Part shown: piece after piece, positions 1-64,000 of the stretch
Position numbering within the stretch: the stretch's first letter is position 1
Layout: each line of letters starts with the position of its first letter
Assembly: GCA_930367215.1 (NCBI GenBank)
Contig: OV884056.1
Location: 228,213,127 to 228,277,126, forward strand
Reading direction: 5' to 3'
Origin: Pollenia angustigena
Lineage: Eukaryota; Arthropoda; Insecta; Diptera; Polleniidae
DNA: 64,000 bases
Translations under genes and position numbers: made by a program
The notes under the pieces: generated by a model
Database searches by the model: none
Seen by the model: only the letters and a program-made list of their open reading frames with translations
Told to the model about the DNA's origin: nothing

Positions 1-545
1 ATTTGAGGCCCATGGGCAATCATAGAACCGCCAGATCAAAATCATGTTATGAGGTTAAGATTCATGAAAATGTTTTTTGGGAATATTAAATAGATATCAA
101 CATCATTATGAGATTTGTTTGCCTTATTATTATGGTAAATTATGGTAAATCTTTCATTTTATCATGATATAGCGGCTAGTGTTTGTGTCGGAGCTATGGT
201 TATATAAGGACAGATTTCATTGGTAAGACGATTTTGATTGCAAAAAATAAGTTGGAACCAAATTTAATCAAAATGCCATCAAAATAAAATGGTTTTTGGG
301 CACCGGAAAAAAGCTGTATGGGGCCTATGTGAAATTAAGAACCTATACTGACATTTTTTAAAAGGCTTGGTCTTTGTGACAATTAGAACCCATGAATCAA
401 AGTTCATAATATCATATGAAATTGCGACCTGTACATTTCGACAGAAGGAAGGACATTGTTAGATTAAAACAGTGATTCTAAGTCTATAGGTATACTAAAA
501 GGTGGGCTCAGGAACAATATTTTAAGGCGTTACACACATCAGCAT
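1..545 (+). repeat. Fly interspersed repeat, 3' part (GTATAGTCGG family)
   Basis: Shares with copies at 8286, 27867, 30956 and 36669 the segments around 'aattgcgacctgtac', 'cagtgattctaagt', 'aaggtgggctcaggaaca' and 'aaggcgttacacacatcag'. The copy enters from the left edge, so its start is not visible. The family ends elsewhere in a short palindrome of the type ATACCCTC..GGTGTGGGTAT, which resembles the mini-me/Helitron-like repeats of drosophilids; that comparison is inference. Confidence 0.7.
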
Positions 546-1480
546 AAATATATAAATATACAAATTATATAAATATAAATTATATATAATTTTTTTTTAA
601 ATCTCTATAAACTATAATGAAAATGATGTTCTAATCTTATTATTAAATTCTATAAGCGTGGAATTTTTTTTAAGAATATTGCTTAGAAAGCCTTAGATCA
701 TTTAAAGGCATCATACTATTGAATTCAACATTTCAGCGCATAGAATAAATAATTGCAAAACCACTTACAAAAAAAGGTCTTGTTTGAAAATTTTATTAAA
801 TTTCTATATATGTGACAGCACATAGAGAAAGGGACCAGTAAGGTAAAGGGAACAGTGAAACCCAACTACACAAAACAAGAGGTAGGGACGACCTACGCGC
901 GTTTTCAACGTTGACCAACAAGGTTGAGATGTGTCGCTTTCAAATGAGACCAATACCAACACGATCAGTGATGGTACACCAAAGATACAAAGATAAAATG
1001 GCTCTCCTGAACAAAATCCTTAGGTCCCTTTCTATTTTGCGCATCACATATTTTTCCTGTTTCTATTAATTTTTTTTTGTTCGAAAAAAGCGTAGCCGGT
1101 ACAACGCGTAGGATGCTCCTAGATGGGTCAAATATATGACCAACCCCACTTTATTCCATTTCAATTATTTATTTCTAACATACCCAACCGCTATCTCCAT
1201 ACCTTAGGAGGGTTCCCATACAAAATGTTCAATACAGACAAGAAAGATATTGAAAAAAGTCCCATAAATGCCCAGCAGTCGCCCTTAAGGGAATAAAATG
1301 TATGACCAACCTCAATTAGTTTTTGGTCCCTAACATTTTCTCGAAACATACTTGCCCTTTATCACCACTCTTTAAGGGGGCTCCCATACAAATATTGCGG
1401 TTTATTAAAATTCTTACATTAATTAAAATTTGTGCATAAAATGAAAAGTTGCTAACAGATATTAATCATTTTTGTTTGCA
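546..1480. other. No gene seen; degenerate direct duplication
   Basis: AT-rich sequence without a convincing coding frame. Two imperfect direct copies, about 1139-1222 and 1302-1397, share 'gaccaacc', a 'ctt(t)a(a)gg' block and 'tcccatacaaa'. The origin is unknown. Confidence 0.4.
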
Positions 1481-1488
1481 GCAGCTTT

Positions 1489-2075
1489 CAAGGCGAATTC
1501 ATATTTTGAAAACGTTTTACAACACTGTAAAATATTTTAACATTGTGTCAAAAATTAAAACAAATATTTGATCAAGGCGAATTCATACAAGGTGGTCTTA
1601 TTTTGAAAACGTTTTACAGCACTGTAAAGTATTTTAACGTTGTGTCAAAAATTCAAACAAATATTTGATTTTGTTTTTATATTAAATTGTGTTTTTTTGA
1701 AATATTATAACTTAAAAAAGTTTTAAATTTCACAATTTTAATAGAAAATTATAAAATTTAGCTAAGATTACCCAGAACTAACAGGACGGTATACCATTTT
1801 GACACAAGATTAGTAATCAGCTGTTGCCTACGTAGCAAAATAAGTTCACCTGGTGTAAATTCGCCTTGTATTTGATTTTGTTTTTATATTAAATTGTGTT
1901 TTTTTGAAATGTTATAACTAAAAAAATTTTTAAATTTCACAATTTTAATCGAAAGTTATAGAATTTAGTTAAGATTCCCCAGAACCAACAGGACGGTTTA
2001 CCATTTTGACACAAGGTTAGTAATCAGCTGTTGCTTACGTAGCAAGATAAGTTCACCTGGTGTAAATTCGCCTTA
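1489..2075. mobile_element. hAT-type MITE (CAAGGCGAATTCA), outer copy
   Basis: Begins CAAGGCGAATTCAT and ends with TGTAAATTCGCCTTA, imperfect inverted termini. It is flanked by GCAGCTTT (1481-1488) and GCAGCATT (2076-2083), an 8-bp target duplication with one mismatch. It has no coding capacity. A second copy of the same family (1573-1868) is inserted in its interior. Confidence 0.8.
1573..1868. mobile_element. hAT-type MITE (CAAGGCG), nested in its own family
   Basis: 296 bp with termini CAAGGCGAATTCATACAAGG and CCTGGTGTAAATTCGCCTTG. It is flanked by a perfect 8-bp direct repeat TATTTGAT (1565-1572, 1869-1876). The interior is closely similar to the outer copy, including 'ttttgaaaacgttttac' and 'agtaatcagctgttgc'. 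Confidence 0.88.
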
Positions 2076-2083
2076 GCAGCATT

Positions 2084-2596
2084 TTCCAATTTTTTATGAA
2101 AATTTCGAAATTTTGATAATAAAAATTGTTTTTTTCCAAAAAAAAAGAAAAAAAAAATATGTTTCTAAAACGACGGCGCATATTAGAAAAAAGTTTTACC
2201 TTTCTTAAAAGAAATTTTATTGCGGAATTTCGTTTTTTTTAGCTATATCAATAAACTAAATCGTTTTTGAGTTACGCGAATATAAGCACCATTGGATACA
2301 GAGTACCCGAATTATGTTAAAAGCCATTTGCCCGGCTTGTCTATTTTTTCAACTAGCATAGTGTTATTAAAAAAACTACATACATATAGGTAGCGTCCAT
2401 AAGACTTCTCCTCCTCTTCATTTCCTTTTCTGCAGCATGCGGTCGTTGTCGCGCCCTGGTAGTTGGGGTCAATAAAGCAAAAAGAATGTAAAAATTATAG
2501 ATGGAAAGGAAACAAAATTAGAAATATATTAAACGAAAAGTTAATTTGAAATTGACTTTTAAATTAAACATATATTTTGTTTGTTTCTGTTAACAT
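2084..2596. other. No feature recognised
   Basis: AT-rich, with poly-A/T runs near 2100-2160. No coding frame, terminal repeat or RNA gene was seen. Confidence 0.3.
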
Positions 2597-3758
2597 TAGG
2601 GATGCCAATCCCAAAATTCCAAATACTGAAATCCCGGGAGTATTCTAAAAATTTAGGTCCCGAAGATTTTGGATTTAGTAAAAATGTGCTATTTTTTTTA
2701 TAAACTACAACTATATTTAAATAAACGTGAGTCACCCTGTCAAAAATAACATCAAAAATTTAATATTAAATCATACTGGCAATTAATCTAATTTTTAACT
2801 AGTCACAAAAAGAAGTCACAAGTGAATAAATATTACATGAATTGCATTTTGTACCACAGAAAACCAAATCAGAAGATAAAGTTCGGTGTGGTCAGAAAAT
2901 AAAGTTCGGTGTGGTTTTTTTTCTAAGTGAATGATAATAGAACTGCGCACGCAAAATTTAAGTTGTGCAAAAAGGTGTTTCAAACTTAAGGGGTTTCTAC
3001 CAAAGGTCTTTTGACACATATTTGCTTAAGTTTATTTTTTTAGATTAATACTTGCATATACATTTGAGATAAAGTTAATTAAATATTGTCTTAAGCATAT
3101 ATGTAGCTATTTATTTACGATGTCACACAGAAGTGTTGAATGCGAACATTGGTTTCGTCGACAGCATATCGACCCCTTGCGCGAAGTTATCGTATATGAC
3201 AATTTTTTTGAAATTGAGTTTTTGATGCAATCTTGTTCTTCATTCAAAGATACGTCACCTGACAAAATATTGTAGGCGAATTCCACTTTGATGCTCAAAA
3301 AATTTAATGTATATTTTCATTTTGATATTGCAAAGGAAAGCAGAGAAAAGTAGAAAAAATGGCTGTCCTGTAAAATTTGCTTTTTGTAACATACGATAAT
3401 TTCGCGCAAAGGGATCGATATGTTTGCAATAAAATAAGGTATCGATTATCAGACGTCATTAGTTTGTTTTAGTAGCTTTTTAAAATATACGTTTTAATAC
3501 AAAATACTTCCATATTACTTTCAAGGAATACATATATTTCATAAATTGTTTTATTTTGTAATGAGTTTAATTTTCTTCATGAAATAATTTGTTTTAGAAC
3601 TTGTACATAAACATTAAATTAAAATTATATGCGTTTTAAAATTTGGCTTTTATATATGAAATCCCGAAAAATCCCGATCCACCCCGGGATCCCGTTTTTT
3701 TGAATTAAAAATCCCGAATCTCGGGTTTCAAAAAACCTGGTCCCGTTTGGCATCCCTA
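2597..3758. mobile_element. hAT-like element, TAGGGATGCCAA termini
   Basis: Starts TAGGGATGCCAATCCC and ends ..TTGGCATCCCTA. Its flanks GTTAACAT (2589-2596) and GTTAACTA (3759-3766) agree at 6 of 8 positions. Internal ends are rich in 'aatcccga' motifs. The two open frames on the minus strand have no recognisable domain. Fragments with the same 'aatcccgg..' end occur near 36235 and 40140-40232. Confidence 0.7.
3165..3422. mobile_element. 258-bp MITE nested in the element at 2597
   Basis: Long inverted termini: CATATCGACCCCTTGCGCGA on the left, and on the right the reverse complement of nearly the same sequence (..TCGCGCAAAGGGATCGATATG). The arms extend about 35 bp. A clear target duplication was not identified. 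Confidence 0.6.
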
Positions 3759-3767
3759 GTTAACTAT

Positions 3768-3842
3768 TAGCTTTTGTGTTTTCCCCAAATCTACCGAACC
3801 GAACACTACGGAGCGATATTTAGTGTTTATTTTTGAACACTG
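3768..3842 (-). mobile_element. End fragment of the CAGTGTTCG MITE family
   Basis: The reverse complement begins CAGTGTTCAAAAATAAACAC and continues with the 'gttcggttcggtaga' segment, matching the left ends of the copies at 50449 and 54844. The other end is missing, so it is truncated. Confidence 0.7.
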
Positions 3843-4484
3843 ATTTTAACAATTATGTAAAAATATTTCAATTTAGAATTACTTTCTGCTCCTCCATCAA
3901 TACACCAGTATTATAACACTATATGTAATTCATTTAACAACAATAAAAACTATTGTTGTTGTTAATTCAGTTGCAAATGTTGTGAACATGTGTACAATGT
4001 GTACAATTGAATTGTTGGTATAACGTTAAAAAAAAAAAATTCAAGGACATCCACAGCTAACTATTAATTAAAAATAAAATAATAGCTATAAAAAAGTATA
4101 AAACGAAAAAAGGAAAATAATAGCTAACACTGTGCTTTTTAAACAAGAAATTTGCAGGGGCTTTATACAACAATATTTTTTGGCTAATTTTTATCGCCAG
4201 GTTATTATTATACGAAAGTAAGAGCCTCTTTCCAAATTTCGCAGTCGACCTAAACCTTCGTAAAGAAGGCCGAAAACTATAAGAGTCCGATCTTGAGTAC
4301 TGCGGTCTCCATCGATATGTGCTCTAAAAGAAGTTTTTTGCGCATTAAATATGCAGTGAAATCACTTACATATGCTATACAAATTGTGAAACATATACCT
4401 TAAAAACGAAAATGACTTATTTGAAAACAAATCGTTCAAGAATTTAAAAATATTTGTATATAATAATCAAGTTAAAATGTAAAG
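3843..4484. other. No gene seen
   Basis: AT-rich sequence with short direct and inverted repeats (aaacaataaaaact/attgttgttgtt). No coding frame or terminal repeat pair was recognised. Confidence 0.3.
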
Positions 4485-4680
4485 TCAGTCAAGCCTGACC
4501 TGATATGATACCTTACACTGCCGTGGAGCCATTTCCCATCAGAACACAATTATGTTATGAGGCTAAGATTCATATTAGAGCAATTTTTCTCGAATATTAT
4601 TTAAGTATCTTCATCTATATGATATCTGTTTGCTTCTTACTGATTTAAGGAAGGGACCTAAAGTTAATTTTTGACCTACC
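4485..4680 (+). repeat. GTATAGTCGG-family repeat, 5' fragment
   Basis: Reads 'agtcaagcctgacc..gatacc' followed by 'aattatgttatgaggctaagattcatatta', matching 30956-31220 and the segment at 40-75. It abuts the target site of the RAG1-like element at 4731. Confidence 0.6.
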
Positions 4681-4735
4681 AACACAACATTTTGTCAAGA
4701 CATATTACCTATCTTAAAAAATATGGTCGACGTTG

Positions 4736-4773
4736 CACAGTGGCGCCATTTGAGTTTTTTCGTTGCAAAAATC
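4736..4773 (+). repeat. RSS-like left terminus of the RAG1-like element
   Basis: CACAGTG, identical to the V(D)J recombination heptamer, then 22 bp, then GCAAAAATC, matching 7 of 9 positions of the nonamer consensus ACAAAAACC. The spacing was counted directly. The resemblance follows the known Transib TIR/RSS relationship. Confidence 0.8.
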
Positions 4774-4984
4774 ATATCTTTTGAACCGAATAAGATAATT
4801 GAACAGCTTGAAAAGCATATGATAGATAACTGTTCAGCCTATGAAATGAGCGTTTGGAAAGGGTGCTACGCTTTGTAGGGGCCTACTTATGGGTTATCAA
4901 AGTTAAAATTAGTAGAAAAATCAATTTTATGGTAACTAAAAAAAATTATTTTTACATTTTTAAGCCGAATAATATTAATATAAC

Positions 4985-5290
4985 ACATTTTTAAGCTAAG
5001 TCTACACGATATGTTGAATCAGCAAATTTATGTTGAATAATTACGTTTCAGTGCCAACATATCGCATAGACACCAAATTTTTTCAACAAACGTATTCTTA
5101 CTTACATATAACAGCCATTTGTTAACGATGTCAGCAAACTTTTATTCACAATTATAGCATATCGTCTAGACACAATATTTTTTGCTTTTCAACAAATTTT
5201 TTACGTATGTTGACAAATATGTTATTTGTTGAAAGTCGTATGCAAGCTTTTCAGCATACAGCAAATTTGGTAGCATATGAATAATATAAA
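4985..5290. repeat. Repeat with GTCTACACGATATGTT / ATATCGTCTAGACAC motifs
   Basis: Contains 'gtctacacgatatgttgaat', 'catatcgcatagacacc' and 'catatcgtctagacac', repeated in both orientations. The same motifs recur at 9160-9600 ('aacatatcgtgtagacac', 'catatcgtctagacacc', 'gccgattcaacatat'). ATATGTTGAATCAGCAAAT here is inverted at 9575-9600, so the two blocks may be the ends of one nested element of about 4.6 kb. Confidence 0.45.
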
Positions 5291-5426
5291 AATTTAAAAA
5301 CTTGATTAATTTTTTACACAACCCCGGAACTTATCCAGATTTCTAACTCATCGGCAAACAAGAAACAAAAAATTGCATTTATAAGTGCTTTGAAAATAGA
5401 AATGTTTGCCAAAGAACTTTGTTTTA

Positions 5427-5552
5427 GGGCCATTATTACAACTTGAAGTTAGCTAAAGTTAAGATTAAATTGACAGATAATAATGTGTTATCTGTCAAAA
5501 AGCGTCTGTTAACTGTCGGATAACAGCTAACGCCAAGTTATAATAATGGCCC
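5427..5552. mobile_element. 126-bp MITE, PIF/Harbinger-like
   Basis: Inverted termini GGGCCATTATTACAACTTG and the reverse complement of ..AAGTTATAATAATGGCCC, each flanked by TTA (5424-5426, 5553-5555). TTA duplication and GGGCC ends fit PIF/Harbinger. A second copy of identical length is at 36480. Confidence 0.75.
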
Positions 5553-5929
5553 TTAGAGTTATAGCCCAGAAAAGATGATCAATTCTTAACCAATATTTCT
5601 TGAAGTATAAATTGGATCACAGCAATATGGGTATCGCTGAAGGGTGTTTCCAAATACCTTTCATATGGTATATAAAACATACCGAATTATTAACCCATTA
5701 AGGACCAATTAAAAAAAATATTTTAATTTACTAATGCATTTTATCAAAATGGCTCTTATCTCAAAATGTTATCGATATAAAGGTATTTTTTACATAAAAT
5801 ATTTTATAGGGAACGCTGCAAGCTTTCAGTTATTAATGTTAAAATATTATTTTATAATAAATCTTTTGTTTAATATAGAGTTATGAGTATACATGTGGTA
5901 ATAGTTTATATACTCTATGTATTATTTAA

Positions 5930-6460
5930 TTATAGTATGCCAAATACCGGCTTTGCTAAATAAAATTGTTCTTTTATGTGGTTTTCGGCTGGACATAAGG
6001 GTTCTTAATTTTATGGTATATCAAGCACCGGCTTCGCTCAGCTGAGTTAATTTTCTTCATTTAAACTAGAACCCCTCCACAATGAAAAATTTGAATTTCT
6101 ATTTAAGAAATTAACAAAAATTGGTAACAAACTGAACCGATTGTTATTTACAAAAGAACTCGTTTTCTATGACTAGATTTTACACTACGATGATCGGTCT
6201 ATAATTTACCATAGGTCCCATGTAAAACCCATTCAGCATGCCTAAGACGTACCGAACAACGCTATTATAGCATAATTTGGAATATCATAGTTTCATAAAA
6301 CAAGAAATCACACAACTAAATTTGGAGAAGATCGGCCCACAATTTGCCATATGCTCCATTCGAGCATTTCAATTTTCAGTTGTTTTTTTTTATGACTTTA
6401 GTGGCAAAACTTGCATCATCTTTATTAAAATTATAAAAATTTGATAACTGTATTGAAATT
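5930..6460. repeat. Degenerate interspersed repeat (ATTTACCATAGG type)
   Basis: Contains 'gatcggtctataatttacca' with 'taggtcccatgtaaa', and 'gatcggcccacaatttgcca'. Similar blocks occur at 27430-27800 and near 58130-58160. These are internal parts of a common fly repeat; the ends are not defined here. Confidence 0.5.
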
Positions 6461-6514
6461 TAGTCTAGTTAATGTTTTTAATACTAAAATTACTCAACCG
6501 AATTTTGTAATTAT

Positions 6515-8192
6515 TAGGGATGAGATTTTCATGCACTAAAAAATCGAAAATATGCGCATAAAACATGCACTAAAAATTCCAAAATATGCATTAAAAAAAT
6601 AAAAAATATGCACTAAAAACTTGACCATTTTCAATAAAAAATTCCTTTGTTGTTTTTATTGTATTGTTATTCAAAGGTATAATATTTTTTAGAACTTACC
6701 CCCTGTTCATCGATTTCGAACGAAGATTTCGTTCGCTTAACTTTAATGTAAAACAAAAACAATGTTTTATAATTTGTTTTTTTATATTATCAAAAAAAGC
6801 TTTTGTACGTGGAAAATGATCTCTCAACGTCAATCGAAGTTGAGGCATACTTCAAGGATGCCAATACATTTGAAGAATATTAATTTTCTAATTCAGATCC
6901 CACATTTGATTCTAGCCTCTTCAGACCATGGGTACACATATGTGCACCTAAAAATATTACAAGTTTTAAAGACTAGCGACATCGTGTGACCAATAGAAAC
7001 AGTTTAATTACTTGCTTTAAGCTACTGCGCTTCAAAACAATATCAAAAGATGGCAGGGCTTAGAAGTTTTAGCTATTATTTTTACATCTGAATTTAACTG
7101 TTTGAAAAAACCATACTGTTGGGATATTTTTCCTCAATAACTAATCGCTAAGACCTGAAGTACACACATGTGCACCTCTTTTTCTACCAGTTTAAATAAA
7201 AAAATTAAAAAAATAATAAAAACCGAAATTTAAATTACACCTCATAAGATAAAACAAATAGTTAATAAGCCCTTTACTTAATCGGTTCAGTCCTGATCTT
7301 AAGAAATTAAGAATTTACGTTGAAATTTTTCATATATTAAGACCTGAGGTACACATATGTGCCCCCTTAATTTCTAAGAATTCAAATAAAATTTTTTAAA
7401 AAAAAAAGTATACAGTTTTCTTATCTCCTCCCCAAAAGGTGTAAACAATATATAAGAAATGTAAAAATTCAATGGGTTAATGCTCGGGTCTTAAGAGGCT
7501 AGATCAAAAATATTTGAAATTTGTTTTATTTTTTGAAATCCTCTATTTTTATTTTTATTTGCAACAGTTTTTGGATTTTTTTTTAATTTGTCGGGCTATT
7601 TTCCATTCACATGTTAATGTTACTTTCTGCCATATCAATTAATTTGAGTTGACTATTAAGTGAATTAAATCCTGTATGAAACCAATAAATCAATATTATC
7701 GAATTGGCTTCTGATTTCCTCTGCAACTCGGTGTAACCCATGTGCCAATCAAGTAGCATGTAACAGAGTTCGTTAATTGTTTTAGGGCAATTGGCAGCCT
7801 TAACCATGTAAGGTGCTGAATCGGTTAAAAATTTAAGGATCTTTTGTTGAAATCTTGTATTTTATGCAGAGCTCAAAAAAATTAATTAAGTGATTTAAAA
7901 AAAAAATTTTTTTGAAGGGTTTTTTATACAATTTGGAAATTTTTCGAAGAACTTTTTTTTATAATATGGAAATTTAAAAAAATATATCACTCAAAAATGT
8001 TAAAATATGCAAAAATATGCATTTAAACCCAAAATATGCAAAAATATGCATTTTCACCAAAATATGCAACAATATGCAAAAACAAATCAATGCCATTTTA
8101 ACGCAAATTTAATGATTCGGAAAGATAATTGGTCGACATCGGTTTTAGACTATCGACAAAAAACATGCATTTGCAAGGAAATCGCATCCCTA
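6515..8192 (-). mobile_element. hAT element, TAGGGATG ends, perfect 8-bp TSD
   Basis: Starts TAGGGATGAGATTTT and ends ..GCATCCCTA, flanked by GTAATTAT on both sides (6507-6514, 8193-8200). Subterminal repeats of 'aaaatatgcactaaaa' and 'atatgcaaaaatatgca' fill both ends. The minus strand carries a hAT transposase fragment at 7620-7840. The whole element is nested in the RAG1-like element. Confidence 0.85.
7620..7840 (-). pseudogene. hAT transposase fragment
   Basis: The minus strand reads FLTDSAPYMVKAANC and then, after a frameshift and with one stop, LAHGLHRVAEEIRSQFDNID. Both are hallmark segments of the RNase H-like core of hAT transposases (DAAPYMVKAGK and CLAHALHRV types). The element's ends at 6515 and 8192 agree with a hAT origin. 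It is far too short to function. Confidence 0.75.
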
Positions 8193-8285
8193 GTAATTAT
8201 CGACCCAAAAATCCCATTAATACGGCTAAACTGATACAAATCATGATATTTTATTCAAATTTCGTCAAATTAAGTTATATATGAT

Positions 8286-8831
8286 TAATACGTCGGTTAA
8301 GTCCGACCATATAAAAACCTATACCACAGAATATACAGATAAATATATGAGGGTGTACCTAATTTGGGACTCATGGGCAGTCATGGACCCGATAAAACAA
8401 ATAAGGTTATAGTCGCCAAATTTTGTATTAATACTAATATTAATAAGGATGTTATGGTATTGGTAATATTTTTGTGAGTGATAACTGTTTAGGAACTATA
8501 GATTTAGAATATAAAGTTTAATCTTAATACCAAGATAAAAAAATGGTTTATTGGCACAAAGATTCTAATCTGAAAAGTAGTTAGTATCTTTGAGAAATTA
8601 TGGACCGTTCCTTACCGTTTTCAATAACAATAAATATTTAGTACCAATGTACCAAATTTTATCAAATAATTGCGACCTGTACTTTGCACACTACAAAGTA
8701 AGCAGCCAGCCAGTCGGCCGGACAGACATCGTTATATCGACTCAAGATAGTGATTGATACTATAAAATGGTTATAAGACCAATATTTTTAAGTGTTACAG
8801 ACACTATGGTGGTGTGGGTATCAAAATGAAA
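8286..8831 (+). repeat. GTATAGTCGG-family repeat, complete short form
   Basis: Begins 'gtcggttaagtccgaccatat' and ends 'tggtggtgtgggtatc'. It includes 'attgcgacctgtactttgc', 'ggccggacagacatcgtta' and 'gtgattgatact'. It lacks the tandem 'aggaccacgagg' units of the longer copies at 27867 and 36669. Confidence 0.75.
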
Positions 8832-9159
8832 AACATACTGCTGGCCGGCCCATAACTTACCATAAAGGTAGAACTGTAACCAATTATTAAACTGTGAGGC
8901 CTTATAAATAATTTTTAGATCAATCCAGTTCATATATTTTAACTACATATTTGCAGATTAGACCCAGCCCAATATATCTTTCTTACTTATTCAGTATTAA
9001 TATGCATACATATGTACATAAAACTATTAATTTTTGCACTAAAGGCGATAATTTATAACAAATTTTAAATAAAAAAAAACTTAAATAATAAAAAAAGAGA
9101 ATTGTCAAATTTATTTGAAATTTTTAAACAAATGTTCTCTTTACTCAACATACATAACA

Positions 9160-9600
9160 ACATACGAAATTTAACATATCGTGTAGACACAAAAATTGTA
9201 TGCTAACTTATTTGTTGAAATATCATTTGCTAGCAAGGCGAATTCATCCCAGGTAATCTCGGTACTACAGCAAGTACAACTCGTACAAAAACCACAAGCA
9301 ATTTGTTTTTGTAAAATCATTGTACAATGTCAAAAACAGAAATAAAACAAAACGGAAACAATGATAATAAAAGAGAATAAACAAAATTTTGACATCCAAC
9401 AGTGATTTTAGCTATTATCAACAGGGCTTTTAAGACCACCTGTAATAAATTCGCCTTGTTTGCTAGCATATGATAAATTTGAAAAATTTAGTATTTTCAG
9501 CATATCGTCTAGACACCTAGCATATTGCATATTCTGATAGAGACATTTGTTATTATTTTTAAGCATATGTGTATAAGCATACATTTGCCGATTCAACATA
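9160..9600. repeat. Second block of the ATATCGTCTAGACAC repeat
   Basis: Partner of 4985-5290, see motifs there. It is split by the CAAGGCG MITE at 9234-9458. The T-rich run at 9601 follows 'gattcaacata'. Confidence 0.45.
9234..9458. mobile_element. 225-bp hAT MITE (CAAGGCG family)
   Basis: Termini CAAGGCGAATTCATCCCAGG and the reverse complement of ..CCTGTAATAAATTCGCCTTG, with perfect 8-bp duplications TTTGCTAG (9226-9233, 9459-9466). The ends are related to the nested pair at 1489/1573 but the interior differs. It sits inside the ATATCG repeat block and the RAG1-like element. Confidence 0.9.
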
Positions 9601-9685
9601 TTTTTTTTTTCTTTAGGGTTTTATGTTTTAAATTATTACCCAACAAATTAAAAAAAAAAATAATTTTTTTTTTACATTTATTTTT

Positions 9686-11702
9686 TCAATTTTCTGTAAA
9701 ATATTCATCACAATTCGGCAGAGAAGGTATATCTAAAAGACTAACCATTTCTAAAGTATAATTATTTTCTAACTCTATTCGTGACTTCACATGCCGCAGG
9801 GAAGAAATAAGTGGATCGGAAGATGCTGCCAACATGTTGAAGAGGTCCTCATTTTGCCTTACCCTTGATGCTTTGAATGTGTTCTGCAATCTATATTTTT
9901 TATAAAATTTGTTAAGAGACTCCTGTGCTTCTTCAGAAAGCTCTCCAATTGGCAAAGACTGGTACTCAATTATATCTTTGCCATGCGCCAAAATTTTATG
10001 GACGGTCGGGGTCAACTTCTTATGTGGATACATTTCTGCTAAAAGAGATGCAGTTTTCGACGCATATTTTCCATATTTTGTAGAATTGGCATTTTCTTTG
10101 CAGTTTAAAATATCCAAGATCGTTCCCAATCTTTTCACGATTTGATTGTCAATTCCAGTGATTCTAGTTACTGCCTCATCATTTTCAAAAAATCTCCTAG
10201 AAGTGTTTCCATCGTTTGAGTTACCGTATCCGTGCTTGGGACAGTCTACTTTTAGTCCAACTTGTTTAAAAAAAGCATCCTGTATTTGCTTCTTTCTCTT
10301 TCTTTTCCTTATTCTTTATTGATGTATTTTCATCGAAGTTTTCCTCCTCTTGTGGTAGGGTATACGCCAGTTTTAGCAAGAATTCCATACACCTTATCCT
10401 TGCGTGCAATGGTGACATTCCATATTCGTAATTCTCCTCATTTGTAGAATCGTTTAAATTACCAAAGTTCGCATGACATTGTTGAGGTTGTTCCTGTCAG
10501 TTCGTTTACGACTTTTCCGTCAACCATGGTCAGGTGGAACTCGTAATTGCATTCAATATATTTTCCTTCTCCAATTTGCAGCTTTGCATGCTTAATCTTG
10601 CTTATTTGTTCTTCAATGTCCTTCACCGTGGTCCTTATGAGTTCTGCGGATTCCCTTGCAAACTGAAACATTATTGGTCGGCAATAATGCACTGATGACG
10701 GGCGTGGATTTTTCCAGTGTAGGGAAACATCAGATTTTAGCCGCAAAGGAACAACAGATGCCATAAACATATTTCCGTCCGATATTGTAGCGTCATCGGA
10801 AGATATTCTTTGCTTATAAACGCTTTGTCCGGATGATCCATCGCAGCCCCATTTGCTGATCAATGTCAACTTCTCAGGAAGAATTTTCACCTCATTTTCA
10901 GGAAGACTCTCCAACAACCGTTTTGCTGTATGGCCCATGAGATCCTGCAGATTGGCTTTCGCAGAGACTTCCGTAAACTCCGTATGCAGTGGTCGTGAAT
11001 TTATTTTGGCGTGCGTAATATCCTTGTATCCGGGTAAAACGTCAGCGCCGTGTCGCGTTAAAGATGCCCGTAGTTTCTCATATTTCTCTTTGGAAACTTC
11101 TAAGTCCATAAACAAAGCCAAGGCTTCTTTTTAATGTGTGCATTTGTGGGCGTGGGAATGCTTTCCTTAATCCTTTTTAGTCGCAGTGGGCTTGCATCAG
11201 CAACAGATTTGGTTATCTGCGACCTAACTCTTTCACTTTCCTTTGTATATTTAATAGACAGCGCGTCCGATAATTGCTTCGTGGTCAAGTCATTGGTGGC
11301 ACCGGCAAGTTTCCTCTTTCTTGTGAAAATTGAACACTCCTCAATACTTTTTTTTGGCCTTCCTTTTGCTCCTCTGGTTGTTGTGGTGGGTTTATCTACT
11401 GCCAATATATCCAGGATGGTGTCTTCATTAAGCCAGTCCTCGTATTTGGAGTTGAAGTTCTGAATGGTTCGATTAGATTTCACCCATTTTGCCTTAATAT
11501 TTGCATATATCAGATAAAAATTATTTTTTATAATTTCGCTTCTCTCAATATTTCCGTATAAGCTATCAAGTTCTTCTAAAGCAGCTTCCGTGAAAAACTT
11601 TGGCGTGGTTGACTTTCTAAACAGTTCAAATAATTTTAAATTGTTCAACGCCATGTTTTCAGTACTTAAATTGTTTAATGGTTTCAGTAATTGTTGCGCC
11701 AA
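9686..11702 (-). pseudogene. RAG1-core-like (Transib superfamily) transposase, frameshifted
   Basis: A DDE transposase remnant reading right to left over about 650 codons. Three open segments overlap or abut through at least three frameshifts: near 11120 (joining ..NAHIKK to EALALFMDLEVSKEKYEKLR), near 10470 (..GTTST to CHANFGNLNDSTNEENYEYG) and near 10310. Catalytic candidates: D in KWGCDGSSGQ (codon 10840-10842), D in GYGNSNDGNTSRRFF (10211-10213) and E in GELSEEAQESLNKFYKKYR (about 9920-9922). These align in order with the RAG1 core: the FDG motif, the second aspartate before a GN dipeptide, and the glutamate in the NES/ESGNK helix. NPRPSSVHYCRPI corresponds to the KPNSELCCKPL stretch, and VHKILAHGKDIIE to FHKTLAHVPEIIE. 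The N-terminal part contains KGRPKKS and a basic stretch. It lies inside its own terminal repeats at 4736 and 12543. A host-domesticated gene is unlikely given the frameshifts. Confidence 0.88.
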
Positions 11703-12504
11703 CTTTCAGTCGTAGACTAATCCAGGCATTATGCTTATTTTGCAATATATAGGCTTATGCTACCATGCCTAAAAATTTACCTGTTCCCTGCATACATATG
11801 GATTTAGGCACGTGTCCAAATAAGATTTGTGCCTACCTGTAGGGACCATAAGTCAATATTGTTCTTGACCATTTGTACGCCAAAGTATTGTTTAAGTGAG
11901 GTACGTACCTGCTAATTTCAATGAGTAGTTTTTTTCAAACTATTAGATCAAACTACTGTCAGTCAAACATATAAGGGATGGACGCCATACAATTTCTGCA
12001 ACCATGTGTTTTTAACCTTTTTTACCTCTAGAAGCCAAACGGGCACGTACGGGCAGATAAAACCTTTTGAATTATGTAAAGAAATAATCAAAGAACAGGT
12101 TTTGCAAATATGGCAAACATAGAAAAATATAGATTTTTTTTATTTTCCGTCAAAGTTGAAAAATAGTGAAAAGACGGATAGTTTTTAAATAGTGATTTAC
12201 CAGGAGAAACACAATGCAAACAGTTAATTTTTTTTTATCATTATACATTGAATAAATACATCAATCAATACAAACTAAAAATAAGGCGATTCGTTACCTA
12301 TTTTTCGTGATATTACACCTGAAATCGCAACAAATTGACTAAAAATTGTGTGTTTTTTTGAAAACCGAAAGTCGGTCAACTTTGAACGGTTATATCTTCT
12401 AAACTAAAAATGTGATATTATTAAGAGCGGCATATTTGAAATCGTTGAAAAGTTTCCTATAACATGGGTTTATTCAAAACTTCGTCGGCGCTCATGAAAA
12501 TTTT

Positions 12505-12543
12505 GATTTTTGCAACCTCGTTTGCTCTACGGGCGCCACTGTG
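12505..12543 (-). repeat. RSS-like right terminus of the RAG1-like element
   Basis: On the minus strand: CACAGTG, 23 bp, then GCAAAAATC. The first 12 bases and the GTTGCAAAAATCA block are identical to the left end, while the spacer differs and is one base longer. Confidence 0.8.
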
Positions 12544-12760
12544 CGTTGCAGCAAATGAGCGACATTTTTTGGCCTTTCCTCATGGATATTGTTCATGGTT
12601 TTTGTAACACTAATTTTAAAGAATAATTGCATTGTTACCAATACCTAAGTTTAATCGGCAGAAAAGAGAAAATATTTGATTTCAATATCTTAAAATAAAT
12701 CAAAGATAAAAACAGCTTAAACTTTTATGTTTTGCTCTTTAAAAATTGTAATAAGCTATA

Positions 12761-14886
12761 CTGCCCTCCTAAGAAAGAAAGTTCCAAGCGCCAAAATTCC
12801 AAAATTCCTGAGTATCAATGATGTTTTTTTTAAATATGTGATCAAAACATACCGTCAACTTCACCTTACATTGAACAATATATTCGTATATAATTATAGC
12901 TGTAGATTTTCTCTCGCTATTTTCTAGTAACTTTAAATGTTAAATTGGCAAAAAATGGCTTTCCTAGAAAGAGAAAATTATGTATATGAGCAACTTCAAA
13001 AATTTACGACACCTAGACATTTTTTTTTTAATTTTTTTTTGTCTGACATCAATGTTGATTTGCGTGTGTATAAACCGATATTTGAGCATGTGAAATCCGT
13101 TCGCGTTAATCATTTTTATTACACGGCGCAAATTTTACTGCGGTTTAAAGTTAAAAATTAAAAAAAAATATAAAAATTACAGTTTTTGTTAAAATTGAAA
13201 AAGGATAACGCGAGTGGATAATACCCCTTAAGGGCTTTCTTAGCACACTAAAATATTTCTAAAAGCTTGAATACTTTTTAAAATACACTGGAAAAAATAT
13301 AAAAAATTTTTTTTGATCGTGTATGCATATAAAAATTTATTTAAAATTGTTAAACATTTTACAAAATTACGGCTAGTATAAGACATAATTTGCAATATTT
13401 TGGGAAAAAAACTATTTGGCTATCGCTAATGGCTTAAGAGATATAACCATTTAAACTTTACCACTCATGATTTTTTTACCAAATTATATATTTAGATCAG
13501 TAATACTCAAATATTTATTCCTAGAAGCACTCAGCAAAAGCTACTATGATCATAATTTGTTTCGCTTCTCAGTTTTTTTTTAACGAATTTTAGAAATTTT
13601 AAAATGTATATTCTGAAACCAAATCAAATATTTCATACAAGGATGCTTTTTGAGGTTAGAAACATTTTGTTTCTCCATAAAATTTTAAATCCTTAAAATT
13701 TTTTGGTGCGTTTTCAATTTTAGTATCAAGCTCAGTAAAGTCTTCTATTCGATGTACGTTTGAGCGGAATTGATACAGCGCTTCAGTTGTCACAAAGCGA
13801 AATGTGTTTGGGAAAAACTGCCGCTGCACGCGCCAGGGTTGAAAAAAATAATTTTTTTTTGCACTTTATCAGTTTAGTCCGTCGCGAAGAATCTATTTAG
13901 ATACCTTAACATGTGCCAATGACATGTTTTGATATAAAAAAAAGCTTAAAAATAAATTGTTTTTTTGCAAAAATTTTCAAAAGTTCATATAATTTTTGCG
14001 TTTAAAAATTTTAAAGTGCGTTTTCGCCTCGGAGGTGCCCTTTACGAAGTTACTCACATCACGCAATACCCTAGCCAACTTAAAAGGCAATTCAGATTGT
14101 CAGACGCAAAAAAGATACATTTTTAAAAAATTTACCTAATTTCTTTTAAGTTTGTGATGTCCGTGATACGTTATTGGTGCGCTGACACCAACTTGATACA
14201 CCTCAAACTTTATAAAATTACGCAGTTTTTTTAATTCTGCGCTTAAAACTCATTTTTATTAAACGGCGCAAAAACTCTATGCAAAATCTTCAAAAATTTC
14301 TAAATTCGGAAAATTTTGGTTTCACTTTAAAACACCATAAAACACACTTTTCACGCAGCAGCGATATCAAAAATTTTTTTTTTTAGTGGATATATCCTCC
14401 AAGTCTAGTGACTAAATTTTGTATGGGTTTGGATCTAAAAGCTTAAAACTATTACAAAGAAAACGGAATGAATGAAAAAACTCTTGGAAGTTTCAAGTCG
14501 TTTTTTTAATTTTTCGAATTTTAGATGACCACCAATTCTTAAGGTGAGGACTTTTCAACGTAAAACTTTGCACGTCATATCCTTCAAGTATAGTCATCCA
14601 AACCCTGTACAGCCATAGTATGTCGGTTTCAGCAGGTGCTCAAAAAATTTTAAGTAGCCCATATACAAAGTCTCCTAATTTTGAACTTATTTTTTTTTTC
14701 TAGACAAAAAAAATTATTGTACATTTTCTCTACTTTATCATCAAAATTTCCAATATAATTTTAAATAATTTTTCAAGTTTTTCAAAATATTCAATTTTAA
14801 GACGCGAAAGTTAAAAAACTTAACAGCTAAATATCCCAAAGCAACTAAAACGGCGATGTGTCTGTCTTTCTTTCTTAGGAGGGCAG
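12761..14886. mobile_element. 2.1-kb TIR element, CTGCCCTCCTAAG ends, TA TSD
   Basis: CTGCCCTCCTAAGAAAGAAA begins the left end and is exactly inverted at the right end (21 bp perfect). TA flanks both sides (12759-12760, 14887-14888). TA duplication suggests the Tc1/mariner superfamily or a relative. The frame at 12937-13161 has 74 codons without a recognised domain, so the transposase type is unknown. The interior is AT-rich with many poly-A/T runs. Confidence 0.75.
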
Positions 14887-14888
14887 TA

Positions 14889-16091
14889 AAAATACCTCTG
14901 CATAGTAAAGTTTGAGTGGTTTTTTCTATGCACCATATTTTAAAAAAAGTTTTAATGATTTTTATTTTTGGATGACTTTTTCATGGAAATGCCAATATAT
15001 AGAATATCTAATTTCTAAGATTTTTCGTGATGTCGTCACCAAAAAAGTTACGCATTTTGTAAAAATGGGTCACAACACTATTAAGTCAGTTCAAAATATT
15101 TAAACAAATGTATCTACAGCATGTAATAAATTTATTTATAATAATAATTTCAAAACTTTTAATACACGCATTAAATGTAAAAAACAATAAACAGAACAAC
15201 CAACTGTATGAAACTTTTATATTGGGAAAAAGTGACGAATACCACATGCGTCTTTTTTTAGTACAGGATCGGGGTTGATATAAATTCCCCAACTTTGGCC
15301 AGCGGTTTTTAGATTAAAAAATGCTCGGCTGTGCACTTGCCGAAATCAAGTTAAGCTGTAATTCTTTGTGGGTATAGAAATAGTTGCAATTATAAGGATT
15401 TTTTTTTTATAAATTAGATAAGGGTAATATTTGTTTTGGGTTTATAATAAAAAAATTCGGTATTTTGAACGTTTATTGTAACAATGTATGCAACATAAAT
15501 GTTTGAACTTTTCTAATTTTTCTGGAAAAATATGAGTATGAATTTCGCCTCAAATTACCTGCCCAAAACTAATTTCGGATATTCTGTTATAAACTAAAGT
15601 GTATTTCTGTCTGAGAGTTCTGCATTGATCGAATCAGGCAAAACTTCCCAACTCCTACTTTCTAAATTATTTTTAACTGGTCGGATCAGAGTGTTTAGCT
15701 TTTACTTAAATAACGTGTTATTAAATTTTGAGTTTTTTATTATCATCGCAAAAGCATATCGTTCCCTAAAACGCAAAAGGCCCAAACTAACACAAAATTA
15801 AAAATCTACTTTTTCATTGCATCAACAAAAATATCTGCAAAAAATTTTTAATGATTTCGACAAAAATTTGCGAAAAACAAAAAGCCCCATTTACAAAAGA
15901 TTATATGGTAAACGCTAAAATGCATAACTAACAGTTTGCATAATATGCAACATTGACTATTTTCAAAACAACTGCTAGGTTTTACAAGAAAAATAAATTA
16001 TGAACACTTTAAGGTAATTTATCAATTTATTTAGGTTTCGTATAAATGTGCTAAATTCCCAAAAACAACAACAATAAACCGTTAGCTTATC
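14889..16091. other. No gene seen
   Basis: AT-rich sequence. The short frames at 14912 and 15086 have no domain or codon signature. No terminal repeats were found. Confidence 0.3.
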
Positions 16092-16385
16092 TTTTCTTAC
16101 AGTCCTGACTACAATTGGTTGATTTTTTATCAACTCTAAACTCTCGATAGTCTTAAGCAATAATAGCAATATCGATATTATTATTATTTTAAATACAGCT
16201 ATGAAGACATGTTACAGTCAGCGTTACCGTTGTGATACTAAAGTATCAATTTGACCCTTTTTCGACGTTGTTGACACCTTTTATGACCCTTTTTTTCAAT
16301 TATACTTTTGTATCATTATCACCTATTTTGTGACACTTTTTGACCCTTTTTTGGAAATAGCTCTCACATTTTGTTTTTTGTCAAC
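16092..16385. repeat. Tandem duplicate of a hAT-in-hAT junction
   Basis: A first copy of 'ctgactacaattggttgatt..', the interior of the outer hAT element, 'gttacagt', and the left end of the inner hAT element (CAGCGTTACCGTTG at 16219). The second copy follows at 16386-16720. The first copy lacks the outer element's TAGTGCTGGG terminus, so duplication was accompanied by a deletion. Confidence 0.7.
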
Positions 16386-16556
16386 ACTGACTACAATTGG
16401 TTGATTTTTTATCAACTCTAAACGTAGTTGTAAGTAGTGCTGGGAAACTATCGATACTCTCGATAGTCTTAAGCTATCGAAAATATCGATAGGAAAAATA
16501 GCAATATCGATATTATTATTATTATTTTAAATACAGCTATGAAAACATGTTACACT

Positions 16557-17474
16557 CAGCGTTATCGTTGTGATACTAAAGTATCAATTTGACCCTTTTT
16601 CGACGGTGCACCGCGGTGTTGACACGTTTTATGACCCTTTTTTCAATTATACTTTTGTATCATTATAACCTATTTTGTGACACTTTTTGACCCTTTTTTG
16701 GAAATAGCTCTCACATTTTCGAGCAAATGTTTTCGAAATAAGCATTGCTTGATATGGAACAGACTCAAAGTATAAACTTACAATTCCATGCTTTCTTCTC
16801 CTTGTTTTTTGATGGTAAAGTACAATTTCCCTAAAAGCAAACATAACTCATATAAATATTTGTTATTTTTACGGTGGTTTCTTTTTAAAACAAAAATTTG
16901 ACATTTTATTAAAAAAAATGCAATTTGGTGTTTTGCTCTCTTTAACAGTAGCATGTTTTGTACAAAAAAATTCGCCCTTAATAATGGCAAAAGGTATTGA
17001 ACTTTTCGCGGTATGATAGCAAAGTCTTATATTTATTAAAAATCGTAAAAGCTTTAAAAATCTGACACTTACAGGAAAAAATAGCTTTAATCGAGAAAAT
17101 GGTTACAATTCGCGAACGATAGCAAAATTTAAAACAAACACTAAAATTCATTTGACATCGCTAAATCGGAAAATTACATAAAAAGTATGAAAAAAATTAG
17201 CTATAATGATAAAGAATAAACTTTTTGTCAGTTGTTTAAAACAGGGCAGAGCATTCCATAAAAAAATCAAGTTTTTTGAGCTCTTCCTACCTGAATTATT
17301 ATTTTTGTTTTGTTTGCTTATAAAAAAACTTGGTCTTATTATGTTCATTAAAATGGGAAATAATGCTTATAAAAAACTTCACCCTTTTTTTTATTGAACT
17401 ACCCTTTTTTGACCCGTTTTTCTGGAATTTCCCCTTTTTAGGACCCTTTTCGAAAATTTGCAACGGTAACCCTG
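16557..17474. mobile_element. Inner hAT-type element, CAGSGTTACCGTTG ends
   Basis: Left end CAGCGTTATCGTTG, inverted right end CAACGGTAACCCTG. The flanks GTTACACT and GTTACAGT (17475-17482) match at 7 of 8; the duplicated copy of the left end at 16219 is flanked by GTTACAGT, matching the right side exactly. No hAT domain was seen inside. 'gaccctttttt' recurs in both ends. A piece of its interior ('aaaatgcaatttggtgtt') recurs at 38090. Confidence 0.8.
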
Positions 17475-17775
17475 GTTACAGTAGCTATAGATACACAGTT
17501 TTTTGCCGCAAGTTTTTACTTGCTAATATTAATTCGCGCAGAATTATAGCAATGAATACAAACAACAAGAATGGCAGGGGGTATGGATTGCTTAGCAGTG
17601 CTTTTTTTATTACTAACTAAAGGCCTTTATGCCGAAATTTTTATCTGTTTACATAGGGACTGAAATGTCAGATAGTTTTATGATGTTGTAAAAAAAAAAT
17701 CAAAAAAAAAACGCAATTGCAATTGCGAGCATAGGATAAAACAATGAACGACCATGAGAGGAAAAGTCCGCTAGA

Positions 17776-17961
17776 TTGATTACCTTTTGGGTTGAGAATC
17801 AAATCCAATTTAGAACAAAATCTAAAGTAGCAAAAAAGTATCTTATAGATCCTGTTACTTTGGTCCTTTCAGAAAGGTGCTTATCAGCATCAAAATTTTT
17901 CAAAACTGTCATCCAAAATAACGTGCGTACACAGATACGTCTCATACGTGCAATAAAGTGA
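17776..17961 (+). pseudogene. hAT transposase C-terminal dimerisation fragment
   Basis: Encodes KSKVAKKYLIDPVTLVLSER then CLSASKF and a terminal helix. The pattern 'A..YL..P.T...SER.FS' is the hAT C-terminal dimerisation motif. It lies near the right end of the TAGTGCTGGG element, as expected for a plus-strand hAT gene. The N-terminal and catalytic parts are absent. Confidence 0.75.
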
Positions 17962-18098
17962 TAAAAACAATGAACTTTAGCCTGATAAAAAACAAGTTAA
18001 AGTTTTCCTACTTGAGTACAAACATTCAGTCGATAGTAATATCGATATATCGATAGTGAAATCTGAACTATCGATAGTATCCCAGCACTAGTTGTAAG

Positions 18099-20286
18099 TG
18101 GGTAAAGAAAAAACAAAAATAAAAACAAATAGCTTTATTTTATTTTGCCAGTACAGTTTTATTTACACTGCCACATGCATATTAGTTATCAAAGCTTTTC
18201 TTGGGATTCAAAACATTTATTAACAAGGTTTCGTTTAAAAGTGCTTAATTCCCATTTGATACTATTGATAAACTGAAATTTATTGTTGATGGGAAAAGCT
18301 ATTCCTTTTATTATTTAAAATGTTTTTTGCTTCTCCTGTAAAATGTGAGATAAGGCCTTTTGCGTTTTAGGTTAATTTGAAGGTGTGATTATAATTATAG
18401 TGCAAGCCCCTTGGAACACGCAAATCTAAAATGGTTCAATTGTCTTTGCCAGAATCTTTGTAAAGAAAATCAACATGTAAAATGCCATGAAAAATGATTT
18501 GCAATTGTTGTTGCTGCAAGTTTAAAAAACTATGCTTTAAAACTGCATTAGTGTCCGAAATTTGAAATCATAGTCTTGCAATTTTTGTATTTCTATCTTG
18601 CTTTTCTCTTCTTCTTTTAAATTTTATATATAAATACAAATACACCTACAGCCAACATCAAGTTAAAAAGTGTTAGAATAACAAAACAAAACAGAATTTC
18701 ATAAGTTCTAGAATTGCTGCAAAAAAAGTTGCAAGTCTGGACGATGACTAAGTGAGATGGCAAGCGAAGCTTTTATATTTCTGCCTTACAAATCTGCACC
18801 GTTTGGAGCTCAATTTTTTTTTTTGGGTAATGTAACAAGTTCAAAAAATCATTAATTAAGTTAACTTTAAATTCTTTGAAAATTAATTTAACAGATGTGT
18901 GTCTCACTCACAGAAGTGTACTTCTTTTAAAATATTAAATATAATAAATATTTTAAAATTTCCTTGGACAATGGATGCTTTGGTAAAACACGTTTTTTAA
19001 CAATCTTTCCTATTTCTTCAGCTCATTATTGGTTTGACCTACCGACCATTTAAAAAAAAACTGACTTATGCATGGGGTATATATATTTTAAATACCCCCT
19101 TTCTGAATCCAAATCTGGTTTCACCAAATTTTTTATGGTTTCTGATATAATAAGCATTAATTTAGCTCTATATCAACTATTTTGAAGTTTATTAAGCATT
19201 GTGTTGCTCTACACGCCACTGTTCGGCGAATGCAAAAAATTTCTCATAAAAAAACGTACAAAATAAAGTTTACTCTTGCTTTGCTTCATTGCCGCAGGAA
19301 AAAAGGAGTTACAGCAAAAGCGAATGTCAACAAATCAATACTCATCAGTAAAAGTATACGTATGCAACCCAAAAAGCTACTTTTTCAAAATAAATTTACA
19401 AAAGTGTTGCATGGGGAACAAAACAATTATTTTCAATTTCAATAAAATGCTATTAACTTCTATGTTCGTTAATGAACGTTCAAAAACATTTTGATTTTCT
19501 TCATAACATATCCCAGAAGCAGTAGTGAAAATACCAAAAAAAAAATTAAATGGGGAAAATTAAAAAAAAAATTTCATGTATACCTTCATTGAAGTTTTTC
19601 ATACTACGACTTTTTGGCATACGCGCCAAACCAGTAATGAGCTGACGATTTGTTAAAATCTAACTTGTTCGTCTGTAAATAAAATATCATTATTTTATTA
19701 TACTTTTGTATCACAGTGTAATTTAATGTATAATAAAATAATTTGTTTTATTTTTGTATTTTATTAAATGTGCGGACTAAAAAACGAATCAATTAAAAAT
19801 AAAAAAAAAAAAATAAATAATTTAACAAAAAATAAACAATAAAAACGTTTAAAAAAATATGGTAATAAAATTGTTCCGAGAAAAAACAAAATCAGTGTGT
19901 GTTTATAACGTAGAAAAAATAAAAACAAAAAAACAATTAAAAGTTTCGAATGGAATAATTTTAAATAGAATGATTTTTATTTGTAATTTTAATTTCTGTA
20001 TTAATCAAATTTTACCGTAAAAGTTGCTATAAATTGTAAAATGAGTATTATAGTTTTATTATACACAATGTTCATAAACCACTAAACATCTTCTGTCCGA
20101 CTTTTGCATGTGTCCTAAACTCACATTTCAGTAACAACTATTACTGCAACAACATCTTAAACTTATTACCAGTCAAAGCTAATCGCTAGTACGTTTTTGT
20201 AATTTACTCAGTTATTTGCATATGTACGAAGATTAGTTGGCTGGAGTTGTAAAAATCATTTGTGAGTAAAATTCAAGACTAACAAC
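18099..20286. other. No gene seen; one repeat fragment
   Basis: AT-rich. At 18210-18320 'gtgcttaattccca..aactgaaatttattgttga' matches the repeats at 32756 and 59042. The frame at 19182-19445 (87 codons) has no recognised domain. Nothing else supportable. Confidence 0.35.
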
Positions 20287-20993
20287 CGAAGAAAAAATTG
20301 GTTTCCAAACGTAGCAGATTTGGAAAGGAGAATTAAAAAAGTTTCGCTAGTCATCTCGCTTACAGAAAGCATAAAGTTTATATGTCGAGTTCCCACTTTG
20401 AAGCATTAAATTTTTGACAAAAAATCGTTTTATTCAACGCATGTAAGAAGTGGTAAGTATAACCATCAGCAAAATTTTTTGTTGCTTAAGCTATTATATA
20501 ATATTATTCCTTACAAACCTGCTTCATAGTAAGGGAACGCTGTGGTCCTTTGAATATTATTTTGTATACCCTTCACTACAGGTGGAAAGGGTGTTTATAT
20601 GTTTGTCAAATGCAGTATATATACTCTGGGTCCTTATGAGTAGCAAAGTTGATCTTACGCAGTCCGTCTTTGCGTCTGGCTGTGTGTATGTTGAAATGGG
20701 TTTTCCGAAGACCCCAGAAATGATGGGGACTAGGTTGTCATATTTTTTTGTCACATAAACTCCGTTTAAATTTGCTTTTGAAAGTCAGCCAGATCGAGAG
20801 AGATATAAGCATATCTCTTATATCATAATATCCATGGACATTACGGCACACCAGAAAAAGGTGAGCAGACCTATAAAATTTGCTAAGAATTCGTTCACTT
20901 ACCTAACTGCCTTTCTGAAGGTCTTATTGCGTAGCGCTTAATTTTTTAAATGTACGATTAGTGTTTTGCAAAATAAGAAAATTTTATGTTGGG
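20287..20993. mobile_element. Degenerate copy of the CCCAATAAAAAA MITE, interrupted
   Basis: Matches 47565-47990 in 'aaaaaattg..tttccaa', 'cgagttcccactttgaagca', 'ccttacaaacctgcttc..agtaagggaa' and 'gtcttattgcgtagcgc'. A repeat of about 300 bp (20556-20880) is inserted. The termini are mutated, so the ends are approximate. Confidence 0.65.
20556..20880. repeat. Mini-me-like repeat fragment
   Basis: Contains 'tatacccttcactacaggtg', 'agtatatatactctgggtcc' and a 'gtccgtctttgcgtctg' block. This 'tatatattctggg..ccgtctgtc' layout is typical of abundant fly repeats (drosophilid mini-me-like). The same layout occurs at 27120-27300. Confidence 0.55.
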
Positions 20994-20999
20994 AAGTTT

Positions 21000-23670
21000 G
21001 AACCCTGGCTTTTACTCTCAGCTTAGCTAAATGTTCATACTTCCTGTATAGATTCTCTGAAAAGAATGCGCTCAGGACAAAAGTATAAAAGAAATTTCTC
21101 ATAACAATATACGTTTTTTGATAACAAAAATGTCTGCTGGGTTGTTATAGACTTCCAGTTTTCTTAAAACCTTAATTATCAGTCATATTCTGGAAATCAA
21201 AATCATGTGAAATTAAAATCGATCGAAATTTAAGAAAAACATTTTTTTTAAAAATGAACGAAGCTTTTCCTGATTTCAAAAGCAATTCTAATAAAGATTA
21301 AAGGTGCTCAAAGTACGAGTTATATAAAGATTTTTCGGAACTTTAAACAAAGAATAGTTTTCAAAATGTTGGTCGATTTTAATTTTATTCAAATTCAATT
21401 TCCATAACATGGCTTTATTTTACCAAATTTTCAGAGGATTATTCTATAAGTTGCTTATACTTGAATAATTCCGTTAGACTGTATTTTCTGTTTGATTTTT
21501 TTGCTTGGATGAACAGGCATGGCTTTAAATTTATTGTCAAAGAATGTAAAAAGGCTAATACACCACTTATGCTTTTCTACACCCATCGGTTATAAAAAGT
21601 GAGAGTTATTATTTCTCTAAAAAAGTCAATAAAAAAATCACCGGCGAAAATTATTTTTATTAACCAATATTTTCACAATTTATTACGACGCTCTAACCTA
21701 TGAATCTGTAAAACCTTCTATGTTTGCAAAAGTTTTAAGAAGTTATTTTGTGCGTAGAAAAAGTCGGTTTTTAGGTAAAAATTGCTTTTTGTGCAAAAAA
21801 GTCTGTTTTTGCGAAAACATTTTTTTTCGTACCCCCAGATCGTACGAAAAAAAAGTTAGGTTTTGCATTCAATTTGATCTTTTGGGTTAAAAGACAGCTT
21901 TTAAGGGAATCGATAAAAATTGACTTTTTATGCAAAAAGACAATTTTAGTGTTTTTGTGTCCAAAACGCTATTTCGTGGTTAAATTTTTTTTCGCCTGAG
22001 AAATTTAGTTTTGACTTTTTGTGAAATGTCGATGTCGGTTGAAATGTAACGTAATTTGAAAAGATAGCAATCGATATCAAGTAACCAAAGACATTACATC
22101 TCTCGAGTTTTCATTCGATACGTCAGTGTCAATCGTATGCAGAGAAAATACAATAGTTTACTCGATTCGATAGTTTACTCGACATTGAATACGGTGTAGC
22201 ATATTATATGATCAGCTTTGTCTGGTTTAATACATGATTTCTGTTCGTTTAGCAACCAATTCGTATCGTTTTCATAACAAAGTCAATTGAGGCAGCATTT
22301 TATCATCACCATCATCATCTGAATGTTTAGTTAGTAGCGGCTATTTTTTATCCATCCATGAGATGATAGTAAACAACAACACTCATCATCTACGGTCTTG
22401 TGTTGCAGTTGATAAATTATTTTTTAAATCATTCGTTGATTTAATGTAAATCATGTTCATAATATTGTTATTGTTATTTTTTCCCTTCTCAGTTGAAGTT
22501 AAATGTTTATAAGCCATTTATTAAAGCATGAAACGAAAAATTGTTTTTGTTTATTTAAATATGATTAAAAGAGGAGAAGAAAATTATTTAAAAAAAACTG
22601 TTGCACATAATTGCACGCCATGCCAAAAAAAAGAAACTCATAAAACGGGAAACATACTGGCCACATTGAAAAAAAAAAAAATTAAAATTGTATTAATTTT
22701 TCGTTTGTGGCGTTAAACATAAAAGCGAGTTTTTTCTGCTCCTTTTTCATAATTCGTGTATATTAATAAATATTTATAGTTTTTTTTTTATTTTTTTATT
22801 ATTTATTAATTTTGCACACATTTTTGCCTTTTTAATTTCAATTTGCAATTTTATAGGTTTTTAATTTTTGAATTTCTCATTTAAAGTTAATTATATTTTG
22901 TTTTTATATTTCTAAAAAAAAAAAATGTAGCGTGTAATAGAATTTGCTTATCGATATTTTAGATGCTTGTAAGAAAATAAATTACATTTTTTATCTGATA
23001 ATCTTTAATTAGTTTTATTTTAAGGCGATAAAAGTTGCAATGAGTGAATAATCCAAATAATAATAAATTAAAATAAAAACTTAGTTTTTTCAAATATGTA
23101 TTTGGGATAAAGAAATTTGAAGTTGCGATTTAAAGATAAGAATTGTTTAATCGGGTTCCAATGTTGAAATCTACTGCATGAACTATTTTTCAAACTATAT
23201 ATAAAAACTTATGTACTTATATATAATTAAATGTACCAATTAACACTTTGACAATCACACGAACTAAAGTGAATGAAAAAATTATGTAGAGGTTGTCATA
23301 AAGCATTTCTGTTTTATTGGACATCATGTTCAACGAAGCTTCTTAAACTTTTTGTTAGATAGCTTTTTATAAAATAACAGTTATCTTTTATTTACAGAAT
23401 CGAAAAATTATATGGGTAATTCCATGTCAAAACGACCAAGAGTGGGACACGACCCCTTCCGATTTTAATAAAATTTGGTGAGAAGGTTCCTTTTATTTTA
23501 TTAGGAACATATATGAACGAAAAAAATTTTTAAAATTTGTTTTTCGAAAGTTATGTCATATTCAAAATGTCATAATTTCGGAGAATTAGCCGAATGTGTT
23601 GAGCTTATTTCTTCAATATCTCGAAAACTACTTGACATACGAAGATGATTTTGATGTCATTTTAAAGAGA
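21000..23670. other. No gene seen
   Basis: AT-rich with poly-A/T tracts (22650-22800). A CAC/ATC-rich run lies near 22300. 21740-22030 contains repeated 'ttttgtgcaaaaa(a/g)' phrases. No coding frame, tRNA or terminal repeat pair was recognised. Confidence 0.3.
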
Positions 23671-23944
23671 ATTAAGTGAGAGGGTTGTAGGTTCAATTCC
23701 TGTCAGAGACTCTGACATGTTTTACTACATGGGCTGAAGGCTGAAGGGATACAATGCTATTGTATTTGTTATTGTTTTTGTAAAATAAAAACTGCCGTAC
23801 TTCTAATTAAGTGAGAGGGTTGTAGGTTCAATTCCTGTCAGAGACTCTGACGTGTTTTACTACAACGGGCTGAAGGCTGAAGGGATACAATGCTATTGTA
23901 TTTGTTATTGTTTTTGTAAAATAAAAACTGCCGTGCTTCTAATG
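23671..23944 (+). repeat. tRNA-derived SINE fragment, tandem dimer
   Basis: Two direct copies of a 135-bp unit (23671-23805, 23806-23944) that differ at a few positions. Each contains 'ggttgtaggttcaattcctg', with a B box GGTTCAATTCC, followed by 'tcagagactctgac' and a common tail. The same body occurs in minus-strand copies at 58229 and 62086. The A-box half is absent. Confidence 0.7.
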
Positions 23945-23996
23945 TTGTTACCTTTTCGTTGTTTAACTTCTTGCTTGTGCTCTTTTTGTAGGGCCC

Positions 23997-24545
23997 TTAG
24001 CTCGTACCCGTATGAAAATTTTGTACCACCAATAAAAAGACGATTTCGAGCGCAAAAATCCACAAGACGATCTCCTTTGTTGTGACGTGATGCTCCAAGG
24101 CCATTATAGGCTGGAGGTTCTTGTTGTTAATTCCAACCATAGCGTTGAAATCACCCAGAAATATTTGTATGTCAGAACCATGTAATGAGTTTATAACAGC
24201 TTCTAATTGATTGTAGAAGTCATTCTTCACATCATCTTCGACAGGTTTGGTTGGAGCATAACATTGTACAATAGATATTTTCCGGAATTTGGAATTAAAC
24301 CTTGCAGTAATAATACGTTCTGATATTGGGTTGAACTCGATTAAAACTCCATTCCTTCGGTGCTTAGAATTACCGCAATACAGGCAGCGGTTTCCTGATG
24401 ATAACTGGCTTTAACTGCTATTAAGCCATCGTACTTCCCTTAGTCCAACAATATCTATATCATAACACACCATTTTCTTTTGTACTTGCTCAATTCTGGA
24501 AATTTCAGATAGAGTTCTTACGTTCCAAGTACCAAAATACGGGTT
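23997..24545 (-). pseudogene. Non-LTR retrotransposon endonuclease remnant
   Basis: The minus strand reads FGTWNVRTLSEISRIEQVQ, DIDIVGLREVRW, then RISIVQCYAPT-type sequence, KNDFYNQLEAVINSLHGSD and IQIFLGDFNAMVG. TWNVRTL, the GL.EVRW motif and GDFNA.VG are the catalytic blocks of the apurinic-like endonuclease of LINE elements. Frameshifts and stops interrupt it, and the reverse transcriptase part is missing. Sequence up to about 24850 may be its 5' leader. Confidence 0.8.
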
Positions 24546-24861
24546 TTTAAAGCCAAAAGTCGTCATCAAGGGGTAGTAGTTTGTTGAATTTGTTATCGTT
24601 TCTGTAATAATTGTTATTTAGGGTGACTGGGTTATTATCCCAAAGCACCCGATCCTAGTGTTGGGGCTGCCAACAAACCTCTAGGCAGGTATAAAAAGCA
24701 GAAGAGCTTCAGTGTCATTTTATGGGCCTGTTGTCACATAATTACCTGAGACGCATCGGTATAACCATGCCGTTTAGGTTGCTCTGAGATTCTGCCCGCT
24801 TTTCCACGTTAGCTGTCAGTGGATGGTAGCCCCCATGACATTACCAGGGGGTATTTAGTCA

Positions 24862-26471
24862 CACGCAAAGAAAAAACATGGTTGTGGTAAACATATTCTA
24901 AGAGCAACATATTATGATAAGAATTATGATTGTAGTCACCATACTAAGATTATTATTGAATCATATTATAACTAAATATACTCGTAATATGTCATCATAA
25001 TATTTTTCCCTTAATCATATTATTATTCTGTTAATCATACTAAGTTAAGAAGTAATCAAATTATTGTCATGTTAATCATAATAAGCTAAGAAATTAATCA
25101 TATTATTTTCATGTTAATCATAATAAGCTAAGAAGTAATCATATTATCATCATGTTAATCATAATAAATTTAGAAGCAATCATATTATGATACAGCACCT
25201 TTCATAGCTGTCATAAAAATACAAAATAAATTAAAATATTTTTGCATCGATTTTTTATTTTGTGGCTTTTTACAATTTTTCTTAATGTTAATCAAATAGC
25301 GGAGTTCAATATAAGGCTTGCAAAAGAGCAAATGAAAAATCTGTGGTTTTTATGGGCAACCGCGTGTGTCCATTTTTTCGATTTTAAGACGTTGATGAAA
25401 TATCGTAGCACTTTTATAAAATATAACAAAATCTCTGTGTGTTTTGTTGTTGGATTTTACAAAAAAACTATGATATTTTGCAGTTGCACTTTTACATCAC
25501 TAATACTTGAACGAACTCCGCTAATATTTTAATTTTTTAATTTCTTTAAACTTATTTTTTTTATGGAATTTTATCTTTTAATTGTTTAACCGCTCACATA
25601 TAAAAAAACGACACAACTGCTTCAAAATTATTTTACAAATGGCGCTAACATAATATGATAATAGTAAAAATAGTTTGAAAACATCTTTAACATAATATGA
25701 TAAACGTAAAGAAAGTTATCATGTTATGGCTACTAAATATCATGATATGGTTGTGAGAAATATAATATGTTTAGAAAGTTATCATAATTAATTTGTTAAA
25801 AAAATAATTATTTTTCGGTCAACAATACTCAAATTCATAATTGCGAAAAACATTGATATGTTTACAGTTACTATAATATTGCTGATTCTTAATAAAATTA
25901 ACAATTATTTGTGTACGACAACAATATATTGTTACATTAAACATAGTGTTGTTGCCGTAACCATGCCCAACCATATTTTTTCTCTGCGTGCAGATACCGA
26001 AAGTGTGAGTTGCTGGATATATTCGTTAAATGAATCCCTTCTGGCTATGCCCAAGTGAATGGTAATCAGAAAGCTTTCTACATCTGAGAAAAACCCCGAT
26101 CCCCCAATTCTATGGTCAACTTTAACCATATTATGGTTATTTGTTTCAGCCAATTTTTTAAATTTGCTTGATAAGAGTTAAATTATAATTTTATTTCGTT
26201 TTTTATTCCTGTTACATGCGACAATAATATGGATGTAAAAACCATAATTTGTTTAAGTGTATGGTTTTTGCTTTAGTTTTTTAAAATATTGTATTGTTAA
26301 ATTTACCCATTTTTAAAGTTTCAAGGGAGATAACTAAACATTTTATTATTAAATAGAAATAAAATATTATGAATCGTTAAAAAAGTAATGTTAAAAACAA
26401 CAATAGTTTGAATGTGGCCATTGCCGAAACCATACCATAACCATTCTTTAACCATGTTTTTTCTCTGCGTG
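24862..26471. mobile_element. 1.6-kb TIR element, CACGCARAGAAAAAACATGG ends
   Basis: The left end CACGCAAAGAAAAAACATGG is inverted at the right (ends 26471 as ..CTCTGCGTG), and a third such end lies inside at about 25968-25991. The flanks TAGTCA and TAGTTA may be a target duplication. The interior contains 'cataatatg'-rich minisatellite. No transposase was recognised and the superfamily is unclear. Confidence 0.65.
24995..25190. repeat. Minisatellite, about 53-bp unit
   Basis: About four tandem units built on 'taatcatattatt', 'catgttaatcataataagct' and 'aagaagtaat', with scattered differences. It lies inside the TIR element. Confidence 0.75.
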
Positions 26472-27119
26472 TAGTTAAATAAAACGAATTTGTGCAAAAT
26501 TTTATTACAATCGGTGCATTCCTCCTTCGAATTTATGTTAGATAAATATTAAGGGTAATCACGATGGTCATTGTGCAAATTTGAAATGTGTAAATTTGCA
26601 GTACATATTATGATTGATCGTGAGCATACCACTTTTATTTTTGTGCAAATATGCTATTTTTCTAAAAATGTATAAAATCTGCATTTGTTTACAATTATCA
26701 CTGTTGCCAATTTAGAGATTTCCCCGCTAAAGCTAGCGTTTTTGCAGTGTTAATCGCGGGAAAAAGTACGTTTTAGCGGTAAGCGGGAAATCTAGCGATT
26801 TTCAAACATCTCTAAGCGGCTAATTTTCGCTACAAAAACCTCTCTCAAATTTTAAATTTACAGATTTTATACTTTTTCTTATTAAGTTTTTTTAATAAGA
26901 AAAAGGTTTTACGTACTTTAGTGAACTGAAGATTGTATGCGACATTTTTTTCGATTTTGAGTTATTATTTTGTTAGGGCTGTATGTGACAATTTACACCT
27001 TTAAGGTTGCTAAAAATTTTGAAACAAAAGGTAAGGTATTGATCTAAATTGTCTCGATATATCCCAAGCAATATAATTCACTAACTTTCATCTAACTAAT
27101 TTTATCTAATTGTTTTTTA

Positions 27120-27866
27120 TAAAGGCAAAGGTATACCCTCCACCACAACTAGTTGTGATATACTAAGTTTGTCATTCAGGGTCAAACTGTTTAATATTCA
27201 TCTAAGACCCCATAAAGTATATATTCTGGGACCTTGAGTAATTCAAACTCCATTTAGCCATGTCCGTTTGTTGAAAAAAGATAAATATTGAAATCAAATT
27301 GTTTCAGTAGGAAAAGAGATATGAATCAAAATGTGAAACACCCTAAAAAATTTATCATTTTGCTACAAAAACTAGCATAACTTGTAGCGGAATGCATATA
27401 TTGATGTAAGATGTATATGACTAAAAATCATACTGTCAAATTTCGTGAAGATCGGACCATAATTTACCATAGGACTCAAAAAAGCCCACTTTCGAAAAAC
27501 ACTTTAATACGCCTAAAACGGTAACAAATAGTGCTTTTGTTATACATTTTGGTCTGTCACAAATTTTTATTACAATAAATTACACTATCAACTTTCGTGC
27601 CGATCGGTCCATAGCTTACCGTTGAAACCATATAAAGCCTTCTCTCGGAAAAACCCGAGTAAAACCGTAACGCTCTCAATCTGTGCTCTATTATAATAAA
27701 ATTTGGTCAGCCATAGTTTCATAAGACTCTAAATTACTTTTTCAAATCTCGTGCAGATCGGCCTAATTTACCACAGATCCCATATAAAGACCACTCCGGG
27801 TATTTTCTAACTGTATGTGTAGGGTCTCAAAATTTGACACAGCCGAATACATCACTATAATCTTTT
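27120..27866. repeat. Mini-me-like fly repeat
   Basis: Begins 'ggtataccctccaccac', has 'taaagtatatattctgggac' and 'tagccatgtccgttt', and two or three copies of 'gatcgg.c(a/t)..atttacca'. This matches the general layout of abundant dipteran repeats. The end abuts the next repeat. Confidence 0.6.
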
Positions 27867-28562
27867 TATACCCACACCAAAATAGTGGAGAGGGTATTAT
27901 GCATTTGTGCTGATGTGTGTAACGCCTTAAAATATTGGTCCTAGACCCACCTTAAAGTATACCGATCGACTCAGAATCACTTTCTGAGTCGAACTAACGA
28001 TGTCCGTCCGGCTGGCTGGATGTCCATGTAACCTTGTGCGCAAAGTACAGGTCGCAATTTTGGAGATAATTTGATAAAATTTGGGACATAGGTTATTATT
28101 GACTAAGCCTATTGAAAATGGGCCAAATCGTAGGACCACGAGGGAAGATAGGTGGAAATTTCTTCCTCTCAGAAACTATTAAACCGATTTTAATGAAATT
28201 TAAAACTTACATAGAACCATATCTTCATGGACACAAAAGGGATGTATTTTTTAAAAAATAGGACCACGAGGGGAGATAGGGCCAATTTCTGCCTCTCAAA
28301 CCGATTTTAATGAAATTTAAAATAGATAGATCCATATCTATATGGACACATAAGCTATACAGTTTTTCAAAAATAGGACCACAAGGGGAGGTAGGGGGCA
28401 ATTTCTGCCCCTCACAAACTTTTAACCCGATTTTAATGAGTTTTATAATCATAGAGAAATCCATATTTATATGGACATACATATAAGCATGATGTGTTTT
28501 TTAATACTGTGGTGTAGGGTATCATATGGTCGGGCTTGACCGACTATACTTTCTTACTCGTT
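27867..28562 (-). repeat. GTATAGTCGG-family repeat, long form
   Basis: On the minus strand it begins 'gagtaagaaagtatagtcgg' and ends 'ttggtgtgggtataa', with a terminal palindrome 'ataccctctccactatt..'. It contains three tandem units (28131-28505, 115-130 bp) built on 'aggaccacgaggggagatag' and 'accgattttaatgaaat'. Nearly the whole length is repeated in the opposite orientation at 36669-37369. Confidence 0.85.
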
Positions 28563-28807
28563 TTTTTTTTGGGAATAAAATAGATAGGGAAGTTGGAAAC
28601 CTGAGTATGTAACATAATTTGAGAGCCGTATACATTTGAAAAAGCACCATATAGGTATCTAGATTTATATAAAACTTAAAAATGTTTAGGGTTTAGCGGT
28701 ATTCTTAAGATAATTCCCGCTAAATTAAATATTTAGCGGTTTCTAGCGGTTTTGAAGTCCGATTTGGCGGGAAGTGTTCAAAAATTGTTGGCAACAGTGA
28801 CAATTAT

Positions 28808-30677
28808 GCACAAGCAAATTAAAAGAAATGTTTTCTCCTTAATTAATTTAAATTTAATTCTCTATTTTATTTTACAATCTGCGAAAATGTTCAAGTTATA
28901 AGTTTTCTTAAAATCAACATGGCATTTAATATGCCAAATGTTATTGCTTACATTTGTTTGCAACTGAGCAAATATGCACTACTAACTTTGCTCATGGCTT
29001 TTTAGTGCAAGCGAAGTAAAAAAGAGCAAATTGCAAATACGTACATTTTGTTGTTGTGTTGTGCAAATGTGTGTATTTTTGCACGCATTTGCATCGTTTG
29101 CACACTTTGCACTACCCATCGCGATTTCCCTCATAATTTTTTTTCGGTTCGCTATTTTACTATTGGGTCTATAACTCTTTTCCTACTGATCCGAATTGCT
29201 TAGCTGGACTTCAAACCCGAACTGCTTGGGATAACTTGACAATTTGTTCTTTTCGTTTAGGTCGTGGGAGAGTGGGAGAGTTACCCAAGGACTTAGAATA
29301 TATACTGTATCCTTTATGAGTTCTCAGATGAATCTTCAAAAAGTTTTACTTGGAGTGACATATATTCACCTCATTACCACTAGTGGTGGAGGGTACAGGA
29401 ATTTTGACTTAGCTGCACAATCTCTTTGCACGATTTTTTTGTGCAAATAAATCGAAAAATTTATTTATCTGCCTTAATGTGTGGGTACACAATGGTGGTT
29501 ACCTGCATAAAAGTGCAGCTAAAGTAAAGTGTTTAAAAGAAGAATAAATAACGTTTTTATTAATAAATTGATATTTTATAAAAATTTTATTAAATTAGAT
29601 ATTTATATGAAAAAGTGGCCACCATATATGGAAAATATACAGGTACATATAATTACAGAAAATATGCAGGTACATATAATTACAAATACAGAAAATATGT
29701 ATTTTTGGCAGTTAAGTCAAAGTGCAGCTAACTTTGATTTTTTGTATGAAAATAGTTTTATAATTTTGGGCATTTATCTCAAATGCTCGGTATAGAAAGT
29801 GCACTTTTTGTATCGCATTTTAAAGAATAATGACAAAAATTATTTATTTTGTGCAGTTAAGTCAAACGTGCACTTAAACCAAAGGCAGTTAAGTCAAAAC
29901 TACTGTATAAAAAATGCTCGGAATGTTTTTTAAAAGTCGAAATTGTATTTTGGAGTTGGTTTAAAATAAGAGATATAGATTTTTATAGTTATTAACGAAA
30001 TATAAAATTTTTTTTTTAGAGTAGTGCATTGGACAACCAATCATGACTTTGAATATTAAAACATTTTTGTTCCGTTTAAAATTTTAATACAAATCTAAGG
30101 TCGGGTATTGAACATAATTTCTATGTTTTAACGATTATTTTTTTTACATGCGAATTTCGAGATTGGATCATAAATCTTCCGACTTCTTAAACTTTTTGAA
30201 AAAAATATAAATTCTGTGTAAATAGTTTTGGAATATAAAGCCTTTAACAAATTTCGATTTTTTTATATTCTTCATCGCTAATTTGAAATCTTTGTTTTAT
30301 CTATTCTATACACTTCTGGCAACAGTACAATAATATTTTTTCATAAATACTTTCACAACAAAAATATTAAATTTGCTTGTTAATTCTTTGAAATTTTTTT
30401 TCCATACGAAAATAAAGATTAAAATTTCTTTGGTAAACATTTATTTGAAAAATTACAAAAATGTGTACATTCATAAAAAAATAGCAATAAAAAACATCTG
30501 CTCATCATATGTTAGAAAAATTCAAATATGTATTATCCAAATGTTTACAATAAAATATATTTTATATACTCATCAGTATATTTTGTATTTCGTGTTATTT
30601 TATGATTTTTTTTTGTTTATTGTAAATAAACATTGTAGAAATTAATTGATCCTATTGTTGTTTTTCTTTTTTTTCAG
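28808..30677. other. No exon recognised; one repeat fragment
   Basis: Lies immediately upstream of the first visible gelsolin exon, so it should be intron. 'atatactgtatcctttatga' and 'ggtggagggtac' at 29265-29400 belong to the mini-me-like family. 29620-29900 has repeated 'acaggtacatataattaca' and 'agttaagtcaaa' phrases. No donor-flanked coding segment for the missing start was found. Confidence 0.4.
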
Positions 30678-30752
30678 AACTTTGAACCTGTAGCGTATCC
30701 TAAAAATAACTATGGCAAATTCTTTAGCGGTGACTCCTTCATTGTTTTGAAT
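30678..30752 (+). CDS. Gel: Gelsolin exon (first visible)
   Basis: 25 codons, [16 protein letters not shown]... to DSFIVLN, the middle of gelsolin repeat 1. It follows a polypyrimidine tract ending in CAG and is followed by GTAAGT. It starts in phase 0, so the preceding exon ends on a complete codon; in other flies that codon would end a WRIE-type segment, which I could not find upstream in this window. Confidence 0.93.
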
Positions 30753-33700
30753 GTAAGTAAATATTTGGTATCTAAAACAAGATAAGTGCATTTACTATTG
30801 TATACTATTTCATTTATTGTTTAAAATATTGTAATATAGAATTTTGCATAATGCACTCTAAACTCTTCTCCTATTTATATTTTAGTTGTTCTTTTGAATA
30901 TTTCGGTGTGCTTGTATGTTGCATTAACGAAAAACAGTGAGAATCAAAAGTAAAACAAGTAAGAAAGTATAGTTGGCCAAGCCAGACCGTTTGATACCCT
31001 ACACCACAGTATATACACATAAATTTTCGAGAGTGTACCGTATCTGAAATCCATGGGTAGTCCCGGACAAAATTATGTTATGGGATTAAGGTTCATATTA
31101 GAGTTCTGTGTGTCGAATATTATCTAGATATCAACATTAATATGAAATTTGTTCATCTTAAAGCGATTTTGTAGAGGGGGTTTATAAGGGACCTAGTGAC
31201 CTACCATAACAAAATTGTGCCATGACTAGAAGTACCTCAAGAAATTCTGTATATTGGTAGAATACAGTAGAATCTCTTATTACATACACTTGCATTAAGC
31301 GGACACCTCCTTTAAACGAACATTGTTGGTCGGTCCAGGCAACGTTTAAGAAAATCATTGCAATCGCTTCTTTTTGAACGGAATCCCTCAAGAGCGGCGC
31401 ACACAAGGACAAATTGGAAATTTAGTGCGAGTTCCTTTTTTTCGTAGCAGTATAATGCCCGTAACTTTTACAAAAAGAAATCTAGCTGTGCATAGAAATC
31501 TATTTGGTAAATATGCCATATTTTAAAGGAAAACTGAAGGTAAAAACATGTAGGCAAAATAAACGTTGAAATAGGTAAAGATAACTGTTAGGTACGAACA
31601 CGACCAGCTTTCTTTTTGTAGAAATTACAGGCATAAGTATACAAGTATTTTGTGAGGAGACTTCACAGAATGTAAAATTTTGCGATTTAAAAAAATGTAA
31701 TTTGCATGTGGGATTTTCAGAAATAGGTGTACTACCTAAAAAAATTGGCTATACTTCTTGAAAATTTTTTACACTTACTAGCAGTTGTTTTTTTTTTAAA
31801 TTACCCTGCCTTTACACATGCAAGTAGTGGCATGCCACTGTTGTATACATATTATCAAAGAAAATTTGTTCGAAATAGTCGAATCTCATGCCATTAACTT
31901 TTGTGATTACACATGCCATTGCGAGTTCATTTTCAAAATGTCGTAGAAGCGTCAACTTGAGCAATTTTGTTTACTTCTTAAATTAAAAAAAAGTACCAGA
32001 AAACAAAATAGAGTTACCGAGTTCATAAAATTTTTGGCGAAATTTTTTAATTTATTTATATTAGTATTATTTTAACGATATTAATTCTCTACTATTAACA
32101 AACTTGCTTTTATTTATGCGCGTTTTTAAAAAATTAATCATAATAATTCTTTATTAAGTTAAAACTTCAATAACAATTTGACAACAATCCAGTTAATGTG
32201 AATTAAATTTTTAACAGGGTAACACTGCTTATCGTTTTGACATTTAGTGGCATGCAAGTGCAAATTTCCACTCGCATGCAATTTTTGCTGCCACTGGAGC
32301 TGCCATTGCGAAAAATGTGAGTGTATTAGTAAAAAAGTGTGAGTGTATTGAGTTTTTCGAACTGGCAGTGGCATGTGTAAATGCTAGGTTATAAATCACA
32401 ATGGCCACGTTCAAACTGATTTGACAAATAATATGTATGTATTGGTAATATTTGGTTTTGCTTAACACAGCAACGTATCAAACTCAAACCATCAAATTTT
32501 TCAAAATTTTTTTTTTTTAGAAATATGAATGACATAGAAAATTGTTGCATAGCTATTGCTCTGGCATATGCAGGAAAATACTTTTCTTTGTATTTTTGAA
32601 GAAGAACTTTCTCATCTCTTTCGTTCTATTGTCTTCGCAAGAAAACAATAGAAAAAAACCAATTTGGCAATTTAGTTTTCTGCACGGGCACATGCAAGTA
32701 TATTTTCAAAGTTATTTACGGGAATACAAAATTTATTATTAAGATTTTCGTATGACGTGCTAAATTCCCAATTTTTCATATTTGATAAATACACTGAAAT
32801 TTATTGTTGAGGGAAAGCTAGCTTCTATGCGCATTTCACTGGTTGCTTAGGCCAGATCATCAGGAAACCTTTTCCAAAGATTTTAGAAATGATGCTTAAA
32901 AATATATTTAAACAACTTTTATCTGTAAACTTACAAAAAATTGTCGAGTGTTGCAACAATAAACGCTATAGATGCTACTGGCAGTTATAAGTGTGCGTAA
33001 CAGATAATAATACTTTTCACGCACGTACAGACAGACTAGTGTGATACGTTAAAAAAAATATTTATAGGTTGATTGCGTACTGGTATATAGAACATATTAA
33101 GTGCAATAGTGGTTACACTTAACAAAATAAAAAATTCAATTTTTGTTGTCTTAATTCGGTTATTTGTCCCTGTGTGCGGCGGGGATTCAAATTTAAATTG
33201 TATTGCGAAGAAAAAAGTTCGGCAATTATGAATGAAAAATTTTATCTGGCAAATTTCCACCACGAGCACACGGACAGATGTCGATTCTTTCATAAAAGTA
33301 TTTAATCACTTTTTGGCAAAATGGCGGGTCTATTTCGTTAACTACATCACGGATTTTGAGTTTTAAGGCTTCAATCTATTCGATTGGCTTCGTATAGACT
33401 CTGTCCTTAACAAAGCCCCACAAAATTATTCCAGTGGTGTTAAATTACACGATCTGGCTGGCCGCTTAACAGCTGATGTTCGTTGTTTTGCAATAAATTT
33501 ATCGTTTCTTTGGCTGTGTGACATGCGGCACCGTCCTGTTGCTACTATCGAGCCTATCGACCTAAATTTAACGACCAAATTCTTAATAGCGGGACGGTTA
33601 AGTTGTCTGAAAATATAATTTTACAAAATGTAACTTTAACAGAACCACCATTTTCATAGCGGATTTTTATTATTTTAATGCGATTTTTAAGTGAAATTGA

Positions 33701-36700
33701 ATTCATTGTAATAATTGCCAATGCATCAACTACGAATACGTCAAAAAACTAAATGTCAACACTATAATTTTGTTGGTGTTGCCACGATTAAAAAACAAAG
33801 TTTTTGTTGAAAAACCCGATACTTATGTATATATATAATGAATTAACTCAAGGTACATTTACACAAGGTAGACTCATTTGGGGATGTAGACATAGCTGCT
33901 CTATAAAAATACCCGACTTGGCAAAATTGTCTTCATATAAAACGAAAAAAAAAATTTAACCTACACACGCATAATTTTTGGCTCATACACAATAATTTGA
34001 CAATTGGGGTTTATGCCTGTCCGATAACGAGTCTCCCTTGTGTAAATGTACCTTGGTATTGACTTGCATGATGTTTTGTCAAGATCTAAACACGTTAAAC
34101 CAGGAGAAAGGAATATTTATTAAGATAATATAGTTTCCACTAAACATTATGTTTAAACTTTCATCACATATGGAGACACATATAAATGATTTTTTGCTAA
34201 CCGAACAACCCCCTTTTATGGACACATTTCAATACCTCCTTCGGTGTCCAGTCAAGAAAAATTCCACTGTTTTTTTTTCAAAACATTCCCACATTTTTTT
34301 CCTCACTATTAGCACTTAAACTTAAAGTCAATGTGCAGTTTGTTTAAATCTATAAATTTTTATATTTATTTACAAACTATGAACGTGTATACATAAAAAT
34401 CCCTGTGCTTCTTTTCTAAAAAAAGTAGCAAAAGTAAATAAAAAAGAAAAATACACTACTGAAACGATTTTATATAGAAAACTCATTAAAGATTGACTTA
34501 ATTGCACCATAGAGGAGTTAAAATGTAAAGCTTTACAAAAACAAAATAAAAAAAATTATGCGGTAAAAAAGAGCTGAAATACACACTCGCACTCCAAGTT
34601 CATGTACTATTTGCTGAAAACAAAAAGCACCGTAAAGGCATTAAAATGTGGCATATAAGTTGTGGCATGTTGGCCCATTTCATGCACGCTTTACCCCCAT
34701 TTCTCTATGCTTCACTATGTAAGCGTTGAGATGTTCAAAGTAAGGGTAAAGTTTTCACCTTATAAAATGTTTACTTTAAAAGTTGTATGTGAGTGCGTTG
34801 CTTTCTTTTTATCCACTCTTTTAAGGTAACACAGTTTCTGACAGCCTGGAAAAATATGTAAGTAAATAAGCATGTAGATGGCAGCAGAAAGGACACTGTG
34901 AATATTTTGGAAGATTCAAAATTTAAATCTTCCAGAATGCAAACCTTAAGTGCATTTAAACTTAATAGTAATGATTTATTTAAATCTTTAAAGGTGTTAT
35001 CAAGGTAAATTTATAGCAGGTAGCCGCGAGATTACAACAATTGTACAATAAAACAAACAACAGGGCTTTTTATTGTTTTTTTATGATAAGAACTGTCAAA
35101 CAGCAAAGGGGTTGAAAAGAGACAAAAGATAAAAACAAAAAACTTGTTTACTTGTTTACTATACAACTTTGACAGTTTGTATCGCAAAACAAGCAAATAA
35201 AAAATAACCAGCTGGCGTTCCGAGACTACCTGCTATAAATATACCTTGGGTGTTATGATACTTGCTATTTTTTGTACTGGATTTTTTCAGGATTGACTGA
35301 ATGAAACAACAAATGCGAGAAAGAACAGGAAATACAATTTGATAAAATGTAAACAAAACAAACAATACTGCCCACGTTTTTTCCCCACAAAAAACCGTCA
35401 TAAAAGCTAAAAATCGCAAAAAAAAAAAGTTAAAAACCGTTTCTTTCGATCAAAAACTAAAAAAATTGGCAACAGTGCTAACAATTAATCTGGAAATGTC
35501 AATTTAAAATTAAAAAATTTTATATTTTTTTGACAGTCTTAGATTATTTATCGATAACACATGTATATTTGTTTGACATTTCAAGATTTTTTATGATATA
35601 ATCATACTCTTTACACTTAGTCAGTTTTCCTATGCAAATATATTTGCACTGTTCTCCAATATAGAAAAAATACAAAAAATAGTATCATAACAGCTTAAGG
35701 AAAGCTTAACAGGATTTTAATTTAAAAAAAAAGGTTTCTTTCATTTTGAAATATAAACTTTTGTTTACCAAATCTTTTGAAATTTTAATACAACTATAAT
35801 AAAAGCTTAAAAGGTACCTTACAAAGGTGTATGTATACCTTTGTTTTTACGAAAATGCCTCTAAACTATAGAACTTGTGTATAGAATCTTTAAAAGCACT
35901 AACATTTTTAGATAAAATTGAGATTTGGTAAAATTTGTATACAAAAGCTTTTAAATTTATTAATAATTTTTAATGCAAATGTTATGTCCAATCTAACACT
36001 TATTAAATCATTACCAGGGATACTGGAAATGTGCTCCAGAGTTTTAAGCGCATTTAATATAGAGTAAAATCTCGAAAATATGCCCTAAAAATTGTTAAAA
36101 ATATTAAAAAACTAAAACCGACTTATTTGAAAACAAATTATTAAATTTAGCAAAGATTAAATAAAATTTTAATTAGCGGAGTTCAGTATTAGTCTTGCAA
36201 AAGTGCAAATGTGCAAATGCAAAATATCTTTAATCCCGGGATTTTTCGAGAGATCGGAATTTTTCAGGATTCGGGCTTTTAAAAATTAAAAGTTAAAAAC
36301 TTTTTATAGACATTTGTTAAAAAAACGTCTTTAAAAGAGGTTCTCAAACAAAAGTTTTAAAACTAATTGTTATTTTTATGTTTAATACATATAATGTTAG
36401 AATTAAGATTTTTTTCTTATTTAATGATTAATTTATTTAAAAATATGATAAAAAAACAATGTGTTAATTGATTTACTTAGGGCAATTATTACAACTTGAA
36501 GTTAGCTAAAGTTCATATTAAATTGACAGATAATAATGTGTTATCTGTCAAAAAGCGTCTGTTAACTGTCGGATAACAGCTAACGCCAAGTTATTATAAT
36601 GGCCCTTAAAAAATAATAACATGAAAATCTATTTTTTATTCAATTAGTTGATTAATTCAACCTAAAAACAAGTAAGAAAGTATAGTCGGTTAAGCCCGAC

Positions 36701-39700
36701 CATATGATACCCTGCACCACAGTATTTAAAAACACATCATGCTTATGTGTCCATGTAAATATGGATTTATCTATGTTTATAAACTTCATGAAAATCGGTT
36801 TGAAAGTTTGTGAGAGGCAGAAATTGCCCCCTGCCTCCCCTTGTGGTCCTATTTTTTAAAAACTTAATAGCTTATGTGTCCATATAGATATGGAAATATC
36901 TATGTTTTAGATATCATTAAAATCGTTTTAAGAGGCAGAAATTGCCCCTATCTCCCCTCGTGGTCCGATTTTTTTTAAAAATTTATACATTTTGTGTCCA
37001 TATAGATATGGTTCTATCTATGTTTTAGATTTCAGTAAAATCGGTTTGATAGTTTCTGAGAGGAAGAAATTTCCCCTATCTTCCCTCGTGGTCCTACGAT
37101 TCAGCCCATTTTCAATAGGCTTGGTCCTTGTGCCAATAAGAACCTACGACCCAAATTTTATCAAATTATCTTCAAAATTTTACCTGTACTTTGCGCACAA
37201 GGTTACATGGACAGCCAGCCAGCCGGACGGACATCGTTAGTTCGACTCAGAAAGTGATTCTGAGTAGATCGGTATAATTAAAGGTGGGTCTAGGACCACT
37301 ATTTTAAGGCATTACACACATCAGCACAAATGCATAATACCCTCTCCACTATTGTGGTGTGGGTATAACAAAATTAATTAATATTGCTATTGAATGGAGC
37401 AAACTAATAATTGATTTATTTGTAAGATATAATTAAAATTTTAATAAAATGAATTAAAATGATTAATTGAAATTTAAATTCGAAATTAATTACCAAAATC
37501 AATTTATTTAGTTAACCATAAAGCTTGCGGTCCACACCACTCGTTTTCGCCTCTACGCATTGCATGATTTTTATACCTTCCATGCGTTCTATAATTCAAG
37601 CTGCATGCAACGATTTTTATGCGGCATCACCACAAGTAAAAATTTCATTTCATTTATCAAAACCAGCTGATTTGTTTGAACGCTACTTGTGACGCTTACA
37701 AAAGTAGAAAGTAAACCTACTTTTCGCATTCAACGCCTCAATACATCCTACGCTTTTGTGCATGTAGCCTGTTACATATAACTACACAGATTCTACTTTT
37801 TTGGCAGCTGCGTAGACAGCGAAAATGCGTGTAAGGCGAGGACACATTTCAATACTTCCTTCGGTGTCCAGTCAAGAAAAATTCCACTGTTTTTTTTTTC
37901 AAAACATTCCCACATTTTTTTCCTCACTATTAGCACTTAAACTTAAAGTCAATGTGCAGTTTGTTTAAATCTATAAATTTTTATATTTATTTACAAACTA
38001 TGAACGTGTATACATAAAAATCCCTGTGCTTCTTTTCTAAAAAAAGTAGAAAAAGTAAATAAAAAAGAAAAATATCACATTTTATTAAAAAAAAATGCAA
38101 TTTGGTGTTCGTTTCTTAAAAATTCTTTGCTCTCTAAAAGGGCAGCGTGTTTTTTCTAAAAAAATTCACCCTTAAATGTCATAAGACATTGCACTTTACG
38201 CTCCGTATAAATCGAGAGTGTTGATAATGCCCTGTAAAAAGATGGCTTCTGTTTATTTATATATATATATAGGGTTACCAGACGAAGTTGGGAAAAAATC
38301 GCCTCTAATCAGGACAGTACAAATTTTAAGTTTTATTATTATTTTTATTTGTTCTATTATTTTATAGTATAAAAAAAAGAAAGCATTACATTGTTAATGG
38401 AAGGTTGTCAGTGATATAAAATTTAAATGGATTCGGTATAATAAAATTGTTTAAAAAAAAAGTCAAATCAAGAAATAGTAAAAAACTTGGTGTTAAGAAA
38501 TCGGCGATCTGGCAATGCTATTTTCTTGTTTACATATTTTATGAAAAACAAACTAAAGAAATTGGAATTTCGTCATTCATATTGTTATTTAATATCAATC
38601 TATTAACAAATTTGGGCTTATGCATGGTTTAATAGAGAGAGTTGTCAATTTTTTTACCCATGTAATGTCAAACAAGAGAAATAGAATAAAAAATAAAAAA
38701 TAAATTTGTTTATTTAAAAAAAAGTAATATTATAAAGGACACAAATGAATAAAAAAAATTTACCGTAGAATTTATTAGCATACATCAGAAATTCGTCTAT
38801 TCCTTTTACAGGAATGACAGAAGGTTTAGCACAGGGCATCAAACGGGCACGTTTTGATTTTTGATTCAGATAAAAAAATCTGTGTTTTTAAAATGAAACA
38901 TACAGATTTTTGAATGTTTTTTTTATCAACACCGTATGAATCACTCCTCAATTTCGTTTTATTTTCGGGACTTGTATAAAATTGCCCTTTTTTTGTTCAA
39001 AAGAACAATTGCATATGCAACATTTTTTAGTAATTTTTTTGCCGGATTTAAAAAATTATTTTAGTTTTTTTATTTTAATTTTAAAATTTTTTTTACTTTT
39101 TGGCATTTTCTTTTGTTTGAAATAAATTTGGACATTCTATGGGTTTATTAATTGAGATCAAAATTTCTAATGAATATACCTTGTATTATTTTGCCATGGG
39201 CTTATGTATATTTTTTTTTTGTACATATAGGGTGAAACGGTAGTAAAGTACTCATGGAAGTAAAATTTTGACACTATTGAGGTGAATAAAATTTCACTAG
39301 CCCTGGGGGCCAGTATAAATTTTGACATTAGTGTAGAAATTTTTGACAAAAACAAAATTATTTTTTTTCATCAAATTTGTTTAAACAAAATAAAAAATAA
39401 TATGGAAGCGGGACCAGCGGCAAAAAAATTAAAAAGAATTGTACAAGATGTAAGTATTTACATATGTATGTATAAGCTTTTTTGCCCACTCTTAAAACCA
39501 TGGTAAAAATTGTTTTTATATCAGAACGATTTCGTCAAATAGTTGGGACGATCTCATTTTCAACAGAATTGAAATAATTATTGGTAAACGTTTGATTTAT
39601 TTATTCATTTTCACAAAACTACTAGTAATTGTTATTTTCTTTATGTCAAAATTTTACGTTGTTAAAAATGTTTCAATTTCACACAGCCCAAATATGAATA

Positions 39701-42700
39701 TTTTCTACTACAAACAAATTTCATTTCACCACAGAACCAAAGTATATTTATTACATGCAACTGATCAGTTGTTTTATTTTCGATATTGTCAAAATTTGCT
39801 TACATTTTAGTGCGCCATGATTTTTGTTTTGTTTTCTTTATGTTTGGCTGTTTGACAGTACATATCAAATGTTTTTACACAAACAAAATGAATGTTGTTT
39901 TTTTTATTGTTGATTTGTTGTAGACTTGCATGTACTTGGTATAAATATACTTTGCATAGAACTTTGCTACCGTTTCACACACACCCATATTGAAGAACAA
40001 ACTTTTTGTCAGCTGTTAAAAACAGGGCGATCTAATTTTGTGTTTTGTTCTCGTCAAATAAAAAATTGCAGTATTACATGTTCGGCAAGACATTTTATCT
40101 ATGCACCTTTAAAAATGTGGTATTTTTTTTGTAGAAAAGAAAACACCATTAATATCGAGATAAATAATCCCGAAATAAATTTTTTAATCCCGGTATTTTT
40201 CGTGATCGGGGTTTTGGGATTCGCATCCCTACTTGGGGTCTAGTGGTTGTAAACAAAAATTGACATTGTTGGCAATTCAAAATTATCACAGTCGGCTTTA
40301 TTTGTAGAAGATGGAGTTTCATTTGCCGAGAATGAAGATTTCGATTCGGATTTCATTTTGACTGCAATTACTGGAGTTTCAATTATTACATGAATTGATT
40401 TAAGAAAAAAAAAAATTTGTATCATGTGCTTTCATCTTGTTTTTTTTTATCTCATTTTCAACAAGATTTTAAAACCTTTCATATTTAACTTTAACACATA
40501 TATTTTCTGTAAGTGCATAGAATATAAATTCCTTTACGAATCCCAGTTCCCCACTTAATATTATGTTTGTTTTGAAACGTCTTTTTTACATAAAACTCTT
40601 GAACATAAAACATACCGACAGTAAAGTAATAGTAGTAAGAGTAAAAACATCTTTATTTCCACGTAATTTTATTATTCGTTTTTCTCACACATTCACATAT
40701 TCATTTAAACTCTTGTTTTTTATTTAATATAAACGAAATTGTTATGCATTTTTTTAACTGAATCTTGTATTTGTATTTTTGGTTTCTTTCCATCTCTTTT
40801 ATAGACCGTCCAAAGTAAAGACAAAAAACTCTCTTGGGATGTGCACTTTTGGTTGGGCTCTGAAACTTCCGTTGATGAAGCTGGTGCTGCTGCTATTTTA
40901 ACCGTACAACTTGATGACCTACTTAACGGTGAACCAGTACAACATCGCGAAGTTCAGGATCATGAATCGCAATTGTTTTTGAGCTACTTTAAAAATGGTA
41001 AGAAGTTACTTTAAACTAATTTTATTTATGCAACGCACTTCTTTAGCCAACAACTGATACTGACACCAATTCAGTAAGTGTTTGTATTATGGTCGCTTAT
41101 TAGTTACTTTTAACTTTTAGTCCATAGAAATGGAGAATGCTAAAAGAAATCATGTTTGGGAAATGTATTGTAGTTTTTCGTTTCTTGAAGTACACACCTG
41201 TGGTGTTTGCTTATTGTTGTTTGTTGCATGCATATTTTTAAAAGCTGGCAACTCTTGTGTGTTGTTCTTAATATTGTAATAGTAAAAACTGTATACTTTT
41301 AAAATTTTTTCTTAATACTCTGGGTGTAACAAAGTGCTTAACTTTTTTTTTTTTGGTTATTAGTGCTTTTTTCATGGGGGTTTTATTTGGTTGTAAGACG
41401 TTGAGCTTAAAGTAAACGAAAGTTTAAGTAAGTTTGTTTTTAAGGAGTTATTGTGGTTAATGGCTGTACTTTTCCAAAAAAAAAAATTTAGTTTTTTTTA
41501 ATAGTTTATTATGAAGCAAAATGTAGGTAGTTTTCAAAATAAAAATGTGTTTCTACTTATTTTGAAACTTTTAGTTGTAGTTTGAAATTAAAAATTTAAA
41601 GAATGTACTAGAGAAAGAGTACATTTTTAGTGAAGTTGATAACATACATAGTTGTTATAAAACTACTGTTTAGAGTTTACACGATATTCCATGAATTCAG
41701 AAATTATGACTTTAATATTGTTTTTAGATTTTTTCTGTTTCTTAAAAGTAACATTTGCATACAATAATTTTCTCGCGTTACGGTTCTTAAAATAATAAGG
41801 TGGAGAAAGGAAGCCCTTAATGATTCTTAACTTCTAAATATCGGGTGATTTTTTAAGGTATTATCTTTTTGGCAACACTGGTTTAAACAGCTGACGCACG
41901 TTGCGTGTTTTGTTTAACTGTCAATTTAACCACAAAGCATACAGAGATGAAAAAAGTGACTTATGAAAAATGCCCAAATCATTTACGAGGGCAGCTTTCG
42001 AAGAAAGAGAAAGAAAATATTTTTTGGTAGTTAATTGGCAATGTGTAAAAACAGGCCGCTACTATCAACATGAACTGCGTAATCAAAACAAAAAATGAAA
42101 AAAGGGCAGCTTTAGAAGAAAGAGACGCAAAAAAACGCAAAATCTTCCGTCTCGTGACGTCTCTGTATGCTCTGTGAATTTAACCATGAATCGTCTTTAA
42201 AACGAACAACGCTTGCAAATTATTGAATTTTATTATCAAAACGCGTGCTCTGTTAAGAAAGTTCTTCGCGCGCTTCTTGTGTTCAGCGACGAAGCTCAAT
42301 GGGTACGTTAATAAGCAGAATTGTCGATATTGGAGTGAAGATCAGCCAGAAGCCTTGCAAGAGCTACCAATGCATCCAGAAAAAGTCACAGTTTGGTGCG
42401 GTTTATGGGCTGGTAGCATCATTGGACCTTACTTCTTCAAAGATGATGCGAATCGTAACGTAACTGCGAATGGTGAGCCCTACCGTGAGATGATATCCAA
42501 TTTTTTTTTAGCCCAAAAAAAAAAGAGCTTGACTTGCATGGCATGTGATTTCAACAAGACATGCCACATGCCACACAGCACGCTTAACGATGGACTTATT
42601 GAGAGGCGAGTTCGGTGAACATTTTATTTCACTTTCGGCACCGGTCAATTGGCCGCCTAGATCGTGCGATTTAACGCCTTTAGACTATGAGATACCGGCC

Positions 42701-45700
42701 TAAATGTTGGAAAGAGTATGCCAAAATTGGACTAAGCGGATGGACCATTTGAGGCGCAGTCACGGTCAACATTTGCATGAAATAATCTTTAAACATTAAA
42801 TTATATGGACCGTACTATCGATTCAAATAAAGATTTCATGCATTTTTCTGAATTTTATGTGTTTTTTTTTAAACTTTCCTAAAGCTTTTAAAAAATAACC
42901 CGATATAAATATTCTACTGGTACAGGTTACAAAGGGCCCATACACCTAAACTCCTATTATAATAAAGTGGCCTTCGTTAAGATACGGTTGAGCGGTATTA
43001 GCAGAAAAATCTAATATGAATTTGTCAGATTAAATTACCTACACTTGATGTGAAACTAAGCACGCACAAATCGTTAAAAATACAAAGATTTTAGAAGAGA
43101 TTTAATGTGAACGTTAAGCTGCATGGATGATATTTGAGCTTAAGAAATGCTCCTTGAGGTATGTTTACAAGGTAATACAAAGTATAACGACCTCATTCTT
43201 CATCATTTTTTGACATGTCGTATTACCATGTAAACATGCCTTAATTATTTAATATTATTTAATCATATACCAATATTCCAGTTGAATACTCAAAAAAGAT
43301 TTGTGGTAAAATATGATCTCTGAGACTTTGACTTTTTTACCACTTTCTTTAAGCAAAAATAAACCAATTTCCCACTATTTTAAACAGAGAATAACAACTT
43401 TTAACAAATTTGTTTTCTTCATATATTAAATATGAACTAACAAAAATTAATCAAATCTTATCCTAATACTTTATTTGTGTCGTGCCAGCGCCAGACAAAA
43501 TGTTCTTCATCACGGGTTCTGTTGGTGCTTATCGCTCTTCTGATTGGGTGAGTGCTGCAGTGTGTCTTACCCTTAAGCGAGTATGGCCGCCATGATTTAA
43601 AATATTTCAAGCTGGATTTTGGTGTAGTTCGAGCTTTTTAAATAGTTTACTTCATATTTTTTAATCATAGTTTTTACTAATGACACTTTGAGGCAGTAAT
43701 GTTGATTTGATGCTGAAAAAATTGTCTACAATAATCCCTACAATTCCGGCATTTGGGTGATAATTTTTTGTAAAAATAAACTTAATGAGTCTTTTCAGAT
43801 CACTTTTGATGTTTAGAAACAGATTTATCAATTTTTTAGTTTCATTTTGCCTATATATGGCTTTGTCACGTTAAGCGGCAATCTTGATGTATGTCGAGAT
43901 ATTTTAGATGCGAATTTTCAGGTATTATTTGATTATTGATTTTAATAGGGGGCATGATTCCCTACGCAAGGTGAATGTTACAAGTACGCATTTTTGCTCA
44001 TTGACCTTTATCCTCCATTTTTTTAACCACAGTTCTAGTTGAAATATATGATCCTGTAAGTATCGAAATGCTTTTTGACTGTATTCGTGCAAGCTTAAAA
44101 AAGCTGTATCGTCAGCAAATGTTGAAGTTTGGGTATATTTGCTTGTTGGCATATGCGAGATACTTCCCTGAGATACTCCAGGTCAAATGGCTGAGAAGAA
44201 CTTACAAAATCGCCTTCTTTAATTTTAAATTTACGACCGACTGAGTAGCTTTCTAACATCTTGTGTGTGTAATCCTTGATGCCAGACATTATCAAAAGCC
44301 TGCGAAAGATCGATGAATAGTGTTGAGCAATATTTTTGTCTTCGGAGGCTTTTCTTATGACATTTACTAATTCATGAGTTTTTAATTTTATTTTGTAACG
44401 AAGGCTTTTAAATTCGGGATTTGAAGTTTCCTTTTTTAGGGGTTTGATTCATTTTTGTTTCGGCGGTTATTTCATAGTTTTAGGGATTTTTTTCATTCTA
44501 AAATTTGGGATTTTAATTCATAACGAACACATTCCTTAATTTTAAGGACTTAATTCGTAGATCCACACTTGGACTTATCAATAAAACATGATTCAGCACG
44601 GTCGAAGACACCAGTTTCATCCAATTGTTTTAAAAAGAGTATTACGAATTCCACAAAAACGACGATTGAGTTGTGAAATAATCCAAATATGTATGTATAA
44701 GTATTTACACACATACAAACACGTGTATATATTTTCGACTATACACATGAGTTCATTTATATCTTCAAGATGAGCATATGAAGCATATAAGACACGTCCG
44801 TGTACTAATTAAGTTATTAAAATTCTTTTTTAAATGTGTGTTTTCGTAAAATATTAAATGAAATTTTCGGCTGTATGCCGTTTTCGTCATTTATTATCAT
44901 TGAGATTCACGTACGCATGTCGCACACACATTAATATACAGGATACTTATGCATATTGCCTACTTCTTTACCAATCTAGGTGTGCGTTATGAACAGGGTG
45001 GTGTTGGCACCGGCTTTAAACATGTGGAAACCAATGCCCAGGGCGAAAAACGTCTCTTCCAAGTTAAGGGTAAACGCAATGTACGTGTACGCCAAGTTAA
45101 CTTGTCTGTATCATCGATGAACAAGGGTGATTGTTTCATATTGGATGCTGGTAATGATATTTACGTTTATGTGGGGGCCCAAGCAAAACGTGTGGAAAAA
45201 TTAAAAGCCATCAGTGCAGCAAATCAAATCAGAGATCAAGATCATAATGGCAGAGCTAAAGTGCAAATAATTGGTAAGTTAAAAGCGGAAAAAGTAGAAC
45301 ATAGTAACAGATAGAATAAATGAAATTGGTGAATGTTTTTATTTATTTTTCTTTTTTCATTTGTTTGTGGCTTTTAAAAATTCGAACAGATGAGTTTAGC
45401 ACAGACATGGATAAGCAAAACTTTTTTAATGTCTTGGGCTCGGGTTCACCAAGTCAAGTTCCCGAAGAATCGGTTGCTGAAGAAGATGCTGCTTTTGAAA
45501 CAACTGATGCCAATTCTGTAACTTTGTACAAAGTTACCGATAGCTCGGGCAGTCTTAAAATTGAACAAATTTCCCAGAAACCTTTGCGCCAAGAAATGTT
45601 GGATTCACGTGATTGCTTTATTTTGGATACAGGTTCTGGTATTTATGTTTGGGTTGGTCGAGGTGCTACTCCCAAGGAAAAGACCGATTCTATGTCTAAG

Positions 45701-48700
45701 GCTCAAGAATTTTTGCGTACCAAGAAATATCCCGCCTGGACACAAATTCACCGTATTGTTGAGGGCGCGGAATCTGCTCCTTTTAAGCAGTACTTTGCCA
45801 CTTGGCGTGACGCTGGTATGTCCCATACTCGTTTAGTACGTTCGGCTATGGGTTACGATACTGATGATTCTGAGTTTGAGATCGATGATGTCGACTCCGT
45901 TTTAAAGAACCTTAAAGAACGTGGTGGTCGTGCTATTGGCTTTATGCCCGACAATGGGGAAAATTCCATTGAAGAAATAACCCAGTACTATTCTAAATCT
46001 GGCAGTAATGAGGTCACTCGCAATACTATCAATTTTGATGACAATATGCCATTATTGGGTTTTTCGGCTTATATTATTACCTATAAATTTGAGTCGAAAC
46101 ATGGCGATACGGGTTCTTTGATTTATGTCTGGGAAGGTATTAAAGCCAGCCCTGATGCTCGTGAACGTGCTTTTGAGGATGCTATGTCCTTGGCTATGGA
46201 ACAAAATGCTATTTTGATTCGCACTGTTCAAAATCATGAACCTAGACATTTCCTTAAGATGTTTAAGGGTAAATTGTTGACCATGGCAACTTCCACTCCT
46301 ACCGAACCCCAACTGTTCCATATTCGTGGTACTGATGACTTAAATGTTCATGCTTATGAAGTCAATGCTGATTCGTCATCTTTGTCATCGGGTGATGTTT
46401 TCGCTTTGGTAACAAATCGTGATAACAAAGTCTTTATTTGGATTGGTTTGGTGAGTCTAACAATGTTGCTTCCTAGTTTGACATTAAAAAAAAAATTTGG
46501 ATTTTTAATTTTTATTTAAACAGGGTGCTTCTGACTTTGAAAAAACCATGGGCTTGAATCGTTTCGGGCAGTACTGGCCCAATGCTGAAGTTGAAGTCAT
46601 CGAAGAAGGTGCTGAGCCCGATGATTTCTGGGAAGATTTGAATGGTGAAGGTATTTATGATCGCAGCATGTCGGAAAAAGGTGCTCCTCTCTTGGAACCA
46701 CGTCTCTTCCACTGTCGTTTGAATGGCAAACGCGTTAAGGTTGAAGAAGTCAATCATTTCGAACAAGCTGATTTGGATATGGATGATGTTATGCTCATGG
46801 ATGCTGGCGATGAGATTTATATGTGGGTTGGTTCAGGAGCTACAGCTGATGAAAATGGCAAGATCTTAGATATGGCCAAGGTATGTTATTAGAAATATCT
46901 AAAACACTTTGAAAGTTGTTATAGTTTATTTTGTTTTCAGAAATATATTAAGTCCGAACCTACAGGTCGTACCATTGACACAGTCAGTGTTATTCGTATT
47001 TCTCAAGATCATGAACCGCGCGTTTTCAAACGCATGTTCCCCAGTTGGGAAGATGGTTTTTGGCAGGTTAGTAAAAAGTTCTTGATAAATTCCATGTATT
47101 TGTTTTAGTTATTTTGAATTTTGCTTGTTTAAATCATTTTCTATGTATGTGTTGTATTTATTATTAATTTCATTAATTAATTTAGGCAATTTTGCATTAT
47201 AATAAAAAGTATGTGTTTATTTGTGACTAATTTTATAAATAAATATTTGTTCATTACTAAATTAATAAACTAGAGATAATAGAAATGTTTTTTAATAAGT
47301 GGTATTGATTAATTTATTAGTACTTGATTAAGTTTTAGTAGTAGTTAGTAATTTTTTTTTTTGCAAATTCTTGCACGCAATGAACTTATTTTTTTAATCG
47401 GAAATGTTTTATTTTTGATAAAATTGAAATACATTAAATGGGTTTACCAGAAAGAAGTACAGTTCCATGAGTTGGTGCACTTTTCGTTTCGTTATAAACT
47501 TGTTTTTGCTGAATCCTGGCAAAAAGATCGCTGGGTTCTTTGACTCAAAGGCACAATACTGGTACCCAATAAAAAAATTGAGCTTCCAACGAAGCAGGTT
47601 TGTAAGGGAGAAACATTAAAGTTTCGCTTACCAATGCGCTTACGGAAGACATGAATTTTATATGGCGAGTTCCCACTTTGAAGCAATACATTTTTGATAC
47701 ATAAAGCGCATTATTCAGCGCACATAAACATTGTTGGATGTAACGATCATAATTACACACTGAATGTTTTGATACAGTTATTTTTTAGTATTCTCCCTTA
47801 CAAACCTGCTTCGTAGTAAGGGAATGCTGTAGCACTTGAAATTTTATTTTTTTTTTAATAAGAGTTGTTGAGAGTTCTTTCACTTACTTTACTGCATTTC
47901 TGTATGTCTTATTGCGTAGCGCATAATTGTGCGCTTATTTTTTTAAATGTACCTTTAGTGCTTCGCAAAATGAATAAATTTTTTATTGGGTACCTAAGTA
48001 AAAATCATCAAAGGATCTTGAGGAAGATTTTTCCTAAATAGCTCATACTATTATAACAGAACTGTGCAGATCCTGCCTATCAATCATCAGTAGTCCTAAC
48101 AATAATCCAAATCCAGTAATCGATTTGCGACTTATTGATCTTTATGGTGTACAAAATTCGCCATCTAATTGAGGCCAATCAACAAAAGACACTAAGGCAT
48201 CATCGAACTTTTTTTACTGAATGCGCCCCAAAATTGGACTTCCAGAATGTTCTTCGTCAAGAACTGCTGAGCCGTCCATACGACCAAAATTATTTTCAAA
48301 TGTCATTCATATTTCGAATAAAAAGAATGTTTCAGAATAATATTTAATAAAATCCGAAATAAAAAAATCAATTTGTATAACTGATGCATAGAATCCAATG
48401 GCGGAGAATTTTGGCTTTGCATGGAATATATTTGAACCTGTACCCATGTTATGTAACTTTGGTGAGAACTTCTCGCATCGAAAATATGTGAAACAAAATA
48501 TCCCATCAATTACCGAAAATTGAGAAAACTATCAAATGAAATTATGTCGTTAAGTTATAAATGTCATAATATTCCACTCGAAGTCGATGTGAAATTGCAG
48601 ACATTGAGAACGCCAGTCACACAAAGCGTTGACGCAAACCAAATTTACTAAAACTGAAAAATTGACAATGGTGAAAATACAACCGTCAGTTATATCAAAT

Positions 48701-51341
48701 AAAGTAAAGTTAAGTGCAACTTTAATGTTTGATGTTAATGAATTTATTCGTATATATAAATAATTCGTATATTTTTGAAAAATATTAAAAGCAAATCTGA
48801 CAAGAACTTGCCTCTTCCGCGTTATTATTTGTTGCATTTTGAATTTATTTTTTAGTGTTAAAACTTTTTCTCACCGCGTTATTGTTCGTGAGATTATGTG
48901 ACAGTTCAAAGCGGGAACTTTCTCACAAAAATTTTACAGACACACTTTTTCTGTAAAGTGCCGAGATATTTCCTTACGTAACAGCTATTACTCGCCAAAA
49001 ATGTTACAGACACAGTTAAGTGAGAAAAACAGTTGTTTATTTTAATTTATAGCATTTTCGTTTCATTTCTCACAGTTTAGTCGAAGAGTTTCCATTTGGG
49101 AACTGTTGATTACTCGATTTTATTTTTTAAATTATTTTCCAATTATTTAGTATTACAATAAAAGTCTTTTGGCAATACTTCTTACTCTATTCTCACTAAT
49201 ACTAATTAAATAATTTTTTAAATTAATCCCAGCTAGCATAGGCTGTTTGTTTGACGATTATGTTTAATATACAACGCCCAAAAGAATCTTCTAATGATTA
49301 TCTGACGAGTAACAAAAACAAAAACATCTAAATTTTTTTTTATTTATTACTTTTTTAAAAAACGTTTGACACGCTCGTCTTTTAATCTTGGAATGAACCT
49401 TTTGCGACACTCTGTATATAGTCATATAACAATTACTTAATAAGAGCGTTTTTGTAATATGAAAAATCTATTGTCAATACAATTTCAATAAAACAAACCG
49501 ACCTAAGGATCTGTAAATAAGGATTTTCCGACAGGATAGTGTTGATTTCGCAACCTTAAGGTTTGTTTTATATAAATTGTATCAAAATTAGAAGTTTTAA
49601 CATGAAAAATACGCTTGATGCCTCTTTTCAGGTTGCTCAGTCTCATACGACTCTTAGCATGCTTTTTAAAAGATTCGTTAGATAATCTCTACATACAGCA
49701 CACACGATTCCCTTTACGATTAATATAAGCGTCATTCGCTGCGTTATAGAAGAATCTCTCATACGAATCAGCACGTGTAACAGTTTCTCCCGTGCGAGGA
49801 ATCGTCAACAATTAAAAAATGAGCTCGTCGACGATCAAAAACACTCTTTGTAAGATTCCCAGCAGACTCCTAGACGATTGAAAATGCTAGCTGGGATGTG
49901 TTTGCATGAATCTATCGTTTTTTAACACGAAATATGTATAAGGCTTTAATTACGTAAAAATCAATGTTTCTTATTGACCTTAAGATACAATTGATGATAT
50001 TGATATTCAAGAATACGACTTACTTTTTGTACAATACGGCCATGTTCTGAAAATCGCGCGTCTTCTGAAACTCGTGCGTTCTGCTTGCGATCTGCAATAG
50101 TTATTTAAAATTCTATTTCCCTTGAGCTTATTTTTGCAATTTGTAGTCGCCAAAATTCTTGTGATTTTGATTTACAGAACATCTATTTCAAGAAGTCAGA
50201 AGCGCAAATTGTAAGCGTTTTGCGATTGTCAGAATATGCGCCATTGGCATTCAAATCAGTTCATTTAATCAATTAACATCCATAATCATATAAAGGTAAG
50301 TATTAAATCATATCTCTAAATTTTGTTAAAAACTTTTTTTCACTAATATTTGCACCTTTAACCATCCATAAACCTTATTAACAAATAAGCTTTATACCGC
50401 ATAACTTTTTATTTAAAAAAAAATTTTTTTTTTTTTTTTGGTTTAAATCAGTTTTCGAAAATAAACACTAAATATCGTTTCTTAGTGTTCGGTTCGGTAG
50501 AATTGTGGAAAACACAAACGCTAATGGAGTTTGTGTAGAAAATCATTTAAAAAATAACGTTTGCCTGTTTGTCAACTTTCGAACACAAAAATAATACTGT
50601 TTTTATCCAACTCAACAAAAAGATGAGAACTTTTAATTCCATTCGGTTTTTTTTTTCACCACAAACTTCATTGTGTTTTGTTCGGCTCATTAATGTTCGT
50701 CGCTTTTGACTGGTAAAATAAAACCAAACATTTTTTAAAAAACAAAATATACATACAAAAAAAGCCAGCAAAATAATTTTCACACAATACCCACACGTGC
50801 TGCGGTCGATCGTAAAATTTTTTGTTTGTAAATGTAAAAAGAGAAACATTATAGAACTTTAAAATATAATGTTTGTCTACAGTATCACTTCAATTGTTCT
50901 GTTTTTTAACGAAGAACAGAACATTATATAATGTTCGGTTCTTTCTTGAAAATAGTTACGAACGGTATTAAGGGTTGTGTTCGTCTACACAATCACTAAA
51001 AAATAGATATCGTTCCTGGTTGTGTGAGCCGAACGCGAAATAATGTTCTATTTATTTTCGAACACAGGTTTAAATTTAGAAAAAAACGTCATTAAAAAAT
51101 TGCATACTTTTTTTTTGAAAGTTTTATTTCATATATATTGCATGCCATTATATTTTTTGGGAAAGACATTATTATAATATCTAAATACTTTGTCTGCTAT
51201 TTTTAAGTACAATTTCGATTTAATATAATTTTCTAAATATCTTTTTATCATAAAAAAAATAATCAGGGTATACCTTCCTATGAGGATGTACGTAAGCAAG
51301 TTTACGAAGACAATGAACGTATTGAGGACAATGATGTTTAA
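30678..51341 (+). CDS. Gel: Gelsolin gene (7 visible exons, 5' incomplete)
   Basis: Gelsolin is a calcium-regulated protein that severs and caps actin filaments; in flies cytoplasmic and secreted forms come from one gene. Visible coding exons are 30678-30752, 40805-40997, 44980-45273, 45390-46450, 46524-46880, 46941-47066 and 51267-51341. They join in phase into 726 codons plus TAA. All introns start GT and end AG. Successive gelsolin-like repeats are marked by [55 protein letters not shown] and [17 protein letters not shown]. The fragment begins inside repeat 1 ([20 protein letters not shown]) and ends in a short tail ([10 protein letters not shown]), so the exon with the first ~20 codons and any signal-peptide exon lie upstream of the window or were missed. 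Family size is about 740 residues for the cytoplasmic form, so only a little is absent. Codons look intact, with no stop or frameshift. Introns of 10.1, 4.0 and 4.2 kb are filled with transposon remnants. Confidence 0.95.
30956..31220 (+). repeat. GTATAGTCGG-family repeat, 5' fragment
   Basis: 'caagtaagaaagtatagttg' then 'gataccctacaccacagtat' and 'aattatgttatgggattaag', ending near 'gggacctagtgacctacc'. Same 5' part as at 4485. It lies in gelsolin intron 1. Confidence 0.7.
31267..31420. mobile_element. Possible Tigger/pogo-type end fragment
   Basis: 'cagtagaatctcttattac' followed by 'ttaagcggacacctccttta' resembles Tigger-type termini. No matching opposite end was found nearby, so this is tentative. 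Confidence 0.3.
31804..32388. mobile_element. 585-bp TIR element, TTA TSD
   Basis: CCCTGCCTTTACACATGC at the left, inverted as GCATGTGTAAATGCTAGG at the right, flanked by TTA (31801-31803, 32389-32391). Both ends also share a 'gcagtggcatg/catgccactg' block. TTA duplication suggests PIF/Harbinger. No coding frame. Confidence 0.65.
32756..32882. repeat. Interspersed repeat with GCGCATTTCACTGGTTGC
   Basis: 'cgtgctaaattcccaatttt', then 'ctatgcgcatttcactggtt', then 'ggccagatcatcaggaaac'. Matches 59042-59156 almost throughout, and 18210-18320 in its first half. Class unknown; possibly a retroelement tail. Confidence 0.6.
33215..33545 (-). pseudogene. Mariner/Tc1-type transposase C-terminal remnant
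   Basis: The minus strand reads [20 protein letters not shown], then SGQPDR and [21 protein letters not shown] sequence in shifting frames, [20 protein letters not shown] and finally [23 protein letters not shown] contains the second catalytic aspartate of IS630/mariner transposases. Stops and frameshifts make it non-functional. It lies in gelsolin intron 1, antisense. Confidence 0.8.
33849..34055. mobile_element. 207-bp hAT-like MITE, CAAGGTACATTTACACAAGG ends
   Basis: CAAGGTACATTTACACAAGG is exactly inverted at the right end (CCTTGTGTAAATGTACCTTG, ending 34055). The ends start CAAGG like the families at 1489, 9234 and 35001. The flanking duplication is not clean. Confidence 0.75.
34220..34453 (+). 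repeat. 234-bp direct repeat, copy 1
   Basis: 'ggacacatttcaatacctcc' to 'aaataaaaaagaaaaata', almost identical to 37840-38074. Contains 'ccactgttttttttcaaaac' and 'gtcaatgtgcagtttgttta'. Not recognised as a known element; the near-identity suggests a recent event. Confidence 0.75.
35001..35248. mobile_element. 248-bp hAT MITE, CAAGGTAAATTTATAGCAGG ends
   Basis: The left end CAAGGTAAATTTATAGCAGG is inverted at the right (..CCTGCTATAAATATACCTTG). Perfect 8-bp duplications GGTGTTAT (34993-35000, 35249-35256). Fourth insertion of the CAAGG-type group in this window, in gelsolin intron 1. Confidence 0.88.
35257..36479. other. No gene seen (intron)
   Basis: AT-rich intronic sequence. 'attggcaacagtg' at 35465 is an end fragment of the CACTGTTGCCAA hAT family. 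'aatcccgggatttttcgaga' near 36233 belongs to the TAGGGATGCC family. No coding segment. Confidence 0.35.
36480..36605. mobile_element. 126-bp MITE, PIF/Harbinger-like, second copy
   Basis: Nearly identical to 5427-5552 and in the same orientation, flanked by TTA (36477-36479, 36606-36608). It differs mainly by GGGCAA in place of GGGCCA at the left end. It lies in gelsolin intron 1. Confidence 0.75.
36669..37369 (+). repeat. GTATAGTCGG-family repeat, long form, inverted copy
   Basis: Runs from 'caagtaagaaagtatagtcg' to 'ttgtggtgtgggtataac', closely matching 27867-28562 in reverse, including the three tandem units and 'ggacggacatcgttagttcg'. It lies in gelsolin intron 1. The pair forms an 8-kb-spaced inverted repeat. 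Confidence 0.85.
37538..37831. mobile_element. 294-bp inverted-repeat MITE
   Basis: 'cactcgttttcgcctctacg' at the left and the reverse complement 'cacgcattttcgctgtctac' from the right are imperfect inverted ends. A target duplication was not found. It ends next to the 234-bp direct repeat at 37840. Confidence 0.45.
37840..38074 (+). repeat. 234-bp direct repeat, copy 2
   Basis: Second copy of 34220-34453 with only a few differences. Its right edge joins a fragment of the inner hAT family (38075-38195, 'aaaatgcaatttggtgttc'). Confidence 0.75.
38196..39231. other. No gene seen (intron)
   Basis: AT-rich. A short (TA)n run lies at about 38258-38270. Poly-T tracts are frequent after 39000. No coding segment or terminal repeats. 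Confidence 0.3.
39232..39978 (+). mobile_element. TIR element, GTGAAACGGTAG ends
   Basis: GTGAAACGGTAGTAAAGT on the left is inverted as ACTTTGCTACCGTTTCAC at the right. 747 bp. The target duplication is unclear. It contains a short start-codon segment followed by a donor (39402-39449). The superfamily is undetermined. Confidence 0.6.
39402..39449 (+). CDS. Candidate first coding exon inside a TIR element
   Basis: ATG opens [16 protein letters not shown], a GC-richer 48-nt stretch followed at once by GTAAGT. It could be the first exon of the mobile element's own gene, the rest deleted. It could also be chance. No downstream partner exon was recognised. Confidence 0.2.
40140..40232 (-). repeat. 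TAGGGATGCGAATCCC end fragment
   Basis: On the minus strand 'tagggatgcgaatcccaaaa' followed by 'aatcccg' repeats, as in the hAT-like element at 2597-3758. The opposite end was not found. Confidence 0.55.
40805..40997 (+). CDS. Gel: Gelsolin exon, repeat 1 core
   Basis: 193 nt encoding [20 protein letters not shown] and on to SYFKN, the conserved core of gelsolin repeat 1. The acceptor is CTCTTTTATAG and the donor GTAAGA. It ends one base into a codon, which fits both the exon at 44980 ([10 protein letters not shown]) and the candidate alternative exon at 43489 (KNAPDKMFF). Confidence 0.96.
41841..42903 (+). mobile_element. Mariner-like element, 1063 bp, TA TSD
   Basis: Ends TCGGGTGATTTTTTAAG and (inverted) ..CTTTTAAAAAATAACCCGA, flanked by TA (41839-41840, 42904-42905). 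It contains the internally deleted transposase at 42186-42799. It lies in the intron between gelsolin exons 2 and 3. Confidence 0.8.
42186..42799 (+). pseudogene. Mariner-type transposase, internally deleted
   Basis: Starts [26 protein letters not shown] then KKVLRAL, and jumps to FSDEAQ and [19 protein letters not shown], then [20 protein letters not shown]. Later blocks are [29 protein letters not shown] and [23 protein letters not shown]. These are the usual blocks of an insect mariner/Tc1 transposase. The region between the N-terminal helices and the first catalytic aspartate is deleted, and stops and frameshifts are present. Confidence 0.85.
43157..43243. mobile_element. 87-bp hairpin MITE
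   Basis: AGGTATGTTTACAAGGTAAT and its inverted partner ATTACCATGTAAACATGCCT enclose about 40 bp. The motif 'tgtttacaaggta' resembles the CAAGGTACATTTACACAAGG ends at 33849. Too small to classify further. Confidence 0.55.
43489..43595 (+). CDS. Candidate alternative 3' exon of gelsolin
   Basis: A GC-rich island in an AT-rich intron. After ..GTGTCGTGCCAG it reads in the phase left by the 40805-40997 exon as [20 protein letters not shown], then [15 protein letters not shown] and stop. Joined, it would make a short isoform of repeat 1 with a new tail. A GTGAGT donor sits at 43548, but splicing there to 44980 would shift frame. It could instead be part of a retrotransposon remnant (a LINE fragment lies just downstream on the other strand). 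I do not recognise the peptide. Confidence 0.2.
43865..44345 (-). pseudogene. LINE (jockey-like) reverse transcriptase remnant
   Basis: The minus strand reads [20 protein letters not shown], then AGVSQGS-type sequence, [40 protein letters not shown] and, after a shift, [26 protein letters not shown] and the LKKWRIK.N..KC block are reverse transcriptase signatures of jockey-type LINEs. Several shifts and a deletion between GVSQGS and the FADD box are seen. It is intronic to gelsolin and antisense. Confidence 0.85.
44350..44979. other. No gene seen (intron)
   Basis: AT-rich, with repeated 'gggattt' phrases near 44410-44540. It leads into the acceptor of the 44980 exon. Confidence 0.3.
44980..45273 (+). 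CDS. Gel: Gelsolin exon, end of repeat 1 and repeat 2
   Basis: 294 nt encoding [19 protein letters not shown], then [17 protein letters not shown] and [16 protein letters not shown]. This is the segment 1-2 linker and gelsolin repeat 2, which in the family binds the side of actin filaments. The basic run [11 protein letters not shown] is the conserved phosphoinositide- and F-actin-binding type sequence of this repeat (family knowledge). The donor is GTAAGTT, and the exon leaves one base for the next codon. Confidence 0.97.
45390..46450 (+). CDS. Gel: Gelsolin exon, repeats 3-4 and start of 5
   Basis: The largest exon, 1061 nt. It completes a D codon across the intron ([19 protein letters not shown]), then encodes repeat 3 ([18 protein letters not shown]), the linker between the two halves, repeat 4 ([29 protein letters not shown]) and the start of repeat 5 ([20 protein letters not shown]). 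The open frame extends upstream to 45320, but that part is intron: the preceding exon joins only at 45390 after ..TTCGAACAG. The exon ends on a complete TTG codon before GTGAGT. Confidence 0.97.
46524..46880 (+). CDS. Gel: Gelsolin exon, repeats 5-6
   Basis: 119 codons from [18 protein letters not shown] to GKILDMAK, including [17 protein letters not shown] and [19 protein letters not shown] of repeat 6. The acceptor is TTTATTTAAACAG and the donor GTATGT. Repeat 6 in the family is the calcium latch controlling activation. Confidence 0.97.
46941..47066 (+). CDS. Gel: Gelsolin exon, repeat 6 end
   Basis: 42 codons, [20 protein letters not shown] then [19 protein letters not shown]. The acceptor is TTGTTTTCAG and the donor GTTAGTA. 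Both flanking introns are in phase 0. Confidence 0.96.
47565..47990. mobile_element. 426-bp TIR MITE, CCCAATAAAAAA ends, TA TSD
   Basis: Left CCCAATAAAAAAATTG, right ..AATTTTTTATTGGG, flanked by TA (47563-47564, 47991-47992). The interior matches the degenerate copy at 20287-20993. Its ends resemble the CCCAGCAAAAACT element at 61706. It lies in the last gelsolin intron. Confidence 0.75.
47993..49227. other. No gene seen (intron)
   Basis: Within the last gelsolin intron. The frame at 48135-48347 and its neighbours have no recognised domain. 48890-49080 has repeated 'cacaaaaattttacagacac' and 'tgttacagacac' phrases and looks repetitive, but its ends are not defined. Confidence 0.35.
49228..49895. 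mobile_element. 668-bp TIR element, CCCAGCTAGCAT ends
   Basis: CCCAGCTAGCATA on the left, inverted as ATGCTAGCTGGG on the right. 'gacgatt' repeats lie near both ends. The duplication is not clear. A second MITE (49442-49626) lies inside. Confidence 0.55.
49442..49626. mobile_element. MITE, AAGAGCGTTTTT ends, copy 1
   Basis: 'agagcgtttttgtaatatga' to 'catgaaaaatacgcttgatg', with inverted ends. The middle contains 'caataaaacaaaccg' and 'gaagttttaacatga'. Matches 54470-54640. Confidence 0.55.
50449..51067. mobile_element. 619-bp hAT MITE (CAGTGTTCG family), perfect TSD
   Basis: From CAGTTTTCGAAAATAAACAC to ..TTTATTTTCGAACACAG, flanked by GTTTAAAT (50441-50448, 51068-51075). The interior is rich in 'gttcggttc' and 'gaaccgaac' inverted motifs. 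It ends only 199 bp before the last gelsolin exon. Homologous to 54844-55382. Confidence 0.88.
51267..51341 (+). CDS. Gel: Gelsolin terminal exon
   Basis: 24 codons plus [23 protein letters not shown] then DNDV. It matches the short C-terminal tail expected after WQ in fly gelsolins. The acceptor ..ATAATCAG is weak in pyrimidines, but the frame and the PSYED motif support it. The preceding 4.2-kb intron contains several MITEs. Confidence 0.9.
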   Translation, partial: GIPSYEDVRKQVYEDNERIEDNDV

Positions 51342-51930
51342 ATATACAAAAAGTTACCAAAAAAAAAAAAAAACATGTAAAATTGAAATCCTTGATGTCT
51401 TTTTGTTCATCACAAAAGAAGTGAAGCAAAAATACAGAAAAAAAAGAAAAAATAAGAGCAAAAATCATAAAGCAAGGGGAAAAAGGAATAACCAACCAAC
51501 TGAACAACCTTCAAACCAATCAACTCAACAACTTCTATCCAACAATAAACACATGCATGAACAATTTATTTATAAATTTTTATATGTATTATTACGATAC
51601 ATATAAAAATACTTTTGTTTATTGTTTTTAAAGAGCTTTTTTATTTACACACAACACATAAATTATATTTTACTATGCCCTTAATTTTTATTATTTTATT
51701 GTTAGCAGTTTTCTAAAAAAAATTTTTTTTTTAAGATTATTTTCATTCATACTATTTTCTGTTTTTTGTATGCACAATTAATTTAATTCTTTAACAAAAA
51801 AAAAAAAAAATATATATTTCCATTAAATGCCAAAACTTACTTCATATATGATTAAATCATTTTTTATATAAAACAAATACAACATGTGTAGAATGTATGA
51901 AAAAATAAAAACAAATTTGATAATTGTAAA
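51342..51930 (+). promoter_or_regulatory. Gel: Gelsolin 3' UTR with poly(A) signals
   Basis: After the stop there are AATAAA hexamers at 51544-51549 and 51905-51910, both in AT-rich sequence, the second followed by a T/G-rich stretch. Either could end the transcript. The exact cleavage site cannot be told from sequence alone. Confidence 0.45.
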
Positions 51931-52228
51931 ATTGTGTACGGTTTTTCCTTTTAATTACGATTTTAAATATTTATTTAGTATTCGAGCATCGGACTTTGAC
52001 TAGCTTAGTACTCAAATTTTTTTCCTAGAAATTTTATGCGAGATTGACGGAGTTTTTCCTGTAATAAGAATCATTTCAATTTATTTGTACTTTGCGACCA
52101 AAAATTATTTAATCGATTCTTTATTAACCCTTTTTTAGTTAACATAATATATTACAAAACAAGCTTTGCCTTACCTTATATACTCTTCACCATGGTGCGA
52201 AAAAACAGAAAGTTACATAAATGAATGT
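51931..52228. other. Downstream of gelsolin, no feature seen
   Basis: Short AT-rich spacer between the gelsolin 3' end and the hAT shell starting at 52229. Confidence 0.3.
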
Positions 52229-52333
52229 TAGTGTCCGACCGATTTATCGGCTTCGGTATCGGCCAAAAATTGCTAATCGGCCAATAATCGGAGTTCGGCA
52301 TTGATTTGGCTGAAGGCCGAACTTTTTAGTTTT

Positions 52334-53990
52334 TAGTGAAACTTCGATATTACGAACTTCGTTATAACGAAAAACTCAATATAACGAATTTTTAGCTGAG
52401 TCCCTTGAAAAAACCTTTTTATTGCAAAGTTTTTCATACAACAATGCTCTATAGCTATAACGAAAAAATTCTGAGCTATAAAGCCTCTATATAGCGAAGT
52501 ATTTTTCAAAAGCCTCTATACAACGAAATTATAATTGTGAAATGTGTAAGTCATTAAAATCCCGTTATCAAAAGCCTCTACATAACGAAGACTTGAACTA
52601 TAGCCTCCATACAACGAAGTTAGAATAAAGCAAAATTAAATTTTAAGCAAAACGGGGAAGTCCCTTTTAAAAACAACGAAAGGTACATAAATGTCTTTGT
52701 ATATGTAAAGCGCCACAAATGTAGTCATTAAAGCGTAAATCAATTTCTATACGACAAATCTAAGCAAGAATATTTTTAATGCAGACGAAACTGGACTATT
52801 TTTTAAATGTGCACCATACCGAACAATGGCGTTTAAATCCGAAAAATGCCACGGTGGAAAACATAGTAAAGAAAGATTATCTATTTTATTTACTGTTAAC
52901 AGTACATGCTCTGAGTATAGAAAATTGCTCATAATCGGAAAATCGACTAACCCAAGATGTTTTAAAAACATAAAAAGCTTACCAGTGGACTACACTGCGA
53001 ACAAAAAAGCTTGAATGAGCAGCGATATATGGCTTGATTAATTACAAAAATTTGACAATGATATGACTAATGCCAATCGTAAAGTTTTACTGTTTGTGGA
53101 TAACTGCACAGCACATAAAAATGCTCCATCACTTCAATCCATCAAATTACATACAGTTTTTACCGCCAAACGCAACATCGAAACTACAACCTCTAGATCT
53201 GGGAATAATCAAAAATTTCATCCACTTTTACCGCAAAGAGGTAGTCAACATTTTAATCAACGATCTTGAGGAGGGGCGCAAAAGCTCTATAAACGTTTAA
53301 CAAGGAATAAGAATGGCACAGAAAGCATGTTTTGCAACTTGTGGCTTTGCCTAGCGCCCAAATATTTGGATAACAGAAAATGTTTGCCTCCAAGACAGCG
53401 AAGAATGACTTATTCTAAAAAACCATTTTAATTTAACAGAACGGTTTGATGATTTTGTGAATTTCGATGACAACATTACTTTTACCGGTTCCCTTACCGA
53501 TGATGATATTTTTACTAGTGTAACGAAACCACAAGATAATGGTGAGCAGGAGGATGAATAAACTGAAGAAATCGAAAATGTTGTAACCGGAAAACTGCAA
53601 ACATTTTTTGAGGCACAGGATTCTACACCGCAAAATACATTCGACAACTTAGCATCGAAAAAAATATTGATGGTTGCATTCTAAACTTTCGTAAACAAAC
53701 AAAAATTACACAATATTTTCCTAAAATGTAATAAAATAAAAAAATAATAGAAACATAATTTTATATTTACCTCTTAAATAATGAATTTTTATTATGTACA
53801 TAGTATTTTCGTGTAAAATAGAATTTGGACAAAAAAAAAAAAAAAAAAAAACTGTAGTTATAACGAATTTTTTCGTATTTCTTTAAATTTCGCTATACCA
53901 AGGTTTCACAATGCATATGTATAACGAATCAGTAGCTATAACGAAGTGTTTTTCAATCTCCTCTAGATTCGTTATATCGAAGTTTCACTG
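52334..53990 (+). mobile_element. Tigger/pogo-type element
   Basis: Ends TAGTGAAACTTCGATATTAC and inverted ..TATCGAAGTTTCACTG. Subterminal copies of 'aagcctctatataacgaa' run from 52480 to 52615, with 'ataacgaa' motifs near both ends. It contains a decayed DDE transposase (52758-53731). TA follows the right end; the left flank is mutated. About 1.66 kb. Confidence 0.82.
52758..53731 (+). pseudogene. Tigger/pogo DDE transposase, decayed
   Basis: NADETGLFFKCAPYRTMAFK begins the DDE domain (first catalytic D). It continues with KCHGGKHSKERLSILFTVNS, NPRCFKNIKSLPVDYTANKK, an opal stop, FDNDMTNANRKVLLFVDNCT (second D), FLPPNATSKLQPLDLGIIKN (third D) and a C-terminal acidic stretch ending NFRKQTKITQYFPKM. 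At least two stops and a frameshift near 53155. The N-terminal DNA-binding domain is absent. KQTKITQYF has the form of a PCNA-interacting box, which is known for pogo transposase. Confidence 0.87.
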
Positions 53991-54221
53991 TATATGCAAA
54001 TGTTACAAAACCATGCAAAAATAATAAACTACAAACTTTTTTTCCAAATTCGGCTGTGAAAAATTATATTGTTCCAGCTAAACAGGTAAACAAGCTAGCA
54101 ATATTGGAAAAAAGGGAAACAAATTAAAGCTTCTATATGGAAAAAGTACGACTCAATTCCTCACATTGAAGTGGAAGAAAATAATGATAATATTCGCCAA
54201 AAGAATTAACGTGTTTATGTT

Positions 54222-54461
54222 AATGAGCCCTTAAGTCCACGAAGCATTAATATATTTGAGTATTGGAAAACAAGTCCATTTAACAACTTAAAGGCAGTAG
54301 CAATAAAATATTTATCAGCACTATCAACTAGTGTTGCCATCGAGGAACTGTTTAGTGAAGGTGGCCAGTTTTAATCCAATCGGTTAAGTAACCATAATGG
54401 TATCAATGCAGAAAAACTAATGCTCTGTCATTACAGGATAAAACTTACTGAGATACCTTAA
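54222..54461 (+). pseudogene. hAT transposase C-terminus
   Basis: NEPLSPRSINIFEYWKTSPF then NNLKAVAIKYLSALSTSVAI, EELFSEGGQF, a stop, then SNRLSNHNGINAEKLMLCHY. This is the hAT dimerisation region ('YL..P.TSV.SERLFS..G..', 'NRL.P..AEKL'), with A for P and one in-frame TAA. The upstream 54060-54200 stretch probably continues the same gene in decayed form. Confidence 0.8.
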
Positions 54462-54469
54462 TTAGAGGG

Positions 54470-54640
54470 TTAAGCGTTTTTCAAACATGAAAATTCTATT
54501 GGCAATTTCATTAAAACAAACCGTTCTAGCAATATTTCCAATAAGATTTTCCAGCCCGGTAGTGTTAAATTAACTTTGTTTAAACGAAAACTGTATGAAA
54601 ATTAGAAGTTTTGACTTAAAAAAAACGCTTGCCGCTCTTA
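54470..54640. mobile_element. MITE, AAGCGTTTTT ends, copy 2
   Basis: 'taagcgtttttcaaacatga' to 'aaaaaaaacgcttgccgctc', same internal order as 49442-49626. Inserted just after the hAT stop codon at 54461. Confidence 0.55.
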
Positions 54641-54843
54641 TTGAGTTGGTAGCTCAGGTATGAATTTTAAATACTAATTAATACACTGGTCTACCAATTT
54701 GGGAAAAAATTACTGCAGAAACGAAGCATTTTTTTTAACTTATCTGGGTGCGCTGAATTCAAATCTGGCATACAAATTGGGCTATCACGTCTTGTTCATA
54801 TTTTATCGCATGCTGGCAATACTGTTAAATAGTCAATACTGAC

Positions 54844-55382
54844 CAGTGTTCGAAAATAAACACTAAATAACGTTTCTTAATGTTCGGTTCGGTAGATTTG
54901 TGGAAAACACAAACGCTAATAGTATTTGTGTAGAAAATCATTAAAAAAATAACGTTTCCCTGTTAGTCATCTTTCGAACACAAAAATATTACTGTTTTTA
55001 TCAAACTCAACAAAAGATTTAAACATTTAATTCCGTTCGGTTGTTTTTTGAAAATCCACAAACTTCAATGTGTTCGGTTCGGCTCATTAATGTTCGTCCC
55101 ATTTGGCTGGTAAAAAAAAACCAAAAATTTTTTACAAAAACAAAATACACACGAAAAAAACATTATAGAACATTAAAATATATTGTTTGTCTACAGTATC
55201 ACTAAAATTGTTCTGATTTTTAACGAAGAACCGAACATTATATAATGTTCGGTTCTTTCTTGAAAATAGTTACGAACGGTATTAAGGGTTGTGTATGTCT
55301 ACACAATCACTAAAAAAATAGATATCGTTCCTGGGTGTGTGAGCCGAACGTTAAATAATATACTGTTTATTTTCGAACACTG
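54844..55382. mobile_element. 539-bp hAT MITE (CAGTGTTCG family), perfect TSD
   Basis: CAGTGTTCGAAAATAAACAC and the inverted end ..TGTTTATTTTCGAACACTG, flanked by ATACTGAC (54836-54843, 55383-55390). Colinear with 50449-51067 but with a short internal deletion. Confidence 0.92.
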
Positions 55383-55390
55383 ATACTGAC

Positions 55391-56380
55391 ACTACAATTT
55401 CACAATTATTAATTTAACAGAAGCCCACATTCATTATAAATCTTCATAATAGAAGCGTTGAAGCATGTCAGGGAGATCTTTTGTTGCTGATTCTAGCTAT
55501 TTTTGCTTTGTGTATGGTGAATATTTGGTTGAAAAAAAGGGATATGCAATATCAGAATCATTAAAATATGCATATTTACTTTATTTTGGTTTTGCAGTCA
55601 GAAACTTGGACAAACCGTGGATATCGACAATACTTTGCATATTCTTCATTCGCATTTAGATTTATTTAAAAAAAAAAAAAAAAAAACTAGGTGCAGTGAG
55701 CGCGAACAAGGGGAGCGAACTCACCAAGATTTTATGAAAATTTAAAGAATTTATCAAGGATTTGGAGACAAAAGCATGCTGGGGGACTATTGCTGGACTC
55801 AAATATTTGAAAACGAAGCAACAAAATACAAACGACGTTCAAATAGACCATTTACTTTTGAAAATTCTTTGATTTTTAAATAAACTAGTGATTTTTATGT
55901 AGGAAACAAATAAAAACATTTTTTGTATCTTTTGAAAATCTGATGTGATAGAGAAAAACTAATTACAGATTCGAATTCAGCCCTGCAAATTTCCCTAGGA
56001 AAGATATTTGTTTGCTTTAGTAAAAAAACTTGTTGGCTAGTGATATCATACTTGATCATAAAGAGGATATTAGCTCAAAATATAAAAATTTCCAGTAGAA
56101 GCTAAATAATTTTAAATTAAATATAAGGGCATAAACGAAATAACTTTTAAGCCAACCGTTTCATTACCAAAAAGTTAACAGCGGGTAAATATGTATATTA
56201 CGTGTCGATTTTTTCCAAAAAGTGAAAAAATAAAAATTTTCTCATTATGCTAAAGCAAATATTTTTGATAACTAAAATTTTTTATATATGAATTAGCACT
56301 TGGCGAACAAGAGGGTATTAACTAAATTTTTTTAATTTTCCCTTACAACATGAAATTAATAAAAATTAATGGTCATTTTT
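55391..56380. other. No gene seen
   Basis: AT-rich interior of the hAT shell. The 64-codon frame at 55465 lacks a domain, and a poly-A run lies at 55663-55686. 55690-55900 could be decayed transposase, but I cannot support it. Confidence 0.3.
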
Positions 56381-56384
56381 CATT

Positions 56385-56438
56385 CGCGACAGCCGCGGGG
56401 CTCGAACCCAAGCTTTCACGGACAGTTTACCCCTACAT
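56385..56438 (-). repeat. Possible SINE piece (B-box-like)
   Basis: The minus strand reads 'cttgggttcgagccccgcgg', with GGTTCGAGCC resembling a tRNA B box, followed by 'ctgtcgc'. Short and interrupted on the right by the foldback element at 56439. Tentative. Confidence 0.35.
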
Positions 56439-56798
56439 TAGGGTGGCAGCTAAATGTATGGAGCAATTTTTTTGTATTAATATTGATGTCTCCCGGGCGG
56501 AATATTGTGCCACATGGTCTAAAACTGATGTGGAAAAAATTTCAGCCAAATCGGATAACTTTTACCCCTGCCCCTTTGAGGTCAAAGTTCAAATGATAAA
56601 AAAAAAAAATTCGAAAAAAAAAATTTTTGCTTGTATGGAATTTTTTTTTTTATCATTTGAACTTTGACCTCAAAGGGGCAGGGGTAAAAGTTATCCGATT
56701 TGGCTGAAATTTTTTCCACATCAGTTTTAGACCATGTGGCACAATATTCCGCCCGGGAGATGTTGAAAATCCAAAGTTGAAATTTAGCTGCCACCCTA
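56439..56798. mobile_element. 360-bp foldback hAT MITE, perfect TSD
   Basis: Nearly its entire length is an inverted repeat: arms of about 170 bp (56439-56608 and 56630-56798) around a short A/T loop. Ends TAGGGTGGCAGCTAAAT and ATTTAGCTGCCACCCTA, flanked by CCCTACAT (56431-56438, 56799-56806). The arms read 'cccgggcggaatattgtgcc' and 'ccctttgaggtcaaagttca'. Open frames in the arms are palindrome artefacts. Confidence 0.93.
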
Positions 56799-57485
56799 CC
56801 CTACATGTTTCAATTGAAACTACTCATTCTCTTCAGAAATTTTGCCGTTTAACACTCACAGCCATTGACGACTGCTGCCAGTCAATAGTCCAATATCAAT
56901 CTTTTAGCCAAATGGTACTTTATCTTTGGTAGATCGAAATTTGCTTTAAATGATTATTTATTTTAATTGATTTCCTTACTTCTGTTTGTCGTACTTTTTT
57001 GTCAAGAATTCTTCTCGAAGTCCAAAGTATTTTTTTATAATGAAAAATTTTAAATTTTTAGTTGTTGTGAATTGAGCAAGTAAAGTTAGGCTTCCGTTCG
57101 CCCGAATTTAGCCAATTTGGCCGAACTTTGGCATCGGCGGACACTTATGAATCGTTAGATCATTATTGGTTTGGCGTATATCCCAAAAAGTCGTAGTGAT
57201 GAAAAACTTGCTTCTGGAGTATGTTTTAAAGAAAAACGTAAATTTTTGTAAACATTCATGAACAAACTAATAAGTTAATGGTATTCTATAGAAATTGAAA
57301 ATTATTGTTTTGTGCCGCATGCGCCATTTTTCTAAATTGATTTTTAAAAAGTAGCTTTTTGTGCTACATACGTATACTTACTGCTGTGTATTGAATTTTT
57401 TTCTTACGACAATAAAGCGAGGTATGATTAAAACGTATTTTCTTGTTGTCATTTCGTTTTAACTACTTGTTTTTCTTTACCCCGG

Positions 57486-57792
57486 GTCTCCACGTAGCAA
57501 TATTTATTGCGGCAAACGTCAAATTTCATTGCTCAATTAAATTTGAGACGTATAGACCGCCATGAGTGGCAATTCATTGCGTAATGATTGCTTTTCTGAT
57601 TGCTTGAGCAATTATTGCTAAGCAATCTGATGTAATATCAGTTGTCATTTATCTGACATTTCATTTCTCTGTACGTTTGTTTATGGTAAAGCAATTTCAC
57701 GTGTTCTCCAGCAATATAATCAGCAATTATTGCGCCATTGTTCTGCCGACGTTTTTGCTTGTGCTAAGCAATAAAAATTGCTACGTGGAGAC
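57486..57792. mobile_element. 307-bp MITE, GTCTCCACGTAGCAA ends
   Basis: GTCTCCACGTAGCAATATTT on the left and the inverted ..AATTGCTACGTGGAGAC on the right, about 25-bp arms. The interior has many 'gcaat/attgc' motifs. The target duplication was not identified. Confidence 0.75.
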
Positions 57793-58228
57793 ACAGTGTT
57801 AGGCAATAAATCGGAGCAAGAGTGTCACATATTTTGTACGTTTGCTTGAGTAATTTGCAGTGTTTGCCAAACAGGAGCGTGTAGAGTAAAACAATACTTA
57901 ATTAACTCTAAAGTAGTTGATGTGAAGCGAAATTAATGTTAATATCTAAGAAACTATAAAAAATTTCGTGAAACAGGTTAAGGATTCCAAAAAGAGGGTA
58001 GTTTTGTAATAATCGGTGACTCATATAAAGCGGTCTTCCTAAAGAGCTTTAACACGGTAACACATTACAATACTGTAAAAAAACTTTGTTTTAACTCGGG
58101 TTTTGTAATGCTAAAAATCATTCTAGTGAAATTTGTGATGGTGGATCTACAAATTACCATAGGCCCAATGTAAAGTCCCATTATAAAATTCTCTTAAGTA
58201 CGAAACGAATCATGATATATTAATGAAA
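57793..58228. other. No gene seen; repeat remnants
   Basis: AT-rich. 'ctacaaattaccataggccc' at about 58147 is part of the ATTTACCATAGG repeat family, interrupted by the SINE at 58229 and resuming near 58380-58560. Confidence 0.4.
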
Positions 58229-58376
58229 TTTTTTTTTTTTTTTTTAATATCCTAAGCTAATCCCGCGAAGCTTTTCGCTTGTCTGCAGGAAAGAAACCAG
58301 AGTCACTGGTGGGAATCGAACCCACAACCCCGGTGCTGATAGACTAGCTTACTACCAGCTGGCCTACCGGGGCAGG
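58229..58376 (-). repeat. tRNA-derived SINE, with poly(A) tail
   Basis: The minus strand starts GCCCCGGTAGGCCAGCTGGT (A-box-like TAGGCCAGCTGG), then 'gctagtctatcagcaccggg', a B box GGTTCGATTCC (in 'gtgggttcgattcccacc'), 'gtgactctgg' and a tail ending in about 18 A. Shared with 62086-62160 and, for the B-box half, with 23671-23944. The A and B boxes would form an internal Pol III promoter. Confidence 0.8.
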
Positions 58377-58569
58377 TTTAATAAAGTTTTATCTGAATAA
58401 AATCATACAACTTTGTAATAATCGTCGTATTGTTTAACATATATGTGTGTATGTAGGTCCCATATAAAGAGTACTTTCGGAATTTAACTGAATACGACTG
58501 CAGCTAATTTATCATAGATCCCATGAAGCTATTTGAAAAACTCGGTGGAGGGTATAAAAGATTCAGCAC

Positions 58570-59041
58570 CATCGAATATTGTAGGTAAAGACCTTGGCAA
58601 CATTGAACAATAATGACATTGAACTTATTTGCTAGTATCAAATTAATCTCTTATTTTCAATTTTATTTTAAAATATTAATTAACGAATTTTATTTGTTTT
58701 GTTGTTTAAATTTGATGTGTTGTTAATTTAACAAGTTTTGTTTTTGCCATTTTTTGCATTAAGTCATTTATGTTCAACAAATACAACTTTTTTTTTAATT
58801 TTTGTTAAGAATTTTGCTTTTGCTTAAATTCATAACGGTACATTGAATGACTATGCAATTAGGAGATGATGATTTACCGAAAAAATGTTCAGGAGTTGAC
58901 ACCATTTGTTACCCATGGATATTTATGAACCTACCATAAAAGTTATAGAATGAGGCTCAAATTTATGGACAGTAACCCGCAAAATAAATGACACGTCAAC
59001 ATTTACTTAAAATGTTTACTAATTATTAAGATTTTGTTTTT
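58570..59041. other. No gene seen
   Basis: AT-rich. Nothing supportable between the repeat remnants and the 59042 repeat. Confidence 0.3.
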
Positions 59042-59156
59042 CGTGCTTAATTCCCAATTTTTATTCTTGAAAAAACAATGAAATTTTATGTTAAAGGAAT
59101 AAGCTATTTCTATGCGCATTTCACTGGTTGCTGAGGCCAGATCGTCAGGAAACATT
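59042..59156. repeat. Interspersed repeat with GCGCATTTCACTGGTTGC, second copy
   Basis: Same order of blocks as 32756-32882, ending 'ggccagatcgtcaggaaac', just 11 bp before the Helitron start at 59168. Whether it is part of the mobile unit is unknown. Confidence 0.6.
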
Positions 59157-59167
59157 CTCCCAAAAAA

Positions 59168-60620
59168 TCTATCTATATATATAAAACAGTGTGTGTGTAT
59201 GTATGTGTGTAACGTATGGACTCCAAAACGGACAGATTTTTAGGGAACCTTCAGAATATTCAGGCTGGTGACACTGTGAAGTCTGATTTTTGATTTTTGG
59301 TCTGCGGGCGGAGGGGCGTGGCCAAATCCAATTTCCATATTGCACCACCAATGACATATGGGCATTTCCCCAGAATGGTCTACCAGAATGAAAAAATAAA
59401 ATGTTGATTATCATCGTCTTATATTGTTTATTATTAGAAAAAATCTATGTTCTTATAAAAGAATGGTTTCCTAGCATATCTGAGCTGTTTTACTTGATGA
59501 AATTGGGCTGGAAACTGGAAAATTTTATAATTTCCTGTATTTTCTACTTCTAAAGACATTATTATATATTTATTTTACATGCAAAAAATATGTTATGTTT
59601 ACACTCTTTCTTCACAATCTCTCCATTACAATCAATTGTAAAAGGAGTATTAAGTTTTTTTGTTTAGGAAATTTGAAGACATTTATGGTAAAATGCATGG
59701 TGATAATAATAAAAAAAACATGGGAAAAATCGTACGTTCGCGATCCGTACGTTCGCGACCGGTACATAAGCCAATTAAATAAAACCAAGAGAGATATTTT
59801 ATTTTGTAAATACTGGATGAAGACCTACATTAATACACTTTTAAAATAAATTAATCACTTTCGAATATTCCGTTCCATCACGCAGATTTTTACATTTCAC
59901 TACTGTCAGCCAAAGTTGACTTCTATTTTGCGTACGTTCGTGACCACACGTTTATAGCTCTTAATATCAACAATTAATCTCAATGAAATCCATCTTTTGC
60001 ACTAAACATAGAGCTACCCAAATGCTATCGAATCGCAAAAAAAATGTTAGGAAAAGTTTTGTTTTCTATATTATTTGTACATCAAAAGCGTACGAACGTA
60101 CGTTCGTGACTCCAGGAAATGTCCATATGTATTTATACATACATATATTTATTTAATTTATTTGAAAGACGTTGTCATGTTTTTCAAAACAAGGTATCAA
60201 ACTCCTAAATCGGTTATGTAGTTCCGAAGATGTTTAAAAAAAAAAACTATGTTAATAATGATCCAATATCAAAATTTTAAAACTTTCGAAATCCACGAAT
60301 TCCGATGATTTCCAACGATTTACCATTCCAATTCAAGCGGCTCCAATTCTCTTTGCGTCTTGCCTTTGCTATTACCATCAGCAAAGCACAAGGCCAATCA
60401 TTGACTATTGCTGGCTTAAACGGCCAGTTGTATGTGGCTTGCTCCCGAGTTGGCACGCCAAAAAATTTAAACGTTTTTACACCAAATAAAAAAACAAAAA
60501 ACATCGTCTGTCGATTTTTATTTAAAGGCCGTAAAGTTCGTTAAAAGCTCAATTTAAATCGTGTGGTAATACAACACCAATGTTTGCTTAGAGCCAGCAA
60601 CGCGGACCGGGTCAGCTTGT
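59168..60620 (+). mobile_element. Helitron, internally deleted
   Basis: 5' end TCTATCTATATATATAAAAC preceded by A, 3' end 'cgcggaccgggtcagcttgt' followed by T. This is the usual Helitron layout (5'-TC.. with AT-rich start; GC-rich 3' end close to CTRRT; insertion between A and T). No target duplication. The last part encodes the helicase C-terminus (60305-60544). 59730-60115 carries repeated CGTACGTTCGCGACC-type motifs. Confidence 0.78.
60305..60544 (+). pseudogene. Helitron Pif1-type helicase C-terminus
   Basis: NDLPFQFKRLQFSLRLAFAI then TISKAQGQSLTIAGL and GQLYVACSRVGTPKNLNVF. 'F.IRLAFAMTI.K.QGQ' and 'GQLYVA.SRV' are the terminal motifs of Pif1-like helicases of Helitrons. The rest of the Rep/helicase is absent. 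A deletion after GLN may have removed a few residues. Confidence 0.85.
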
Positions 60621-61703
60621 TAGCAAATAAAACTTCAGAGGGAATAAGAATTTCTTTTCTTATATTTCCCACTACAATTTTAATATGAGTAAGCTAAAAT
60701 AACAGCACAAACCTTATATTTATTTTTAACTTAAAAATATTAATAATAAAAAATATTAAAAAAAGAAAGAAAAACTAAAATCGATTTCGTTGAACCATAA
60801 CACAAAAATATGGAGAAATTGGAGAAATGGTATCTTGTAGTCGTTTCACTGTAAGAAAAGTTGTTTAAGGAAAACAAATAAGAAAATCGAGTTAAAAAAG
60901 CCTGTAAGTGGTTCGAAGCGAACTTGCTGTCATTCTAGCCAACAATAATGTTAACATATCGATGTTGATTATTACACTATTTAATTTTTTTTTTATTTGT
61001 ATATCTTTCAACACAGTCCAAAGACAAAGATAATCGAGTAAACTTAGGTAGATATAACAATGACAAAAATACGATCCTCTCCATTTTAATAACATAAACT
61101 AAAAGCATATTTGAAAATGCATGAAAACAATCAATACTATCTTTTCTACAATATTCTCAATCTCACGTTATGTATTTCTCTGTATGCTTGTTATCCATTA
61201 ACATTTTTCCGTATAAAATTGTTTTTAAACAATATTTCCATTTTATTATTTTAATTGAAAAGAATGCAGAAAATGCATTGAAATTGTTTGCATAAGTCCT
61301 GTTGATATCATATTCATATTTACGTTTTTTATCGTTAATGTGCAAAAAAGTATTACAAAAAGAGAACTTGTGCACTGAGTTTATGACCCAACAACATGCT
61401 AAAAACACAACACAAACAATACCCATTCCAATTGATTGGCTACACCAAAAAGAGACACTACTTATCATGTTCCGCATATGCGAAGCCCGTTTAAAAAGTT
61501 AATTTTAAACTTTACGAAAAATAAAATCAATGGCTAGTGTTCGGAATAAGACAATTACGAAACTTCAAGGAATAATTAAAGTAATTGATTGGAGTCTGAC
61601 TCGACTTATAAATGTCCTTTAGATTTTTTAGAGAGGATTTTATAACTAATTATAGATTTATTGAAAATAGTTTTTAAGGTACATATTTAAATGACTACAA
61701 ATT
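60621..61703. other. No gene seen
   Basis: AT-rich. Short frames on both strands have no recognised domain. No terminal repeats seen. Confidence 0.3.
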
Positions 61704-61818
61704 TACCCAGCAAAAACTAACATTGCAAAGTAATGAGTTAAAAAGCTAATATAACGACTCTTCACTACTTATACATTGGCATTTTAACTCATTATTTTAA
61801 CACGGTGATGTCATTGGA

Positions 61819-61945
61819 GGCAAGTACTTACCACCCTCGCTTACAAATAGGGAGTTAAATAAGTCATTACCACATTCGCTTACAAATAGGGACTTAAATA
61901 AGTTATTACTCCGATGTCACCAAAATTACAACTAACATGTCATGA
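61819..61945 (+). repeat. Tandem array copy 1 (about 43-bp unit)
   Basis: Two units of 'cgcttacaaatagggagtta' plus 'aataagtcattaccacatt', framed by 'acttaccaccct' and 'ctccgatgtcaccaaaatta'. Confidence 0.8.
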
Positions 61946-62085
61946 CTTTAAAAAAATTTTTTTTTCATTATTTTTTTTAAATTATTTTTTTTCTATTTTT
62001 TCTTATTTTATTTTACTTTACTTTATGTTTTTTTTCTATTTTTTCTAATTTTATTTTACTTTGTTTTATTTTTTATTTTTTTTTC

Positions 62086-62160
62086 TGTCTCTGGCGGGAT
62101 TCGATCGCGCAACCTCGGTGCTGATAGACTAGCTCACTACCAGCTAGTCTACCGGGGCAG
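62086..62160 (-). repeat. tRNA-derived SINE, second minus-strand copy
   Basis: The minus strand starts CTGCCCCGGTAGACTAGCTG, then 'gctagtctatcagcaccgag', then 'gatcgaatcccgccagagac'. Matches the copy at 58229, with the B box mutated (GATCGAATCC). A T-rich tract at 61951-62085 may derive from its A tail. Confidence 0.75.
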
Positions 62161-62230
62161 TGTAATTTTTGTATAAAAAAACGATGCTTTTTACTCAATT
62201 AAGAGCGTAAATATGAGATTAAATTATTGA

Positions 62231-62400
62231 AGGCAACTACTTACCACCCTCGCTTACAAATAGGGAGTTAAATAAGTCATTACCACATTCGCTTACAAAT
62301 AGGGAGTTAAATAAGTCATTACCACATTCGCTTACAAATAGGGACTTAAATAACTTATTACTCCGATGTCACCAAAATTACAACTAACATGTCATGACTA
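62231..62400 (+). repeat. Tandem array copy 2, one unit longer
   Basis: Same frame sequences as 61819-61945 but three units. Duplicated array with a unit-number difference, as expected for unequal exchange or replication slippage. Confidence 0.8.
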
Positions 62401-62713
62401 CAAAATTTCAGTACAGCATAATTTTTCATTTTCAAATTTATTACAAATTGTTTTTTATTTATAATAAAATAATTTTTATTTATAATAAAAAAAACAAATT
62501 GTAAGAACAAATATTTTATATCAATTTGTATTAGATTTGAAAAAACTTCAACCGTAGATGCATTTTATTACGAATGAATTTCGTTAATCAACTCATACAC
62601 AAGTACTTAGGTATCAGATTATATGTCAGCCATTACCAAACTACTTCTATGTAATGCAGATGGAAAGTAAGTTGTTCAGTAATGGCAAGTCATTACCAAG
62701 TTTTTGCTGGGTA

Positions 62714-63220
62714 ATTTATAATATTTGTTTATACAAATTTTGATTCTTAAGAGCGAGTCTTCATGATTTTTAGAATTGGGTTTTTATATATATGAGCCAT
62801 TTGTGTATATTTGTAACCACCTACTTGTATTCAAAGTGGAGTTATGAGTTATTATCGAGTTTGTTTTTAAAGAAGCACAAATTAAGCCACATAAAAGTGA
62901 GTTTCAGAAGTGGAATTTTTATGGCACCTACGCAGTGGATTGAAATATGGGTAAGCTAAGGATTAATTCACGGAAGTCTATTATTATCGATTTTAATATT
63001 TTTTCCGATAACTGTAAATTATTTTGTAAAAAATGGTTTTTGAAAAAAATTGATGAAAAACATTTTTTTATTAAAAAAAGAAGAGAAAAATTATATCTGT
63101 GGCATTTTGACAAAACATCTTAAGTCGAGATAAGATAACAAAAAAGTTTTTAAAAAAATCTCTGTGAAATAATCATTTTTAACAAATAACACTACGTGAC
63201 AATTTTTTGACCAAATAAAT
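62714..63220. other. No gene seen
   Basis: AT-rich. Nothing supportable. Confidence 0.3.
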
Positions 63221-64000
63221 GTGACAGCTAATCTTTATGTAAAATCCGAATATGAAGTCAGAATTGTCCAAAGTAGAACCGTTTTGGAGATATTCCAAAA
63301 TAACCGTTATTTGTGTTTTTAAAAAAGATGCTGTGACTGAAATGCAAATATCCAAAAAATTAAATTTTAGCCTATTTCAAAACGAACATTTTGTGCCCAA
63401 TAGGATCCAGATCAGTGCTTTAATGACAAAGTTACAGAAGTTAAGATTGAATTAACCCACAACAAAAAAATATACAAAGCTTAATTTTTAGTAACAATAA
63501 ATATTAAAAATTGCTTAAAACTATTGAGTTTCTATGTGGGTTAATTTAATTAATCTTCTGTAGCATTGTAATTTTTATACAAATCTATGTCTTGTTGGGC
63601 GCAAAATGTTCATATTAAAATAATCTAATGTCGCATTTATTAAAACATCAGGATTTTTAAATCATTGGTTTAAAAAAAATAACTTGAAAATATCAAAATT
63701 TAACAAAATCATAAAAGTTTCAATTAAGCTTGAACTTTTGTCCCCTGTAACTCTGTCATTTCTTGACCAATCCTCACATGCAATCCATAGTTATTTTAGA
63801 AATTTTATAACCATTCACTAAAAAGAAAGAAATACATAATCCGTTTAAAATTTTTTAATATATTTTCATTTCAGTCACATCATCTTTTTTAAAAACACAA
63901 ATGACGGCTATTTTAGAATATCTCAAAAACTGCTCTACTTTTGACAATTCTGACTTCATTGTCGGATTCAGCGGAAAATTTTATATAAAGATTAGCTGTC
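63221..64000. repeat. Large inverted repeat, cut by the window edge
   Basis: 'gtgacagctaatctttatgt' at 63222 and 'gaagtcagaattgtc' onwards are inverted at 63870-64000 ('gacaattctgacttcat', 'agattagctgtc'). An inner pair, 'aattaacccaca' (63450) and 'tgtgggttaattt' (63534), is also inverted. The arms exceed 150 bp with mismatches. Its outer end may lie beyond position 64000. Confidence 0.75.

Follow-up and report, generated by a model that had tools for sequence, protein, structure and literature searches.

A decayed Transib copy in a calyptrate-type fly and its very young sister copies

Transib transposons are cut-and-paste elements related to the enzyme by which antibody genes are rearranged, and their biochemistry is largely based on HzTransib. 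The catalytic triad and the hairpin mechanism of this element are described in passages of PMC6941560, which also mention an exact match of some Transib ends to the V(D)J consensus and present the GGRPR region of RAG1 as a hook that reads the nonamer. An extract of PMC8355894 assigns to Transib ends a heptamer and nonamer-like words at 20–22 bp, some with a 12/23 asymmetry, and according to an excerpt of PMC11844651, RAG joins into 5-bp GC-rich targets. A search of a partial literature collection found no paper on the fly Transib family described here. Almost certainly, the element analyzed below is a dead, older Transib cut-and-paste copy whose sister copies stem from very recent amplification and may still be mobile.

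The window copy

In the window (the whole stretch of DNA that was analyzed, 64 kb), exact matches to CACAGTGGCGCC are found at 4736-4747 on the plus strand and, inverted, at 12532-12543, and nowhere else. CGTTG directly adjoins both termini on the outside, forming a perfect 5-bp duplication, so that the inverted termini and the duplication named in the original prediction are confirmed. The prediction had further treated the 7808-bp span 4736-12543 as a single element, an interpretation that we reject. Left-end homology breaks off at about 4962 and picks up again at about 9600, and the approximately 4.6 kb in between are therefore attributed to a later insertion; the intact copies of the family measure 3241–3497 bp. 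The features of the window copy are the following.

4731..4735, no strand: target-site duplication CGTTG, left
4736..4747, plus strand: left terminal inverted repeat CACAGTGGCGCC with heptamer CACAGTG; same 12-mer in 41 of 42 left ends
4762..4774, plus strand: second common end block GTTGCAAAAATCA, left; nonamer-like GCAAAAATC 22 bp behind the heptamer
4963..9600, no strand: nested later insertion foreign to Transib, approximate limits, seen as a homology gap
9689..10315, minus strand: transposase piece, C-terminal part; 140.8 bits to HzTransib, 95% to the intact family protein
9920-9922, minus strand: codon of the catalytic E, in piece 9689..10315
10269..10496, minus strand: transposase piece in another frame; 81% to the intact family protein, 72 residues
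10462..11130, minus strand: transposase piece with both catalytic D; 118.7 bits to HzTransib, 96% to the intact family protein
10840-10842 and 10519-10521, minus strand: codons of the catalytic D residues, in piece 10462..11130
11103..11705, minus strand: N-terminal transposase piece; 95% to the intact family protein, 176 residues
11355-11363, minus strand: GRP motif, in piece 11103..11705
11652-11654, minus strand: ATG, in piece 11103..11705
12504..12516, minus strand: second common end block GTTGCAAAAATCA, right; nonamer-like GCAAAAATC 23 bp behind the heptamer
12532..12543, minus strand: right terminal inverted repeat CACAGTGGCGCC, read inward
12544..12548, no strand: target-site duplication CGTTG, right

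The predicted minus-strand protein with D, D and E is present with all three catalytic residues kept, but has to be corrected to four pieces that lie in different reading frames. As a whole, the copy in the window is dead, frame-broken and decayed. Two of the four pieces (9689-10315 and 10462-11130) were compared with solved structures; their best RAG1 scores were 23.5 and 14.3 bits, respectively, versus the 140.8 and 118.7 bits to HzTransib. Compared with Pfam RAG1, the C-terminal piece fell just below the cut-off of 25 bits (E 2.5e-5, 23 bits).

The family and its ends across the genome

Genome-wide, CACAGTGGCGCC occurs 759+779 times versus 5+2 for a reversed-pattern control, and the right-end variant CACAGTAGCGCC 615+581 times versus 1+0, so that the abundance of both is far above chance. 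From the first 100 CACAGTGGCGCC places listed, 40 genomic stretches (L009-L048) were sampled, six of which (L009-L013 and L023) had been picked for two matches close together; with the window, these yield 42 left ends, 37 right ends and 35 paired copies. Other copies lacking a 5-bp duplication had been named as the outcome at odds with the original prediction; instead, 32 of the 35 pairs have a perfect one. The exceptions are L009 (CGCCG/TGCCG), L012 (CGGCG/CGTCG) and L020, where the right end is doubtful. The target preference is pronounced: 23 of the 32 perfect duplications read CGNCG, with C in position 1 in 30 and G in position 5 in 32, compared with a background of 31 CGNCG among 63,996 window positions. 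The gelsolin gene in the window matches that of Lucilia cuprina at 92% and that of Cochliomyia hominivorax at 89%, which points to a blowfly-like calyptrate as the host. The prediction is right about the kind of element and host, namely a DDE transposon related to RAG1 that makes 5-bp duplications, has heptamer-like ends and resides in a fly of calyptrate type.

An open frame of 684 codons is found in 10 of the 35 paired copies; nine of these encode the same protein and one has a single difference. Copies with the intact frame are 3241, 3348 or 3497 bp long, and the eight 3348-bp copies differ pairwise by 0–3 bases. Short forms are as uniform, namely 1418 bp (eight copies, 0–4 differences) and 1076 bp (four copies, 0–1). 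Two 1419-bp copies show 262 differences in a gap-free comparison, probably due to a register shift. In a genome search, all of the 65 copies scored (the best 65 of 11,712 candidates), which lie on one contig, were 100% identical over 683 residues; the scoring favors the best candidates, so this number is a lower bound on intact copies and gives no fraction. The family is very young, with its sister copies amplified very recently, and such uniformity is compatible with copies that may still move today. The intact 3348-bp copies L015 and L025 each have one ORF of at least 150 amino acids, plus an antisense one, and no RAG2-like gene was seen in the lists of ORFs of this size for the intact copies L012, L015 and L025.

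The heptamer CACAGTG is present in 41 of the 42 left ends; among the 37 right ends, 29 have CACAGTA, seven CACAGTG and one GACAGTG. Tips starting with CACAGT make up 41/42 and 36/37 of the left and right ends, respectively. When the outer 70 bp of the two ends are compared, two common blocks of at least 7 bp emerge, the 12-bp tip and GTTGCAAAAATCA, the latter at offset 26 on the left and 27 on the right, an arrangement reminiscent of heptamer and nonamer. Shuffling the inner ends 20,000 times never produced a common word of 13 bases and twice produced one of 12. The portion GCAAAAATC agrees with the V(D)J nonamer ACAAAAACC in 7 of 9 positions, with a spacer of 22 bp on the left and 23 bp on the right (a 23-RSS has 23 bp); this agreement is weak against shuffles, given that a 7/9 match with any spacer is reached at a frequency of 0.01 on the left and 0.11 on the right. 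In view of these shuffles, the two conserved end blocks are well supported and the likeness to the nonamer is only suggestive.

Other Transib families coexist in the same genome. With a hoverfly Transib (P0099) as the query, the best 71 of 11,668 candidates were scored; 60 of these, family F2, scored almost alike and had open frames spanning 683–689 amino acids, and the other 11 had frames of 651–708 amino acids, two with one internal stop. The F2 ends form a perfect 36-bp repeat that starts with CACATAG, without a separate nonamer-like second block, and the sole copy with both ends is flanked by the duplication AGTCG. In F6, the ends start with CACACTG and have a common block at offset 16 (two copies, with duplications CGTCG and CGCCG); the ends of F5 were looked for in two genomic stretches and not found. 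Because the heptamer differs between families in one genome, an exact V(D)J heptamer requires no special ancestry. We accordingly discard it as a lineage marker: CACAGTA takes its place in 29/37 of the family's own right ends, and CACACTG or CACATAG in the other families. The predicted identity of the heptamer with the recombination signal consensus is correct for both ends of the window copy, but says little about lineage.

Affiliation and rival readings

When the intact protein is compared with solved structures, HzTransib scores 306.5 bits (a match spanning residues 193-671), RAG1 32.2 and ProtoRAG 24.1. With a profile built from 60 Transibs, the scores are 666 bits for HzTransib, 58 for the best RAG1 entry and 67 for ProtoRAG, from which a deep kinship with RAG1 is clear and Transib is much nearer. 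A protein search (7997 candidates scored) retrieved 98 relatives with 31–95% identity, from insects wherever the source is named, and the catalytic residues are conserved in nearly all of 78 aligned proteins (D in 78, D in 77, E in 76). Record P0034 matches the transposase at 95% over 443 residues. When the Transib alignment was run against viral contigs, none of the 112 pattern matches proved to be a relative.

A tree was built from 76 relatives of at least 540 amino acids, the fly protein, HzTransib, and stretches of RAG1 and ProtoRAG (233 columns). It places RAG1 and ProtoRAG apart from all Transibs with support of 100 and the fly protein as sister to P0035/P0036 with support of 93; FastTree puts the fly protein in the same place, with the deepest nodes at 0.66–0.71 after rooting. 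The RAG stretches are partial, so the tree tests affiliation and not deep order. Thus, the profile comparison and the tree proposed with the original prediction bear out the RAG1 relationship but locate the protein within Transib rather than RAG1/ProtoRAG. Over the best-matching stretches, which are selected ones, identity to RAG1 is 28.8%. This value exceeds the ceiling of 22% that PMC7204232 gives for Transib–RAG1 identity and was counted against the Transib reading, its origin from selected stretches notwithstanding.

The original prediction held that the copy may belong to a distinct RAG1-like lineage of calyptrate flies. Taken as a RAGL lineage nearer to RAG1 than to Transib, this reading could draw on the V(D)J heptamer, which is exact at the family's left end and at both ends of the window copy, on the near-threshold Pfam RAG1 score of the C-terminal piece, and on the alignment of the GRP motif with the nonamer-binding region of RAG1. 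However, HzTransib outscores RAG1 by 306 to 32 bits, the tree sets RAG1 and ProtoRAG apart from the fly protein, Pfam RAG1 is not among the Pfam matches listed for the intact protein, and no RAG2-like gene was seen in the intact 3348-bp copies L015 and L025. The scores and the tree split lead us to reject a RAG1L lineage, which we consider highly improbable. The family has what characterizes Transib, namely a homologous DDE transposase, 5-bp duplications, CAC heptamer-like inverted ends and, by the ORF lists of L012, L015 and L025, a single RAG1-like gene; what characterizes RAGL transposons is missing, as the transposase lies outside the RAG1/RAG1L clade and no convergent RAG2-like gene is found among ORFs of at least 150 amino acids. 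By sequence, the fly element is best classified as a new member of the known Transib superfamily.

An artefact of assembly, or a single segmental duplication of recent date, has practically no chance of being the source of the identical copies in place of transposition: extremely alike as the copies are, the flanking DNA differs from pair to pair, and each of 32 of the 35 is bounded by a matching 5-bp duplication of its own. Recent amplification of a Transib family remains the preferred explanation, and horizontal transfer of this family to flies and to the bagworm moth Eumeta is a possible addition to it, although we lean slightly against it. Gene models of Eumeta japonica match the transposase at 74–98% over 46–197 residues, and the match in the tephritid fly Eurosta, whose gelsolin is 74% identical to that in the window, is 52–60%, a pattern for which horizontal transfer would account. 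Alternatively, the moth assembly may be contaminated with fly DNA; the moths were collected in the field in Japan, according to a passage of PMC6488591, so that DNA of parasitic flies could be present.

Proposed mechanism and comparison with known systems

By analogy with the published HzTransib and RAG reactions, one DDE transposase (D276, D383 and E590 in the intact ATG-start protein) would act on paired ends, nick at CAC, form hairpins on the flanking DNA to release blunt ends, and insert these, with a 5-bp stagger, at palindromic CGNCG targets. The GRP motif is conserved in Transib N-termini (G in 71, R in 73 and P in 67 of 78 aligned rows), and together with the basic stretch behind it, gives a collinear profile match to GGRPR and its surroundings in RAG1, at only 9.8 bits and, taken alone, a domain E-value of 2. 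Because this region aligns with the nonamer hook of RAG1 and the ends carry two blocks, recognition at two points is probable: CACAGTGGCGCC would be read by the catalytic core and GTTGCAAAAATCA by the N-terminal GRP-hook region. The second block has a different layout in each family (offset 26/27 here, 16 in F6, one continuous 36-bp repeat in F2). It is conceivable, but unlikely, that coexisting Transib families are told apart by the position of this block behind the CAC tip, with an N-terminal GRP domain, a homologue of the nonamer-binding domain of RAG1, as its reader; if so, spacing would serve as a family-specific address, and the V(D)J spacer rule would have had a forerunner in transposons.

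The value of the family lies in its youth and two-block ends; the window copy itself is ordinary. With its many intact copies of identical sequence, its heptamer of V(D)J type and its second conserved block at 22/23 bp, it provides a natural enzyme and substrate for testing whether two-point signal recognition predates RAG. With several open-frame Transib families in one genome, cross-mobilization becomes testable as well.

RAG1 and ProtoRAG share with the fly family a related catalytic core, CAC-type ends and 5-bp duplications; they differ in the RAG2-like gene, which was not seen in the intact fly copies that were read, in far lower similarity and in forming a separate clade. HzTransib (PDB 6pqn and related; from Helicoverpa zea, according to the relevant passage of PMC6941560) is 38.6% identical over 461 columns with D, D and E aligned, and its solved chain starts near residue 185 of the fly protein, that is, without the N-terminal GRP region. 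The Drosophila elements hopper and transib2, as described in an excerpt of PMC3276498, likewise combine 5-bp duplications with a palindromic target, which is CCANTGG as opposed to CGNCG in the fly family. P0035 and P0036, from public sequence-read assemblies, are 62% identical to the fly protein over 98% of the length.

The nested insertion and the host gene

Inside the Transib copy of the window lies a nested insertion, and the window also holds part of a host gene:

4963-9600, nested insertion within the Transib copy
44904-46892, plus strand, exons of a gelsolin gene, which point to a blowfly-like host

Close to the ends of the insertion are 24-bp inverted repeats (5009-5032 and 9578-9601) that are 92% complementary, and several copies of a word resembling CATATCGTCTAGACAC are scattered between its boundaries. 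For the short minus-strand ORF of the insertion (7610-7861), Pfam gave no convincing match.

Sister copies of the element

The 3497-bp sister copy in the genomic stretch L018 (574-4070) carries one additional repeat of a stretch close to the right end compared with the 3348-bp copies, so that this part of the Transib element differs in repeat number. The copy in another such stretch, L025, is adjoined by a 660-aa open frame (3889-5871, minus strand) which, read by eye, looks like a putative retrotransposon polyprotein.

Other Transib families in the genome

Additional Transib families with long open frames are present in the same genome, for example, at C1:22847327-22849156 and C6:1950600-1952393. 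At least one of these, F2, detected with a hoverfly Transib as the query, comprises about 60 near-equal copies among the best 71 of 11,668 candidates, which were scored.
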